A DNA stretch of 64,000 bases from Nitratireductor kimnyeongensis (lineage in GTDB: Bacteria; Pseudomonadota; Alphaproteobacteria; Rhizobiales; Rhizobiaceae), in the NCBI RefSeq assembly GCF_019891395.1, contig NZ_CP078143.1:806001-870000 (forward strand). Direction: 5' to 3'. The translations under genes were made by a program, and so were the position numbers. A model generated the notes under the pieces. The model ran no database searches and was not told where the DNA came from. It saw nothing but the letters and a program-made list of their open reading frames with translations. Shown here piece after piece: positions 1-64,000 of the stretch. Positions within the stretch are counted from its first letter, which is position 1; every line of letters begins with the position of its first letter.

Positions 1-218
1 CCAAGGCGCTTGGCGAGTTCGGGGCGACGATCACCTTCGTCTCCAACATTCCCGGCGAAACACAGACCCTGTCGCTCGCCATCTATGCCCTACTGCAATC
101 GCCATCGGGCGATGCGGCCGCCCTTCGCCTGATCGCAATCGCCATCGCCCTGGCGCTCGCCGCCATTGTCGCGTCGGAATATCTGGGCCGAAAACTCACC
201 GCGGGAGCGCGCGCATGA
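1..218 (+). CDS. modB: Molybdate ABC transporter permease ModB, C-terminal part
   Basis: Only the last 71 codons lie in the window (reading frame from base 3). They include GEFGATITFVSNIPGET, which fits the EAA loop region of ModB-type permeases that contacts the ATPase, followed by a final hydrophobic helix rich in Ala and Ile. The stop overlaps the modC start in an ATGA junction (215-218), so the two are translationally coupled. The role in importing molybdate across the inner membrane is inferred from the family and from the adjacent modC. The 5' part and any modA lie outside the window. Confidence 0.9.
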   Translation, partial: KALGEFGATITFVSNIPGETQTLSLAIYALLQSPSGDAAALRLIAIAIALALAAIVASEYLGRKLTAGARA

Positions 219-1336
219 CTATGCTCGACGTCGATATCAGGGGCTGCGCCGGCAGGTTCGAGATCGAAACCGCCTTCCAGGCGGGCGCAGGCGTCACAGC
301 TCTCTTCGGGCCATCAGGTGCCGGCAAATCCACGCTCCTGAAGATGATCGCCGGCACGGCACGTCCGCAGTCGGGGCGCATCATGGCTGGCGGGCGTACA
401 CTGTTCGATGCGGCCACAGGCACGAACCTCCCGCCGGAAAAACGCGGCATCGGTTTCGTCTTTCAAGACGCGCGCCTCTTCCCGCACCTCTCGGTGCTCA
501 AAAACCTCACCTATGCCCGCTGGGCCGGTCGCCGACCGGCATCCCGCGCCTTCGATGAAGTGGTGGCCCTGCTTGGCCTTGAACAACGTCTCGACGCCGC
601 ACCCGCCACGCTTTCAGGCGGCGAGCGCCAGCGCGTCGCCATCGGCCGAGCGCTGCTTGCCGACCCCGCTCTGCTCCTCATGGATGAGCCGCTGTCCTCG
701 CTCGACAAGGCGCGGCGCGCCGAGATCCTACCCTATCTGGAAGCAATCCGCACCGAAGCCGGTATTCCCATCCTCTATGTAAGCCATGAAACTTCCGAGG
801 TCGCCCGTCTGGCCGATACAGTTGTTCTCATTGAAAACGGACGTGTTGCGGACAGCGGCCCCGCAGCAGCGATGCTCGCCCGCCTAGGCCTTGCCGCGGG
901 CGGCGATCCCGATGAGGCCGGAGTGATCCTGGAAGGCTGCATCACCGCAATTGACCCCGCATACCAAACGGCCGTCATTGCGCTGGGAAATGATCGCATC
1001 GAGCTGACCGGAAACGGTTTCGCACCCGGGATGACGGTGCGGCTGCGTGTGCGGGCGGGCGATGTCGCCATTGCCAATGCGCCCCATGACGGCCTGTCGA
1101 TCCGCAACCAGCTTCCCGTAACGGTCGAGAAAATTCGCCGCGAGGGCGCATTCGCCATCATTGCGCTCGGCTTTGGCGGACAGCAGCTTCTGGCCCGCAT
1201 CACGGCGAAATCGGCGGATGCGCTCGACCTTCAGCCGGGCAGCCGGGTCCACGCCCTTCTCAAGGCCGTTTCCGTCGAGATGGCCCGCATCGAAAAGCCG
1301 CGCCCCGCGCTTACATCCGGGTCATCGCCACGCTGA
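215..1336 (+). CDS. modC: Molybdate ABC transporter ATP-binding protein ModC
   Basis: 373 aa, the usual ModC length. Walker A (GPSGAGKST, about residues 32-40), ABC signature (LSGGERQR) and Walker B (LLLMDEPLSSLD) are intact. A C-terminal region of about 130 residues (from about residue 230) corresponds to the TOBE/Mop molybdate-binding regulatory domain that sets ModC apart from other ABC ATPases. The start ATG overlaps the modB stop. It energises molybdate uptake for molybdoenzymes. The last 26 bp overlap the end of the convergent OsmC gene on the other strand. Confidence 0.94.
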   Translation: MTMLDVDIRGCAGRFEIETAFQAGAGVTALFGPSGAGKSTLLKMIAGTARPQSGRIMAGGRTLFDAATGTNLPPEKRGIGFVFQDARLFPHLSVLKNLTYARWAGRRPASRAFDEVVALLGLEQRLDAAPATLSGGERQRVAIGRALLADPALLLMDEPLSSLDKARRAEILPYLEAIRTEAGIPILYVSHETSEVARLADTVVLIENGRVADSGPAAAMLARLGLAAGGDPDEAGVILEGCITAIDPAYQTAVIALGNDRIELTGNGFAPGMTVRLRVRAGDVAIANAPHDGLSIRNQLPVTVEKIRREGAFAIIALGFGGQQLLARITAKSADALDLQPGSRVHALLKAVSVEMARIEKPRPALTSGSSPR

Positions 1337-1820
1337 GCGGAGGGCCATTCGCAATCGTCCGGTAGACCACGCAGTAGCGTTCGGTGAGCTTCAACAGCTG
1401 ATCGAGTTGCTCCTGCGATGGATCCGTGTCGAGAGCAAACAAAAGCCGGATTTCCGTAAAACCCACTGGCGCATCCTTCACCACCCCCAGCGTCCCGCGA
1501 AAGTCGAGATCGCCCTCCGCCGAGACGGTGCCAGCCCGGAGCGGTATCTCCAGCGCCGTGGCCACTGCCTTCAGCGTCACGCCCGCGCAGGCGATCAGCG
1601 CCTCAAGAAGCATATCGCCGGAGCACAGCTCCAGCCCCGTTCCCCCCGTCGCCGGATGCAGCCCGGCAACGGCGATCGCACGACCGGTCTCCACCTTGCA
1701 GGCAATGTTATGATCGTCGAGCGCGCCCCTGGCGCGAAGTGTGATAAGAGCAGCACCCGGTTCTCCGCGATAGCGGTCCTTGATCGGCGCCTGAATGGCG
1801 CGCAGTTCTGCAGCGTCCAT
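1311..1820 (-). CDS. OsmC family protein
   Basis: 169 aa from ATG at 1820, preceded by a good ribosome binding site (GGAGGTG); an in-frame upstream start would add 18 residues but lacks that site. The two Cys of the OsmC/Ohr fold are present, in ELCSGDMLLEALIAC (about residues 80-95). These proteins use a Cys pair to reduce organic or lipid hydroperoxides with thiols. It is convergent with modC and overlaps its 3' end. The specific subfamily (OsmC, Ohr or YhfA-like) and substrate cannot be settled from the sequence alone. Confidence 0.82.
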   Translation of the reverse strand: MDAAELRAIQAPIKDRYRGEPGAALITLRARGALDDHNIACKVETGRAIAVAGLHPATGGTGLELCSGDMLLEALIACAGVTLKAVATALEIPLRAGTVSAEGDLDFRGTLGVVKDAPVGFTEIRLLFALDTDPSQEQLDQLLKLTERYCVVYRTIANGPPLSVAMTRM

Positions 1821-2023
1821 GGCATTCACCTCCCTGGAGCCCATTGGGCTCGTCAGCATCGCCCAGAATAGCACTTTGAGCGACCTTCAGCGAACTTTCG
1901 GTTCGCGACCCAACTTTCTCTTGCATCGCCATCTGCCCGGTGAAAACATGCTGGTCGAAGCCTTTAACAGGGCGTCACAATGCGGCGGTAGAGACCGCAA
2001 AGAGCCATTCGGGAGAAGTCACC

Positions 2024-4060
2024 ATGCACAGATCGACCTTCAGAAAACGCCTCGCCATTGCATCGCTCACCGCATCCGCATTGACGCTGAGCGCCGGTGC
2101 GGCCTTTGCCGATTACACGCTCAACATTCTCCACATGAATGACTGGCATAGCCGTATTGAACCCATCAACAAATACGATTCCACCTGCTCGCCAGAAGAC
2201 GATGAAGCCGGCGAGTGCTTCGGCGGCGCTGCCCGCCTCGTCACCGCCGTGGCCGAGTCCCGCAAGGCGCTTGAGGGCGAAAACGTCCTGCTTTTGAACG
2301 CCGGTGACAATTTCCAGGGCTCGCTCTTCTACACCACTTACAAGGGTGCTGCCGAAGCCGAGTTCCTGAACCTCATGAAGACCGACGCCATGGTCGTCGG
2401 CAACCATGAGTTCGATGATGGCGAAGACGGTCTCGCCACCTTCCTCGACAAGGTCGAGTTCCCGGTTCTGGGCTCCAACGTCAAGGCCAAGGAAGCTTCA
2501 GCACTCGGTGACCGGGTGAAGGAGTATCTCATCCTCGATGTGGGCGGCGAGAAGATCGCCATTGTCGGCGCAGTCGCCAATGACACGGCGGAGCTTTCCT
2601 CGCCCGGCGAAAATGTCTCAATCATCGAGGACGTGGCCGGCATCACCGCAGCCGTGAAAGCCGCCACCGCCGAAGGCGCAAACAAGGTCATCGCGCTCAC
2701 CCATGTCGGCTATCCGCGCGACCTTGAAGCCATCGCGAAAATCCCAGGTGTCGACGTGGTCGTCGGTGGCCACTCAAACACGCTGCTGTCCAACACGGTG
2801 GAAGGGGCGGCTGGCCCCTACCCAACCATGGTCGACAATCCCGACGGCCATCAGGTGCCCGTGGTGCAGGCCGCATCCTATTCGAAATATCTCGGCGAGC
2901 TGAAACTTACCTTCGATGATGAGGGCGTCGTCACCGCCGCCACGGGCGACGTCAAGCTGATAGACGCCTCCGTTGCGAAGGACGAAGCTGTTGTTGCCCG
3001 TGTCAAGGAACTAGCCGGTCCCATCGAGGAACTGAAAAACAAGATCGTGGCCGAAACGTCAGCCGCTGTCGATGGCAGCCGCGAAACGTGCCGTGCCGGC
3101 GAATGCGAGATGGGCAATCTCGTTACCGATGCCATGGTGGCGCGCGCCAGGGATCAGGGCGTGCAGTTCGCCATCACCAATGGCGGCGGCCTGCGCGCCT
3201 CCATCGATGCCGGCGAAGTCACCATGGGTGAAGTGCTCGGTGTTCTGCCCTTCCAGAACACGCTTGCCACCTTCCAGTTGAAGGGTTCAGACGTCGTTGC
3301 CTCACTTGAAAGCGGCGTTAGCCAGATCGAGGAAGGCGCTGGGCGCTTCCCTCAGGTTTCGGGCCTGCGTTACAGCTTCGACCCGTCTGTCGCGCCCGGC
3401 GAAGGCCGCATCAAGTCCGTCCAGGTAAAGGACGGCGAAGGCTGGACAGCAATCGACCCGGATGCCACCTACACGATCGCCTCCAACAATTTCATGCGCA
3501 ACGGGGGCGACGGTTACAAGCTCTTCGCGGAGAATGCCGAAAACGCCTATGATTACGGCCCGGGCCTCGAACAGGTGCTTGCCGACTATTTGGCCGAAAA
3601 CAGCCCGTACAAACCTGCCATCGACGGCCGCATCACGAAAATCGATGCGAGCGTCGCCGCTGCTGAGGCTGAGGCCACGACCCCGGACCTGCCCGAAATG
3701 TCGAAAACAATCGCCAGCGAGGCACCCAAAGCCGTTGAGGAGACCATGGAAAAGGCAGGCGAGGCCGTCGAAGCCGTGACTGAAGGCGCAAAGGAAATGG
3801 CCGAGAAGGCCGCCGACGACGCCGGCGAAGCCATGGCGAAGATGACCGAGGCGACCGAAGATGCAGCAAAAGACGCCGGAGAGACCATGACAGCCGAGAA
3901 AAACACCCACACGGTTGTGCGCGGGGACACGCTCTGGGAGATCGCCCGCACACATTATGGCGACCCGGTGAAGTGGAAGGCCATCGCGGAAGCCAATCCG
4001 CAGCTAAACCCACACCGCATCGATGTGGGTATGGAGATCAATCTGCCGACCGCAAACTGA
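2024..4060 (+). CDS. Secreted 5'-nucleotidase/metallophosphoesterase with C-terminal LysM domain
   Basis: 678 aa from ATG 2024 (GGGAG upstream), which opens a clean signal peptide cut near AFA|DYT. The N-terminal metallophosphoesterase domain carries LHMNDWHS, NAGDNFQGS, VGNHEFD and GGHSN. It is followed by a 5'-nucleotidase C-terminal domain (ITNGGGLRAS; SNNFMRNGGDGY). After about residue 540 comes an Ala/Glu/Lys-rich segment of about 80 residues resembling amphipathic LEA-like helices, then a LysM domain (HTVVRGDTLWEIARTHYGD). UshA-type enzymes hydrolyse nucleotides or UDP-sugars in the periplasm; the LysM would anchor it to peptidoglycan. The linker-LysM extension is not part of classical UshA. 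Confidence 0.88.
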   Translation: MHRSTFRKRLAIASLTASALTLSAGAAFADYTLNILHMNDWHSRIEPINKYDSTCSPEDDEAGECFGGAARLVTAVAESRKALEGENVLLLNAGDNFQGSLFYTTYKGAAEAEFLNLMKTDAMVVGNHEFDDGEDGLATFLDKVEFPVLGSNVKAKEASALGDRVKEYLILDVGGEKIAIVGAVANDTAELSSPGENVSIIEDVAGITAAVKAATAEGANKVIALTHVGYPRDLEAIAKIPGVDVVVGGHSNTLLSNTVEGAAGPYPTMVDNPDGHQVPVVQAASYSKYLGELKLTFDDEGVVTAATGDVKLIDASVAKDEAVVARVKELAGPIEELKNKIVAETSAAVDGSRETCRAGECEMGNLVTDAMVARARDQGVQFAITNGGGLRASIDAGEVTMGEVLGVLPFQNTLATFQLKGSDVVASLESGVSQIEEGAGRFPQVSGLRYSFDPSVAPGEGRIKSVQVKDGEGWTAIDPDATYTIASNNFMRNGGDGYKLFAENAENAYDYGPGLEQVLADYLAENSPYKPAIDGRITKIDASVAAAEAEATTPDLPEMSKTIASEAPKAVEETMEKAGEAVEAVTEGAKEMAEKAADDAGEAMAKMTEATEDAAKDAGETMTAEKNTHTVVRGDTLWEIARTHYGDPVKWKAIAEANPQLNPHRIDVGMEINLPTAN

Positions 4061-4082
4061 CCCGCCCCATCGGCACCGGTCC

Positions 4083-4113
4083 AGAGCCTCGCCAGGCGGC
4101 GGGGCTCTTTTTT
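4083..4113 (+). terminator. Rho-independent terminator after the 5'-nucleotidase gene
   Basis: GC-rich stem with outer pairing AGAGCC/GGCTCT, followed by six T residues, 22 bp after the stop codon. Confidence 0.75.
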
Positions 4114-4187
4114 GCCCCTGCGGCTACGCGCTCCATTGAAAACCGGCTCGGCTTCGCTAGCTTCCCTTGCATGATCGGAGCCAAAGC

Positions 4188-5252
4188 ATGAATCTCCCCA
4201 CCACAATCGACCCCAAAGCAGCGAAAGCCGTCGGCCCGCTACCCGCAGAACACCCACCTATCCATATCGGCAAGGTAGGCGTTTTGCTTGTAAATCTCGG
4301 CACACCAGACGGAACCGACTACGCGCCGATGCGGCGATATCTGAAGGAGTTTTTGTCAGATCCCCGCGTCATAGAATGGCCGAAGGCGATCTGGTATCCG
4401 ATCCTCTACGGCATCGTTCTCAATACACGGCCAAAGAAGTCAGGCGCGGCTTATGCGGAAATCTGGAACCACGAGCGCAATGAATCGCCGCTGCGCACCT
4501 TCACCCGGTCGCAGGGCGAAAAACTCGCCCAGGCGCTGTCGGGGCATGAGCATGTGATCGTCGACTGGGCCATGCGCTATGGCCAGCCCTCCATCGAGAC
4601 GGTGACAAGGAGCCTGATGGAGCGCGGCTGCGACCGCATCGTCATGTTCCCACTCTACCCGCAATACTCCGCCACCACCACCGCAACGGTGAACGACAAA
4701 TTCTTCGAAGCGCTCATGCAGATGCGCTTCCAGCCGGCCATACGCACCGTGCCCTCCTATCAGGACGAACCGGTCTATATCGAGGCTTTGGCCCGCTCCA
4801 TCGAGAAGCACCTTGAGAGCCTGGATTTCGAGCCGGAAGTTGTCATCGCTTCCTATCACGGCATCCCGCAAAGCTATTTCAGGCGCGGCGACCCCTATCA
4901 TTGCCATTGCCAGAAAACGACCCGCCTCCTGCGCGAGCGCCTCGGCTGGGACGAGAAGAAGCTCATCACCTGCTTCCAATCCCGTTTTGGTCCGGAAGAA
5001 TGGCTCCAGCCCTACACCGACAAGACCGTCGAGAAGCTCGCAAAAGAGGGTGTCAAATCCATCGCGGTATTCAATCCGGGTTTTGTGTCCGACTGTCTGG
5101 AGACCCTGGAGGAGATCGCTGGAGAAGCCGGAGAAATCTTTCATGAGGCTGGTGGCAAGAATTTCACGCACATACCCTGTCTCAACGACACCGGCGAAGG
5201 GATGGCTGTGATCGAGACCCTGGTGCGCCGGGAGCTTGCTGGCTGGGTGTGA
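4188..5252 (+). CDS. hemH: Ferrochelatase
   Basis: 354 aa from ATG 4188 (GGAG about 8 bp upstream); a TTG at 4167 is less likely. It inserts Fe(II) into protoporphyrin IX, the last step of heme synthesis, at the inner membrane. Recognisable blocks: VGVLLVNLGTPDG near the N-terminus, IASYHGIPQSYFRRGDPY with the metal-binding His, FQSRFGPEEWLQPYTDK, and FNPGFVSDCLETLEEI near the C-terminus. Monocistronic, between the terminator of the preceding gene and a 200-bp gap before the SPFH gene. Confidence 0.96.
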   Translation: MNLPTTIDPKAAKAVGPLPAEHPPIHIGKVGVLLVNLGTPDGTDYAPMRRYLKEFLSDPRVIEWPKAIWYPILYGIVLNTRPKKSGAAYAEIWNHERNESPLRTFTRSQGEKLAQALSGHEHVIVDWAMRYGQPSIETVTRSLMERGCDRIVMFPLYPQYSATTTATVNDKFFEALMQMRFQPAIRTVPSYQDEPVYIEALARSIEKHLESLDFEPEVVIASYHGIPQSYFRRGDPYHCHCQKTTRLLRERLGWDEKKLITCFQSRFGPEEWLQPYTDKTVEKLAKEGVKSIAVFNPGFVSDCLETLEEIAGEAGEIFHEAGGKNFTHIPCLNDTGEGMAVIETLVRRELAGWV

Positions 5253-5454
5253 AACGTCCTGCCACAAGGGTGTCATAATTGGCGAAGCATATGCCGTACG
5301 CTGCAACTTTTTGTGGAAACAGCCTGTGTCGACGCGCTGTCCGTTTCCGCGGCAATGGGATCCGTGATCTTTCTGTTCACATCACAGCGCAGACCCTTAA
5401 ACTGCGTGCCAGCCTAAACATCCGTTCCCGCACAAGCGGTTCCAGGAGCTGAAT

Positions 5455-6414
5455 ATGCTTTTCTCTGGTTTTGACATCATCATTCCCGTCCTCGTTGTCC
5501 TTGTCCTGCTTTTGCTCTTTGCAGGCATCAAGACCGTCCCTCAGGGTTTCAACTACACAGTGGAGCGCTTTGGCCGCTACACCAGAACGCTCACGCCCGG
5601 CCTCAATCTCATTGTCCCGTTCATCGACCGCGTTGGCGCGAAGATGAATATGATGGAGCAGGTGCTTGACGTCCCCACCCAGGAAGTCATCACCCGCGAC
5701 AATGCCATCGTCGCAGTCGACGGCGTTGCCTTCTATCAGGTGCTCACCGCCGCTGAGGCTGCCTATCAGGTGTCGGGTCTGGAAAATGCGATCCTGAACC
5801 TGACCATGACAAACATCCGCTCGGTCATGGGGTCGATGGATCTCGATGAACTCCTGTCCAACCGGGATGCGATCAACGAGAAGCTTCTGCGCATTGTCGA
5901 CGATGCTGCAAGCCCCTGGGGCATCAAGATGACGCGTGTCGAAATCAAGGACATCAATCCACCGGCCAACCTCGTGGAATCGATGGCGCGCCAGATGATG
6001 GCCGAACGCAACAAGCGTGCGCAAATCCTTGAAGCGGAGGGTCTGAAACAAGCTGAAATTCTGGAGGCCGAGGGCCGCAAGGAAGCCGCCTTCCGAGACG
6101 CTGAAGCGCGCGAGCGCGCTGCCGAAGCAGAAGCCCGCGCAACCCAGGTGGTTTCCGAAGCCATTGCTGCCGGCGACGTTCAGGCCGTGAACTATTTCGT
6201 AGCCCAGAAATATACGGAAGCATTGGCCACCATCGGCTCCTCCAGCAACAACAAGATCGTCCTCATGCCTTTCGAGGCTTCCTCACTGATCGGTTCGCTG
6301 GGCGGCATCGGCTCCATCGCGCGCGAGGTGTTTGGCGAAGGCAATGCATCCTCAGCAACCAGCCAGCGTGTCTCTTCTGCCCGCCCTCCCCGCACGGGAC
6401 CGTCGCAGGAGTAA
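5455..6414 (+). CDS. SPFH/Band 7 (stomatin-like, QmcA family) membrane protein
   Basis: 319 aa. One N-terminal membrane helix (about residues 5-25), then an SPFH domain ([19 protein letters not shown] onward) and a long Ala/Glu-rich coiled coil (about 180-240, [20 protein letters not shown]). The AGGAG at 5443-5447 supports ATG 5455. Such proteins oligomerise in membrane microdomains and act as scaffolds for proteases or transporters. It is followed after 4 bp by an NfeD-like gene, the classic stomatin-NfeD operon pair. Confidence 0.92.
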
Positions 6415-6418
6415 CCCC

Positions 6419-6880
6419 ATGATCGAGCATGTCATCGCGGAACTCGGCCCCTGGAACTGGATGCTCCTCGGCTTCGTCCTTCTTGCAGCCGAAATCCTGG
6501 TACCCGGCGTCTTTCTTTTATGGATCGGGATCGCCGCGATCCTGACCGGCGCGCTCTCGCTGCAATTGTGGGAACTGTCGGTCTGGACATGGCAGGTGCA
6601 GGTTCTGGTCTTTCTCGCCCTGGCCCTGATCTCGGTCTATGCCGGAAAACGCCTGATGGATTCGCGCCGCAATGAGGAAACCGACCAGCCGCTTCTGAAC
6701 CGGCGCCGAGAACAGCTTATCGGCCGCACGGCAACGCTCGAAGAACCCATTGAAAACGGGTATGGCCGCATTCGGCTGGATGACACTTTGTGGCGTGTCG
6801 CGGGTCCTGAACTGCCGACTGGAACGCGCGTCCGGGTCGCATCGGTGGACGCCGGAACCCTGCGTGTCGAGGTTACCTGA
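6419..6880 (+). CDS. NfeD-like membrane protein
   Basis: 153 aa from ATG 6419 (CAGGAG at 6406-6411). The first 80 residues hold about three membrane helices (WMLLGFVLLAAEILVPGVFL; LTGALSLQLW; VLVFLALALISVYAG). The rest forms the small OB-fold NfeD domain (LIGRTATLEEPIENGYGRIR onward). This is the short, protease-less NfeD1b type that partners the upstream SPFH protein. Start and stop spacing show a two-gene operon. Confidence 0.9.
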   Translation: MIEHVIAELGPWNWMLLGFVLLAAEILVPGVFLLWIGIAAILTGALSLQLWELSVWTWQVQVLVFLALALISVYAGKRLMDSRRNEETDQPLLNRRREQLIGRTATLEEPIENGYGRIRLDDTLWRVAGPELPTGTRVRVASVDAGTLRVEVT

Positions 6881-6888
6881 ATTCGCAG

Positions 6889-6920
6889 AAGTCCCGGAGC
6901 GCGTCCCTCCTCCGGGACTT
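6889..6920. terminator. Hairpin between convergent genes (nfeD-like and LysE)
   Basis: Perfect 11-bp stem AAGTCCCGGAG/CTCCGGGACTT with a 10-nt loop, lying between the two convergent stop codons. There is no T tract on either strand, so factor-independent termination is uncertain. Confidence 0.5.
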
Positions 6921-7548
6921 ATGATCTGGAAAAGAGCAGCCGAAAGCCGGCATAGCCAAAAACCACCGCCAAAGCTCCTTCAATCCATTGGCTGAACTTC
7001 TGGTAGGCCCGTCCCAGAACGTCAGTCGAGAAAAGCAGAGCGTAGCCCACATTCACTGTAAGCCCGAGAACGGCACACCCTGCTACGATTGTGATCAAAA
7101 CATGTGATGGCGCATCATGCCCCAATCCGAGGGCCATGATTGCCACCCAGCCGAGAACGGCTTTGGGGTTGGACAAATGCAAGAGCACACCTCTACGGTA
7201 GAAGATTACCTTCCTTGCCGGCTCCATTGATTTCATGCCTACGGCCCGCGGCGACATGGCCGACCTCGCGGATTTCCAGGCAAGGTATAGAAGATAGAGC
7301 CCACCAGCGAGCTTGATGAAAAAGATCGCTTCGGCATAGGCGGTCAGCATCGTCGCCACGCCGGTCGCTGCACAAACGGCCCAGAACAAGCTTCCCGTCA
7401 CCACCCCAAGGGCGAGAAGAACCGCACTTTCTCGCCCCTGTTTCATCGCAACCCCCATAATCGCCATCGTGCTGGGACCGGGGCTCGCAATCACAACGAA
7501 GTAAGCCGCAAAGACGACCAGAAGATGCTGAACGTGTTCTCCAAGCAT
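6919..7548 (-). CDS. LysE/RhtB family amino-acid exporter
   Basis: 209 aa with the family's six hydrophobic segments and the N-terminal signature VIASPGPSTMAIMGVAMKQG (residues about 19-38). LysE/RhtB proteins export amino acids such as lysine, homoserine or threonine across the inner membrane; the substrate is not readable from the sequence. Alone on its strand with its own upstream region. No LysG- or Lrp-like regulator is adjacent. Confidence 0.88.
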   Translation of the reverse strand: MLGEHVQHLLVVFAAYFVVIASPGPSTMAIMGVAMKQGRESAVLLALGVVTGSLFWAVCAATGVATMLTAYAEAIFFIKLAGGLYLLYLAWKSARSAMSPRAVGMKSMEPARKVIFYRRGVLLHLSNPKAVLGWVAIMALGLGHDAPSHVLITIVAGCAVLGLTVNVGYALLFSTDVLGRAYQKFSQWIEGALAVVFGYAGFRLLFSRS

Positions 7549-7701
7549 CGGTTTTCCCCCAGATGATCCGGCCGTTGGGCGGCAAATGCTTCAGTTCTAA
7601 AAGGCCAGTATGGCACGGGGGGTAGACACCCCCAATTGAAGAATTGTCCCCCTTCGCATGGTCTTCTCGGGCAGCCCCCAGCTAAAACGATACGGCGAAC
7701 C

Positions 7702-7732
7702 AAAAAAAAACGCCCCGTTTACAACGGGGCGT
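7702..7732 (-). terminator. Terminator of kdsD
   Basis: Perfect 10-bp stem (ACGCCCCGTT, loop TAC, AACGGGGCGT at 7710-7732). On the minus strand it is followed by a run of nine T, a textbook intrinsic terminator 40 bp past the kdsD stop. Confidence 0.92.
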
Positions 7733-7772
7733 CTGTCTATGTTCTCACTGTGCGCGAAGTTGCGCACTTTCT

Positions 7773-8768
7773 TCAGGCGGCGCCAATTCGCAGCAGATCG
7801 TGGAGGTGTACGACGCCGCAAGGTTTGCCACCTTCGACCACCATCAGCGTGGTGATGGCCGAAGAGTTCACGATCTGCAACGCGCTTTCGGCCAGTGTTT
7901 CCGGTCCAATCGTCTTCGGATTGCGCGTCATCACCTGATCCACGGTCATTGCCAGAAGCTCACTGTCGATGTGTCGGCGCAAATCGCCGTCGGTAATGAT
8001 ACCGATCAATGCACCATCGCCGTCAGTGATGCCGACACAGCCAAAGCCCTTCTGTGTCATTTCCAGGATCGCCTCGCGCATCAACGCACCGCTTTTCGCC
8101 AGTGGCAGCTCAGCTCCCGAATGCATGATCTGGCGCACTTGGGTCAATTTCGCGCCCAGTTGACCACCAGGATGGAATGTACGGAAATGGTCGGCGGTAA
8201 AGCCCCTAGCTTCCAGCAATGCAACCGCAAGCGCATCTCCCATGACCAACTGCAGAAGGGTCGAGGTGGTCGGTGCCAACCCATGCGGACAGGCCTCAGG
8301 AGCACGTGGCAGACCGAGAACCACCGTCGCCTCTTTCGCAAGCGCGGATGACTTGCCTGCTGTGATGGCAATGATCGGAATGGCGAAACGTCGCGCATAC
8401 GCGACAATGCCATGCAGCTCTGTGGTCTCCCCCGACCATGACATGGCGAGTATCACATCGTCATCACCAATCATGCCGAGATCGCCGTGGTTTGCCTCTG
8501 CCGGGTGCACGAAGAAGGCCGGCGTCCCTGTCGAAGCGAGCGTGGCGGCAATCTTGGAGCCTATATGACCACTCTTGCCCACACCGGTCACGATCAGGCG
8601 TCCCTTGACCCCGGCTATGATACGCACCGCGTCTGCAAACGGGTCGGCTAGACCATTATCGAGAGCGTCGGCCAGCTCTTTCAAGCCTGCCCGTTCTGTT
8701 TCGAGCGTGCGAACGGCAGAAGCGACTACGCTTCTCCGATCAATTTTGATGGAAGAGTCTTTCAGCAT
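7773..8768 (-). CDS. kdsD: Arabinose-5-phosphate isomerase (KpsF/GutQ family)
   Basis: 331 aa: an N-terminal SIS sugar-isomerase domain (about residues 40-175; VTGVGKSGHIGSKIAATLAS and AMSWSGETTELHGIVAYARR) and two C-terminal CBS domains (about 205-330). It converts ribulose-5-phosphate to arabinose-5-phosphate, the first step to Kdo for the lipopolysaccharide core. The neighbouring beta-barrel gene and galU support an envelope role. Divergent from the outer membrane gene with 156 bp between starts; strong terminator downstream. Confidence 0.92.
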   Translation of the reverse strand: MLKDSSIKIDRRSVVASAVRTLETERAGLKELADALDNGLADPFADAVRIIAGVKGRLIVTGVGKSGHIGSKIAATLASTGTPAFFVHPAEANHGDLGMIGDDDVILAMSWSGETTELHGIVAYARRFAIPIIAITAGKSSALAKEATVVLGLPRAPEACPHGLAPTTSTLLQLVMGDALAVALLEARGFTADHFRTFHPGGQLGAKLTQVRQIMHSGAELPLAKSGALMREAILEMTQKGFGCVGITDGDGALIGIITDGDLRRHIDSELLAMTVDQVMTRNPKTIGPETLAESALQIVNSSAITTLMVVEGGKPCGVVHLHDLLRIGAA

Positions 8769-8924
8769 GGCACTGCCCTTACCGCCTTGATGGCCGGCTG
8801 TCCATTCAGTTTGTCCGTTGTTCAGTGGGTGAGCATAGAGCGGCAGAGCTCAACCTTCCGTTAACCACGAGGGTTTAGATTTCGGTAAGCATAAGAATGG
8901 CGCGTCTCGATAGTCTGGATCTGT

Positions 8925-10529
8925 ATGTCTCGTCCCGGTGTCAGAGTGGGTTCCCGCATACGCGGATGGTACAGGTCGACCGCAATCGGCCTGTCGCTGA
9001 TTGCGCTGACACCCGACTTCGCGGACGCACAACAGGCGGAAGGCCTGCGCGGGCTCGTGTCGGAAACAGACATTACATCCTCCATTCAAGACAATTCCGG
9101 AACCGGAATTTCCGCTCCGGCCTACACGCCGGTCACTCCTAGCCCGGAAGACCGGGCTGAAACGGAGAATGACCGTGCGACCCGTGCTCCCTCCACAGCC
9201 GTCGAGCGAGAACGCGTCCGTGCTGCGCGAAACAACCCTACGCTGACCATTACAGAATCAGCCCCCCTGGACCCCGTCGTCACCGAGGCAATTCCTGCAA
9301 CGGGCGATGAAACATCGGCTGCGGAACGCATCGAGCGCGGGGAAGCACTCAATCCGCGGACCGGCGCCATCGAAAGCGACTATCAGGCAACCGATGAAAA
9401 TCCCTACGCACCGCTGGGATTGCGGGTCGGCACCTTCATCGTCACCCCGACACTTGAACAGGGTTTGACGTGGACCTCAAACGCCGATTCCAGCACCAAT
9501 GGTGCGGAAGCGTTGATTTCGGAGACAACACTACGCCTGAATGCGGCTTCGGACTGGTCGCGGCACGCCGCGACAGTCGGCGCCTATGGCATCTACCGGA
9601 AATCCGTTGACGGCGAAGAGGTGTCCGACCTCGAGGGCGGCATCGATGGCAGCCTTCGCTTCGATCTCGCACGCGATTACACTGCGCTTGCCAGCCTCGG
9701 TTACTCGATCAGTCCCGAATCGGCTTCATCCCCTGTGATCATCACAGGCGTGGATGATCGTCCGCTGCGTCACGCAATCGATGGCAGTCTTGGTCTGTCG
9801 AAGGATCTCGGAAAACTGCGCCTCAGCGTCACCGGCTCGGTATCGCGCCAGCAATATGGCGACGCCACGTTGATCGATGGGAGCACGCTCTCTCAGGACG
9901 AGCGAAACTCAACCCTGGCGACGATGCGGCTGCGCACAGGCTATGCTGTCTCACCGGCGCTAACACCCTTTATCGAAGGTGAGTTCGGACGCCGGCTCTA
10001 CGATGAGAAGCAGGACAGCGCCGGTTATGAGCGTTCAGCAACACGCCTTGCCGCCCGAGCCGGCGTGATGGTGGACATCGAGGAAAAACTCTCCGGTGAA
10101 GCGTCCATCGGTTGGATTGCAGAGGATCTGGATGACGAGCGCCTCGATACGGTTTCGGGGCTCGCGCTCGCAGCAGCGCTTAACTGGTCGCCGCAGCGTG
10201 GCACAGATGTAAGGCTCGATGGATCGACCACCATTGAAGGCACGACAGACGCCGGAGACAGCGGATCGATCCTTTATGCCGGAACCCTGCGGGTTGAAAG
10301 GCAGATCCGCGCCAATCTGACTGCCGAAGCAGCGGCCGGCCTTTCATGGCGAGACTATATGAGCGGCGGCCATGACCTGACCATGAATGGCGAAGCGGGC
10401 ATGACATGGTGGTTGAACCGCACGCTCGGCCTGACGGGTCGGGCCCGTTACGAAAAGCGGACCAGCAGCCTGCCTGACCGCGACTACGACGCCACAAGCG
10501 TCTTCATGGGCATCCGGATGCAGCGTTAA
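8925..10529 (+). CDS. Putative outer-membrane beta-barrel protein
   Basis: 534 aa. The first 35 residues look like a signal peptide (GLSLIALTPDFADA, then QQAEG). A Pro/Thr/Glu-rich disordered stretch (about 35-155) precedes about 370 residues of alternating amphipathic strands ending in an aromatic/charged terminal strand (YDATSVFMGIRMQR), as in proteobacterial putative beta-barrel porins (OMP_b-brl_2 type). Its cargo is unknown. It lies between kdsD and galU, both supplying cell-surface sugars, so a role in surface polysaccharide or porin function is an inference. A CtrA-like half site TTAACC lies at 8861-8866, too little to claim control. Confidence 0.75.
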   Translation: MSRPGVRVGSRIRGWYRSTAIGLSLIALTPDFADAQQAEGLRGLVSETDITSSIQDNSGTGISAPAYTPVTPSPEDRAETENDRATRAPSTAVERERVRAARNNPTLTITESAPLDPVVTEAIPATGDETSAAERIERGEALNPRTGAIESDYQATDENPYAPLGLRVGTFIVTPTLEQGLTWTSNADSSTNGAEALISETTLRLNAASDWSRHAATVGAYGIYRKSVDGEEVSDLEGGIDGSLRFDLARDYTALASLGYSISPESASSPVIITGVDDRPLRHAIDGSLGLSKDLGKLRLSVTGSVSRQQYGDATLIDGSTLSQDERNSTLATMRLRTGYAVSPALTPFIEGEFGRRLYDEKQDSAGYERSATRLAARAGVMVDIEEKLSGEASIGWIAEDLDDERLDTVSGLALAAALNWSPQRGTDVRLDGSTTIEGTTDAGDSGSILYAGTLRVERQIRANLTAEAAAGLSWRDYMSGGHDLTMNGEAGMTWWLNRTLGLTGRARYEKRTSSLPDRDYDATSVFMGIRMQR

Positions 10530-10573
10530 AAACCGTTTTCCGGAATTCCGCTGAAAACTCCGAAAAACAAACA

Positions 10574-10608
10574 AAAACGCCGCCATTTTAAGGAAATGGC
10601 GGCGTTTT
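10574..10608. terminator. Bidirectional terminator between the beta-barrel gene and galU
   Basis: Perfect 15-bp stem AAAACGCCGCCATTT/AAATGGCGGCGTTTT with a 5-nt loop. The A and T ends make it work in both directions between the convergent genes. Confidence 0.93.
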
Positions 10609-10616
10609 CATGAAAT

Positions 10617-11489
10617 TTAGCTACGGTCCGAAGCGGCAACCGCTTTCAGCACATGTTTGCGCAAATCGGGCCTCTCCAGAGCAAAGGCGAGATTGGCTTC
10701 AACGAAGCCTTCAGGCGATCCGCAGTCGAAGGTTCGACCAGTGAAATGGTACCCGTGGAACGGCTGCTCTTTCATTAGGGTGAGCATCGAATCGGTGAGC
10801 TGGATCTCACCGCCAGCTCCGCGTTCCTGCTTCGCGAGAAGATCGAAGATGGTCGGCTGAAGAATATAACGGCCATTGATATAGAAATTCGACGGCGCAT
10901 CTTCCGGCTTAGGCTTCTCGACCATGGCGTTGATCTCGAACCCTCCGGCAACATCGGCGCCGCGTCCGACAATGCCGTATTTGTGTGTCTGCGAGGGGTC
11001 GCATTCTTCCACCGAGACCACATTGCCCCCGGTCTTCTCGAACACTTCCGCCATCTGTGAAAGACACCCTTTCGGCGCCTGCATGATCATGTCGGGCAAA
11101 AGAAGCGCAAATGGCTCATTGCCGACAAGTTCCCGTGCGCACCACACCGCATGGCCAAGGCCCAGCGGCTCCTGTTGGCGCGTATAGCTTGTCTGACCCG
11201 GTTGGGGCTGCAGACTGCGCAGCCGATCAAGCACTTCGGTCTTGCCGCGCCGCTCCAGCGTGTCATACAATTCCACCTGGATGTCGAAGTGATCCTCGAT
11301 GACAGCCTTGTTGCGCCCAGTCACGAAGATGAAGTGTTCTATCCCTGCTTCACGCGCTTCATCCACCACATATTGAATGACGGGTTTATCGACAACGGTC
11401 AGCATTTCCTTCGGCACCGCTTTGGTAGCAGGCAAGAATCTCGTTCCAAGACCGGCCACAGGAAAAACCGCTTTGCGAAGTTTCGTCAT
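10617..11489 (-). CDS. galU: UTP--glucose-1-phosphate uridylyltransferase
   Basis: 290 aa, standard GalU length. N-terminal nucleotidyltransferase signature [20 protein letters not shown] (residues about 9-28); also [13 protein letters not shown] and the sugar-binding [12 protein letters not shown]. It makes UDP-glucose for lipopolysaccharide, exopolysaccharide and cyclic glucans in the cytoplasm. Convergent with the beta-barrel gene across a shared terminator and divergent from the lytic transglycosylase. Confidence 0.96.
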
Positions 11490-11687
11490 CAGAAATTGAC
11501 CCCCGAAGGTTTATGAGAATGAGATCGTCGTTGCCTTAGCAACGCCGGATTGATGTTTCCATAATGAATTCGCGTATTTCGTGACGGAAATGCGAGAAGT
11601 TTGTTCACGAAGGATAACAGCATGGTAAACGTTTTTCTAACCGGGACATGCCATGGATAGGCTGGAGTACCTGTAACGGAGATCGTG

Positions 11688-12914
11688 ATGTTGTTCCGCT
11701 TGCCCCCACGAAACCTCGTCGCGACATTGGTCGCTTCTTTCGTGGTCGCCCTCACCGCAACCCTTCAACCGGCCAGCGCGGACGCCGGCTTCCAGAAATG
11801 GATTCAACAGTTCCGCAACGTGGCGATCCAAAACGGCATTTCCGGCGCCACCTATGACCGCGCCTTCCGTGGCATTACAGCCCCGGATCCGGAAGTGTTG
11901 GAAAAAGCACGCTACCAACCTGAGTTCCGCGCCGAGCCGTGGGAATATTTCGACAACCGTGTACAGGAAGACGCAATACAGCGCGGCCGCCAGCTTGCCC
12001 GCCAGTGGAAACCGTGGCTCGACCGCATTGAAAGCCAGTTCGGCGTCAGCCGCTACATTCTGCTCGCCATCTGGTCGGTTGAATCGAACTACGGCGAAGT
12101 GCTGAAGAATGACCGCATCATGCGCAGCGTCCCTCGCTCGCTTGCGACGCTCGCCTATGCCGACAAGCGCCGTGCGAAGTTCGCCCGTCAGCAGCTAATC
12201 GCAGCGTTGAAGATCCTGCAGTCTGGCGACATCGATGTGGGCCATCTCACCGGTTCCTGGGCTGGTGCGATGGGGCACACCCAATTCATACCCACCAGCT
12301 ATCAGGCCTATGCAGTCGATATGGACGGCAACGGCCGGCGCGATATCTGGACCTCGATCCCCGACGCGCTGGCGACGGCTGCCAATCTGTTGCGCCGCAA
12401 TGGCTGGCGAACCGGCGAGACCTGGGGTTATGAAACCGCAGCCCTTCCCAGCGGCCGAAAATTCCCCGGTGGCAACATGGCATTGAGCCGCTGGCAATCG
12501 ATCGGTGTGGTCCGTGCCAATGGCAAGCCCTTCCCGCGACCCAGCGACACCGCAGAGCTGAAGGTACCGGACGGACGCAACGGACCGGTCTTTCTCGTGA
12601 CCAAGAATTTCCAGGTCATCAAGCGCTACAACAATTCCGACAAATATGCCCTCGCAGTCGGACTGCTTGCAGACGAGATCGCGGGCTATGGCGGCTTGGA
12701 GCGGGACTGGAATCGTCCGTTCGAACGCCTGAGCTATTCTGAAACCGAGGAACTGCAAAAGCGCCTCGGTGCGCTCGGCTACTATGAAGGGCCGATTGAT
12801 GGCAAGATTGGTTCGGGCTCGCGTGCCGCCATTCGGGCCTTCCAGGCTCGCAACGGCATGCAGCAGGACGGACATCCTGGCAAGGAAGTCCTGCGTCGCT
12901 TGCGCGGGAACTGA
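11688..12914 (+). CDS. Lytic murein transglycosylase (MltB-like) with peptidoglycan-binding domain
   Basis: 408 aa from ATG 11688 (GGAG 6 bp upstream; a GTG one codon earlier is also possible). Signal peptide ends near ASADA. The SLT_2/MltB catalytic domain (about 35-320) holds the likely catalytic Glu132 in AIWSVESNYGE and the conserved SWAGAMGHTQFIPTSY. A C-terminal PG_binding_1 domain (about 345-405) has LGALGYYEGPIDGKIG. It cleaves glycan strands of peptidoglycan in the periplasm. No lipobox, so probably soluble. 22 bp separate it from the next gene, suggesting an operon. Confidence 0.92.
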   Translation: MLFRLPPRNLVATLVASFVVALTATLQPASADAGFQKWIQQFRNVAIQNGISGATYDRAFRGITAPDPEVLEKARYQPEFRAEPWEYFDNRVQEDAIQRGRQLARQWKPWLDRIESQFGVSRYILLAIWSVESNYGEVLKNDRIMRSVPRSLATLAYADKRRAKFARQQLIAALKILQSGDIDVGHLTGSWAGAMGHTQFIPTSYQAYAVDMDGNGRRDIWTSIPDALATAANLLRRNGWRTGETWGYETAALPSGRKFPGGNMALSRWQSIGVVRANGKPFPRPSDTAELKVPDGRNGPVFLVTKNFQVIKRYNNSDKYALAVGLLADEIAGYGGLERDWNRPFERLSYSETEELQKRLGALGYYEGPIDGKIGSGSRAAIRAFQARNGMQQDGHPGKEVLRRLRGN

Positions 12915-12936
12915 ACCGGGACCAAGGGGAGCGGCC

Positions 12937-14178
12937 ATGGAAATTGGACGAGGCAGTATCGATGGCGGCTACAAAAGCCGGTTGTTCGCGATCACTGTTG
13001 CCCTGGTTCTTGCCGTGCCCGCTTCTACCGCAATGCCTTCCTTCGCCGAGGCGCAGGAATCTCAACGAGAGCAGCGGCGTGGTCTGTTCGATCTTCTGTT
13101 TGGCGGTGCTCTACGTCAACGCGAACCGCAAAAACCGGTAACCCGCCAACGCTCGGCGCCCAGAAAACAGCAAGGTACATCACGGCGCCGATCGTCTGCC
13201 CCCGCTGCGCCTAGTCAACCGCCGCCTTCCCTGGAAGTCGAGAAGCTGGACAATGCGCGTGTCATCCTTGTCGTGGGGGACTTCCTTGCAGGTGGTCTTG
13301 CCGAGGGGCTGAGCACAGCCTACTCGGAATCGCCGGGTGTGCGAGTGGTCAATCGCAGCAATGGGTCGTCAGGCTTCGTGCGTGACGACTATTACGATTG
13401 GAACACCGAGATTGCAGGTATTCTGGACGATTTATCGCCCGCTGTTGTGGTGATGATGATCGGCTCCAACGATCGCCAGCAACTCATCGTTGACGGCAAA
13501 CGCGAAGCTCCGCGCTCAGAGGCCTGGGTCGCAGAGTACACGCAGCGTGTCGAAGCCTTTGCTGCAGCGATTGAGGATAGACAAATCCCTCTCGTCTGGA
13601 GCGGACTGCCGTCATTCAAATCATCTACGATGTCCTCCGACATGCTTGCGTTCAACGATATCTACAAAACCACAGTCGAAGCTATCGACGGCTCCTTTGT
13701 CGATATCTGGGACGGCTTCGTGGACGAGAACGGCGGCTTCGTCTTCACCGGACCTGACATGAACGGTCAGCCCGTTCGGCTACGCGGCAGCGATGGCATC
13801 AACCTCACCCGCGCGGGAAAGCGCAAGGTGGCGTTCTATGTGGAGAAGCCACTTAACAAACTGCTCGGCGAGGCTGTGTCTCCAGATATCGGCGAGCTTG
13901 GTATCGAGAGCCTCCCGGCGCTTGTGCTTCACCCGGAAAATCCTGCGCCGGTAAACCGGACAATGCCTATCTCACTTTCCGATCCTTCCCTTGATGGCGG
14001 GCTGGAACTCATGGGCGCGGTCGTAAAACCGATCCAACGTCAAAAGCGCATCGAAAGCGAGGGAGGCCCTGGCGAGACTGAAACTCAGCCTGGCCGTGCA
14101 GACAATTTTTCCCTGCCAACAAGAAAATCACCGAAAAGCAAAACGCCGCCCGAACCCTCGGCCCAGGCGACGCCCTGA
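12937..14178 (+). CDS. SGNH-fold DUF459-type periplasmic protein with degenerate catalytic residues
   Basis: 413 aa from ATG 12937 (AAGGGGA upstream). N-terminal hydrophobic signal segment (about 15-40), a basic low-complexity stretch (about 60-95), then an SGNH-hydrolase-like domain (about 105-320). Block I reads VVGDFLAGGL with Phe116 where the GDS nucleophile Ser is expected; block III reads MIGSNDRQQ; block V reads DGINLTRAGK with Asn289 in place of the catalytic His. Both Ser and His are therefore absent, pointing to a non-hydrolytic role, unless this DUF459 branch uses other residues. C-terminal tail is Pro/Ser/Lys-rich. Probably cotranscribed with the upstream lytic transglycosylase; peptidoglycan or O-acetyl metabolism is a guess. 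Confidence 0.78.
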   Translation: MEIGRGSIDGGYKSRLFAITVALVLAVPASTAMPSFAEAQESQREQRRGLFDLLFGGALRQREPQKPVTRQRSAPRKQQGTSRRRSSAPAAPSQPPPSLEVEKLDNARVILVVGDFLAGGLAEGLSTAYSESPGVRVVNRSNGSSGFVRDDYYDWNTEIAGILDDLSPAVVVMMIGSNDRQQLIVDGKREAPRSEAWVAEYTQRVEAFAAAIEDRQIPLVWSGLPSFKSSTMSSDMLAFNDIYKTTVEAIDGSFVDIWDGFVDENGGFVFTGPDMNGQPVRLRGSDGINLTRAGKRKVAFYVEKPLNKLLGEAVSPDIGELGIESLPALVLHPENPAPVNRTMPISLSDPSLDGGLELMGAVVKPIQRQKRIESEGGPGETETQPGRADNFSLPTRKSPKSKTPPEPSAQATP

Positions 14179-14202
14179 TCTTTCAAACTCTGCTTAAAGC
14201 AT

Positions 14203-15657
14203 TCAGCGCGGCAAGACGGAACTTCCCATAAGGAACTCGTCGATTGCATGTGCTGCCTGGCGTCCCTCACGGATGGCCCAGACCACGAGCGACTGGCCAC
14301 GGCGGACATCGCCTGCGGCGAACAACCGGTCGACGGTGGTCTTGTAGTCGCGATCATTGGCATTGACGTTGACCGAGTTGCGGCGATCAACATCGGTTTT
14401 CAGGCGATCCCCGAATTCCGACAGAACACCCGTCTCGGCCGGACCGGAAAACCCGATGGCGATGAAGGCGAGATCGGCGCGGATAACAAATTCCGTACCG
14501 GCGACAGGCTTGCGCTTCTCATCCACCTCACAGCATTTCACACCGGTCAGAACGCCATCCTCACCGATAAACTCCAGCGTTGCGACCTGAAACTCGCGCT
14601 CCGCACCCTCGGCCTGCGAAGAAGAGGTACGCATCTTGGTCGCCCAATAAGGCCAGACTGCCAGTTTGTCTTCCTTTTCCGGTGGGCGCGGACGAATATC
14701 GAGCTGGGTCACGCGCACCGCCCCCTGACGGAACGAAGTGCCCACACAGTCGGATGCCGTGTCACCGCCACCGACAACCACCACATGCTTGCCGCCGGCG
14801 AGAATGGGATCGGAAGCCCAGGCCACGGATTGAATGTCCTCGCCGCCAACACGGCGGTTCTGCTGCACCAGATAGGGCATGGCATCGTGCACGCCTTCAA
14901 GATCAGCGCCGGGAATACCAGCCGGACGCGGACGCTCGGAACCACCGCAATAAAGAACGGCGTCATATTCGGCGAGCAGTTCCTCAACGGGCTTGTCGAC
15001 GCCGACATTCACGCCGCAATGGAAGGTGACGCCTTCGCCCTGCATCTGTTCGACGCGGCGGTCGATATAATGCTTCTCTATCTTGAAATCGGGAATGCCA
15101 TAGCGCATCAGACCGCCCGGCCTGCTCTCACGCTCATAGACATGAACCTGATGGCCCGCGCGGCCAAGCTGCTGGGCCGCCGCCATGCCAGCGGGACCGG
15201 AACCGATGATGGCCACGGTCTTGCCAGTCTTGTGCTCAGGCGGATAAGGGCGAACGAAGCCGGATTCATAGGCTTTGTCGGCAATCGCCTGTTCCACCGT
15301 CTTGATGGCCACGGGAATGTCTTCAAGATTGAGCGTACAGGCTTCCTCGCAAGGAGCCGGGCAGATGCGGCCCGTCCATTCGGGAAAATTGTTGGTGGAA
15401 TGCAGGTTGCGGATCGCCTCGTCCCAATCGCCATTGTAGACGAGATCGTTCCAGTCCGGGATCTGGTTGTGAACCGGACAGCCTGTCGGCCCGTGGCAAT
15501 AAGGGATGCCGCAATCCATGCAGCGCGCGGCCTGTTTCTCGACTTCCTTGTCCGACATGGGCAGCGTGAATTCGCGGAAATGGCGAATGCGGTCGGATGC
15601 CGGCTGATACTTGTGGACCTGCCGGTCGATTTCGAGAAAACCTGTAACCTTACCCAT
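14203..15657 (-). CDS. gltD: Glutamate synthase [NADPH] small subunit
   Basis: 484 aa. N-terminal Cys-rich iron-sulfur region ([16 protein letters not shown], then CPAPCEEAC), FAD-binding [13 protein letters not shown] (about residue 150) and NADPH-binding [13 protein letters not shown] (about 290). It passes electrons from NADPH to the large subunit for glutamate synthesis from glutamine and 2-oxoglutarate. Third gene of gltB-GST-gltD, 18 bp after the GST stop. Its end abuts the convergent SGNH-like gene. Confidence 0.97.
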
Positions 15658-15675
15658 CGAGTAAACCCCGTAATT

Positions 15676-16266
15676 CTATTGAAGTGCCGGAAGTCCGAGG
15701 ACATCCTCGCACCGTGCAATCCAGCGGGTGAGCGCCTTGCGCCCGTCGAATTCAAAACCGCCCTGCGGCGCAAGCCGCGTGTAGCCGAGCAGCGCAATGT
15801 CAGCGATGGTGAGCGCACTGCCCACAAAGAAATCGCGCGTCTTCAACGCCTGATCCATGAAATCGAGCGCGGCATCACCCCGCTCGACCTTGGCTGGATC
15901 CCGTGTTTCCACCGGCTCCCTGCGGTAAACCACGTGGAAGCGTGTGCCTGCCACATTGGGCTCATGAAAGTTCTGTTCCCAGAACATCCACTGATCGATT
16001 TCGGCCTGCATGAACGGATCATCGGGCAACAGCGCAGAGCCACGCGCGCAGTACCTGATGATCGCCCCCGACTGCCCGAGGACACACCCGTCATCAAACC
16101 GCACCACCGGCACCTGGCCGAACGGCGACATGGCGAGAAACGCATCCGTGCGGCTCTCACCCGCCATGATGTCGAGCTCGTGCCACCGATAGGCGAGACC
16201 AAGATGGTCGGCCGTGTATTTCACCTTCAGACAATTGCCCGAATTCTGATCGCCGAAGATATCCAT
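15676..16266 (-). CDS. Glutathione S-transferase family protein
   Basis: 196 aa from ATG 16266 (an in-frame TTG lies two codons earlier). Thioredoxin-like N-terminal domain with SPFGQVPVVRFDDG (cis-Pro loop) and QSGAIIRY (glutathione gamma-glutamyl binding), then an all-helical C-terminal domain with SALTIADIALLGYTRLA. It lies inside the glutamate synthase operon, 25 bp after gltB and 18 bp before gltD, so it is almost certainly cotranscribed. Substrate unknown; a role in protecting the iron-sulfur enzyme is speculation. Confidence 0.87.
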   Translation of the reverse strand: MDIFGDQNSGNCLKVKYTADHLGLAYRWHELDIMAGESRTDAFLAMSPFGQVPVVRFDDGCVLGQSGAIIRYCARGSALLPDDPFMQAEIDQWMFWEQNFHEPNVAGTRFHVVYRREPVETRDPAKVERGDAALDFMDQALKTRDFFVGSALTIADIALLGYTRLAPQGGFEFDGRKALTRWIARCEDVLGLPALQ

Positions 16267-16291
16267 TGGCAACAGACCCCGAAAGCGGCGG

Positions 16292-21025
<4,734 letters not shown>

Positions 21026-21572
21026 CGCAATTCCTCACAATTGTTGCCCGGAGCCTCTCCTCACCGGGCGGTCGTTCAGTCGCCGGGCTGCCCTTGCGGC
21101 CATCCGGGGTGCATGCTCGGCATTTCATTATAAAAGCCGGGGAACGCTACCGGTTCGCTCCGGCGCATTTTCTTGTTCTTGGGCGGAGCACTGCTGCCTT
21201 GCTGATTATCCAGCGCAGCCCGGACCGCCTATGTCGCGCCAATCGACCGACACACTACCACAACCTCATCAGGCCATTGCAATGCATCGGCGAAACGATT
21301 TACGCGCAATAAGACAGGATTGCTGTCCTATTGGCTGAAATGCCAGAAATACCAACACCAGACAAGACCGAAATGCAAATTTTTTGCGCAAAAAGCGAAA
21401 GAAAATTCCCGTGCTGCAAGTATTGTCGAAATTATCCATCACCACCGCAGATCATGCTGTAGAGGAGCCGAATGGCCGCAACATCTGATCTTCGGGACTT
21501 GATACAGGGGCATGATATGCGCAATGTCGCACCGCCACTGCTTATTTTAAGGTCAAAAGAGAGATCGACTGC
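21026..21572. promoter_or_regulatory. 547-bp divergent intergenic region of gltB and ltaE
   Basis: No convincing gene. It must hold the promoters of both genes. An A/T-rich stretch near 21370-21440 contains a perfect 14-bp palindrome TTTTTGCGCAAAAA (21381-21394) that could be an operator or a bent-DNA site. I could not assign sigma-70 boxes with confidence. Confidence 0.4.
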
Positions 21573-22625
21573 ATGAATTTCGCCTCCGACAACTGGGCCG
21601 GCGCCCATCCGCAAATCGCTGAAGCGCTCACAAACAATGCAGGCGGCTATGCATCGGCCTATGGGACAGGCGATCTGGACAAACAGGTAGAGCGAATCTT
21701 CTGTGACGTCTTCGAGCGCGACGTGGCGGTTTTCTTCGTCGGGACCGGTACGGCTGCCAATAGCCTTTCACTGGCCTGGGCTGCCAGGCCGGGCGGGGTC
21801 GCCTTTTGTCATGCGGAAGCCCACGCTATCGAAGATGAGGGCGGGGCGCCGGAATACCTGACCGGCGGCGCGCGTCTGAAAGGGGTCGCGGGACGATTGG
21901 GACGCATGGATCCGAACGCGCTCGGCGCTGCGATCCGCGAGCACCCGGCCGAATTCGTGCATGCGGGACAACCCATGGCCGCTTCCATCACACAGGCCAC
22001 CGAGATCGGCACGCTCTACTCTCTCGACGACATCGAGACGATTGCCGGCATCTGTCGTGAAGCGGACATCCCACTGCATCTCGATGGCGCCCGATTTGCC
22101 AACGCACTTGTGGCTCTCGACACCACGCCGGCACAGATGACGTGGAAACGTGGTGTCGACATCGTATCCTTCGGCGGCACCAAGAATGGCTGCTGGTGCG
22201 CGGAGGCCATCGTGGTGCTCGATCCCGCGAAGGTCGGGCAAATGCATTTTCTGCGCAAGCGAGCCGCGCAGCTCTTTTCCAAGTCGCGCTTCATCGCCTC
22301 ACAGTTCGAAGCCTATTTCAGGGACGATTTGTGGCTCAAAACGGCGCGACACGCCAACGCTATGGCCCGCGAACTCGCCACTGCGCTTTCCGCAGCAGAG
22401 GGGGTGCGCCTTGCCTGGCAACCTCAAGCGAACGAGGTGTTTGCACTCATGTCTGCCGAGAAGGCAAAAGCCCTTCAGGCCTCCGGCGCCCGTTTTTACC
22501 CCTGGAAACCGCCATTGTCTTTCGCCAGCGAGATCAGGGATGGAGACGTACTCCATCGCTTCGTAACCAGCTTCGCAACCGAGCCTTCTGAAATCACGCA
22601 ATTTGCAGACCTGCTGCAAGGCTGA
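21573..22625 (+). CDS. ltaE: Low-specificity L-threonine aldolase family protein
   Basis: 350 aa, PLP-dependent fold type I. The PLP-Lys lies in DIVSFGGTKNGCW (about residue 200); the N-terminus MNFASDNWAGAHPQI matches the family's start; HLDGARFANALVAL carries the conserved Asp. It splits L-threonine or allo-threonine to glycine and acetaldehyde in the cytoplasm, feeding glycine and one-carbon pools. Monocistronic; 168 bp separate it from the bufferin operon. Beta-eliminating lyase relatives are a less likely alternative. Confidence 0.9.
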   Translation: MNFASDNWAGAHPQIAEALTNNAGGYASAYGTGDLDKQVERIFCDVFERDVAVFFVGTGTAANSLSLAWAARPGGVAFCHAEAHAIEDEGGAPEYLTGGARLKGVAGRLGRMDPNALGAAIREHPAEFVHAGQPMAASITQATEIGTLYSLDDIETIAGICREADIPLHLDGARFANALVALDTTPAQMTWKRGVDIVSFGGTKNGCWCAEAIVVLDPAKVGQMHFLRKRAAQLFSKSRFIASQFEAYFRDDLWLKTARHANAMARELATALSAAEGVRLAWQPQANEVFALMSAEKAKALQASGARFYPWKPPLSFASEIRDGDVLHRFVTSFATEPSEITQFADLLQG

Positions 22626-22793
22626 GCTCACGCGCGCGTGCCTGACATAACGACGCTGCGATAAACACGCTTTCACGCCCATGTGATGGTGGCTCGCGCG
22701 CGCTTGATTTCCAAGTGAAGTGTCCCTCTGAAAAAACGGTATGTGCCGGAGCGGAGATCCGGCTTCGACAAGACCTCGAGAGGAGACCATCCC

Positions 22794-23099
22794 ATGTCCA
22801 CGAAAACCGCACTGACCGCTGCCTATATCGCAGGCACAGTTGCAGCGGCCCTGTCTGCAAGCACTTTTGCTACCACCACAGCCGCCCAGGCGCAGGAAAA
22901 AGAGAAATGCTATGGCGTGTCCATGGCGGGCAAGAATGATTGTGCGGCCGGTCCCGGCACCACCTGCGCCGGCACATCGAAGGTCGATTATCAGGGCAAT
23001 GCCTGGACTTATGTGGATTCCGGCACCTGCACCACGATGGAGCTTCCTGGCGACCGCATGGGTTCGCTTGAGCCACTCGATCGCGATCTGCCGTCCTGA
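22794..23099 (+). CDS. bufA: Bufferin precursor, BufA/DUF2282 family
   Basis: 101 aa from ATG 22794 (AGGAGA upstream). A Sec-type signal peptide (about 1-34, ending AQAQ) precedes a mature part of about 65 residues with four Cys at 39, 50, 58 and 79 ([25 protein letters not shown]). This is the DUF2282 pattern of bufferins, exported metallophore peptides whose Cys are converted by an MNIO enzyme to thiooxazole-type heterocycles that bind copper. bufB follows after 44 bp. The family assignment is from pattern recognition; modification and metal are inferred. Confidence 0.9.
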
Positions 23100-23143
23100 G
23101 CGGCCTGACAGCATCCTGAACCCACAATGCCGGGAGGCGCCCG

Positions 23144-24088
23144 ATGCTACGCGAAGTCAAACTTCCATCCGCAGACGACAGTCGCTTCCCGGCATTCCAT
23201 CCGGCCGGCAGAGCCGGTGCAAGCTTCAAGCCGCAACATTTCGATGCGATCACTGCGGAGCCCGCCTCCGTAGGGTTCCTTGAGATCCATGCAGAAAACT
23301 ATATGGGCGCGGGCGGTCCGCCTCATGCCGTCCTGACCGAAATCCGCAAACTGCTCCCCGTCTCGCTGCACGGTGTCTGCATGTCCATTGGGGGTCGGGA
23401 CCCGCTCGATCCCGAGCATCTGTCCCGCTTCGCCAGTCTCGTCGGACGCTACGAACCCTTCAAGGTGTCCGAACATCTTGCATGGTCGACCCATGACGAT
23501 GTGTTTTTCAACGATCTCCTGCCCCTGCCCTATACCGACGAGACGCTGGCGCGTGTGTGCGAGCACATCGATCAGGTGCAGGAAGCCATCGGCAGACCCA
23601 TGCTGCTTGAAAACCCGTCAACCTATGTTCTCTTCTCCGAGTCCAACTGGAAGGAGACCGATTTCCTGCGTGAAATCGTGAAACGCACGGGTTGCGGCCT
23701 GCTGCTCGACATCAACAATGTGTTCGTTTCGGCCACCAATCACGGCTTCAGCGCCACCGAGTATCTGGCCGAGTTTCCGCTCGAACATGTGGGCGAGATA
23801 CATCTCGCCGGCCATGACGAGCAGAAAGATGACGAGGGCGCACCGCTCCTGATCGACAGCCATGACCGGCCCGTCGCGGATCCGGTGTGGAGCCTTTACG
23901 AGACGGTGATCGAACAATGCGGTCCGATCGACACACTTGTTGAATGGGATTCGGACGTACCCGACTGGCCAATCCTGCGCTCGGAGGCCATCGCCGCTGA
24001 ACGCATCCTCGATCGCCATCGTGGTCGCAATCGTGGTCGCAATCGTGGTCACCGGGCATCAGTGAAACCGCATGAGCTCCAATCCTGA
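23144..24088 (+). CDS. bufB: MNIO-family (DUF692) bufferin-maturation enzyme
   Basis: 314 aa TIM-barrel protein of the multinuclear non-heme iron oxidative enzyme family. The metal-ligand blocks are all present: [67 protein letters not shown] and LVEWDSDVP. It would oxidise Cys of BufA in the cytoplasm before export. The C-terminus ends in an unusual Arg/Asn-rich tail coded by a 12-bp tandem repeat (24018-24050). It overlaps bufC by 17 bp. Confidence 0.93.
24018..24053. repeat. 12-bp tandem repeat in the 3' end of bufB
   Basis: Unit ATCGTGGTCGCA repeated twice, then a partial third copy (ATCGTGGTC). It encodes the basic tail [10 protein letters not shown]. In-frame copy changes would lengthen or shorten the tail without breaking the gene. 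Confidence 0.85.
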
Positions 24089-24887
24089 GATGGCCGTCGA
24101 ACGCAAACCTGCGACCTTTGACGTCGCGTTTGGCTCGGTTCTGCTGGATCCTGAGTGCGCAACTCCACAGGGCGTTTCCGGCCCACATGGCAAGGCCGCG
24201 AACAAGCGTTTCAATGTCTATCGCAACAATGTCACTCACAGTCTCGTCACGGCGCTGACCGAGATTTTCCCTACGGTGATGCAAATTCTCGGTGCGGACA
24301 ACTTTCGCATGATCGCGCGAGACTTCATCCGCGCACGGCCCCCGCGCTCACGGCTCGTTTTCGAATATGGACGCGACTTCGCTGCCTTTCTCGCCGACTA
24401 CCAACCCATCCGCCATCTTCAATATCTGCCTGACGTCGCCCGGCTCGAGCGCGCCTGGCTGGATGCCTTTCATGCAGCCGACCAAGCCCCGCTCGCCGCT
24501 GAGGATCTGAGTGCGCTGCCACCGGAAGCTCTGGCAGATGCGGTTTTCGTGCCGCATCCGGCCACCAGGCTCATCTCGTCCATCTATGCGGTTCACACGA
24601 TTTTCACCGCGCATCGACAAGGACCGATGCCCGAACGCATCAATGCCGGCATTGCTGAGGCGGCTCTTGTGACGCGACCGGGCCTTGAAGTGCAGGTACG
24701 TGGAATCGACCACGGCCAGTTTCTGTTTGTCGATGCACTCAGCCGGGGAGTGCCTCTTCAACGGGCCGCCGGCCGGTCGATCGAAGCTGAACCGGACTTC
24801 GACTTTCCAGCTGCCATCGCCTTGACCATTGAAAGCGGCGCTTTTGCAGGTTGCCGTGCCAGCAACGAGAGTGACGAAAAGGATTAG
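24072..24887 (+). CDS. bufC: BufC/DUF2063 partner protein of the MNIO enzyme
   Basis: 271 aa. The N-terminal DUF2063 domain shows [20 protein letters not shown] followed by FPTVMQILG (about residues 50-80), a signature of HvfC/BufC proteins that resembles a DNA-binding fold but serves as precursor-recognition partner of the DUF692 enzyme. The C-terminal part is less conserved. It overlaps the bufB end by 17 bp and ends 5 bp before the DoxX gene, so expression is tightly coupled. Confidence 0.9.
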
Positions 24888-24892
24888 GCCCC

Positions 24893-25462
24893 GTGTTTCA
24901 GACAATCGAGGCGCTGCATGCGCGTGTATTCTCGACCGTGGAGCGGATGCTCGATGGATGGTTCCTGGGCCTGGTGGCCCGCTTTTCATTTCTCGCCGTC
25001 CTCTATTTGTACTTTCTCAACTCCGCACGTACGAAGGTCGGAGACGGCTTTTTCGGCTTCTTTCACATCGCTGACGGCGCCTATTACCAGATCGCGCTGC
25101 CGGCCGTGGAAGCGGCAGGCGGCAACGTCTCAGCCGTATCATTCATCCCATGGGGGCTCATTGTCTGGCTGGGGACATATTCCGAGTTCGTGTTGCCATT
25201 GTTGATCGTGCTCGGACTGCTCACCCGCATCGCCGCACTTGGCATGATCGGTTTCGTGCTTGTCCAGTCCTATGTCGACATCGTGGTTCACAATGTAGGT
25301 TCCGAGACGGCAGGCGCCTGGTTCGACCGCTTTTCAGACGGGCTGATCTGGGACCAGCGCACGCTCTGGGTTTTTCTGCTTCTCTATCTGGCGGTCAAGG
25401 GTGCGGGCCTGGTCTCGCTCGACGCGTTCCTTTCGCATCGCCGCGCGATTTCAAAGGTCTGA
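24893..25462 (+). CDS. bufD: DoxX family membrane protein of the bufferin operon
   Basis: 189 aa, GTG start at 24893 with AAAAGGATT upstream. Four hydrophobic segments (FSFLAVLYLYFLNSA; a long one around residue 90; IAALGMIGFVLVQSYVDIVV; LWVFLLLYLAVKGAG) match DoxX/DoxD-type integral membrane proteins. DoxX members are frequent last genes of buf and related MNIO operons; the precise role, perhaps redox or handling of the modified peptide at the membrane, is unknown. Five bp after bufC. Confidence 0.87.
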   Translation: MFQTIEALHARVFSTVERMLDGWFLGLVARFSFLAVLYLYFLNSARTKVGDGFFGFFHIADGAYYQIALPAVEAAGGNVSAVSFIPWGLIVWLGTYSEFVLPLLIVLGLLTRIAALGMIGFVLVQSYVDIVVHNVGSETAGAWFDRFSDGLIWDQRTLWVFLLLYLAVKGAGLVSLDAFLSHRRAISKV

Positions 25463-25468
25463 ACCAAA

Positions 25469-25491
25469 GGCGGCGCCACAAGGGCGCCGCC
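25469..25491 (+). terminator. Hairpin at the end of the buf operon
   Basis: Perfect 9-bp stem GGCGGCGCC/GGCGCCGCC with a 5-nt loop, 6 bp after the DoxX stop. There is no T tract, so it may only pause or protect the 3' end. Confidence 0.6.
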
Positions 25492-25496
25492 GACAG

Positions 25497-25570
25497 CTCA
25501 AAGAGCATTGCGATGGTTTGGAACATCGGACCGAAAGTTGGAGACCGGTGTCGGATTATCCCAATGTCCC
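25497..25570. repeat. Degenerate short palindromic repeat typical of rhizobial intergenic DNA
   Basis: Contains GAACATCGGACCG (25521-25533) and an imperfect inverted half ending TCGGATTATCCCAATG. It resembles small dispersed palindromes common between genes in Phyllobacteriaceae. The same 13-mer recurs at 37650-37662. It sits between the convergent buf and hsp20 genes. Confidence 0.4.
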
Positions 25571-25619
25571 GTTTACGGTTCAGATCGTCCTTTGTGTGTC
25601 CGGATGGTCACGCGGCGAT

Positions 25620-26078
25620 CTAGTGGGCCTTGGCCTCGATCTCCTTCGCATCCTTCACCGAAACGATGGGGATCCGGCGCGGCTTCATCTCCTCGGGGAT
25701 GTTGCGTGTGAGCTCGATATGAAGCAGGCCATTCTCCAGATTGGCACCCGACACCTCAACGTGATCGGCAAGCTGGAACCGGCGCTCGAAGCTGCGTGAG
25801 GCTATGCCGCGATAAAGAAGCTCGCCGCCATCTTTCTGCTCCGCGCTCTTCTCACCCTTGATGGTCAGCACGTTGCGGTGAGCCTCGATGGAAATGTCCT
25901 CGTCGCCAAATCCGGCGACCGCCATCGAAATTCGGTAGGAATCCTCACCTGTGCGCTCGATATTGTAGGGTGGATAGGTCTGGCCATTCTCCGGCTGCCC
26001 GAGCGTGTCGAGCATCGAGAAAAGCCGATCGAAGCCCACGGTAGAGCGATAAAGAGGGGAAAAATCAACATGACGCAT
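25620..26078 (-). CDS. Small heat-shock protein Hsp20 (IbpA family)
   Basis: 152 aa. N-terminal arm (residues about 1-35), alpha-crystallin domain (about 37-135; ERTGEDSYRISMAVAGFGDE onward, IASRSFERRFQLAD, LENGLLHIELTRNIPEE with the conserved I/V-x-I tail later in RIPIV). An ATP-independent holdase that binds unfolding proteins in the cytoplasm. Its upstream region combines a sigma-32-type promoter and a ROSE-like thermometer leader. Convergent with the buf operon. Confidence 0.95.
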   Translation of the reverse strand: MRHVDFSPLYRSTVGFDRLFSMLDTLGQPENGQTYPPYNIERTGEDSYRISMAVAGFGDEDISIEAHRNVLTIKGEKSAEQKDGGELLYRGIASRSFERRFQLADHVEVSGANLENGLLHIELTRNIPEEMKPRRIPIVSVKDAKEIEAKAH

Positions 26079-26176
26079 GGTCTGTTCTCCTGTTGAGCAA
26101 CATTGCGTTATGGCCGTCTCCGAAACCCGCGAATGGGCGTTTCTGTCTGACCAACGGTCCCGTTCTGGCGACCGCA
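26079..26176 (-). ncRNA. ROSE-like RNA thermometer in the hsp20 5' leader
   Basis: The predicted leader of about 98 nt can fold into four hairpins in order: TTCTG/CAGAA; GACC/GGTC; GAAA with CCC pairing GGG with TTTC; and, just before the start codon, TTGCT (26096-26100) pairing with the Shine-Dalgarno AGGAG (26087-26091) across loop CAAC. TTGCT/AGGAG, with its central G-G mismatch, is the hallmark of the ROSE element, which melts on heating to free the ribosome site. ROSE elements are known upstream of rhizobial hsp20 genes. The folding was done by eye. Confidence 0.72.
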
Positions 26177-26182
26177 GAATTT

Positions 26183-26211
26183 ATATGGGGACGTCAAAAA
26201 TCCGGTTCAAG
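26183..26211 (-). promoter_or_regulatory. Sigma-32 (RpoH)-type promoter of hsp20
   Basis: Reading the minus strand: CTTGAA (26211-26206), 15-nt spacer, CCCCATAT (26190-26183). This matches the heat-shock consensus CTTGAA-N13-17-CCCCATNT and places transcription start near 26176, giving a leader of ROSE length. Confidence 0.78.
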
Positions 26212-26290
26212 AGCGCGCCGCTCGCACATGAACAGCCGATGAACAGCCCAATCGGAAACTGTTCAGCTTGATCACGTTATGGTTGGTGAA

Positions 26291-26388
26291 CCTGATGGAT
26301 GGCCTTGTGCTGCCATCAGGCAAGCACCGGATGTAACGTCCCTTCCACCGGTGCGGAACGCCGGAAGCGGCACCTCGTCGCTTCCGGC
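26291..26388. other. Tract of three consecutive perfect hairpins, possible structured RNA
   Basis: Within the 426-bp gap between hsp20 and the hydrolase gene, three adjacent stems occur: CCTGATGG/CCATCAGG (26291-26320), GCACCGG/CCGGTGC (26324-26354) and GCCGGAAGCG/CGCTTCCGGC (26360-26388). No ORF or known RNA family is recognised. It could be a small RNA, part of the hydrolase 5' leader, or a fossil intergenic repeat. The remaining stretches 26212-26290 and 26389-26504 show nothing I can name. Confidence 0.4.
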
Positions 26389-26504
26389 ATTCGTTTCCGC
26401 AAACCTTTCGGATTCTTGCCTTTCCGGCAACTCGGCTCTATCAATCCGTAGGAATATCCTCTTCTGTCGCCCCTCATCTTCACTCTTGAGGCCAGTGTTT
26501 CCAC

Positions 26505-27464
26505 ATGGATGACCTGCTTATCGTGGTTCCGGAAAATCCCGCGCCAGACGGGATTGCGGCAGGTTTGTTGCGGACAGGCGACGGGCTATCGATCCGGTAC
26601 GCACGCGTACCGGGCCGGGGCGAGGCAAAACGCGGCACGGTGGTGCTGCTTCCCGGCCGAAACGAATACATCGAGAAATATTTCGAGACCGCCGACGATC
26701 TCGCGAAACGCGGCTATGGATCGGCGATCCTCGATTGGCGTGGACAGGGTGGCTCCGAGCGGCTGTTGGCGAATGCCAACCGGGGCTATGTGGAGAGCTT
26801 TGACGATTATGTCCGCGATCTGGATGCGCTGTTTGAACAGGTTGTCTTGCCGGATTGCCGGGGCCCCTACTATATCCTCGCACATTCGACCGGTGTGCTG
26901 ATTGCCCTTCTCGCCTCCCCCGGCCTGACCAACCGGGTTCGCCGCATGGTGCTTTGTGCGCCTTTGCTTGGCCTTGCCGCTTCATCTTCGACCACGGTCT
27001 GGGTAACGCGGCTTGCCCGGGTTCTCTACGCGATAGGGCTCGGCAAAATGTACATGCCGGGCCGCCGCAACCGCCACAAGACCCCGGAATTCTCGCCTGT
27101 GGCACTGAGCTCCGACCCAGTACGCTTCAACCGCAACCGCGCGACTGTGACGGCCTGGCCTGGACTTGCCATCAACGGGCCGACGGTGGCCTGGACGCGG
27201 GCAATGTTCCGCGCCGTGGAACAGGTAACGGATCCGGAATTCATGGCGCGGCTCCACATCCCGTCGCTGATACTGGCAGCGGGCAGCGACCAGGTCGTTT
27301 CCAACAGGGCGATTGAGGCCTATGCGCGGCATCTGCGCAGCGGGTCCCTGTTGACGATCGACGGAGCGCGGCACGAATTGCTTCAGGAAGCCGATCGCTA
27401 TCGCGAACAGGCGCTTGCAGCTCTGTTCGCCTTTCTGGAAGGCACAGGCGACATTGACTACTGA
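26505..27464 (+). CDS. Alpha/beta hydrolase, lysophospholipase/monoacylglycerol lipase-like
   Basis: 319 aa. Oxyanion region VVLLPGRNEYIEKY (about 45-58), DWRGQGGSERL (about 75-85), nucleophile elbow AHSTG with Ser128 (the usual GHSMG with first Gly to Ala), acid in GSDQVVSNRAI and His in GARHELLQEAD. This fits PldB-type serine aminopeptidase S33 hydrolases that cut lysophospholipids or monoacylglycerols. No signal peptide, so cytoplasmic or membrane-peripheral. The start has only a weak upstream GAGG 12 bp away. Convergent with hisN, 6 bp between stops. Confidence 0.87.
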   Translation: MDDLLIVVPENPAPDGIAAGLLRTGDGLSIRYARVPGRGEAKRGTVVLLPGRNEYIEKYFETADDLAKRGYGSAILDWRGQGGSERLLANANRGYVESFDDYVRDLDALFEQVVLPDCRGPYYILAHSTGVLIALLASPGLTNRVRRMVLCAPLLGLAASSSTTVWVTRLARVLYAIGLGKMYMPGRRNRHKTPEFSPVALSSDPVRFNRNRATVTAWPGLAINGPTVAWTRAMFRAVEQVTDPEFMARLHIPSLILAAGSDQVVSNRAIEAYARHLRSGSLLTIDGARHELLQEADRYREQALAALFAFLEGTGDIDY

Positions 27465-27470
27465 GCAGGG

Positions 27471-28241
27471 TCAGCGCAGAAGCGCCATCGCTTTTTCGTG
27501 AAGCTCGCCGGTGGCCGCCGCAATGATGTCGCCGCCGCTTTCAGGTCTGCCTCCTGCCCAACTCGTGATCACCCCACCCGCCTGCTCGATGATCGGGACC
27601 AGCGCGACAATGTCGTAAGGTTGCAGCCCCGATTCGATGACGAGATCGACCTGCCCGGCCGCCAGCATGGCATAGGCATAGCAGTCCGTCCCATAGCGGG
27701 GGAGGCAGACCGCCTCTTCCACCCGATCGTAGGCTGGACGACGCAGGGCATCGAAGAGCGCAGGCGTGGTGGTGCACAGCGTGGCGTCAGAAAGCTCGGT
27801 CGTACCACGGGTCTTCAATTGGCGCCCACCGCCGGGGCCCTCATAATGGGCACCCTCACCGACCGTGTAGAAAAGCTCGCCCGTGAAAGGCTGTGACATC
27901 ATGCCCGCGACCGCGCGGCCCGCGACCGTGAGCCCCACAAGCGTTCCCCACAGCGGAAGCCCGGAGATGAAAGCGCGGGTGCCATCGATGGGATCGATGA
28001 TCCAGCGGTGTTCACTCTCCTCGCCCTCGAGGCCAAACTCCTCGCCCAGTATGCCATGGTCGGGATAGGCCTCGCCGATCAAAGCGCGAATCGCCTTCTC
28101 GGCCTCGCGATCGGCTTCCGTCACCGGATCAAAACCGCCCTCCATCTTGTTGTCGACCAGCACCGGCTGGCGAAAGCGCGGCAGTGTTTGTGCCGCGGCA
28201 GCCTCGGCAATACGGCGCATCAGCGCCGGTGATACGGTCAT
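27471..28241 (-). CDS. hisN: Inositol-monophosphatase-family phosphatase, probable histidinol-phosphatase HisN
   Basis: 256 aa. Metal-binding motifs: DPVTEADREAEKAI, GILGEEFG with Glu ligands, IDPIDGTRAFISGLPLWGTL, and the C-terminal LVIESGLQPYDIVALVPI with Asp. The short-type length and TRAFISGLP signature fit HisN, which removes phosphate from histidinol phosphate in histidine synthesis; SuhB-like inositol phosphatase is the alternative. An MmgR/suhB-type sRNA lies upstream on the opposite strand, the context that gave that RNA family its suhB name. Confidence 0.88.
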   Translation of the reverse strand: MTVSPALMRRIAEAAAAQTLPRFRQPVLVDNKMEGGFDPVTEADREAEKAIRALIGEAYPDHGILGEEFGLEGEESEHRWIIDPIDGTRAFISGLPLWGTLVGLTVAGRAVAGMMSQPFTGELFYTVGEGAHYEGPGGGRQLKTRGTTELSDATLCTTTPALFDALRRPAYDRVEEAVCLPRYGTDCYAYAMLAAGQVDLVIESGLQPYDIVALVPIIEQAGGVITSWAGGRPESGGDIIAAATGELHEKAMALLR

Positions 28242-28341
28242 GGAAAACTCCTGGATGCTGGATTTGCTTGCGGGCGATCGGTCGGGAGCCGATCTTCGCT
28301 GTGATTGCGACGGTTTGCAACGGTTCAGGAACGGTTAACGC

Positions 28342-28369
28342 TTGACAATGCTGCAATGCAACATAAACT
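28342..28369 (+). promoter_or_regulatory. Promoter of the MmgR/suhB-like sRNA
   Basis: CTTGACA with the -35 hexamer TTGACA at 28342-28347, 16-nt spacer, -10-like TAAACT at 28364-28369. Predicted start about 28376, just before the first sRNA hairpin. Confidence 0.6.
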
Positions 28370-28375
28370 TCACAT

Positions 28376-28462
28376 CAGGCAGTTTATCTGCCGAATGCCC
28401 TTTTTGGGCGTTTCCTCCCTAGACTTTTGACCGTGTCGCCGCTGCGATACGGTCTTTTTTTT
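28376..28462 (+). ncRNA. mmgR: MmgR/alpha-r8 (suhB-type) small RNA
   Basis: About 87 nt between a TTGACA promoter and a strong terminator. Order of elements: hairpin GGCAG/CTGCC (28378-28392), hairpin GCCC/GGGC with a U loop (28397-28409), the unpaired motif TTTCCTCCCT (28411-28420), AGACTTTT, then the terminator stem. The UUUCCUCCCU core between stems is the hallmark of the alpha-r8 family (MmgR of Sinorhizobium, Rfam name suhB), which acts in trans by pairing; in Sinorhizobium it limits polyhydroxybutyrate accumulation. Identified from memory of the family, not by a covariance search. Confidence 0.8.
28429..28462 (+). terminator. Terminator of the MmgR-like sRNA
   Basis: 11-bp stem GACCGTGTCGC/GCGATACGGTC (one G-T pair), 4-nt loop, followed by eight T. 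It serves no + strand CDS, which supports a free-standing sRNA gene. Confidence 0.9.
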
Positions 28463-28517
28463 CGCTCTATGCCGGAAACTGAAGCCGGAATATGCTGCAC
28501 TGCCGCATACTTACGGA

Positions 28518-29408
28518 TCATTCCGCTGCCAGAGGGAAAGCGCTGAAATGCCGACTGGCGATCAGCATCAATTCACGGGCGAAATCTGATAAATCCTCCT
28601 TCAAGGCGTAAAAGCCGGAGTTTTTTTCGAGCGTACGCTCGTCCATGTAGAGACTTCGATTGATCTCGATCTGCAGGGCGTGAAGCCCCTGTGCGGGGCG
28701 TCCGTAATGCTCGGTGATGAAGCCTCCCGCATAAGGTTTGTTGTGCACCACGCAATAGCCGCGCGCCGTCAGCAACCCGATCACCCATTCCGTAAGAACG
28801 GGAGCCGCCGAAACGCCGAATCGGTCGCCTATTATGAAATCAGGCCTCAGCCCCCCCTCGCCGGAACGCACACCAGTAGGCATGGAGTGGCAATCGATGA
28901 GAACGCCATGCCCAAACGCGCAATGCGTGTCGATGAGAAGGCGTTTGAGGCATTCATGATAGGGCTGGTAGATCGTCTCTATCCGTGACACCGCTTCTGC
29001 GAGCGGCAACCGCCCCTGATAGATATCGAGCCCCTCTCCCACAAGTTTGGGCACCGTGCCTAACCCTCCCGCCACCCTGGGCGAGCGGATATTGGCGTAA
29101 GGCGGCACCGGCTCGGAAAACATGCGCGGATCGAGTTCCCAGGGCTCACGATTCACATCGAGATAGGCCCGCGGGAAATTGGCTTTGAGGAAGGGAGCGC
29201 CGCAGGCAACGACGCCGGAAAAGAGTTCATCCACGTAGCAATCCTCCGAACGGCGGATCACCTGGGCGTCGAGCCGGCTCATCTGGAGAAATCGTTGCGG
29301 ATAATGGCGTCCACTATGTGGCGAGTTGAAAACGAAGGGCACATCTTGCGACGCTGGAGAATGCACCTCGAAGGCAGGTACCTTGCCGAAATCCGCTGCA
29401 GCATTCAT
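28518..29408 (-). CDS. N-formylglutamate amidohydrolase family protein
   Basis: 296 aa from ATG 29408 (GGAGG lies about 14 bp upstream; a TTG seven codons earlier is the alternative). Family blocks: PFVFNSPHSGRHYP near the N-terminus, DCYVDELFSGVV, FPRAYLDVNREPWELDPRMF, LIDCHSMPTG and ALQIEINRSLYMDE. Members hydrolyse N-formylglutamate to formate and glutamate in histidine breakdown, but many are uncharacterised and no other hut gene is nearby. Divergent from cpdR. Confidence 0.85.
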   Translation of the reverse strand: MNAAADFGKVPAFEVHSPASQDVPFVFNSPHSGRHYPQRFLQMSRLDAQVIRRSEDCYVDELFSGVVACGAPFLKANFPRAYLDVNREPWELDPRMFSEPVPPYANIRSPRVAGGLGTVPKLVGEGLDIYQGRLPLAEAVSRIETIYQPYHECLKRLLIDTHCAFGHGVLIDCHSMPTGVRSGEGGLRPDFIIGDRFGVSAAPVLTEWVIGLLTARGYCVVHNKPYAGGFITEHYGRPAQGLHALQIEINRSLYMDERTLEKNSGFYALKEDLSDFARELMLIASRHFSAFPLAAE

Positions 29409-29592
29409 CCGTGTTTTGCGCCTCCGCAACGCCGTATTCTGCCAAAGCCTGCCACCGGCGCACCCGCCTGTCCAGCCGCTCCACAGACTGGCCTATAAGG
29501 ATTCACTTGATATTTACCATGCGAGAATCATATAGCTGGGAACACATAAGCGGTTTGCGGGACAACCGCTCTCGCACGATTCGGACGGCACA

Positions 29593-29955
29593 ATGGCACG
29601 GATTCTCCTGGCGGAAGACGATAACGATATGCGGCGCTTTCTCGTGAAGGCGCTGGAACGGGCAGGCTACGAAGTGGTGGACTTCGACAATGGCGCTGGC
29701 GCCTATGACAGGCTGCGTGAGGAGCCCTTTTCTCTCCTTTTGACTGACATCGTGATGCCGGAAATGGACGGCATCGAGCTGGCAAGGCGCGCGACGGAAA
29801 TCGACCCCGACCTCAAGGTGATGTTCATCACCGGTTTCGCCGCTGTCGCGCTGAACCCGGATTCAAACGCTCCGCAGGATGCAAAAGTCCTGTCCAAGCC
29901 CTTCCACCTGCGCGATCTCGTGAACGAGGTGGAGAAGCTTTTGCAGGCGGCCTGA
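29593..29955 (+). CDS. cpdR: Cell-cycle response regulator CpdR
   Basis: 120-aa stand-alone receiver domain. Acid pair in LLAEDDNDMRRFL, phospho-acceptor Asp52 in LLLTDIVMPEMDG, conserved Thr in MFITGFAA and Lys in VLSKPFHLRDLV. CpdR is phosphorylated through the CckA-ChpT relay; unphosphorylated CpdR localises ClpXP and primes degradation of substrates such as CtrA, coordinating the alphaproteobacterial cell cycle. Sequence and single-domain form fit CpdR closely. Monocistronic. Confidence 0.92.
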   Translation: MARILLAEDDNDMRRFLVKALERAGYEVVDFDNGAGAYDRLREEPFSLLLTDIVMPEMDGIELARRATEIDPDLKVMFITGFAAVALNPDSNAPQDAKVLSKPFHLRDLVNEVEKLLQAA

Positions 29956-30072
29956 GGGCCGATCCGCCCAGGGGGATCGCGGCATTCGGGACGCTTTTCG
30001 AAATTGGCGCAAAATCCCCAAACTACCTATTGACGCCTGCCGCAATTTTATGATCTATGCGCGGCGTCGGAT

Positions 30073-30147
30073 GGGCGTGTAGCTCAGCGGGAGAGCACTA
30101 CGTTGACATCGTAGGGGTCACTGGTTCAATCCCAGTCACGCCCACCA
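30073..30147 (+). tRNA. tRNA-Val (anticodon GAC)
   Basis: 75 nt including encoded CCA. Acceptor GGGCGTG/CACGCCC, D-arm with AGCTCAGCGGGAGAGC, anticodon stem ACTACG/CGTAGG around loop TTGACAT, T-arm with GGTTCAATCC. Anticodon GAC reads GUC and GUU. Confidence 0.97.
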
Positions 30148-30307
30148 TCCGCTTCTCATTAAAATCAGTAGTTTATTCTTGAACATCGACCGCGCCGTGT
30201 TGGCATGCATGGTCCGTGTTGCCGTCCGTTCTGACTATCGTTTTTGGTGCGCGCCGCGCCCTTGAAGAGCGCGGCATTGCCGGGGACAAAACCGGAGTGA
30301 GGCTGGT

Positions 30308-30982
30308 TCAGCGCTTCACCGTTCGAAAACGCTCTTCCAAATACGAAACGAGCCGCACCGCCGGCCAAAGGACGATCAGATACATGACTGCGGCGGCAAT
30401 CAACGGCGTGGGGTTGGCTGTCAGTGCCTGGGCGTCGGTCGCCTGCTTGAGAAGATCAGGCATCGCAACCACGGAAGCCAGAGATGTGTCCTTGGCGATT
30501 GCCACGGAATTGCTCGTGTGCGGCGGGATCGCAACGCGGAAGGCTTGGGGCAGAATGATCTTGTAGATGATTGCCCAGAAAGGCATACCGAGAGCCTTCG
30601 CCGCCTCGGTCTGCCCCTCGGGAATGGACTGTATGCCAGCGCGGAAAACCTCAGCCGTGAAAGCCGAAAAGACCAGCCCAAGCGCCAGGGTCGCTGATGT
30701 GAAGGCGTTGAGGCGGATGCCGACAAACGGCAAGGCATAATAGATCAAGACGAGGACAACGAGGATCGGCAGCGCGCGAAATACATCCACGTGCAACACT
30801 GCCAGAAGGCGCAACGGACGCGGACCATAAAGTCTTGCGAGGCATATCAGCACCCCCGCAAGCCCTCCGAGCGTGATCGTCGTCAGGGCGAGGAGGATCG
30901 TGTTTCCAACCCCCTTCAAGAGCATCGGGAAGATGCGAAAAAACACCTCGGCATTCAAAAAAGTGTCGACGAAACCCGGCAT
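30308..30982 (-). CDS. Amino-acid ABC transporter permease (HisM/GlnP type), without neighbouring partners
   Basis: 224 aa from ATG 30982 (GGGAGGGG upstream). N-terminal FFRIFPMLLKGVGNTILLAL begins the His/Glu/Gln/Arg TM-region family; the EAA loop reads EAAKALGMPFWAIIYKIILP (about residue 150) followed by AFRVAIPPHTSNSVAIAKDT. About five membrane helices. Normally two such permeases work with an ATPase and a binding protein; none is in this window. It lies 133 bp downstream of the gntR gene on the same strand. Confidence 0.87.
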   Translation of the reverse strand: MPGFVDTFLNAEVFFRIFPMLLKGVGNTILLALTTITLGGLAGVLICLARLYGPRPLRLLAVLHVDVFRALPILVVLVLIYYALPFVGIRLNAFTSATLALGLVFSAFTAEVFRAGIQSIPEGQTEAAKALGMPFWAIIYKIILPQAFRVAIPPHTSNSVAIAKDTSLASVVAMPDLLKQATDAQALTANPTPLIAAAVMYLIVLWPAVRLVSYLEERFRTVKR

Positions 30983-31115
30983 GATTCTACCCCTCCCACG
31001 GCACTTCCCGTTTTTCCACGGCTGGCCCATTGATCCTGATGGCCTGAGGAACGGGTCTAACGACCTATCTCTCGCTTTGCCTCACTTTGACGTCACGCCC
31101 CGGCCGATGCATCGC

Positions 31116-31856
31116 TCATCGGTTGTGCGATACCGATTGATAAACCGCCAGCGTGAATTGGACATGCTCACGCAACAGACCGACTGCCTGCTCGGCATCG
31201 CGCGCAAGAACGGCGTCCATCAACCGGGTGTGATTGGAAATAGACAGAGCCTCGCCGAGCAGCGCCTCCGTTGCCTCACCCTGTTCGGACGAGCGCCCCG
31301 CAATGTTCTCCGGCAGAAACAGAAGTGCCTGATGATGCCGCCTCAATTGCTCGGAAATCTGCTGCTGAAAGGATTTCAACCAGCCTGATCTGGCAGCCGA
31401 AAGAAGTGACTGATGGAATGCATCATGCGCGTCCATCCATGTGGCTACTTCTCTCGAGCGATCTCGAACAAGGGCAGCCGACGCGCATGACAATCGGTGA
31501 TGACTTGCCACGATTGCGCTTTCCCATTCCAGATCGCCCTGCGCTATGGCGTCCTTGACGAGAGCCGTTTCCACCACACTGCGCGCCTGCTCGAGATCCT
31601 CCAGTTCCGCGACGGAAACGGAGGCGACACGATAACCGCGATTGGGACTGAGAACCGCAAGACCAGCCTCTTCAAGCCGTGGCAACGCTTCTCGCAGTGG
31701 CGTGTATCCAATTCCATAGCGCTTCGACAGCGCCATCAGGCGCAACGGCTCCCCTGGAGCCAGAACTCCGTCAACGATGTCCCTTTTGAGCGCGGCGAGC
31801 GCACCTTCATGCTCCTGCAGTTCACGCCCCGGCATTGTTTCAGGCTCAGATTTCAT
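31116..31856 (-). CDS. GntR-family (FCD-type) transcriptional regulator
   Basis: 246 aa from ATG 31856 (no strong ribosome site; internal ATG 31835 is an alternative). N-terminal winged helix-turn-helix (about 15-80: LRLMALSKRYGIGYTPLREALPRLE reads as the recognition helix region, followed by wing PNRGYRVASVS) and a C-terminal all-helical FCD effector domain (about 95-225). Divergent from kynU with only 51 bp between starts, so it probably controls kynU and itself through the palindrome there. Ligand could be kynurenine or anthranilate; inference. Confidence 0.9.
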   Translation of the reverse strand: MKSEPETMPGRELQEHEGALAALKRDIVDGVLAPGEPLRLMALSKRYGIGYTPLREALPRLEEAGLAVLSPNRGYRVASVSVAELEDLEQARSVVETALVKDAIAQGDLEWESAIVASHHRLSCASAALVRDRSREVATWMDAHDAFHQSLLSAARSGWLKSFQQQISEQLRRHHQALLFLPENIAGRSSEQGEATEALLGEALSISNHTRLMDAVLARDAEQAVGLLREHVQFTLAVYQSVSHNR

Positions 31857-31865
31857 ATAATCAGC

Positions 31866-31883
31866 TATATTATATATAATATA
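31866..31883. promoter_or_regulatory. Perfect 18-bp palindrome between gntR and kynU
   Basis: TATATTATATATAATATA is its own reverse complement and sits midway in the 51-bp divergent gap. Very AT-rich against a GC-rich background. It is likely the GntR operator, overlapping the -10 regions of both genes. Confidence 0.6.
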
Positions 31884-31907
31884 TCGGGCCAACAGGATTT
31901 TGATCAA

Positions 31908-33164
31908 ATGAGCATAGCCGACCAAAATCAGGATACAAAGAGGATGGCAAGTGCCCAGGAGAGCGACCACCTCGACCCGTTGAAAGACCTCCGCTCCCGT
32001 TTCACGCTACCAGACGGCCTGATATACCTTGACGGCAACAGCCTTGGCGTTCTGCCGACTGGTCTCGGTGATCGCATGAGCGAGGTTATCGAACGTCAGT
32101 GGGGCGAACGTCTTGTGCGCGGTTGGAACGACGCGGGCTGGATCGACCTGTCTTCTCACGTGGCGGGAAAGATTGCCGCTCTGGTCGGCACAGGTGCCAA
32201 CTGCGTTGCAGTTGGTGACTCCACATCCATCAACATCTTCAAGGTGCTCTCCGCCGCCCTCTCCCTGCGCCCCTCTCGCCGCGTCATTCTCTCCGACAAG
32301 AACAACTTTCCGACCGATCTCTATGTGGCCGATGGCCTCACGCGTCTCATCGGGCAAGGTTATGAATTGAAGCTGGCCACGGCCGAGACGATGACCGACG
32401 CCCTCGACGACAGTGTCGCTGCGGTTCTTTTGACGGAAGTCGATTATCGGACCGGCGAACGCTACGACATGAAGGCCATGACCCGGCACATTCACGACAA
32501 GGGCGCGCTGGCGATCTGGGACCTGTGCCACAGCGCCGGTGCCTTCCCGGTTCATCTCGATGCCGCAGGGGCGGATTTTGCCATCGGCTGCGGCTATAAA
32601 TACCTGAATGGAGGGCCTGGCGCGCCCGCCTTTCTTTATGTTGCCCAACGCCACCTGGAAGACATAACCCCGGCCCTGTCGGGATGGATGGGGCATGACG
32701 CCCCGTTCGCCTTCACAACGGATTACAGGCCGGCAGAGGGAATTGGCCGCATGAAAGTGGGCACACCGCCGATCCTCTCCCTCTCCGCGCTCAACATAGC
32801 ACTCGATGCGTTTGACGGTGTCGACATGAGCCTGCTACGCCGGAAATCGCAGGAACTGTGCGATCGTTTCATTTTCGAAGTGGAGCATCGTTGCCCTGAA
32901 CTGGAACTGGTCACCCCGCGCGACCGAGCCAGGCGTGGAAGCCAAGTCTCCTTCAGACATCCTGAAGGTTATGCGATCATGCAGGCCCTGATCGCCAATG
33001 GTGTTATCGGCGATTTTCGGGCCCCCGATATCTTGCGCTTCGGCATGACGCCACTCTATTTGCGGCATATCGACATTCTGGCCGCAGCAGAAATCCTGGA
33101 GCGTGTAATGCAGGGAAGGCTGTGGGATCGGGAAGAATACCGCGCACGCGCCAAAGTAACCTGA
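31908..33164 (+). CDS. kynU: Kynureninase
   Basis: 418 aa from ATG 31908 (AGGA 11 bp upstream; ATG 31944 is an alternative). PLP-dependent fold type I enzyme hydrolysing L-kynurenine to anthranilate and alanine. Seen: GLIYLDGNSLGVLP, AVGDSTSINIFKVLSAAL, IWDLCHSAGAFPVHLDAAGA with the PLP-ring Asp, the PLP-Lys in FAIGCGYKYLNGGPGAPAF, and GWMGHDAPF. No tryptophan dioxygenase, formamidase or monooxygenase gene is in the window. Divergent from a GntR regulator. Confidence 0.94.
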   Translation: MSIADQNQDTKRMASAQESDHLDPLKDLRSRFTLPDGLIYLDGNSLGVLPTGLGDRMSEVIERQWGERLVRGWNDAGWIDLSSHVAGKIAALVGTGANCVAVGDSTSINIFKVLSAALSLRPSRRVILSDKNNFPTDLYVADGLTRLIGQGYELKLATAETMTDALDDSVAAVLLTEVDYRTGERYDMKAMTRHIHDKGALAIWDLCHSAGAFPVHLDAAGADFAIGCGYKYLNGGPGAPAFLYVAQRHLEDITPALSGWMGHDAPFAFTTDYRPAEGIGRMKVGTPPILSLSALNIALDAFDGVDMSLLRRKSQELCDRFIFEVEHRCPELELVTPRDRARRGSQVSFRHPEGYAIMQALIANGVIGDFRAPDILRFGMTPLYLRHIDILAAAEILERVMQGRLWDREEYRARAKVT

Positions 33165-33198
33165 CAGCCGTCACCCATACCGTCTTCAGGCCCAAGCC

Positions 33199-33222
33199 GG
33201 GAAGCAACTCCGTTTGCTTCCC
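33199..33222 (+). terminator. Hairpin after kynU
   Basis: Perfect 9-bp stem GGGAAGCAA/TTGCTTCCC with a 6-nt loop, 35 bp past the stop. No T tract follows directly. Confidence 0.5.
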
Positions 33223-33359
33223 GTAGCCTTACGATAATTTAATACTAGAATAGATGAAAAGCCGCCCGGAAGCTGGCATAAAGAGCGAGGCTCGAAGCGA
33301 CCGGTCCACCGGCTGATGAGTGCCGCCTCCATTGTCAAAACCGAATCGCCGGAGCGTGC

Positions 33360-34532
33360 ATGTCTTTTTGGAAACAGGCAATTGCCTGCCTCATCGTTCT
33401 TATCGCCGCAGCATTCGTCTGGTTTCTGTACTACCCAGGCGCGCAGGATGTCTTGGCGCGCACAGGGCTTGTCTCAACTGGCGCAGGCTCTACACAGACA
33501 ACCGCCGAGCGCGGTCCGCAGCGGGGTGGCCGTGGCGGAGGTGGTGCGCCAGGACCGGTCGTGACTGCACCAATCACGCACGCCACGATCAATGACCGGC
33601 TCACCGCTATCGGCACCGGCCGGGCCCGGCGCTCGGTCGTCGTCAATCCGCTCACCGCTGGCACTCTGGTCGAGATCGCGGTCGCTTCCGGAGCGGACGT
33701 AAAGACTGGCGACCTTATCGCCAAGCTCGATTCTGACGCCGAGGAAATCGCGCTCGATCGCGCCGTCATCGCCCTGGATGACGCCAACGCGACGCTCGAG
33801 CGCATCAAGGCGCTGCGCACGTCCAATACCGTGAGCGTGGTGCAGCAGAACGAAGCCGAGCTTGCCTTGCGCAACGCCGAGCTGGCGAAACGCGAGGCTG
33901 AACTCGCGCTTGAACGGCGCTCCATCACCGCTCCGATCGACGGGACGGTGGGCATTCTTCCCATCTCCGCCGGCAGCTATGTAACGAGCAGCACGGAAAT
34001 CGCCAGCATAGACGACCGGTCGCAAATTCTGGTGGATTTCTGGATTCCCGAGCGTTACGCCGGATTGGTCGATATCGGCTCGCCACTGACGGCCGTTTCC
34101 GTCGCCCGCGCATCTTCGGTTCACGAAGGCGAAATAAGTGCGATTGACAACCGCATCGACCCGGAAAGCCGAACACTGCGCATCGAGGGGCGCATCGACA
34201 ATCCCGACGACCGGTTGCGCGCCGGCATGGCCTTTACCATCTCCATGCGCTTCCCCGGTGAGACCTACCCGGCCATCGACCCTCTCGCCATTCAGTGGAG
34301 CTCCGACGGGCCTTTCGTCTGGGCTGTGGAAGACGGTACGGCCCGCCAGAAACCGGTACGCATCGTGCAACGCAATGCGGACAGCGTGCTTGTTGACGCC
34401 GAGTTCGACGAGAACGCCCTCGTTGTCACCCAGGGCATTCACAACGTGCGGGAGGGCTCTCCCGTTGAAACGGCCGGCAATCCGGCCAACGCCGGCGCCA
34501 GGCAGGCCAACGCGGGAGGATCCGCGTCATGA
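33360..34532 (+). CDS. RND efflux system periplasmic adaptor (HlyD/MFP family)
   Basis: 390 aa. One N-terminal membrane anchor (about 7-25), a Gly/Arg-rich stretch (GPQRGGRGGGGAPGPV), then lipoyl halves (VVVNPLTAGTLVEIAV ... RSITAPIDGTVGILPISAG) flanking a coiled coil (about 125-185), a beta-barrel and a membrane-proximal domain. It links the inner-membrane pump to an outer-membrane channel. Its stop overlaps the RND start (ATGA). No TetR regulator or TolC-like gene is adjacent. Confidence 0.92.
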   Translation: MSFWKQAIACLIVLIAAAFVWFLYYPGAQDVLARTGLVSTGAGSTQTTAERGPQRGGRGGGGAPGPVVTAPITHATINDRLTAIGTGRARRSVVVNPLTAGTLVEIAVASGADVKTGDLIAKLDSDAEEIALDRAVIALDDANATLERIKALRTSNTVSVVQQNEAELALRNAELAKREAELALERRSITAPIDGTVGILPISAGSYVTSSTEIASIDDRSQILVDFWIPERYAGLVDIGSPLTAVSVARASSVHEGEISAIDNRIDPESRTLRIEGRIDNPDDRLRAGMAFTISMRFPGETYPAIDPLAIQWSSDGPFVWAVEDGTARQKPVRIVQRNADSVLVDAEFDENALVVTQGIHNVREGSPVETAGNPANAGARQANAGGSAS

Positions 34533-37500
34533 AGGAAACGCTTCAGAACGCCCAGACCGGCATCACCGCTCTTTTTGTCCGCCGCCCGGTCCTTGCCTTT
34601 GTATTCAATACGCTGATTGCAGTTGCAGGTCTTGCGGCGCTTTTCGGCATCGAGGTCCGTGAACTGCCCGACGTCGATCGTCCCGTCATCACCGTCTCCA
34701 CCGATTTCTCCGGCGCCGCCGCCGAAACGATGGACCGAGAAGTCACGGCGATGATCGAAGGCGCTGCAGCCCGTGTTTCCGGCGTGGTGGCGATATCTTC
34801 AGACTCCTCCTATGGCCGCAGCCGGGTGACTGTGGAGTTCAGCGACAACGTCAACCTGGATACAGCCGCTTCCGATCTGCGCGATGCGGTAAGCCGCATC
34901 CAGAACAGTCTTCCCGATGATGCCGACGCGCCGCGCATCATCAAATCCGACAATGACGCGCAGGCGGTCATGCGGATTGCACTCACCTCCGTCAGCCTAC
35001 CCGTACAGCAACTCACGACCCTGGTGGAAGATGAAGTCGTCGATGCGTTTTCGGCCGTGCCGGGGGTTGCCGACGTTCAGGTTTATGGCGACCGAACGGA
35101 AATCTTCCGCGTCGATATCGACCAGACCAAGCTCTCAAGCATGGGGCTGACGGTCGCCGATGTTTCCAAGGCGCTTGACACTGTCGCTTTCGACACTCCG
35201 GCGGGCTCCCTCAGCAACACGACACAGGACCTGACGGTACGCGCCACAGCCGCCATCTCGACACCGCAAGAGTTCGAAGCAATCTATCTCAAGGACAATG
35301 TCCGCCTGGGAGAGGTGGCGACCGTGACCCTTGGCGGTGATTTGGGGGAAAGCCAGCTGCGGGCCAACGGCCGCACCGGCATCGGACTGGGCATCGTGCG
35401 CCAGGCTCAATCGAACACGCTCGAGATCTCCACCGGCGTCCGCAAGGCGGTGGAAGAAGTGCGCGCAATTTTGCCTGAAGGTGTCGACATCGAGGTGACC
35501 AGCGATGACGCGACCTTCATCAATGGCGCCATTCACGAGGTTGAGATCGCACTGTTGATCTCCGTAACGGTCGTGCTTCTGGTGATCTTCATCTTTCTGC
35601 GCGACGTCCGTGCGACGATCATACCGGGTCTTGCCATTCCGGTGGCGCTGATCGGCACGCTGGCCACCATTTATCTCACCGGCTTTTCCATCAACATCCT
35701 GACCCTTCTTGCCCTCGTTCTGGCGACTGGCCTTGTGGTGGACGACGCCATCGTGGTTCTGGAGAACATCGTGCGCCGGCGCAATGAAGGCATGGGCGCG
35801 CGCGCTGCCGCCGTGCTCGGCACGCAGGAGGTCTTCTTCGCGGTTCTGGCAACGACAGCCACGCTTATCGCCGTCTTCGTTCCCATCTCCTTCCTCCCCG
35901 GACAGGCTGGCGGCCTTTTCAAGGAATTCGGCTTCGTGCTGGCCATGGCCGTCTTCCTGTCCTCGATTGTAGCGCTATCGCTATGCCCGATGCTCGCCTC
36001 CCGCATGCTGGCCTCGCACCCCGAAGGGGAAGCACAGAAAGAGGGCGGTGCCGGGTCGGGCACCGGCCGGGTCCTGTCCGCGCTGTATCGGCGCTGCCTG
36101 CAGGCCTGCCTCAACGCGCCTGCCGTTGTGGTGGTGATTTCTGTGCTGTTTGCTGCCGCTTCCTACGGTGCCTTCGGCTTCATCAAATCCGAGATCACGC
36201 CGAACGAGGATCGTTCGCTCGCCTTCATGCGCGTTTCGGCTCCGCAAGGGGTCAGCCTTGACTACTTTGCCGAGCGAATGCGCCGCATCGAAACGCTGAT
36301 AGAGCCCTTGCGCGACAGCGGCGAGGTGGTCAGCACATTCTCGATAGCCGGGCGCGGCGCCTCCAACAGCGGCTTTCTCGTGCTGCAACTTGCCGACTGG
36401 GAGAACCGCGAGCGCAGCCAGCAGGAAATCGTTGCCGATATCTCCGCCCGTGTACGCAATGAGCCGGGTGTTCGCGCTTTCGTCTTTCAGCCGAACAGTC
36501 TGGGCATTCGTGGCGCTGGCAACGGCCTCAGTTTCGCGATTGCCGGCAACAATTACGCCAAACTGACGGAGACCGCCGAGAAGATCGTCGCCGCCATGGA
36601 GGAGGATCCGAGTTTCCGCCAGGCCCGGCTCTCCGATGACACGACACAACCCCAGCTTTCGATCGCGATCGACCGCGACCGCGCCTTCGATCTCGGGATC
36701 GATATCGACGGACTTGGCAACACGATCCAGGCGATGCTCGATGGCCGCAAGATCGGCTCGGTCTTCATCGACGATCGCAGCGTGGACGTGAAACTGGTCT
36801 CGACCACGAACCCGGTCAATGATCCAACCGATCTGGAGAACATCTACATCAAGGCTGGTGACGGTCGCTTTGTGCCGTTGTCCGTTATTGCAACGCTCCA
36901 GGAGAAGGCGGTCCCGCCCTCCCTCTCGCGCGAGGACCAGTTGCGCTCCGTGGGCGTCAACGCTGCCCTCGGCAATGTCGCCCTCGGCGAAGCATATGAA
37001 CGCGCACAGGCGATCGCCGAACCGTTGCTCGAACCCGGCATGCGGCTCGTGCCGCTCGGCGAGGCGGCCGCACTCGGCGAAACCGCCAATTCGATGTTGA
37101 TCATTTTCGGCTTCGCGCTGGTCATCATCCTCCTTGTGCTCGCCGCCCAGTTCGAGAGCTTCACCAGCGCGGTCATCATCATGGCAACAGTACCGCTCGG
37201 GCTCGCCTGTGCTGTCTTCGCGATGCTGCTGACGGGCACCAGCCTCAATGTCTACAGCCAGATCGGCCTCGTCCTTCTGGTTGGCATCATGGCCAAGAAC
37301 GGAATTCTCATCGTCGAGTTCGCCAATCAGCTGCGTGATCGGGGGATGGGTGTCCGCCAGGCCATTGAAGAGGCATCGCTGATCCGTCTGCGTCCGGTCG
37401 CCATGACGATGATCTGCACCATCGTCGGCGGGGTACCGTTGGTGCTTGCAAGCGGCGCGGGCGCGGAAGCGCGTGTCGCTCTTGGCTGGGTGATCGTGGG

Positions 37501-37651
37501 CGGGCTTGGCCTTTCCACATTGTCGACCCTTTTCCTGACCCCGGTGGCTTATCTGCTGCTTGGCCGGTTCATTACCCCGAAAGTGGAAGAAGAAGAAAGG
37601 CTGGAGCGCGAGCTTCAACACGCATCGCGGATCGGTGGCAAGCTGTCCTGA
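34529..37651 (+). CDS. RND (HAE-1/AcrB-type) multidrug efflux permease
   Basis: 1040 aa, full length. Helix 1 is RPVLAFVFNTLIAVAGLAAL; proton-relay Asp405 and Asp406 lie in GLVVDDAIVVLENIVRR in TM4; C-terminal half has GIMAKNGILIVEFANQLRD and PVAMTMICTIVGGVPLVLAS. Two large periplasmic loops follow TM1 and TM7. It exports drugs or hydrophobic compounds using the proton gradient. Translationally coupled to the adaptor gene upstream. Confidence 0.96.
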   Translation: MKETLQNAQTGITALFVRRPVLAFVFNTLIAVAGLAALFGIEVRELPDVDRPVITVSTDFSGAAAETMDREVTAMIEGAAARVSGVVAISSDSSYGRSRVTVEFSDNVNLDTAASDLRDAVSRIQNSLPDDADAPRIIKSDNDAQAVMRIALTSVSLPVQQLTTLVEDEVVDAFSAVPGVADVQVYGDRTEIFRVDIDQTKLSSMGLTVADVSKALDTVAFDTPAGSLSNTTQDLTVRATAAISTPQEFEAIYLKDNVRLGEVATVTLGGDLGESQLRANGRTGIGLGIVRQAQSNTLEISTGVRKAVEEVRAILPEGVDIEVTSDDATFINGAIHEVEIALLISVTVVLLVIFIFLRDVRATIIPGLAIPVALIGTLATIYLTGFSINILTLLALVLATGLVVDDAIVVLENIVRRRNEGMGARAAAVLGTQEVFFAVLATTATLIAVFVPISFLPGQAGGLFKEFGFVLAMAVFLSSIVALSLCPMLASRMLASHPEGEAQKEGGAGSGTGRVLSALYRRCLQACLNAPAVVVVISVLFAAASYGAFGFIKSEITPNEDRSLAFMRVSAPQGVSLDYFAERMRRIETLIEPLRDSGEVVSTFSIAGRGASNSGFLVLQLADWENRERSQQEIVADISARVRNEPGVRAFVFQPNSLGIRGAGNGLSFAIAGNNYAKLTETAEKIVAAMEEDPSFRQARLSDDTTQPQLSIAIDRDRAFDLGIDIDGLGNTIQAMLDGRKIGSVFIDDRSVDVKLVSTTNPVNDPTDLENIYIKAGDGRFVPLSVIATLQEKAVPPSLSREDQLRSVGVNAALGNVALGEAYERAQAIAEPLLEPGMRLVPLGEAAALGETANSMLIIFGFALVIILLVLAAQFESFTSAVIIMATVPLGLACAVFAMLLTGTSLNVYSQIGLVLLVGIMAKNGILIVEFANQLRDRGMGVRQAIEEASLIRLRPVAMTMICTIVGGVPLVLASGAGAEARVALGWVIVGGLGLSTLSTLFLTPVAYLLLGRFITPKVEEEERLERELQHASRIGGKLS

Positions 37652-37760
37652 ACATCGGACCGGAAGCGGGTGACAACCGCAGGACAAAACTGTATCTGTG
37701 CGCGGCGCGCGGGGGCGAATGCATCCCGCGCGACCCCTTCAACAGCCACGGAGTGCCCCG

Positions 37761-38243
37761 TTGATTACCGGGACAATCAGCATTGAGGAAGCCGAGAAAC
37801 TGGTGGGCCAGGAAGTCGGCCTATCCAACTGGCGTGTCGTCACCCAGGAAATGATCGACCAGTTCGCTGCGGCGACCGATGATCATCAGTTCATCCACAC
37901 CGATCCCGAACGCGCCGCGCGAGAAACCCCCTATGGCGGCACGATCGCGCACGGCTTTCTCTCCCTGTCCCTTCTTTCAACCATGGTGTTCGAGGCGGTG
38001 CCGCGTCTTGAAGGGGCAGCGATGGGCGTTAATTTCGGTTTCGAGCGGATCCGCTTCCTGGCGCCCGTGCGATGCGGCGCCCGCATTCGCGCGCGCTTCG
38101 TGCTCGCCGCGATCAAACTGCGTCCCTCGGGTATCGCCGAGGTGAACTATGATGTCTCGGTGGAAATAGAGAACTCTCTGAAACCGGCTCTGACAGCGCA
38201 TTGGCTGACACTGGCGATGCCCGATCGTAGTCGGGAGGAATAG
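37761..38243 (+). CDS. MaoC-like (R)-specific enoyl-CoA hydratase family protein
   Basis: 160 aa if started at TTG 37761, which has ACGGAG 7 bp upstream; an upstream start would add 21 residues without family similarity. The hot-dog hydratase motif is intact: FAAATDDHQFIHTDPERA (catalytic Asp and His) followed by GGTIAHGFLSLSLL and NFGFERIRFLAPVRCGARI. Members hydrate 2-enoyl-CoA to (R)-3-hydroxyacyl-CoA, often feeding polyhydroxyalkanoate. 109 bp after the RND gene on the same strand. Confidence 0.87.
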   Translation: MITGTISIEEAEKLVGQEVGLSNWRVVTQEMIDQFAAATDDHQFIHTDPERAARETPYGGTIAHGFLSLSLLSTMVFEAVPRLEGAAMGVNFGFERIRFLAPVRCGARIRARFVLAAIKLRPSGIAEVNYDVSVEIENSLKPALTAHWLTLAMPDRSREE

Positions 38244-38412
38244 AGGAGCGAGTTTCCTTTAGAATAATCCGGTCTGGCTTCGAATCGAGGCACTGCGTTA
38301 ACGTTACCGGGCAGCAAACAATTGCTCGTCCGTCTTCATACAGTTATTCAACTAATGAATACTTGCAGCCTTCAGATTCTGGAAGGCATTTCTGTTCCTC
38401 CAAGAGTTATCC

Positions 38413-39120
38413 ATGCCGCTCAGTTCCAGCCCATCGCTCCAAGAGGAAGAACGGAAAAATCCATACCGAGATCCTGAAAGCCTGGAGTTCAACTTCAGAG
38501 CAAGACGATTTCAGCATATCCGCCCGCTTATCGAAGACGCTTTGGACGAGGCGCAACACATCAACATTCTCGATCTCGGCGGCACGGAAGAATACTGGCG
38601 GATCGGCGCTGATTTTCTGAACCACCATCGTCACAAGCTCAAAATCACGCTTCTCAATCTGGAAGCGGAGCAGGTGGAAGATACAGAGATCTTCGAAGCA
38701 TGTGCTGGTGATGCTGCAGATCCCCTATTGCTGGAAGGTGAGCGTTTCGACCTCGTGCACTCCAATTCCGTTGTCGAGCATATGGGTAGCTGGGACAGGA
38801 TGCAGAGATTTGCCGAAAACAGCAAAAGACTCTCCAGACGCTACTTCGTCCAGACCCCGAATTACTGGTTTCCCTTCGAGCCGCATTTCCGTCTGCCGGG
38901 ATTTCAGTATCTGTCCAAGACCATGAAGGTCTCACTCGTGCAGCGGTTTCAACTCGGGTTTTTTCCCCGGACACCGGATCGGGGAGAAGCGTGCGATCTG
39001 GTCAGGCACAACACGCTGATTTCAGCGACACAGATGCAACGACTGTTCGATGACGGGACCATTGTTTTCGAGAAGTTCGCTTTCTTGAACAAGTCGATCA
39101 TGGCGGTCCGCGCGCGCTGA
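38413..39120 (+). CDS. Class I SAM-dependent methyltransferase-like protein
   Basis: 235 aa. The SAM-binding block is NILDLGGTEEYWRIG (about residue 50) and the acidic strand-4 motif FDLVHSNSVVEHMGSW (about 112-127). It is followed by RYFVQTPNYWFPFEPHFRLP, a pattern common to methyltransferases of sugar or surface polymers. The substrate is unknown. Flanked by 169 bp upstream and 73 bp downstream, so it stands alone. The motif I variant with two glycines is weaker than usual. Confidence 0.78.
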   Translation: MPLSSSPSLQEEERKNPYRDPESLEFNFRARRFQHIRPLIEDALDEAQHINILDLGGTEEYWRIGADFLNHHRHKLKITLLNLEAEQVEDTEIFEACAGDAADPLLLEGERFDLVHSNSVVEHMGSWDRMQRFAENSKRLSRRYFVQTPNYWFPFEPHFRLPGFQYLSKTMKVSLVQRFQLGFFPRTPDRGEACDLVRHNTLISATQMQRLFDDGTIVFEKFAFLNKSIMAVRAR

Positions 39121-39193
39121 CCACGCGCTTCCTCTGCAGGCTGGCCGGTCAGGTGAGGCCGGACGCGACTGCAACCCGGCCTCAATGAGCGTG

Positions 39194-41200
39194 CTATTCT
39201 TCTTTCTGCGCCTGAACGTCATGTTCCGGTGCGGCCGAGACCAGCTCTGAGGCCGTCGACTGGACCAGCAGCAGATAGCGCTCATACTGGATCAGAACAT
39301 CATGGATGATCTGGTCGCGCGTCATCCCCATGACGTCATACCCCTTGCTGCCACTTGAGAACTCGGTCCGGGCTTCGTAACGCAGGCCGGATCTTGCAGC
39401 ATCGAAGGCGGAGAATGCAGGTAGTTTCTGAGAGGCTGGTGCGACACCGTAGACAAAGTTTCGCATGTCTTCGGCAGGCGAAGTCAACGCGATGGCCCCG
39501 CTTTCCTCTTGCTCGACAAATGCCTCCCGTCCCCGCTCGGTTAGTTCCTTTGCCACCTGTTCAAGCGCGGGCTTCACCTCCTTCTGAATGAAGGCGAGGA
39601 TCTCCTTTTCGCTCGGCGCATGCAGCATCAACCCAAGTCTCCGCTGCCAGGTCAGCCCGGAAGCCGGAAAGGCTGGAGCAACCTGTGGCACAGCGGCATG
39701 AGCTTCGCGTTGCGCCAGATCGGCCCGCATCCCTACATAGAGCGCCCAGACCAGGGCCAGCATGACGAATGTGAAGGGCAAGGCGCTGGCAATCGTGGCC
39801 GATTGCAACGCACCCAACCCACCCGCAAGAAGCAGGGACCCAGCAACCAAGCCTTCAAGCGCACACCAGAAGACGCGCTGGATGGTTGAGGTTTCCGTTT
39901 CGCCACCGGCCGCGATGGTATCGATAACGAGCGAACCGGAATCGGAGGAGGTGACAAAAAAGATTGCGACCAGCGCGACGGCCAGCGCCGATGTCAGCCC
40001 CGTGAGTGGCAGATAGGTGAAGAATTGGAAAAGGCCAACTGAGACGTCCTTTGCCACTTCCGCCCCCAGCTCGCCAGCAGCGATGCCCGTATCCACGAAA
40101 ATCGCCGTGTTGCCGAAAACGGTCATCCAGAAGAAGGTGAAGCCGGCTGGAATGAAAAGGACGGCCGTCACGAATTCCCGCACTGTGCGACCGCGTGAGA
40201 TGCGGGCAATGAACATGCCCACGAAAGGTGACCAGGAGATCCACCACGCCCAGTAGAACAGCGTCCAGCCATCAACCCAGGGCGTCGGCTCATAGGCATA
40301 GATGTTGAAGGTGCGCAGGACAAGCGTGTCGAGATAAAGTCCGATATTCTGAACGAAATCGCGAAAGAGATCCGCTGTCGGCCCAACGACAAGCACGAAG
40401 ATCATCAATAGGACCGCCACGATCAGGTTCGTTTCCGAGAGGATGCGAACCCCCTTGTCCAGCCCTGTGACCACCGAGATGGTGGCAAACGCGGTGATGA
40501 CAGCGATAAGGGGCAACTGCACCCAGGGCGCAATGGGCAATCCGATCAGGTAGTTGAGACCTGCGTTGATCTGGGTGACACCCAGACCAAGCGATGTCGC
40601 GATCCCGAACATAGTGCCCACTATGGCAAAGATATCCACCGCATGGCCGATGGGTCCGTTAATCTTGTCCTTCAACAGCGGATAGAGGCCCGAACGGATG
40701 GTGAGCGGCAAGTTGTAGCGATAGCCGAAATAAGCAAGCGAAAGTCCCACCACTGCGTAGATGGCCCAGGCATGGATACCCCAGTGGAAAAAGGTGACCG
40801 TCATGGCCTCGCGCATCGCAGCGATGCTTCCCGGCTCTGCTGTTGGCGGCGCCAGAAAATGGGTCATTGGCTCGCCCACCGCATAGAACATGAGCCCGAT
40901 GCCCATACCCGCGGCGAACAGCATGGCAACCCAGGAATGATACTTGAACTCAGGTTCGGAATCATCCGGTCCCAACTTCAGTCTGCCAAACTGCCCGAAC
41001 GAAAACAGAAGCACTGCAGCCAGGAAAATACCGACAGAGAGGAGATAGAGCCAACCGAAGCTCGCCAGGATGCTGCTCTGCAAAGCAGAAAACATCTCCC
41101 CCGCCCGGTCGGGAAACACGATACCGATCAAAAGAAACACGGCGATGATGGAAACCGCACCGAAAAAGACCGGTGGATTGATAACAAAGCGATTGAACAT
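39194..41200 (-). CDS. betT: BCCT-family choline/betaine transporter, BetT-like
   Basis: 668 aa with twelve predicted helices and a long C-terminal cytoplasmic domain (about 150 residues), the layout of BetT/BetP. Conserved parts: [20 protein letters not shown], the helix-8 signature [20 protein letters not shown], and [16 protein letters not shown]. It imports choline or glycine betaine with sodium or protons; the extended tail of BetT-type proteins senses osmotic change. Neighbouring soxBDAG would act further down betaine breakdown, supporting choline/betaine use. Confidence 0.9.
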
Positions 41201-41413
41201 GAAGGAATACTCTCTGCGCTTCCGTTTTCGAAATGGCGATTGGCGCTCTCAAAAAATGGCTCGCGGAGGGTAACCCCCCGAATGTCTAGCACACGCTAAC
41301 AGAGCGCCGGCGGCAAGCGACTCGTTTCTGCGGTGCATGACGTGGATTGTCAATGATTGGAGACCAATGCCAAGGCGCGCACTCGGGGGGGCCTTAACAG
41401 AAGATGTATGTTT

Positions 41414-42442
41414 TCAGACGACTCCGCATGCCCGAACAAGCTTGAGAAGGCGGGGCAGCGAGGGCTTCGTGTTCATCGCGCACCAGGTCTCACGCGTTTC
41501 CCCCCCATAGCTTTCCTTATGTCTTGCGAGCGATTGCGTGGGATAGACGAGCTTTTGTGCGATCGGATTGGTGTAGATGAACCGGAATGCGCGGCGGGTC
41601 AGCCAATCCTTCTCGAACTCCTGATCCTCAATCTTGTGAAATGGCATGAGACCCAGATAAAGCTTCGGCACGCCTTCAGCCTGAAACGTTTCAACAGCAT
41701 TGCGGACGAGAAAATATGCCGCCAGCGGATCCGTATCGGGCAACCAGCGCCGCGTGGCCGAGAGGTAGCCCATCAGCTTGCCGTCTTCATATAACGGATC
41801 GAAGAAGGCGAAGGCGAGCGGCTGGTCATTCCCGTCCAGAATGAAAAACTTTCGGACATCGGGTTCGTCACGCAACTGGATCGGACGCACGAGAAAGGAA
41901 AGCTCGCGGCGCTTCGTGGTGCGGGTGCGCCGCCAGCCAAGGGAGATATCCTCGACCTGTTCCGGCTGCAGCGAGGCCAGGGGAACTTCGGCAACGCGGC
42001 ACCCCATGCGGGTAAAACGGTTCGTCGCCGTCCGGAAACTACGTTTGGAAGGCCCGGCGAAACTATAGGTTTCGAGATCGATCAGGCTCTCGATACCAAG
42101 CGCATTGACGAAGAACCCCTTCGACGAAAGAAGTTCCACCATAGGCCGGGAGACCTGCCAGAAGGTCACGTCTTTCTTTGAAGCGACAAACGCATCCAGA
42201 AGCGCCGGCCAAAACTCTCGCGGGGCAAGTGGATCGGCCAACGCATAGGCTGTGCGCCCCACCATGCGGTACGCGATCACACCATCTTCATTGCCGAAAT
42301 ACCGCATTCCCGGCTGATGCGCGACCGAATAGGCGAGCACGAAACATCCGTGCCGCTGGAGAAGCGCATGGCGCTGTTTATCGGTGAGAAGAGCGTTGTC
42401 GCTCAGACGATCGAAATTTGACAAGCGAGCTATCTGGTTCAC
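41414..42442 (-). CDS. DUF2156 (MprF C-terminal-like acyltransferase) protein
   Basis: 342 aa, no membrane helices. Similar in layout to the GNAT-like LPG-synthase domain of MprF: QRHGCFVLAYSVAHQPGMRY, FGNEDGVIAYRMVGRTAYAL, ADPLAPREFWPALLDAF and YFLVRNAVETFQAEGVPKLY. MprF enzymes transfer aminoacyl groups to phosphatidylglycerol; soluble relatives have other acyl acceptors. The acceptor here is unknown. Same strand as betT, 213 bp upstream of it. Confidence 0.77.
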   Translation of the reverse strand: MNQIARLSNFDRLSDNALLTDKQRHALLQRHGCFVLAYSVAHQPGMRYFGNEDGVIAYRMVGRTAYALADPLAPREFWPALLDAFVASKKDVTFWQVSRPMVELLSSKGFFVNALGIESLIDLETYSFAGPSKRSFRTATNRFTRMGCRVAEVPLASLQPEQVEDISLGWRRTRTTKRRELSFLVRPIQLRDEPDVRKFFILDGNDQPLAFAFFDPLYEDGKLMGYLSATRRWLPDTDPLAAYFLVRNAVETFQAEGVPKLYLGLMPFHKIEDQEFEKDWLTRRAFRFIYTNPIAQKLVYPTQSLARHKESYGGETRETWCAMNTKPSLPRLLKLVRACGVV

Positions 42443-42626
42443 GGCGAAGAATCATGTTCCGCGCCCCCACGGACGGAGGGATGCCACGCATCACACGGCG
42501 TGACAAGGCAAAGATGACGACGGGATCCTGCTTTGCAGGCCCTCCGCCATGAACAAGACCCACGCTGCATGTGCGTTGCCCACGAAACACTGCTGCAGTG
42601 ATGCCGCAACCAAGCTGCGATCGGGA

Positions 42627-43076
42627 CTATTCGTCGCGCTGTGGACGACCCGTGCGGCTCGTCCGGGTGACCGATACGGGATCGCTGGCGGGAAAACTGT
42701 CCTCCAGCCCTTCTTCCAACTCTTCCTCGAGTTCATCTTCCTCGCTATCGCTTTCCGGCTTCCTTGCGAATTCTCCCGGTGCGCCGGTACGGGTGGCGCG
42801 CGTCACGGAAACCGGATCGCTGGCCGGAAAGCTCTCTTCGAGGCCTTCTTCCAGCTTCTCCTCAAGCTCGGCCTCGTCCGAGTTCTCATCCGGCTTGGGC
42901 GCGCCTTCGTCTTTCTTGGAGTATTCGCCCGGGGCGCCGGTGCGGGTCACATGAGTGACGGACACGGGGTCGCTGGCGGGGAAACTTTCTTCAAGCCCCT
43001 GTTCGAGCTTTTCCTCCTTGGTGGAGGGATCTTCCTGCGTTTTCGTCTTCTTGGGGTCAGGCAACATAGAGAACAT
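42627..43076 (-). CDS. Small acidic protein with three SFPASDPVSVT repeats
   Basis: 149 aa from ATG 43076 (ATG 43067 also possible). Three near-identical blocks of about 28 residues end in GLEESFPASDPVSVT plus TRTGAPGE (about residues 24-51, 74-102, 119-146), separated by Glu/Asp/Lys-rich spacers. No signal peptide or membrane segment; very acidic and probably disordered. Single copies of the SFPASDP motif occur in many alphaproteobacterial small proteins, function unknown. It lies 64 bp after soxG on the same strand. Confidence 0.8.
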   Translation of the reverse strand: MFSMLPDPKKTKTQEDPSTKEEKLEQGLEESFPASDPVSVTHVTRTGAPGEYSKKDEGAPKPDENSDEAELEEKLEEGLEESFPASDPVSVTRATRTGAPGEFARKPESDSEEDELEEELEEGLEDSFPASDPVSVTRTSRTGRPQRDE

Positions 43077-43140
43077 CCTTTTCCCGTTTAATGTCGAAGA
43101 CCGCCTTCCGGTTCCGCCTCGGGACCGGTGAAAACAGGAA

Positions 43141-43683
43141 TTAGCGGTCGCGTGCTGCAGCCTCCAGATGCATGAAAACGTAATCGGCAAAGGAACGCCA
43201 GGTTTCCACACGGAACGCGTCGTGGCCGGTACGCCACAGGATGATTTCGACCTTGCCGAATACAGTGCGCGAGCAGGCACCGACCGGAAAGGCGTCGAGG
43301 GAAAGGTCTTGCGGGCAACCGGCATTGAGCACCGGTTCGCAACGCGGGCCAGAGACAAGTACTGCAGTATTGCGATGGGAAACATCCACGGCTGAGTGAA
43401 ACGCCGTGACCGAGGCACAGATGCCGGAGAGATTTACCCGGTTCACGTCGATCACCAGCCATTCATCCGGCCCGAGCCAGAGTGCGGCGCGACCATCCTT
43501 TGAACTGGAGGTTTTCGGAAGCTTGGGCAAAGCGAGCCCGAGAGCGTTCGACAGGGGTTTTACTGCGGCTTCCGGCGCACGCAAGGAAAGGCGCGACGCT
43601 GGCTCGGCCCGAACCAGCGTCAGACCGTCCGTATGGAGAAAGCGGCCCTCAAGCGCGCTTGCGCGGGTTATCGTTTCAGCCAT
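43141..43683 (-). CDS. soxG: Sarcosine oxidase gamma subunit
   Basis: 180 aa from ATG 43683, with GGGAG 9 bp upstream; it overlaps the soxA stop by 8 bp (ATGGCTGA). Family features: LWLGPDEWLVIDV, DVSHRNTAVLVSGPRCEPVL and ILWRTGHDAFRVETWRSFAD. SoxG is the accessory subunit of heterotetrameric sarcosine oxidase. Last gene of soxBDAG. Confidence 0.92.
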   Translation of the reverse strand: MAETITRASALEGRFLHTDGLTLVRAEPASRLSLRAPEAAVKPLSNALGLALPKLPKTSSSKDGRAALWLGPDEWLVIDVNRVNLSGICASVTAFHSAVDVSHRNTAVLVSGPRCEPVLNAGCPQDLSLDAFPVGACSRTVFGKVEIILWRTGHDAFRVETWRSFADYVFMHLEAAARDR

Positions 43684-46657
43684 CGGTGCGCACTCCCTTT
43701 TCATCGAAGAAGACGGTGGAAGCGACCTCCACTTCGATCACGCCGTCGGGCATGGGCACGTAAAGCGTGTCGCCCATGCGTTCATGACCGCCCGCGACCA
43801 GCGCCAGCGCGATGGAATGACCGCAATTCTCCGACCAGTACGAGGAGGTGACATGGCCGAGCATGGGCACGGGCACCGGCGCTTGCGGGTCGGCAACGAT
43901 TTGCGCGCCTTCCTCCAGAACCGTTTTCGGATCACGTGTTCTGAGACCGACAAGCTGCTTGCGGCCTGGGGCGGTGAGGTCCGGGCGCATCAGCCCTCGC
44001 ATGCCGACGAAATCTGCTTTCTTCTTGCCTATCGCCCAGGAAAGCCCCGCATCGTGCGGCGTGACGGTGCCGTCTGTCTCCTGCCCGACAATGATGAAGC
44101 CTTTTTCGGCTCTGAGCACATGCATGGTTTCGGTGCCATATGCGCAGGCGCCCTGCTTCTCGCCCTCGGCCCACACCGCAGCCCACACGCCACGGCCATA
44201 GTCGGCCGGCACGTTAATCTCGAAGCCGCGCTCACCGGTGAACGACATGCGGAAGAGCCTTGTGGGAACACCGCAGATCCTCCCCTCACGCACCGACATG
44301 TGCGGCATCGCTTCATCAGACAGGTCGATGCCTTCGACCAGCGGGGCGATGATGTCGCGGCTTTTCGGCCCCTGCACGGCGATGACAGCCCATTGCTCCG
44401 AGGTGGAGGTGAGATAGACCTTCAGGTCCGGGAATTCGGTCTGAAGATAGTCTTCCATGTGGTTAAGCACGCGCGGTGCGCCGCCGGTCGTGGTGGTTAC
44501 GTGGAAGCGGTCTTCGGCGAGACGCCCGACCACGCCATCATCATAGATGAAGCCGTCCTCGCGCAGCATGATGCCATAACGGCAGCGCCCGACGCCGAGC
44601 TTCTGCCACGGGTTCGTGTACATCAGTTCCATGAATCGCGCGGCATCGGGCCCGACGACCTCGATCTTGCCGAGCGTGGAGGCATCGAAAATGCCCGCAC
44701 TCTGGCGCACCGTACGGCACTCGCGGGCGACGGCGGCGGCCATGCCCTCGCCGGCTTGCGGAAAATACCAGGCGCGCTTCCACTGGCCGACATCCTCGAA
44801 CACGGCCCCGTGAGCCTCCGCCCAATCATGCATGGGCGTGCGCCGCACCGGCTCGAACAGACGGCCCTTGCCGTGTCCCACAAGCGCGCCGAAGGTGACG
44901 GGCGTGTAGGGCGCGCGGAAGGTGGTGAGGCCGACTTCGGGAATGGTTTTTCCGAGCATTTCGGCAGCGATGGCCAGACCGTGCATGTTGGACGTCTTGC
45001 CCTGATCTGTCGCCATGCCGGTGGTGGTGAAGCGCTTGACGTGTTCGATGGAGCGCATGCCCTCCCGCACCGCCTGGCGGATGTCTTTCGCCGTCACGTC
45101 GTTCTGGAAATCGACGAAGGCCTTGGCGGTGCTTTCGGCACCAGCCCCCTCGCCTGTGCCCAGCATGCCGCCGCTCCAGCGCTCGGTGCTATTGGAGGAA
45201 AGCTTTGGTGGCTTGCCGGATGCGCCGCCGGCCTCGTGCCCGGCCTTCAAGGCTTGTGCGACTGTCTCGCCCAAATCCACCGTGCCGGCGCACGCGCCAA
45301 TCGAGACCAGTTCCTGAACCGACTGGCCGGGGAGGAAGCGCTGTGTTTCGGCATCAAAGGCAAGCTTGCCGCGCGACTGCGAGAAGAGATGAACGGCAGG
45401 TGTCCAGCCGGATGAGGTGATGAGTGCATCGCAAGAAATGCTGCGCTCGGCCCCGCCGGACACCGGACGGACGGTGATGGAAGAAATGCGAAGCCGTCCG
45501 CTCGTACCGGTTACGGCATGCCCCGTCAGGCACTCAATGCCGAGACGTTGCGCCTCTTCCACATGAGGCCCCTGCGGATCGGTGCGGCAATCGACAATGG
45601 CGGCAATGCCCACGCCCGCGCGTTTCAGATCGATAGCGGCCTGCCATGCGCTGTCTTCACCCGTGTAGGCTGCCACATTGCGCCCGACCGCAACACCGTA
45701 ATGGTTGAGATAGATGCGGGCGGCAGACGCAAGCATGATTCCCGGCCGGTCGTTGTCGGGAAACACCATGTGCCGCTCGATGGAACCGGTGGCGAGCACC
45801 ACCCGCTTTGCCCGCACCTGCCAGAGCCGCTCGCGCGGCTGATCGGCCGCGGGGCTTGCAAGGTGATCGGTCACCCGCTCGACAAGGCCCACCATATTCT
45901 GCGCGTAATATCCAAACCCCGTGGTGCGGGTGAGAAGCTGGACATTGCTGCGCGCGGCGAGATCCGCGGTCACGGATTGAGCCCACTCCCAGCCGGACAT
46001 GCCATCGATCATCGCGCCGGTTTCGTAGCGCAGCGCACCGCCAGCCTCTGGTTGTTCATCGGCAAGAATGACGCGCGCGCCGGCATCGGCGGCAGCGAGC
46101 GCGGCAGAAAGCCCCGCCGCGCCACCGCCAATAATCAGCACGTCGCAATGGGCGAAGCGGTTGGCATAGCAGTCGGGGTCGGGGCGGTCGGGCGCTTCGC
46201 CCAATCCGGCGGCGCGCCGGATGAAAGGCTCATAGAGCTTTTCCCAGGCGGCCTTCGGCCACATGAAGGTCTTGTAGTAGAAACCGGCGGAGAAGAAGGG
46301 CGATGCCAGATCGTTGAGCGCGCCGACATCGAAGGAGAGCGAGGGCCAGCGGTTCTGTGATACCGCTTCGAGCCCCTCATGGATTTCCTGAACGGTGGCC
46401 CGCACATTGGGCGCCCTGCGCGCTGCATCACGATGGACGCCGACCAGCGCATTGGGTTCTTCCGCACCGGCGGAGACCATGCCGCGTGGGCGGTGATATT
46501 TGAAGGAGCGACCGACAAGATGCACGCCATTGGCAAGCAGAGCCGATGCGAGCGTGTCGCCGCGCAGCCCCTCGAAGGATTTGCCGTCGAAGGTGAAACG
46601 AACGGGATCGGCCTTGCCGAGCCGGCCGGCAGTGGCAATGCGGAAAGGCTGGGTCAT
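43676..46657 (-). CDS. soxA: Sarcosine oxidase alpha subunit
   Basis: 993 aa. N-terminal 2Fe-2S-like/FAD region (FTFDGKSFEGLRGDTLASAL), NAD-binding LIIGGGAAGLSAALAAADAG (about residue 170), and a C-terminal GcvT-like tetrahydrofolate-binding aminomethyltransferase domain (about 600-990; TSTSEQWAVIAVQGPKS, GERGFEINVPADYG). With SoxB it demethylates sarcosine to glycine, giving formaldehyde or 5,10-methylene-THF and H2O2. ATG overlaps the soxD stop by one base; a GTG one codon earlier would make a 4-bp overlap. Confidence 0.97.
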   Translation of the reverse strand: MTQPFRIATAGRLGKADPVRFTFDGKSFEGLRGDTLASALLANGVHLVGRSFKYHRPRGMVSAGAEEPNALVGVHRDAARRAPNVRATVQEIHEGLEAVSQNRWPSLSFDVGALNDLASPFFSAGFYYKTFMWPKAAWEKLYEPFIRRAAGLGEAPDRPDPDCYANRFAHCDVLIIGGGAAGLSAALAAADAGARVILADEQPEAGGALRYETGAMIDGMSGWEWAQSVTADLAARSNVQLLTRTTGFGYYAQNMVGLVERVTDHLASPAADQPRERLWQVRAKRVVLATGSIERHMVFPDNDRPGIMLASAARIYLNHYGVAVGRNVAAYTGEDSAWQAAIDLKRAGVGIAAIVDCRTDPQGPHVEEAQRLGIECLTGHAVTGTSGRLRISSITVRPVSGGAERSISCDALITSSGWTPAVHLFSQSRGKLAFDAETQRFLPGQSVQELVSIGACAGTVDLGETVAQALKAGHEAGGASGKPPKLSSNSTERWSGGMLGTGEGAGAESTAKAFVDFQNDVTAKDIRQAVREGMRSIEHVKRFTTTGMATDQGKTSNMHGLAIAAEMLGKTIPEVGLTTFRAPYTPVTFGALVGHGKGRLFEPVRRTPMHDWAEAHGAVFEDVGQWKRAWYFPQAGEGMAAAVARECRTVRQSAGIFDASTLGKIEVVGPDAARFMELMYTNPWQKLGVGRCRYGIMLREDGFIYDDGVVGRLAEDRFHVTTTTGGAPRVLNHMEDYLQTEFPDLKVYLTSTSEQWAVIAVQGPKSRDIIAPLVEGIDLSDEAMPHMSVREGRICGVPTRLFRMSFTGERGFEINVPADYGRGVWAAVWAEGEKQGACAYGTETMHVLRAEKGFIIVGQETDGTVTPHDAGLSWAIGKKKADFVGMRGLMRPDLTAPGRKQLVGLRTRDPKTVLEEGAQIVADPQAPVPVPMLGHVTSSYWSENCGHSIALALVAGGHERMGDTLYVPMPDGVIEVEVASTVFFDEKGVRTDG

Positions 46658-46950
46658 CACTTGCCCTCCCCATCGAGATCGGGCTTCGGTTCGCCTGCCT
46701 TGTAGGTCGTCAGGAACCGGTCCGATACCGTGTCGCGTGCGGCGTTGAAGAAGCGGGCACAGCCGTGGATGTGCCGCCAGCGTTCATAGACGATGCCCTT
46801 GGGGTTTGAGCGAATGAAGAAAAAACGCTCGAAATCTTCGTCCGAGAGTTGGGCCATGTTTTCAGGCCGCGCAATATGCGCCTCGCCGGCATGGCGGAAT
46901 TCAAGCTCCGGCCGGTCTTCCTTGCAATAGGGGCAATGAATGAGAAGCAT
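46657..46950 (-). CDS. soxD: Sarcosine oxidase delta subunit
   Basis: 97 aa from ATG 46950 (GGGGAT upstream). It starts MLLIHCPYCKEDRPELEF and ends with GCARFFNAARDT; the Cys (CPYC and HGC) match the zinc site of SoxD. It sits between soxB and soxA, as in other rhizobial sox operons. Accessory structural subunit of the cytoplasmic heterotetramer. Confidence 0.95.
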   Translation of the reverse strand: MLLIHCPYCKEDRPELEFRHAGEAHIARPENMAQLSDEDFERFFFIRSNPKGIVYERWRHIHGCARFFNAARDTVSDRFLTTYKAGEPKPDLDGEGK

Positions 46951-46966
46951 GTGATCCCCTTTGAGT

Positions 46967-48220
46967 CTAATGCGCCACGGCGGCGGCAGCAGCCTCGTCG
47001 ATGAGTCGGCCGTTGCGGAACCGCTCCAGCGTGAAAGGTGCGTTGACGGGATGCGGCTCGTCGCGCGCAACGGTGTGGGCAAAGACATGCGCCGAGCCCG
47101 GTGTCGCCTTGAAGCCCCCCGTGCCCCAGCCGCAATTCACATAGAGCCCGCTGACCGGCGTTTTTGCGAGAATGGGCGAGCGGTCGGGCGTGACATCGAC
47201 AATACCGCCCCACGACCGCAGCATCTTCATGCGGGTGAAGATCGGGAACATCTCGCAGATGGCGTCGAGCGTGTGCTGGATGATGTGCAGCCCGCCGGTT
47301 TGCGAATAGGAGGTGTATTGATCGGTGCCGGCCCCGATGACCAATTCGCCCTTGTCGGACTGGGAGATATAGGCGTGAACCGTGTTGGACATGACCACAC
47401 AGGGAAAGACCGGCTTGACCGGCTCGGACACCAGAGCCTGAAGCGGGTAGGATTCCAGCGGCACCTGAACGCCCGCCATCTGCATCAACACCGAGGAATG
47501 GCCGGCGGCGACAACGCCGACCTTCTTCGCACCGATGGTGCCGCGCGTGGTCTCTACGCCTGTGACCGCGCCATCCGGTCCACGATTGATGCCAGTAACC
47601 TCGCAATTCTGAATGATGTCGACGCCGCGCGCGGCTGCGGCTCGCGCATAGCCCCAGGCGACTGCATCGTGGCGCGCCGTGCCCCCGCGCCTTTGGAGCG
47701 CCGCACCCATGACCGGATAGCGCGCCTCGCGCGATATGTTGAGCGGCGGGCAAAACGCCTTAGCCTCCTCGGGCGTCAGCCATTCGTTGTCGACCCCGTT
47801 CAGCCGATTGGCGTGAATGTGGCGCTTGAACACCTGCACATCGTGCACATTATGCGCCAGCATCATCACGCCGCGCGGCGAATACATGACGTTGTAGTTC
47901 AGATCCTGCGAAAGCCCGTCCCAGAGCCTGACGGAATGATCATAGATGCCCGCACTCTCGTCATAGAGATAGTTGGAGCGGATGATGGTGGTGTTGCGAC
48001 CGGTATTGCCGCCGCCGAGCCAGCCCTTTTCCAGAACGGCGACATTGGTGATGCCGTGCTCCTTTGCCAGATAATAGGCCGTCCCAAGCCCATGGCCGCC
48101 GGCACCAACGATGATGACGTCGTAATTCTTCTTCGGTTCGGGAGAGGACCACTGCTCCGGCCAGCCCCTGTGGCCACGCAAGGCCTCGCGGGCGATGGCG
48201 AAGACGGAATATTTGCGCAT
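46967..48220 (-). CDS. soxB: Sarcosine oxidase beta subunit
   Basis: 417 aa from ATG 48220 (GGAGAGG upstream). FAD-binding [20 protein letters not shown] (about residue 33), the flavin-attachment region [19 protein letters not shown], and C-terminal [18 protein letters not shown]. Catalytic subunit holding FAD and covalent FMN that oxidises sarcosine. First gene of soxBDAG; upstream is the 240-bp divergent region shared with an SDR gene. Confidence 0.96.
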
Positions 48221-48411
48221 GGGCCTCTCCGCAATGCAGGCAGCGCGCCGCAGCCGGGCGCCTTCAGACACAGCCTAGCAGTAGCGAAATCCCGCGCAAT
48301 GCTTTGCGCTGATTGCGACGGCGATTGCCGTTTTGCGCCAACGCTCGTTGCCATTCGGTTCGTCTGACGTCTCGGCTGGTTTCGGGTGGCTGACACGCCG
48401 CATTGCTGAAA

Positions 48412-48447
48412 GTTTCGCATCACCCGGCTACGCCGGCAACGCGAAAC
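48412..48447. repeat. Two-part inverted repeat upstream of the SDR gene
   Basis: Outer arms GTTTCGC (48412-48418) and GCGAAAC (48441-48447) enclose inner arms CCGGC (48424-48428) and GCCGG (48432-48436). It ends 13 bp before the SDR start codon, in the soxB/SDR divergent region: operator or leader hairpin. Confidence 0.45.
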
Positions 48448-48460
48448 GGAAGGATATTAG

Positions 48461-49222
48461 ATGACATCGCTGAATGAGAAAGTCGCCATCGTAACCGGCG
48501 CAAGTGCCGGTATCGGCCGGGCGGCGGCCAGGCTGTTCGCCCGGCACGGCGCCAAGGTCGTCGTTACAGCGCGGCGGCAGGCAGAACTGGACACACTTGT
48601 GGACGAAATCGAAGCGAATGGAGGCGAAGCACTCGCGCTTGCCGGCGATGTGCGCGAGGATTCTCACAATCAAAAACTTGTCGCAGTCACAGAAAGCCGC
48701 TTTGGAGGTCTCGACATCGCCTTCAACAATGCCGGCGCTGTCGGCCCGCTGGTGCAGATCGACGCACTTGAACGCACGGACTGGAACGATGTGATCGAAA
48801 CCAATCTGAGCTCCGCCTTTTCGGCTGCCCGGTACCAGGTACCCGCCATGAGACGCCGCGGCGGCGGTTCGCTGATCTTCACGTCGAGCTTCGTTGGGTA
48901 TGAGACCGCAGGCATGCCCGGCATGGCGGCCTATGCGGCGAGCAAGGCCGGGCTGGTCGGCCTCGTTAAATCGCTCGCATCGGATCTCGGGCACGAAGCC
49001 ATTCGCGTGAATGCCCTTCTTCCCGGCGGCACCGACACCAGAATGGCCACGTTCGAAAACGAGGAAGAGCGCGCCTTTGTCGAAGGCATGCACGCGTTGA
49101 AACGCATCGCACGTCCCGAAGAGATCGCCCAGTCGGCACTCTTCCTCGCTTCGGACGCATCAAGCTTCACGACCGGCACAGCCATGCTGGCCGATGGCGG
49201 CGTTGCCATCAACAAGGTCTGA
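48461..49222 (+). CDS. Short-chain dehydrogenase/reductase (SDR) family oxidoreductase
   Basis: 253 aa classical SDR. Cofactor motif TGASAGIGRAAARLF (about 11-25), NNAGAVG, catalytic Ser in FTSSFVGYE, the Tyr-Lys pair in YAASKAG (about 160), and C-terminal ARPEEIAQSALFLASD. Divergent from the sox operon. Substrate unknown; the glucose 1-dehydrogenase/3-ketoacyl reductase type is the closest look. The ribosome site GGAAGGA precedes ATG by about 9 bp. Confidence 0.9.
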   Translation: MTSLNEKVAIVTGASAGIGRAAARLFARHGAKVVVTARRQAELDTLVDEIEANGGEALALAGDVREDSHNQKLVAVTESRFGGLDIAFNNAGAVGPLVQIDALERTDWNDVIETNLSSAFSAARYQVPAMRRRGGGSLIFTSSFVGYETAGMPGMAAYAASKAGLVGLVKSLASDLGHEAIRVNALLPGGTDTRMATFENEEERAFVEGMHALKRIARPEEIAQSALFLASDASSFTTGTAMLADGGVAINKV

Positions 49223-49232
49223 CTGGGGCGCG

Positions 49233-50297
49233 CTATCGCTGCTGGCGAAATCGCTTCGCCAGCATCCATCCATAGGCGAGGAAAAGAATTGAGATATAGA
49301 ACTCGCGCACCTCGGACAGCTCATACCCATCCACCATTTCGACCCCGCGCGTGATAAACACCAGTTTGGAAACCACATAGATGGCCGCAAGGGCGGTGGC
49401 GGCAAGGCGCAGCTCGAAGGATTTGAGTTGGCGAACGATGTCGAGACAGATCAAGAGCCCCAGGAAGAACCAGACCTGATAGGGTACGATGTTCCAGGAT
49501 TCGAACATCAACGACGCGACGGGCAGCCCGAAAAGCGCAAAGATGCGCGGTGGCAGATAAGGCTCCACCTGGCCGAAAAGACCGTCCGCACCCCGCGGCC
49601 AGCACCAAGGCAGGACCACAAAGCAGAAGATCGCGCTCGTGTAGTAGATGGCCTCGAACTGGTAGGTGTAGAAATTGTGGATGTTGGTTTCGTTCTGAAC
49701 GTTTTTGCTGAAGAGCTCGGGCGTAGCCCAGCCAAGCCAATGCTGGCCCCAGGACATCTCTTCCATCAGAATGAGAAACACCACACCGGCCATGCCAGCC
49801 AGCACCAGCAGCGGCGGGAAGATGCCGAGCAGCCGTGTGCCACGCATGCCGCGCGCACGCCAGGCAGCGATAAGGAAACCGACGACAGCTGCAATGAGCA
49901 AAACCTCGGTGGCCATACCCAGCGGCTGCATCTCGCGGACAAAACCATTCAACGCAGTGGGAACAAAATGCACGGCGGCTGCAACCGCCAGAAGGAATGT
50001 GCCGGCAGCAGCCATGGCCCAGAACGCCTGCGTGCGTTCCCCTCTTGCCAGGACCACGGCACTCATGGCCGGCTTCAAGGCGAAAAAGAGGAAGAGCGCT
50101 GCCAAAAAGGAGAAACCTATACGGACACGGCCGAAGGGCGTGAAATCAGGATCGCCCTTGCGCAACAATCCATACCCATGGACAACCTCGCCATAGACGA
50201 CCGAACCGAGGACCAGTGCAAAAGTGGCCACGCCAAAACCAAGCCGCATGGCCCCCATTCCCGAGCCGGTCACAGCCCGTCCATATCCATCCGCCAT
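49233..50297 (-). CDS. Polytopic membrane protein of unknown function
   Basis: 354 aa from ATG 50297 (GGAG 9 bp upstream). About nine hydrophobic segments. In mid-protein is a striking block LMEEMSWGQHWLGWATPELF followed by KNVQNETNIHN (about residues 190-225), which looks like a catalytic or ligand-binding loop. I know no function; the EE-x-SWGQ block recurs in uncharacterised bacterial membrane proteins. Convergent with the SDR gene and divergent from rpsU. Confidence 0.75.
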   Translation of the reverse strand: MADGYGRAVTGSGMGAMRLGFGVATFALVLGSVVYGEVVHGYGLLRKGDPDFTPFGRVRIGFSFLAALFLFFALKPAMSAVVLARGERTQAFWAMAAAGTFLLAVAAAVHFVPTALNGFVREMQPLGMATEVLLIAAVVGFLIAAWRARGMRGTRLLGIFPPLLVLAGMAGVVFLILMEEMSWGQHWLGWATPELFSKNVQNETNIHNFYTYQFEAIYYTSAIFCFVVLPWCWPRGADGLFGQVEPYLPPRIFALFGLPVASLMFESWNIVPYQVWFFLGLLICLDIVRQLKSFELRLAATALAAIYVVSKLVFITRGVEMVDGYELSEVREFYISILFLAYGWMLAKRFRQQR

Positions 50298-50548
50298 GTC
50301 GATATACTCCAGTATGCAAGACACGCCTGTGTAGTAACGCACCCTTTTTTCTACGTTAACGCGAGCACGGGAATAGGCTTTCACAAGCTACATCCACAAG
50401 AAAGCACTCGACAGCGGGCAATGCGTCTGCTATGTGCCACCGCTATTCGTGGCTGAATTGCGTCACGGAACCCTTTGCCCATGGGCAAATGGAAAATCGA
50501 ATTCACTGCTAAACAAACCGAAGACCAACGTTCTGACAGGAAACCCAC

Positions 50549-50776
50549 GTGCAGGTACTCGTCCGCGACAACAATGTTGATCAGGCGCTTCGCGCGCTGA
50601 AGAAGAAAATGCAGCGCGAAGGCATCTTCCGCGAGATGAAGATGCGTGGGCACTATGAAAAGCCGTCAGAAAAGCGTGCACGCGAAAAGGCTGAAGCCGT
50701 TCGCCGCGCGCGCAAGCTGGCGCGCAAGCGCGCGCAGCGCGAAGGTTTGGTCGGCGGCCGGCCGGGCGCCCGCTGA
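50549..50776 (+). CDS. rpsU: 30S ribosomal protein S21
   Basis: 75 aa, GTG start at 50549 with CAGGAAA upstream. It opens [20 protein letters not shown] and has the Arg/Lys-rich helical C-terminal half typical of S21 ([24 protein letters not shown] composition). It binds the 16S rRNA platform near the anti-Shine-Dalgarno. Not in the gammaproteobacterial rpsU-dnaG-rpoD context; monocistronic with a strong terminator. Confidence 0.96.
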
Positions 50777-50812
50777 TAGCGCCCAGTTTTCGACTATTTT
50801 AGCTTATAGAGG

Positions 50813-50845
50813 ACGCGGTACGATCTTTGGATCGTGCCGCGTTTT
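50813..50845 (+). terminator. Terminator of rpsU
   Basis: 13-bp stem ACGCGGTACGATC/GATCGTGCCGCGT (one G-T pair) with loop TTTG and a short T run, 36 bp after the rpsU stop. The A side is T-poor, so it is one-directional. Confidence 0.85.
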
Positions 50846-50879
50846 CGCATATCCGATGACTTTTCGCATGGGGACGGCA

Positions 50880-51767
50880 ATGGCTTGGTTTGGCACGCGG
50901 GTTATGGCATTAAGTGGCATGACTTCTTTCGACACGCCCCCATCCCGCGCATCGCGCAACGCGTTTGCCGGTCTTGCACTCGCAGCGCTTCTACCCTTGG
51001 CAGCCTGTCAGACCGCCACAAACCCCGCGACCGATCTGAGCAGGATTGACACTGCGCAGGGTTCTGCCGAGAACATCGGCTCACTGAGTGCCGTGATTCA
51101 GAGAACCCCCAATGAACCGGAAGCCTACAACATGCGTGGCGCGGCTTACGGGCGCGCGGGCCGGTACCAGGACGCGCTGAAGGACTTCGACAAGGCAATC
51201 TCGCTGAATCCACGTTCACCGAACACGTATGCCAATCGTGCCTTGATCCATCGCTACATGGGCAACAATCAGCAGGCGCTGGCGGACTACAATCAGGCGA
51301 TCTCACTCGATCCCAACTATGACACCGCCTATATCGGGCGTGCAGAAATCTATCGCCTCTCCGGCCGTTCGGCCGACGCGCTTGCCGATCTGGAACGTGC
51401 CATACATCTCGATACGACAGATCCACGGGCCTATTACCGTCGCGGACTGCTTTATCAGGGAAGCGGCCAGCACCAGTTTGCCATCGAGGATTTTGCCAAG
51501 TCGATCTCGCTTTCGCCGGATGCGCCCTATGGCTATAACGGGCGCGGACTATCCTATCTGGCGCAGGGTGACGACGAGAACGCCTTCTCCGACTTCAACA
51601 CCGCCATCCGGCTCAATGACGATCTGGCGGAAAGCTGGGCAAACCAGGCGCTCGTTTACGAGAAGCGCGGTGACAAGGAGAAAGCTGCGAAATCCTACGC
51701 TCGTGCGCTTCAGCTCGATCCGGAATATATGCCAGCCCGCGATGGATTGGCCCGCACGCGGCTTTAA
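50880..51767 (+). CDS. TPR-repeat lipoprotein, NlpI-like
   Basis: 295 aa from ATG 50880 (GGGGAC 5 bp upstream; ATG 50868 or 50856 are possible). The lipoprotein signal ends in the lipobox LLPLAACQ (Cys about residue 41). It is followed by about six tetratricopeptide repeats (AYNMRGAAYGRAGRYQDALK, TYANRALIHRYMGNNQQALA and so on to the C-terminus). Probably an envelope adaptor; NlpI-type proteins organise peptidoglycan enzymes, but no partner is evident here. Confidence 0.87.
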   Translation: MAWFGTRVMALSGMTSFDTPPSRASRNAFAGLALAALLPLAACQTATNPATDLSRIDTAQGSAENIGSLSAVIQRTPNEPEAYNMRGAAYGRAGRYQDALKDFDKAISLNPRSPNTYANRALIHRYMGNNQQALADYNQAISLDPNYDTAYIGRAEIYRLSGRSADALADLERAIHLDTTDPRAYYRRGLLYQGSGQHQFAIEDFAKSISLSPDAPYGYNGRGLSYLAQGDDENAFSDFNTAIRLNDDLAESWANQALVYEKRGDKEKAAKSYARALQLDPEYMPARDGLARTRL

Positions 51768-51790
51768 TTTCTTATATCTATCAAACCCTT

Positions 51791-51819
51791 AGCCTCGGCC
51801 ACCGGCGCCGGGGCTTTTT
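51791..51819 (+). terminator. Terminator of the TPR lipoprotein gene
   Basis: 8-bp stem AGCCTCGG/CCGGGGCT (G-T pair included), 9-nt loop and a run of five T. Confidence 0.8.
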
Positions 51820-51908
51820 GTTGAGTTCGTACGGGACTGCATAAAATATTCTGGAACCTTCTTCGCAGTGGCGTGTTTTGAGCCCGGACCACAAAAGGAG
51901 TTCCAGTG

Positions 51909-52394
51909 ATGAAAAAAGCAATCATTCTCGCTTCCGCCCTGACGGCCGCAGCAGCCACGCCAGCCTTTGCCCAGGAGCGTGTCGAAGTCGGTGTCCTCGA
52001 CTGCGTCATCGAAGGCGGAGCCGGCGTGGTGATCGCCTCCTCCCAGGAACTGGCCTGCACCTTCGAGCCGGCTGATGACAGCCGTCCGCCTGAAACCTAT
52101 GTGGGTGTCGTGAACAAGTTCGGCCTCGAAGTGGGCGTCAAGGACGCCACACAGATGCAGTGGCTGGTGATGGCCCCTACGGCCGATGCCTATGCGCCCG
52201 GCGCGCTTGAGGGCGATTACGCTGGCGTGAGCGCGGAAGTGGCAGCCGGTCTCGGCGCTGGCGCCAATATTCTTGTCACGCAGGACAGCCAGAGCCTCAT
52301 GCTTCAGCCACTGAGCTTGGAAGGCAAGGCAGGCATCAATGTCGCGCTGGGTGTCAGCGAGTTCCAGCTGCGCTCCACCTCTGCTGCCGAGTGA
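51909..52394 (+). CDS. DUF992 secreted protein
   Basis: 161 aa from ATG 51909 (AAAGGAG 7 bp upstream; GTG one codon earlier possible). Signal peptide of 22 residues ending TPAFAQ. The mature part shows the DUF992 pattern: VEVGVLDCVIEGGAGVVIAS, LACTFEP (two Cys that could pair), YVGVVNKFGLEVGVK, and LSLEGKAGINVALGV. DUF992 proteins are common in Rhizobiales and have no established function; a small beta-rich periplasmic protein. Confidence 0.88.
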   Translation: MKKAIILASALTAAAATPAFAQERVEVGVLDCVIEGGAGVVIASSQELACTFEPADDSRPPETYVGVVNKFGLEVGVKDATQMQWLVMAPTADAYAPGALEGDYAGVSAEVAAGLGAGANILVTQDSQSLMLQPLSLEGKAGINVALGVSEFQLRSTSAAE

Positions 52395-52420
52395 CCATCC
52401 CCTGCCCCACCCGGCAACAA

Positions 52421-52447
52421 AAAAGCCCGGCTTCGCGCCGGGCTTTT
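52421..52447. terminator. Bidirectional terminator between the DUF992 gene and pntB
   Basis: Perfect 11-bp stem AAAAGCCCGGC/GCCGGGCTTTT with loop TTCGC between the convergent genes. Confidence 0.93.
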
Positions 52448-52469
52448 CTTTGATGAGAGTTCCTCGATG

Positions 52470-53867
52470 TCAGTGATCCATCGCCTTGACGATGTCTTCC
52501 GTCATCTTCTTCGCATCGCCCAGAAGCATCATCGTGCCATCCTTGTAGAACAGCGTGTTGTCGATGCCGGCATAGCCGGAGCCGAGTGAACGCTTGACGA
52601 AGAGACAGGTGCGCGCCTTGTCCACGTCGAGGATAGGCATGCCGTAGATCGGCGACGACTTGTCGTCGCGCGCGGCCGGGTTGGTCACGTCATTGGCGCC
52701 GATGACATAGGCAACGTCGGCCTGCGCGAACTCGGAGTTGATGTCTTCGAGCTCGAACACCTCGTCATAAGGCACCTGGGCCTCGGCGAGCAGCACGTTC
52801 ATATGGCCCGGCATGCGGCCTGCGACCGGGTGAATGGCATATTTCACCTCGACGCCCGCTTCCTTCAGCTTGTCAGCCAACTCACGCAACGCATGCTGTG
52901 CCTGGGCGACGGCCATGCCATAGCCCGGCACGATGATGACCTTCTGCGCATTCGCCATCAGATAGGCGGCATCGTCGGCGGAGCCCTGCTTGACCGTGCG
53001 GTCCATGTCATCGTCGGCGGCAGCAGCCGTCTCGCCGCCGAAGCCGCCGAGAATGACCGAGATGAAGGAGCGATTCATGCCCTTACACATGATGTAGGAC
53101 AGAATCGCGCCGGATGAGCCTACGAGTGCGCCGGTGATGATGAGCGCGAGGTTGCCGAGCGTGAAGCCGATGCCGGCTGCAGCCCAACCCGAATAGGAGT
53201 TGAGCATGGAGACGACGACCGGCATGTCTGCACCACCAATCGGGATGATGATGAGCACACCCAGCACGAGGGATGCGGCTACGATCAGCCAGAAGATGGT
53301 GGTGCTCTGCGTGGTGACAAGCAGCACAATCATCACGACCAGAGCAATGGCGAGACCCGCATTCACCACATGGCGCATGGGCAGCATGATCGGCTTGCCG
53401 GACATACGGCCATCGAGCTTTAGAAAGGCTATGATGGAGCCGGTGAAGGTGATGGCGCCGATGGCCACACCAAGCGACATCTCCACCAGCGCCTGCGCGT
53501 GGATAGCGCCCAGCTCACCAATGCCGAAGCTTTCCGGCGCATAAAGAGCGGCAGCGGCCACCATCACGGCGGCAAGACCGACGAGCGAATGAAACGCGGC
53601 CACCAGCTGCGGCATGGCGGTCATGGCGATGCGCTTGGCAATCACCGCGCCGATGCCACCGCCAATGGCGAGGCCAACAACGATGAGCACAAACCCGCCA
53701 AAAGACGGCGTTGCGTAGAGCAGGGTGGTGCCGATGGCGATGGCCATGCCGACCATGCCATAGACATTGCCCTGACGGCTGGTGGTGGGATGCGACAGGC
53801 CCCTCAACGCGAGGATGAAGAGAATGCCGGAAACGAGATAAAGGAAGGATGCAAGATTGGCGCCCAC
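52470..53867 (-). CDS. pntB: NAD(P) transhydrogenase beta subunit
   Basis: 465 aa with GTG start at 53867, preceded by AAGGA and separated by 1 bp from the pntAB stop. About nine membrane helices, then the cytoplasmic NADP-binding domain III (about 290-465): VIIVPGYGMAVAQAQHALRE, HPVAGRMPGHMNVLLAEA, and DVAYVIGANDVTNPAARD. It pumps protons while moving hydride between NADH and NADP+, mainly supplying NADPH. Confidence 0.97.
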   Translation of the reverse strand: MGANLASFLYLVSGILFILALRGLSHPTTSRQGNVYGMVGMAIAIGTTLLYATPSFGGFVLIVVGLAIGGGIGAVIAKRIAMTAMPQLVAAFHSLVGLAAVMVAAAALYAPESFGIGELGAIHAQALVEMSLGVAIGAITFTGSIIAFLKLDGRMSGKPIMLPMRHVVNAGLAIALVVMIVLLVTTQSTTIFWLIVAASLVLGVLIIIPIGGADMPVVVSMLNSYSGWAAAGIGFTLGNLALIITGALVGSSGAILSYIMCKGMNRSFISVILGGFGGETAAAADDDMDRTVKQGSADDAAYLMANAQKVIIVPGYGMAVAQAQHALRELADKLKEAGVEVKYAIHPVAGRMPGHMNVLLAEAQVPYDEVFELEDINSEFAQADVAYVIGANDVTNPAARDDKSSPIYGMPILDVDKARTCLFVKRSLGSGYAGIDNTLFYKDGTMMLLGDAKKMTEDIVKAMDH

Positions 53868-53868
53868 G

Positions 53869-54294
53869 TCACTTGTCCTTCTTTTTGTACATGGCAAGCA
53901 TGCGGCTGGTCACAAGGAAGCCGCCAAAGATGTTCACCGACGCCAGGATGAGCGCGATGAAGCCGAAGCCTGTGGCAAGGCCGGAGGCGGAGATGCCCAC
54001 GGCAAGCAGCGCACCGACAACGATAACGGAGGAAATCGCGTTGGTGACCGACATGAGCGGCGTGTGCAACGCAGGCGTCACAGACCAGACCACGTAGTAG
54101 CCGACAAAGATCGCCAGCACGAAAATGGCAAAGCGGAACACGAACGGGTCGATTGCGCCACCGGATGCGCCATGCGCGAGTGCGCCGGCGGCATCGGCGA
54201 CTTCGGCCGACTGAAGGCCTTCAAAGGCGGCGCGAACGCTCGCCGCGGCGCTGTCGAGCTGGTCGAGCGCCTTTTCTAGTGCGGTTGGTTCCAT
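53869..54294 (-). CDS. pntAB: NAD(P) transhydrogenase alpha subunit part 2
   Basis: 141 aa carrying the membrane domain that in E. coli is fused to PntA. About three helices after a 50-residue soluble lead ([20 protein letters not shown] onward), ending [10 protein letters not shown]. The ATG overlaps the pntAA stop by one base (TGATG) and pntB follows directly. The three-part form is usual in alphaproteobacteria. Confidence 0.94.
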
Positions 54295-55610
54295 CAGGAT
54301 TCTCCCCCCGATTTGGTTGCGGCAGGCTTATCGGCAGTGCTGGACGCAGCAGCCGGCTTATCTGCCGTTTTCTTCGTCGCGGCGGAGCCGGCAGCAGGTT
54401 TGGCTGCGGGCTTGCGCGCCGGCGTCTTGCGGGCCGGTGCCTTTTTCGGCGCCGCTGCCTTGGCAGCAGGCTTTGCGGTATCGACGAAATTGGGATGCAC
54501 GACCTTTCCGTCATGGGTGAGCATGGTGGCCTTCACCAGCTCGTCTTCCATATCGACGGCAAGCACCTTCTTTTCCTTGTCGACCATGGTCTCCAGGAAG
54601 GTGTAGAGGTTTTTCGCATATAGAAGCGAGGCGGATGCGGCCACCCGGCCCGGCACATTGAGATGGCCGATGATCTTCACGCCATTGGCCGTTGAGACGA
54701 CCTCTCCGGCCTTTGCACCTTCCACATTGCCACCACGCTCGACCGCCAGATCGACGATGATGGAGCCGGGCTTCATGGACTTGACCATGTCGGCACTGAC
54801 AAGGCGCGGCGCGGGGCGGCCCGGAATGAGCGCCGTGGTGATGACGATGTCCTGCTTGGCGATGTGTTCGGCAACGAGCTCGGCCTGGGCTTTCTTCTCT
54901 TCGTCGGTCAGCTCGCGGGCATAACCGCCCTCACCCGAAGCATCCTTCAGAGCCTCGGTCATGATGAACTTCGCGCCGAGCGACTGGACCTGTTCACCCG
55001 CTGCCGCACGAACGTCGGTGGCGGTGACGACGGCGCCCAGACGGCGCGCGGTGGCGATGGCCTGAAGACCGGCAACGCCGGCACCCATGACGAACACCTT
55101 TGCGGCGGGCACGGTGCCTGCGGCGGTCATCATCATCGGCAACGCACGATCATATTCGGCGGCTGCATCGATTACGGCGCGATATCCGGCAAGGTTGGCC
55201 TGTGAAGAGAGAACGTCCATGGACTGGGCGCGCGTGATGCGCGGCATGAACTCCATGGCAAACGCTGTAACGCCCGCCGACGCCATGGCCGCCACATCGC
55301 CCTCATTGCCGTAGGGATCCATCGAAGCAAAGACGAGCGCGCCCTTCTTGTAGGTCTTGACTTCCGCCGGCGTGGGGCGACGCAGCTTCAGGACAACATC
55401 CGCCTTGCCGGCGTCAGAAGCCTTGCCGATCTTTGCTCCGACCTTCTCGAATTCACTGTCGACAATACGCGATTGTTCGCCTGCGTTTTTCTCGACGATC
55501 ACGTCGAAACCGAGACCTACAAATCGCTTGACCGTTTCGGGAGAGACCGCAACACGGCCTTCCGTTACGTCAATTTCTTTAGGCACAAATATGCTTTGTC
55601 CCACCGTCAT
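54294..55610 (-). CDS. pntAA: NAD(P) transhydrogenase alpha subunit part 1, with a Lys/Ala/Pro-rich C-terminal tail
   Basis: 438 aa from ATG 55610 (AAAGGA upstream). NAD-binding domain [41 protein letters not shown], and [19 protein letters not shown]. The usual part-1 protein ends near residue 377 ([13 protein letters not shown]); here about 60 more residues follow, almost all Ala, Lys, Pro and Thr ([20 protein letters not shown]), like a histone H1 or linker tail. First gene of pntAA-pntAB-pntB. The tail is the odd point. Confidence 0.95.
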
Positions 55611-55690
55611 ATCCTTTCGGTTGGACCGTCCCCCCAATTCACGGAGCTGAGGGAGCAGCTCCGCACGTCACATCACGGCAACAATGGCTC

Positions 55691-55918
55691 CTAGCGCAGC
55701 AGCCAGCTGCCGATCACCGAGAGCAGAATGAAGAGAACGGTGCTGGAGAAGAAACCAGCAGAGGTGAAGAAACCAAACGCCATAGCCACCAGAATGGCGA
55801 CAACCACGACGCTTGAATATTTGATGACGGCCAGGAAAAGATCATAGGTCTTTTCGTGTTCGGCGTAGTCCATTTCCGCGCCCGTTTCGGCCGGTCCGGC
55901 CGGCAAATTCTCTGCCAT
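55691..55918 (-). CDS. aa3-type cytochrome c oxidase subunit IV family protein
   Basis: 75 aa from ATG 55918. A short acidic N-terminus (MDYAEHEKTYDLFLAVIKYS) leads into one or two membrane helices (SSVVVVAILVAMAFGFF; SSTVLFILLSVIGSWLL). This matches the small bacterial subunit IV of aa3 oxidase, which packs against the core complex. The core cox genes are elsewhere. Lies 80 bp upstream of pntAA on the same strand, a common Rhizobiales arrangement. Confidence 0.87.
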   Translation of the reverse strand: MAENLPAGPAETGAEMDYAEHEKTYDLFLAVIKYSSVVVVAILVAMAFGFFTSAGFFSSTVLFILLSVIGSWLLR

Positions 55919-56130
55919 CACAAAACCCCATGGGAATAGAATTGGTCTTGGGAGATAGCGAAAAGATGACCGAAGGGCAATGGGAGGATTGCCGCATGAA
56001 CAAACCAATGCGGTTTGAGGCGCGATAAGAGAACCGTTTTCAGCAAATCGGTACGGAATGTGGAAAAATCAGCTCTTCTAGCGTGGAAAGGCGTTCCAAA
56101 ATTCCGGCACCGAGCCCGAAAATGCATGAA

Positions 56131-56964
56131 TCATGAAAGCCAGCGCTTGCGTCTCTTGTAGTGTTTGACATTGCGGAAGGAGCGCCGCCCCTCGCCGCCG
56201 ACACCGAGATAGAACTCCTTCACATCCTCATTCTCGCGCAGCGCCTTTGCCTCGCCATCGAGCACGACACGGCCCGATTCCAGAATGTACCCGTATTTGG
56301 CATAGCGCAGCGCCACATTGGTGTTCTGCTCGGCGAGAAGGAAGGAGACGCCCTGCTCCTCATTGAGCTTTCTGACGATCTCGAAGATCTCTTCGACCAG
56401 TTGCGGCGCGAGCCCCATGGAAGGCTCATCGAGCAGGATCATTTTCGGTCGCGACATGAGCGCCCTGCCGATCGCTGTCATCTGCTGTTCGCCGCCTGAG
56501 GTATAACCCGCCTGCGAATTGCGCCGCTCCTTCAGACGCGGGAAATAGGTGTAGACGAGATCGAGATCCTCACGGATCGCCGTCTGCCCGTCGCGCCGGG
56601 TGAAAGCACCCGTCAACAGATTGTCCTCCACCGAGAGATGGCCGAAACAGTGCCGCCCTTCCATGACCTGAATGCAGCCGCGCCGCACAAGGTCGTTCGG
56701 CGAAAGATTCTGGACTTCAGCTCCGCCAAACAGGATGGAGCCCTTGGTCACCTCGCCGCGCTCCGCATGGAGCAGGTTGGAAATGGCTTTGAGCGTCGTG
56801 GTTTTGCCTGCTCCATTCGCACCGAGCAGCGCCGTGATCCCACCACGCGGAACCGAGAGGGATACACCTTTCAGCACCAGTATGACGTGGTCGTAGATGA
56901 CCTCGATATTGTTGACTTCGAGGATCTGTTCATCTGTCTGCGGCGCGGGCGCTGGTGTCGTCAT
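56131..56964 (-). CDS. livF: Branched-chain amino-acid-type ABC transporter ATPase (LivF)
   Basis: 277 aa from ATG 56964 (GGGAA upstream; ATG 56979 possible). Walker A LLGANGAGKTTTLKAI, signature YTSGGEQQMTAIGRAL, Walker B MILLDEPSMGLAPQLVEEIF, and LLAEQNTNVALRYAKYGYIL typical of LivF. The C-terminus has an extra basic tail (VKHYKRRKRWLS). It pairs with LivG to power the LivHM pore. Last gene of the ligase-livGHM-binding protein-livF cluster. Confidence 0.93.
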   Translation of the reverse strand: MTTPAPAPQTDEQILEVNNIEVIYDHVILVLKGVSLSVPRGGITALLGANGAGKTTTLKAISNLLHAERGEVTKGSILFGGAEVQNLSPNDLVRRGCIQVMEGRHCFGHLSVEDNLLTGAFTRRDGQTAIREDLDLVYTYFPRLKERRNSQAGYTSGGEQQMTAIGRALMSRPKMILLDEPSMGLAPQLVEEIFEIVRKLNEEQGVSFLLAEQNTNVALRYAKYGYILESGRVVLDGEAKALRENEDVKEFYLGVGGEGRRSFRNVKHYKRRKRWLS

Positions 56965-57041
56965 GCCGTCGGTTCCCATGTCTCGGAGATGTCTCGGAGA
57001 ATGGCTCCCCGCACGCGGCGGGGAGCCGTGGCAAAAAGTGC

Positions 57042-58361
57042 CTACATGCTGCACTCTTCATTGAGCGGCCATGGCGCGTTGGCTTCCGCGTATTCCTTGG
57101 CCTTTTCATTTTCCAGTTTCTCGATTTCGGCACGGTCGGGTGTCAGCAGATCCGACGCCTTGACGAATTTCGCGCCGTCCCATTGCAGCATCCAGCCACC
57201 GCCATGGCCGGTGTGATCGGCGCAGGACGTGCTGAAGGGAACGAGCATGCCTTCGGCACCAAGCTCATTCAGGCGGGCTTCATCCAGATTGATATTCTCC
57301 AGACCCCAGCGCAGCTGCTCCGGGCTGGGATTGCGTACATCGAACTCTTCCTGCGCAGCCTTGATACCCTCGACCAGAATGACGGAGATCATGAGACCGC
57401 GCTGATAGAACACGGAATCGAACTCACCTTCACCCTGATTGATCTGCGACTTCCCGGCATCGACGACATATTTCTTGATGTCGGCCATGAGCGGAGCCTC
57501 CGAATTTGGCACGCTCCAGGAAATGGAGCGGTAGCCCTTGCCCTGATCGCCGACCAGCTTGAGGTCGCCGTCATGACCGGACCACCAGACGCCCACGAAC
57601 TGATCCATCGGATACTTCGTCTTCACGGCTTCGGTGATCGCGCCGGCATTCATCGCACCCCAGCCCCACATCACCACGAAATCGGGCCGCTCGCGGCGGA
57701 TCTGCAGCCACTGCGCCGACTGGTTCTGCATCTCCGTCAAACCGACCGGGATCGGAACCAGGTTGAAGCCATGCTTTTCCGCCAGCACTTCAAGCAGGGG
57801 AAGCGGCTCCTTGCCGAAGGGATGATCGAGATGAAGGAAGGCGATCTTCTTGTCTTTAAGACTGTCGAGATTGCCGTCCGAAATGTTCTTCAGGATCATC
57901 GATGCGCCATCCCAATAGGATGACGGCGGATTGTAGGCCCACTGGAAAACCTTTCCGTCGGCCATGGGCGAGAAGCCATAGCCCGGCGCGAGGATCGGGA
58001 TCTTGTCGACATTCGACTTGGGCAGGACCTGAAGCGTGATGCCGGTCGACCAGGGCTGCGTGACCACGGCGCGCGCCTTGGTCTTCTCGTAGCACTCGAC
58101 GCCTTTTTCAGTGTTGTAACCGGTCTCGCACTCGTCATATTCGAGTTTCACGCCGTTCAGCCCGCCATCGCGCTCGTTCAACAGGGTGATGTAGTCGCGC
58201 TGACCATTCATGAGCGGTGTGCCGGTGGCCGCGAAGGGGCCGGTGCGGTAAGCCAGGTTCGGAATGTAGATGCTTTCGTCCTGCGCGGCGGCAGGGACGG
58301 CAAAACCTGCGGCAGCGAACAACGCTGACGACAGGATCGCATTTCTGAGCATTCTCTTCAT
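57042..58361 (-). CDS. Periplasmic substrate-binding protein of the Liv-type ABC transporter
   Basis: 439 aa from ATG 58361 (GGAGGAGAG upstream). Signal peptide ending PAAAQ, then a type I periplasmic-binding fold (LNERDGGLNGVKLEYDECET; VVMWGWGAMNAGAITEAVKT). Longer than classical LivJ/LivK and of the branch found next to acyl-CoA ligases, whose ligands may be aromatic or short acids and not leucine. Ligand unknown. Confidence 0.9.
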   Translation of the reverse strand: MKRMLRNAILSSALFAAAGFAVPAAAQDESIYIPNLAYRTGPFAATGTPLMNGQRDYITLLNERDGGLNGVKLEYDECETGYNTEKGVECYEKTKARAVVTQPWSTGITLQVLPKSNVDKIPILAPGYGFSPMADGKVFQWAYNPPSSYWDGASMILKNISDGNLDSLKDKKIAFLHLDHPFGKEPLPLLEVLAEKHGFNLVPIPVGLTEMQNQSAQWLQIRRERPDFVVMWGWGAMNAGAITEAVKTKYPMDQFVGVWWSGHDGDLKLVGDQGKGYRSISWSVPNSEAPLMADIKKYVVDAGKSQINQGEGEFDSVFYQRGLMISVILVEGIKAAQEEFDVRNPSPEQLRWGLENINLDEARLNELGAEGMLVPFSTSCADHTGHGGGWMLQWDGAKFVKASDLLTPDRAEIEKLENEKAKEYAEANAPWPLNEECSM

Positions 58362-58433
58362 ACTCTCTCCTCCACTTGTTCCGTTCTCCGAAAGGAAGGG
58401 GCGAACACTCCCCGTCTCACGCACCTTGCCCGC

Positions 58434-59510
58434 CTAATGCGGGAAAGGCCAAAGAATGAATTTCTCGCGGATCATCGCCCAGAATCGCGCGAGCCCGTGC
58501 GGCTCGATGATCAGGAAGGCGATGATGAGCGCACCAATGATCATGATGTTCAGATGCTCGACCATGGCGGAATCGAGCGGGATGCCGAATGCCTGCGGCA
58601 CGCTGCCGATGATGACCGGCAGGGCCACAATGAGGATGGCTCCGAGGAAGTTTCCAAGGATCGAGCCCAACCCGCCAATGATGGCGATGAACAGCACCCG
58701 GAACGACAATGGGATGTCGAACAGGTTCGCCTCCGCCGCCCCGCGCCACAGAAAGACGAACAGCGCGCCGGCAATGCCCACCACATAGGACGAGACGAAA
58801 AAGGCCATGAGCTTGGAGCGCATCAGATTGATGCCGACAAGCTCGGCGGCGATGTCCATGTCGCGCACCGCCTTCCACATGCGGCCGATGCGCCCGCGCG
58901 TTATGTTGATGGCGAAGAAAGTGATCACGCAGACCACGCACAAAACAAAGTAGTATTGCGTGATGGCCGTGGCACGCGGGCCGGAAACGGTGATGCCGAA
59001 CATGTCGATATTGGGCACCTGGATCGCGCCGGAGGCATTGTAATTGTAAAGCCATGCCCATTTCTGGAACAACCAGACAAGGAAAAACTGGGCTGCGAGT
59101 GTGGCGATGGCCAGGTAAAAGCCCTTGATGCGGAGCGACGGCAGACCGAACAGCACGCCGATCGCAGCGGAGAAAAAGCCCGACAGCGCAATGGCCACCA
59201 CGATGTTCATCTCCGGGAAGATGGTGATGAGCTTGTAGCAGGCATAGGCGCCCACGCCCATGAAGGCCCCGGTGCCGAGTGACAATTGCCCGGCATATCC
59301 CGTCAGTATGTTGAGGCCAAGGGCGGCCAGCGAATAGATAAGCACCGGGATCAACAGCGCGCGGAAGGTGAATTCGCTTGCTGTGAGCGGGAAGATGATG
59401 AAGGCGAAGACAAGGACGACGCCGAGCAGGAACGCATCCTGCCGAATGGGAAAAAGCGCGTGATCGGCTTCATAGCTTGTCTTGAACTGGCCTGCTGTGC
59501 GGTAGAACAT
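58434..59510 (-). CDS. livM: Liv-type ABC transporter permease LivM
   Basis: 358 aa, about nine hydrophobic segments. Family block GLNILTGYAGQLSLGTGAFM (about residues 65-84), then GVLFGLPSLRIKGFYLAIAT and GLGSILGNFLGAILIVALPV near the C-terminus. Forms the channel with LivH. Three bp after the livH stop. Confidence 0.93.
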   Translation of the reverse strand: MFYRTAGQFKTSYEADHALFPIRQDAFLLGVVLVFAFIIFPLTASEFTFRALLIPVLIYSLAALGLNILTGYAGQLSLGTGAFMGVGAYACYKLITIFPEMNIVVAIALSGFFSAAIGVLFGLPSLRIKGFYLAIATLAAQFFLVWLFQKWAWLYNYNASGAIQVPNIDMFGITVSGPRATAITQYYFVLCVVCVITFFAINITRGRIGRMWKAVRDMDIAAELVGINLMRSKLMAFFVSSYVVGIAGALFVFLWRGAAEANLFDIPLSFRVLFIAIIGGLGSILGNFLGAILIVALPVIIGSVPQAFGIPLDSAMVEHLNIMIIGALIIAFLIIEPHGLARFWAMIREKFILWPFPH

Positions 59511-59513
59511 GAA

Positions 59514-60473
59514 TTACACCCGCTCGATGATTTTTTCGCCAAAAAGCCCCTGTGGGCGGACAAGAAGCACAAGCAGCGCCAGCATGTAGGCGAACCAGGC
59601 TTCGGTGTTGCCGCCAAGCAGCGGCTGGCCCCAATAGATCTCGAAGAGCTTTTCCAGAATGCCGATGGCGAGCCCGCCGATGATCGCGCCCATGACGCTT
59701 TCCAGACCGCCCAGCATCAGCACCGGCAGCGCCTTGAAGGCGATCACTTCGAGCGCGAAGGACACACCGGCGCGTGCACCCCAGACAATGCCCGTGGCAA
59801 GCGCGATGACACCGGCAATGAACCAGACGATCACCCAGATGGTGGAAAGAGAAATGCCGACCGAAAGGGCAGCCTGATGGTCATCGCCAAGCGCGCGGAT
59901 GGCGCGACCGATCTTGGATTTGTTGAGGAAGACCAGAAGAGCTGCCACCAGCACCATGGCGCCGATGACCGCCGTCAGGTCCTTTTCCTCGATAGAGACG
60001 AAGCCGCCAAACGGCTCGAACACGATGCTTCCGGTCGGAATGAAGAGCTGTTCGGTGATCATTACCTTGTTTTCGCCGCCGAAGATCAGTTCACCGAAGC
60101 CGATCAGAAACAGGGTGATGCCGATGGTCGCCATGAACAGGATGATGTCGGGCTGATTGACCAGAGGCCTGAGCACCACGCGCTCGATGGTCATGGCAAG
60201 CACCAGCATCACCGCCAGCGTGAGCGGCAAGGCAAGAAGCGCCGGAACGCCTTTTTCATAGAGGCCCACCAGCGTGAGGGCGGCGAACACGACCATGATG
60301 CCCTGCGCGAAGTTGAAGATGCGCGAGGATTTGTAGATCAGCACGAAGCCAAGCGCGATCAGCGCGTAGAGCACGCCGCCCACAAGCCCTTCCCAGAGCA
60401 CCTGAAGCAGGAAATCGGGAGCGGCCGCCATATCGGCGAAGGGTTGCACCAGAACATCGTTCAAGAATTCCAT
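59514..60473 (-). CDS. livH: Liv-type ABC transporter permease LivH
   Basis: 319 aa, about eight hydrophobic segments. Typical start GLVGGVLYALIALGFVLIYK, then FNFAQGIMVVFAALTLVGLY and LALGSVMGAIIGGLAIGILE-type C-terminal loop (GGLESVMGAIIGGLAIGILE). Partner of LivM. Upstream is livG. Confidence 0.93.
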   Translation of the reverse strand: MEFLNDVLVQPFADMAAAPDFLLQVLWEGLVGGVLYALIALGFVLIYKSSRIFNFAQGIMVVFAALTLVGLYEKGVPALLALPLTLAVMLVLAMTIERVVLRPLVNQPDIILFMATIGITLFLIGFGELIFGGENKVMITEQLFIPTGSIVFEPFGGFVSIEEKDLTAVIGAMVLVAALLVFLNKSKIGRAIRALGDDHQAALSVGISLSTIWVIVWFIAGVIALATGIVWGARAGVSFALEVIAFKALPVLMLGGLESVMGAIIGGLAIGILEKLFEIYWGQPLLGGNTEAWFAYMLALLVLLVRPQGLFGEKIIERV

Positions 60474-60492
60474 GCGTTCCTCCGTCCTGCCT

Positions 60493-61317
60493 CTAGTGCG
60501 GGACGCCCAGATAGGCGTCGATCACGTCCTGATTGTTCTTCACCTCGTCGGGCGGGCCGTCGGCGATCTTCTTGCCGTAATCGAGCACCACCACGCGGTC
60601 GGACAGATCCATGACCACGCCCATATCGTGCTCGATCAGCGCGATGGTTGTGCCGCGCTGCTGGTTCACGTCGATGATGAAGCGGCTCATGTCTTCCTTT
60701 TCCTCAAGATTCATGCCCGCCATGGGTTCATCGAGGAGAAGAAGCGTCGGCTCCATGGCAAGCGCGCGGCCAAGCTCGACGCGCTTTTGCAGGCCATAGG
60801 GCAGTTTGCCCACCGGTGTGCGGCGAATGTGCTGGATCTCGAGGAAATCGATGATCTCCTCGACCTTCTCGCGGTGTTCGATCTCTTCGCGCAATGCCGG
60901 CCCGTGCCAGAGCATCTGCCAGCCAATGTTGCGCTTCATCCGGACAGAGCGGCCGGCCATGATGTTGTCGAGCGTCGACATGCCCTTGAAGAGCGCGACG
61001 TTCTGGAAGGTGCGGGCGATGCCCTGCCCCACCGCCTGATGCGGCTTCATGGAGCGACGCTCGCGCCCACGAAAGATGATGGTGCCCTGCTGCGGCGTGT
61101 AGAAGCCGTTGATGACGTTGAGCATAGACGTCTTGCCGGCACCGTTCGGGCCGATGATGGCGCGGATTTCGCCTTTCAGAACATTGAGCGAAATGTCGGT
61201 GATCGCCTTCACGCCGCCAAAGGCGAGCGAAACATTTTTCACATCGAGAAGCACGCCGCCCCGGGCGATGCCGTCATCGGCAGCAGCAAGCTGACCGGGA
61301 TCCGGGCGCGGGTTCAT
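60493..61317 (-). CDS. livG: Liv-type ABC transporter ATPase LivG
   Basis: 274 aa. Walker A IIGPNGAGKTSMLNVINGFY, signature in LPYGLQKRVELGRALAMEPT, Walker B LLLLDEPMAGMNLEEKEDM, then ALIEHDMGVVMDLSDRVVVL. Start ATG overlaps the ligase stop (ATGA), so ligase and transporter are cotranslated. Confidence 0.94.
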   Translation of the reverse strand: MNPRPDPGQLAAADDGIARGGVLLDVKNVSLAFGGVKAITDISLNVLKGEIRAIIGPNGAGKTSMLNVINGFYTPQQGTIIFRGRERRSMKPHQAVGQGIARTFQNVALFKGMSTLDNIMAGRSVRMKRNIGWQMLWHGPALREEIEHREKVEEIIDFLEIQHIRRTPVGKLPYGLQKRVELGRALAMEPTLLLLDEPMAGMNLEEKEDMSRFIIDVNQQRGTTIALIEHDMGVVMDLSDRVVVLDYGKKIADGPPDEVKNNQDVIDAYLGVPH

Positions 61318-63374
61318 TCGGCAGCCTCCCTTGCAATCTCTGCCGGAACGGCGTGGATCTCGGCATCGACGATCTTCACCGTCGCGCGGATGATGCCCTT
61401 GCGGCCATCCTCATAGGTGACCTGGGTTTCAACAAATTTCTCCGTCGAACCATCGTAAAGCGCCTCGATCAGCTCGCCATAGCGCTCGGCGATGAACTTG
61501 CGGCGCACCTTCTGGGTGCGGGTCAATTCGCCGTCATCGGCGTCGAGCTCCTTGTGCAGAACAAGGAAGCGCCTGATCTGGGAGGCCGCCATGAGCGGTT
61601 CGCGAGCGAGCCTGCGATTGGCCTCATTCACATGGGCGGCGATGGTCTCATAGACGCGCGGATGCCCGGCCAGCTCCTGATAGGACGCATAGGCGATGTT
61701 GTTGCGCTCGGCCCAGTTGCCGACCGCCTGCAGATCGATGTTGATGAAGGCCGCGCAGAATTCCCGCCCATGGCCGAACGCCACCGCCTCCTGAATGTCG
61801 GGGAAGAATTTCAGCGTGTTCTCGATGTATTTCGGCGCGAACAGAGCGCCATCGGAAAGCTTGCCGACATCCTTGGCGCGATCGATGATCTTGAGCTGCC
61901 CGTCGCTGTCGAAGAAGCCGGCATCCCCTGTGTGCACCCAGCCATCCTCGGTCTTGGTTTCGCGGGTTGCCTCATCGTTCTTGTAGTAGCCGACGAAAAC
62001 GCCCGGCGAACGGTACATGACCTCGCCGCTCTCAGCGATGCGGATCTCGACCTCGGGCGACGGCAGACCGACCGTGTCGGGACGGATCTTCCCGTCCTCC
62101 TGTGCGGTGATGTAGACGGTGGCTTCCGTCTGGCCGTAGAGCTGTTTGAGATTCAGACCAAGCGAGCGGTAGAAGGAGAAAAGCTCCGGTCCGATAGCCT
62201 CACCCGCCGTGTAGCCGACCCGCATCTTCGAAAAACCCATGCGGTTTTTCAGCGGGCCGTAGACCATGAACTCCCCGAGCCCGTATTTCAGCCGATCGAG
62301 AAGCCCCACCTGTTCGCCATTCAAAATGCGCTCACCCACCTTGGCCGCATGGGCGAGGAAATGGTCGAACATGGCCTTCTTTATTTTTCCGGCATCCTCC
62401 ATCCGCACCATGATCGCGGTCAGCATCGCCTCAAAGACGCGCGGCGGCGCGAAAAAATATGTCGGCGCGATCTCGCGGCGGTCCTCGTTCACCGTTTCGG
62501 GGCTTTCGGGACACGCGACGCAAAAACCCGCCGTGTAGGACTGGGCATAGGAAAAGAGGTGATCGCCCACCCAGGCCAAGGGCAGATAGGCGATGATCGT
62601 TTCGTCCTCGGTCAGATCGTCGAAGGCGTTGCCATTGATGGCGGAGCGGACAAAATTGTCGTTCGACAGCATCACGCCCTTGGGCCGGCCGGTGGTGCCT
62701 GAGGTGTAGAGCATCACCGATAGATCAGCGCCGCGCCCCTTCTCGATTTCAGTCAGCCAGTTGGCATTGGCCTCCGGTTCCTCGGCGAGACGACGAAAGC
62801 CCTCTTCACGCAAATGATCATAGGCATGGAGATGGGTGTGATCGTAATCCCTGAGGCCGCGCTCCTCGTCATAGACGATCTCGGTCAGAAGCGGCGCCTC
62901 GTCGGAAATGGACAGAACCTTGTCTACCTGTTCCTGATCCTCGACGACAGCGAAGGTGACCTCGGCATGGTTGAGCACATAGGCCATCTCTTCGGCGACG
63001 GAATCGGCATAGACCGGCACCGGTACTGCGCCCAGGGACTGGGCGGCTGCGAAGGTCCAGTAAAGCCTCGGCCGGTTGGAACCGATGACGGCGATCTTGT
63101 CGCCCCGTTTCAGGCCGATCGACTGGAGACCAAGTGCAAAAGCGCGCACCTCCTCCAGCTGCTTTGCCCAGCTCCAACTCTGCCAGATGCCGTAATCCTT
63201 GAAGCGCATCGCCGGCCGGTCACCAAACCGCTCGGCATTCCAGAGCAGATATTTGGCAAACGTATCCCTAGACGCGTCATGATGCGCCAAGTCGCTTCCT
63301 CCCGATGTCAGCGGTTGACCGCTGTTTTCCCGGCTCCTCCCAGAACCGGTTCTTGATTGGTTTGAGGGTTCCAC
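61314..63374 (-). CDS. AMP-dependent long-chain acyl-CoA synthetase family ligase
   Basis: 686 aa; GTG 63374 gives this length, though the exact start is uncertain. ATP motif MLYTSGTTGRPKGVMLSNDN (about residue 235), YGQTEATVYI, and GWVHTGDAGFFDSDGQLKII (about 480). FadD15/long-chain type. It activates carboxylic acids to acyl-CoA at the membrane. Linked gene order with the Liv-type transporter suggests that it activates the imported substrate. Catalysis is inferred. Confidence 0.92.
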   Translation of the reverse strand: MEPSNQSRTGSGRSRENSGQPLTSGGSDLAHHDASRDTFAKYLLWNAERFGDRPAMRFKDYGIWQSWSWAKQLEEVRAFALGLQSIGLKRGDKIAVIGSNRPRLYWTFAAAQSLGAVPVPVYADSVAEEMAYVLNHAEVTFAVVEDQEQVDKVLSISDEAPLLTEIVYDEERGLRDYDHTHLHAYDHLREEGFRRLAEEPEANANWLTEIEKGRGADLSVMLYTSGTTGRPKGVMLSNDNFVRSAINGNAFDDLTEDETIIAYLPLAWVGDHLFSYAQSYTAGFCVACPESPETVNEDRREIAPTYFFAPPRVFEAMLTAIMVRMEDAGKIKKAMFDHFLAHAAKVGERILNGEQVGLLDRLKYGLGEFMVYGPLKNRMGFSKMRVGYTAGEAIGPELFSFYRSLGLNLKQLYGQTEATVYITAQEDGKIRPDTVGLPSPEVEIRIAESGEVMYRSPGVFVGYYKNDEATRETKTEDGWVHTGDAGFFDSDGQLKIIDRAKDVGKLSDGALFAPKYIENTLKFFPDIQEAVAFGHGREFCAAFINIDLQAVGNWAERNNIAYASYQELAGHPRVYETIAAHVNEANRRLAREPLMAASQIRRFLVLHKELDADDGELTRTQKVRRKFIAERYGELIEALYDGSTEKFVETQVTYEDGRKGIIRATVKIVDAEIHAVPAEIAREAAE

Positions 63375-63559
63375 GAAACCCGCAACCGATCAACACGCCC
63401 CTTGACAGACAGACGATCAGTTTGCCTTTATACTAACGGCATTGTGTGCGCGGATGCGAGTGTTTCGAGGGCGCAGGGCGCCTGCTCCGACCAAAGTCTA
63501 AAGCGACGGTCAGTCCAAAGTTCAAACAACAATAATGAAGAATGATGAGGTCTGCGGGA

Positions 63560-64000
63560 TCAGGACTCGTAGTGACTCAGCGCACCGGCATCGACCACGG
63601 TGATGCGGCCGTGCTCTGCCTTGAGCAGACCTTCCTCCTCCAGCGCACGCAAGGCGCGATTGACCACCTGACGCGACACGCCGGCCAGAAGGCCGAGCTC
63701 TTCCTGGCTGATTTCAATGGTCGTTCCCGCGCGCGGGTAGAGCGTCCGATTGAAGAACCAGGAAAGATTGCGCGCGACACGGGCGGTGGGACCCAGAATG
63801 CGGTCATATTCGATGGTGGCAATGAACTGCCCCATGCGTTCGTTAAGCTGGCGAACCAGAAAGCGGTTGAAACCGGTGCTGTTTTCGAAGAGCCAAAGAA
63901 AACTTGAGCGTGACAGCATGGCAAGCCTCGTGTCGCGGATCGCCACGACATCATATTGCCGTGGTTCGTTCTTGAGCACCGATCCTTCCCCAAACCAGCC
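63560..64000 (-). CDS. Crp/Fnr-family transcriptional regulator, 5' end outside the window
   Basis: Partial gene running off the window end: 147 residues are read. The cyclic-nucleotide-binding fold shows GWFGEGSVLKNEPRQYDVVA, followed by a long dimer helix and a C-terminal winged helix (about the last 75 residues; ISQEELGLLAGVSRQVVNRA is the recognition helix region). It lies upstream of the acyl-CoA ligase on the same strand with 185 bp between, so it may control that cluster. Ligand unknown. Confidence 0.9.
   Translation of the reverse strand, partial: GWFGEGSVLKNEPRQYDVVAIRDTRLAMLSRSSFLWLFENSTGFNRFLVRQLNERMGQFIATIEYDRILGPTARVARNLSWFFNRTLYPRAGTTIEISQEELGLLAGVSRQVVNRALRALEEEGLLKAEHGRITVVDAGALSHYES

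Follow-up and report, generated by a model that had tools for sequence, protein, structure and literature searches.

The window analysed here, a 64,000-nucleotide stretch of Nitratireductor kimnyeongensis DNA, contains a Buf1 bufferin operon, bufABCD, which we predict to be activated by the two-component system CenKR through an array of half-sites upstream of its first gene, a reading that we regard on the whole as moderately probable. Bufferins are copper-binding peptides that make up a large family recognised only recently; the name captophorins has lately been proposed for them together with related peptides (PMC13097082). Activation by CenKR is proposed because sigmaF and its partner NrsF are missing and because the promoter carries a half-site array of the CenR type. 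The kind of operon is already published; the prediction of CenKR control is what is new here.

The bufABCD operon and its relatives

The four genes are close-packed on one strand of the Nitratireductor window (22794-25462), with bufC overlapping bufB by 17 bp and a gap of 5 bp separating bufC from bufD. They are listed here with their two neighbours.

21573-22625, plus strand: beta-eliminating lyase (PF01212), threonine-aldolase-like; upstream neighbour outside the operon, marking a conserved locus
22794-23099, plus strand: bufA, DUF2282 bufferin precursor of 101 aa, ATG start, Shine-Dalgarno-like GAGAGGAG
23144-24088, plus strand: bufB, MNIO enzyme of 314 aa
24072-24887, plus strand: bufC, DUF2063 partner of 271 aa with a C-terminal RRE-like domain
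24893-25462, plus strand: bufD, DoxX-family membrane protein of 189 aa, GTG start
25620-26078, minus strand: Hsp20-family protein (PF00011), convergent downstream neighbour outside the operon

The earlier note on this DNA had described a complete four-gene bufferin operon, and the coordinates, the Pfam families and the NCBIfam model MNIO_BufB (380.4 bits on BufB against a cut-off of 310) all agree with it. The small protein, which that note had placed in DUF2282, matches PF10048 at 87.1 bits (cut-off 22.4), and the remaining products match PF05114 (MNIO; BufB, 344.4 bits, cut-off 25), PF09836 (DUF2063; BufC, 78.8 bits, cut-off 27.2) and PF07681 (DoxX; BufD, 30.6 bits, cut-off 23.6). BufA carries the four cysteines attributed to it, at positions 39, 50, 58 and 79, and its N-terminus, judged by eye, resembles a signal peptide, with a charged start, a hydrophobic stretch and an end near AQA. 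The metal-ligand blocks claimed for the MNIO enzyme are likewise present: aligned by eye with the solved MNIOs 3bww, TglH and MbnB, BufB shares with them the blocks EN, DxxN, HxxG, DxH and E. The structure model of BufC (pLDDT 86.2) resembles TglI (8hi7, 8hci) and NGO1945 (3dee), and its structural matches to MbnC and to the RRE protein TbiB1 are weak. BufB is the one MNIO match, and BufA the one DUF2282 match, in the entire genome (4.05 Mb, 2 contigs), in which the window occupies C1:806001-870000; the best named matches to BufB come from Nitratireductor sp. B36 (91%), isolate pb3 (88%), N. aquimarinus (86%) and N. aquibiodomus (85%).

Two other operon types were considered and rejected, namely Buf2, whose BufA2 model scored 20.7 bits against a cut-off of 60, and the oxazolin (HvfABC) type, for which HvfB scored 217.4 against 360 and HvfC 43.8 against 142. 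BufA itself was over the cut-off of no NCBIfam model. That bufABCD is a standard Buf1 operon of the published kind is, in our judgement, practically certain. Buf1 clusters in general share its core of DUF2282, MNIO, DUF2063 and DoxX proteins, its four cysteines and the expected 5-thiooxazole, and bufABCD differs from them in none of its protein parts (PMC12452194). In Caulobacter, CC3254-3257 encode the same four families (DUF2282, DUF692, DUF2063, DoxX) in the same order as here, and CC2907-2905, a bufferin operon of the sigmaF regulon, has the precursor, enzyme and partner families in that order too (PMC3511200, PMC8224329). The enzyme and partner families also recur in Sinorhizobium meliloti SMb20530-20527, where they are listed as DUF692 and DUF2063 (PMC6180224).

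SigmaF, NrsF and two promoter classes

In the available text of the papers cited here, sigmaF/NrsF (RpoE7) is the sole regulator of alphaproteobacterial bufferin operons, and the homologous operons of Caulobacter and S. meliloti are targets of sigmaF and RpoE7 with GTAAC..CGAA promoters (PMC3511200, PMC6180224, PMC8224329). Caulobacter possesses sigF-nrsF, a GTAACC-N16-CGAA promoter and induction by Cu, Cr and Cd (PMC3511200, PMC8224329), whereas this genome has neither of the regulators and its bufA lacks that promoter; the S. meliloti operon SMb20530-20527 differs from the present one in being a target of the ECF16 factor RpoE7 with a GTAAC..CGAA promoter (PMC6180224). No match to NrsF (PF06532) was found anywhere in the genome, the Caulobacter control being positive, and a genome-wide search for a SigF (ECF16) orthologue found none, the best ECF match reaching 46 bits at 29% identity. 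Among 60 relatives searched, NrsF was over the cut-off in nine, and exactly these nine had SigF matches of 88.9-381 bits, the best match elsewhere being 57.5 bits. A sigmaF promoter at bufA was also sought and rejected: GTAACC-N16-CGAA does not occur in 22626-22793 with up to two mismatches. The statement that no ECF/anti-sigma pair lies close by was thus right and extends to the whole genome, and we hold with high confidence that the operon runs independently of sigmaF/NrsF.

What stands in place of the sigmaF promoter was examined in two sets of loci. The first comprised 80 named loci fetched with BufB, of which 79 gave bufA by pattern, and 80 promoters. All 80 BufA proteins in this set have four cysteines, a count that is partly true by construction since the search pattern demands three of the four. 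The promoters fall into 47 that are sigmaF-like, 31 that are box-like by a relaxed pattern (27 with strict TTGATTT) and two that are neither, and none is both. The second set overlaps the first and draws on 60 relatives (38 with DUF2282) and 249 genomes of the order (at least 132 with DUF2282); among the matches listed, 158 loci yielded 149 that were usable and nine without a promoter, for 151 promoters from 143 genomes. Here NrsF-bearing genomes contributed 53 promoters, 31 of them of the sigmaF type, and the other genomes 98, none of that type; the box, allowing up to three mismatches, occurs in 41 of the latter 98 vs one of the former 53, where NrsF status means a match over the cut-off and an NrsF could be missed since at most 12 candidates per genome were scored in the order-wide search. 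The rates of the two patterns in shuffled promoters were 0.005 and 0.002, and Fisher tests on the class counts ignore relatedness. The sole box promoter from an NrsF-bearing genome belongs to G093, which has four DUF2282 matches among the matches listed; conversely, 57 of the 98 promoters from genomes lacking NrsF have neither element, which means that the box is not shared by all of them. Beside the sigmaF class there is a second, distinct class of conserved promoter. The earlier suggestion that the inducer may differ here gains support, given that sigmaF and NrsF are missing genome-wide and that the promoter belongs to a different conserved class.

The two classes also differ in their surroundings (tblastn, >60 bits). 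The threonine-aldolase-like gene lies near 28 of 31 box-class and 0 of 47 sigmaF-class loci, the Hsp20 gene near 29 of 31 and 0 of 47, and a close BufD at 23 of 31 and 0 of 47, while sigmaF-class loci have SigF nearby in 23 of 47 cases and NrsF in 16 of 47. These common neighbours indicate that most box-class loci descend from one inherited locus, and their promoters are consequently non-independent. Such shared neighbours could mean that the conserved upstream block is functionless and has been kept simply by descent from a single locus, but the box is invariant in the genus while its flanks have diverged with insertions and deletions, and it persists in other genera and families; we consider this explanation highly improbable.

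The bufA promoter and its candidate regulator

Three elements were delineated in the intergenic region before bufA.

22673-22687, plus strand: CenR-type site A, TCACGCCCATGTGAT, a TCAC-N6-GTGA inverted repeat, matrix score 14.82
22694-22708, plus strand: CenR-type site B, TCGCGCGCGCTTGAT, 21 bp after site A, matrix score 12.2
22704-22718, plus strand: box TTGATTTCCAAGTGA, also a TGA-N8-TGA direct repeat, 90 bp before bufA

The right arm of site B forms the start of the box, and half-sites fall at -31, -21, -10, 0 and +11 relative to the box, in steps of about 10-11 bp such as would be expected for an OmpR-family regulator; tandem half-site spacing has been described for CenR (PMC9275681). In an alignment of ten genus genomes, the block GCGCTTGATTTCCAAGTGA, about 85-90 bp before bufA, is invariant in all ten and is preceded by a TCAC..GTGA repeat within intergenic DNA that has otherwise diverged, the TCAC and GTGA arms of site A being kept in 10 of 10 as well. 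In site B the left-arm T and C, at -10, are kept in 31 of 31 named box-class promoters, whose right arm, being part of the box, is fixed by the way the class was chosen. The box consensus, TTGATTTCCAAkTGA, derives from 39 distinct promoters, with seven of its positions fixed by selection because the promoters were picked by TTGATTT. The exact box occurs in the genome at bufA alone; with up to two mismatches there are 14 matches vs one for the reversed pattern, and inspection of the frames by eye found no second convincing box promoter among these 14. The box and the repeats upstream of it are very likely a functional regulatory site.

Searches for other signals gave no sigma-70-type consensus promoter in 22400-25800 and no Rfam match to a riboswitch or known RNA in 22600-25700 up to E = 1. 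Two terminator-like hairpins lie in 22400-25800, a number below the shuffled mean.

The genome encodes at least four ECF-like sigma factors, and TTGATTTCC could accordingly be a -35 element read by a further alternative sigma factor, in which case the -10, around +23 to +29, would be weak and the repeats farther upstream would play only a minor part. It lies near the place that the sigmaF -35 occupies in the other class, and an excess of T, T, G and A is seen at +23, +25, +26 and +29. However, the conserved 15 bp together with half-sites reaching to -31 exceed a -35 element, and an exact box found once in the genome would be unusual for a sigma-factor element, so that we think this unlikely.

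Returning to CenR, a response regulator of envelope stress, R. sphaeroides is reported to have 31 CenR sites of the form TGA-N8-TGA (PMC9275681), and the S. meliloti srlA site, TCAC-N6-GTGA, has EMSA and mutational support (PMC9561847). A matrix was built solely from 35 published sites, 31 from R. sphaeroides and four from S. meliloti, which read T[CG][AG]C-N6-[GT]TGA. On both strands of the 64-kb window its top score falls on site A, with a narrow lead over a match of 14.79 inside bufC. Six matches reach 12, three of them at the bufA promoter, where site A counts once on each strand, and three attributable to chance: bufC 24235 on the minus strand (14.79), bufC 24593 on the plus strand (12.7) and one at 42277. 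None of the 37 upstream regions of window ORFs of at least 200 aa, a set outside which the shorter bufA falls, has a match of 12 or more.

The matrix was also applied across the order. With all 35 sites, the background 95th percentile is passed by 59.7% of 149 promoters, and 300 column-permuted versions of the matrix let through 6.7% on average and 24.8% at most. A matrix from R. sphaeroides sites only places 63 of 114 less redundant promoters above the 95th percentile set by the upstream regions of 584 other ORFs; none of 1000 column-permuted versions attains 63 (maximum 22), and shuffled promoters give at most nine passes in 200 rounds. These passes are spread over box promoters (17/23), sigmaF promoters (19/26), promoters from NrsF-lacking genomes without the box (23/48) and those from NrsF-bearing genomes without a sigmaF match (4/17). 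On the opposite strand 40 of 114 pass, and since the matrix is nearly palindromic, strand gives little support. The box itself (TGATTTCCAAGTGAA) scores low as a CenR site (3.9), so the case for CenR rests on the repeats upstream of the box and on site B. Of the 47 sigmaF-class loci, 46 have a repeat whose start precedes the -35 by 24-26 bp (27 loci at 25 bp, 17 at 26 bp and two at 24 bp), where the repeat nearest 25 bp was taken whenever several lay 14-60 bp before the promoter, and this fixed phase suggests joint action. In the box class, 21 repeats start at -31 or -32 in the 31 loci.

Near C1:1446312 the genome encodes L157, a 227-aa OmpR-type response regulator with D55, L95, K105 and E159; the length and these landmark residues are those given for S. 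meliloti CenR (PMC9561847), and by these landmarks L157 is a likely candidate for CenR. Autoregulation of the L157 gene was entertained and dropped, the repeats before it being weak (matrix scores 9.3 and 7.8). The known CenR promoters, those of R. sphaeroides and S. meliloti srlA, resemble bufA in having TCAC-N6-GTGA-type repeats near the promoter, and bufA is set apart by two tandem repeats, putative as CenR sites, and by the strict box TTGATTTCCAAkTGA (PMC9275681, PMC9561847). From the likeness of the sites and the landmark residues, CenR may be named as the regulator of the bufA promoter, at what we judge to be about even chances.

Eleven OmpR-type regulators are over the cut-off in this genome, and the box could instead be bound by another member of that family, or by another factor recognising TCAC/GTGA half-sites, perhaps a direct copper sensor for which CenR is a look-alike. 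Published CenR sites are shorter and less strict than the box, and they are also looser palindromes than the sigmaF-class repeats, which tend to TCACGAA..CGTG. Yet the letters and spacing of the half-sites fit two published sets of CenR sites, and the motif of ChvI, the sole other one compared, does not fit. We view a different regulator as a possibility to be taken seriously, albeit one that falls short of even odds. ChvI was itself rejected as a candidate, as its published motifs, GCC-N8-GCC in S. meliloti and TTGC-N3-GCAA in Caulobacter, are unlike the bufA sites.

Proposed mechanism and significance

Under CenKR control, the operon would be switched on by CenR acting at the half-site array. 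By analogy with characterised relatives, BufA would be made with a Sec signal peptide, and BufB with its partner BufC would act in the cytoplasm, oxidising Cys 50 and 58, with 5-thiooxazoles as the most likely product. After export, the outer Cys 39 and 79 would close a disulphide, and mature BufA would sequester excess copper in the periplasm, with BufD (DoxX) filling an accessory membrane or redox role. Both cysteine modification and copper binding are thus carried over from relatives. In the published Buf1 model the two central cysteines are modified and the outer two form a disulphide (PMC12452194), and we caution that by this model only Cys 50 and 58, rather than all four, would be expected to carry the modification. 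BufA would then be part of an envelope-stress response, which may or may not include direct copper sensing.

A literature search gave no link of CenR or CenK to bufferin, DUF692, DUF2282 or NrsF among the matches listed, and the motif terms were not found in the text of the Brucella CenR paper. Extended to the order, and held more tentatively than the reading for this operon, our proposal would place the bufferin operons of Nitratireductor and the rhizobia in the CenKR envelope-stress regulon. Lineages without sigmaF would rely on an array for CenR alone that includes the TTGATTTCCAAkTGA box, those with sigmaF would keep a CenR site at a fixed 24-26 bp before the sigmaF promoter, and peptide production would follow the condition of the envelope rather than copper alone. 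If an essential envelope two-component system does run the operon in relatives lacking sigmaF, it would allow a direct and inexpensive test of how bufferins are induced, point to a possible branch of the CenKR regulon connected with metals, and hint at how regulation at one promoter position came to be rewired from lineage to lineage.

Features within and downstream of the operon

Close to the 3' end of bufB, the gene for the MNIO enzyme, lies a short tandem repeat that codes for an RGRN-type tail, the length of which may vary without a frame shift.

24013-24050: 12-bp tandem repeat, TCGCAATCGTGG, 3.2 copies
28390-28469, + strand: suhB/mmgR small RNA (Rfam match, 64.5 bits against a gathering threshold of 41)
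29593-29955, + strand: stand-alone response-regulator receiver domain of about 120 aa
33360-37651, + strand: gene pair of an HlyD-family adaptor and an AcrB-type RND pump

The locus of Nitratireductor indicus C115

The bufferin locus of Nitratireductor indicus C115 (L074, 3747-6885) carries bufB, bufC, bufD and Hsp20, and on its upstream side no bufA, bufA promoter or threonine-aldolase-like gene was found. Because frames resembling a DNA cytosine methyltransferase and a Phd antitoxin (recognized by eye) lie on that side instead, the arrangement suggests that an inserted island replaced all three.

Promoter repeats and paired precursors in relatives

Among the named loci with sigmaF-class promoters (e.g., L096, L100, L115), the repeats preceding the promoter tend to TCACGAA..CGTG, a stricter palindrome than the published sites of the response regulator CenR; a second factor is therefore possible at those promoters. 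DUF2282 genes are paired in close tandem in at least eight same-order genomes (G282, G085, G133, G106, G172, G216, G259, G266), and a single MNIO may therefore serve two precursors in these organisms.
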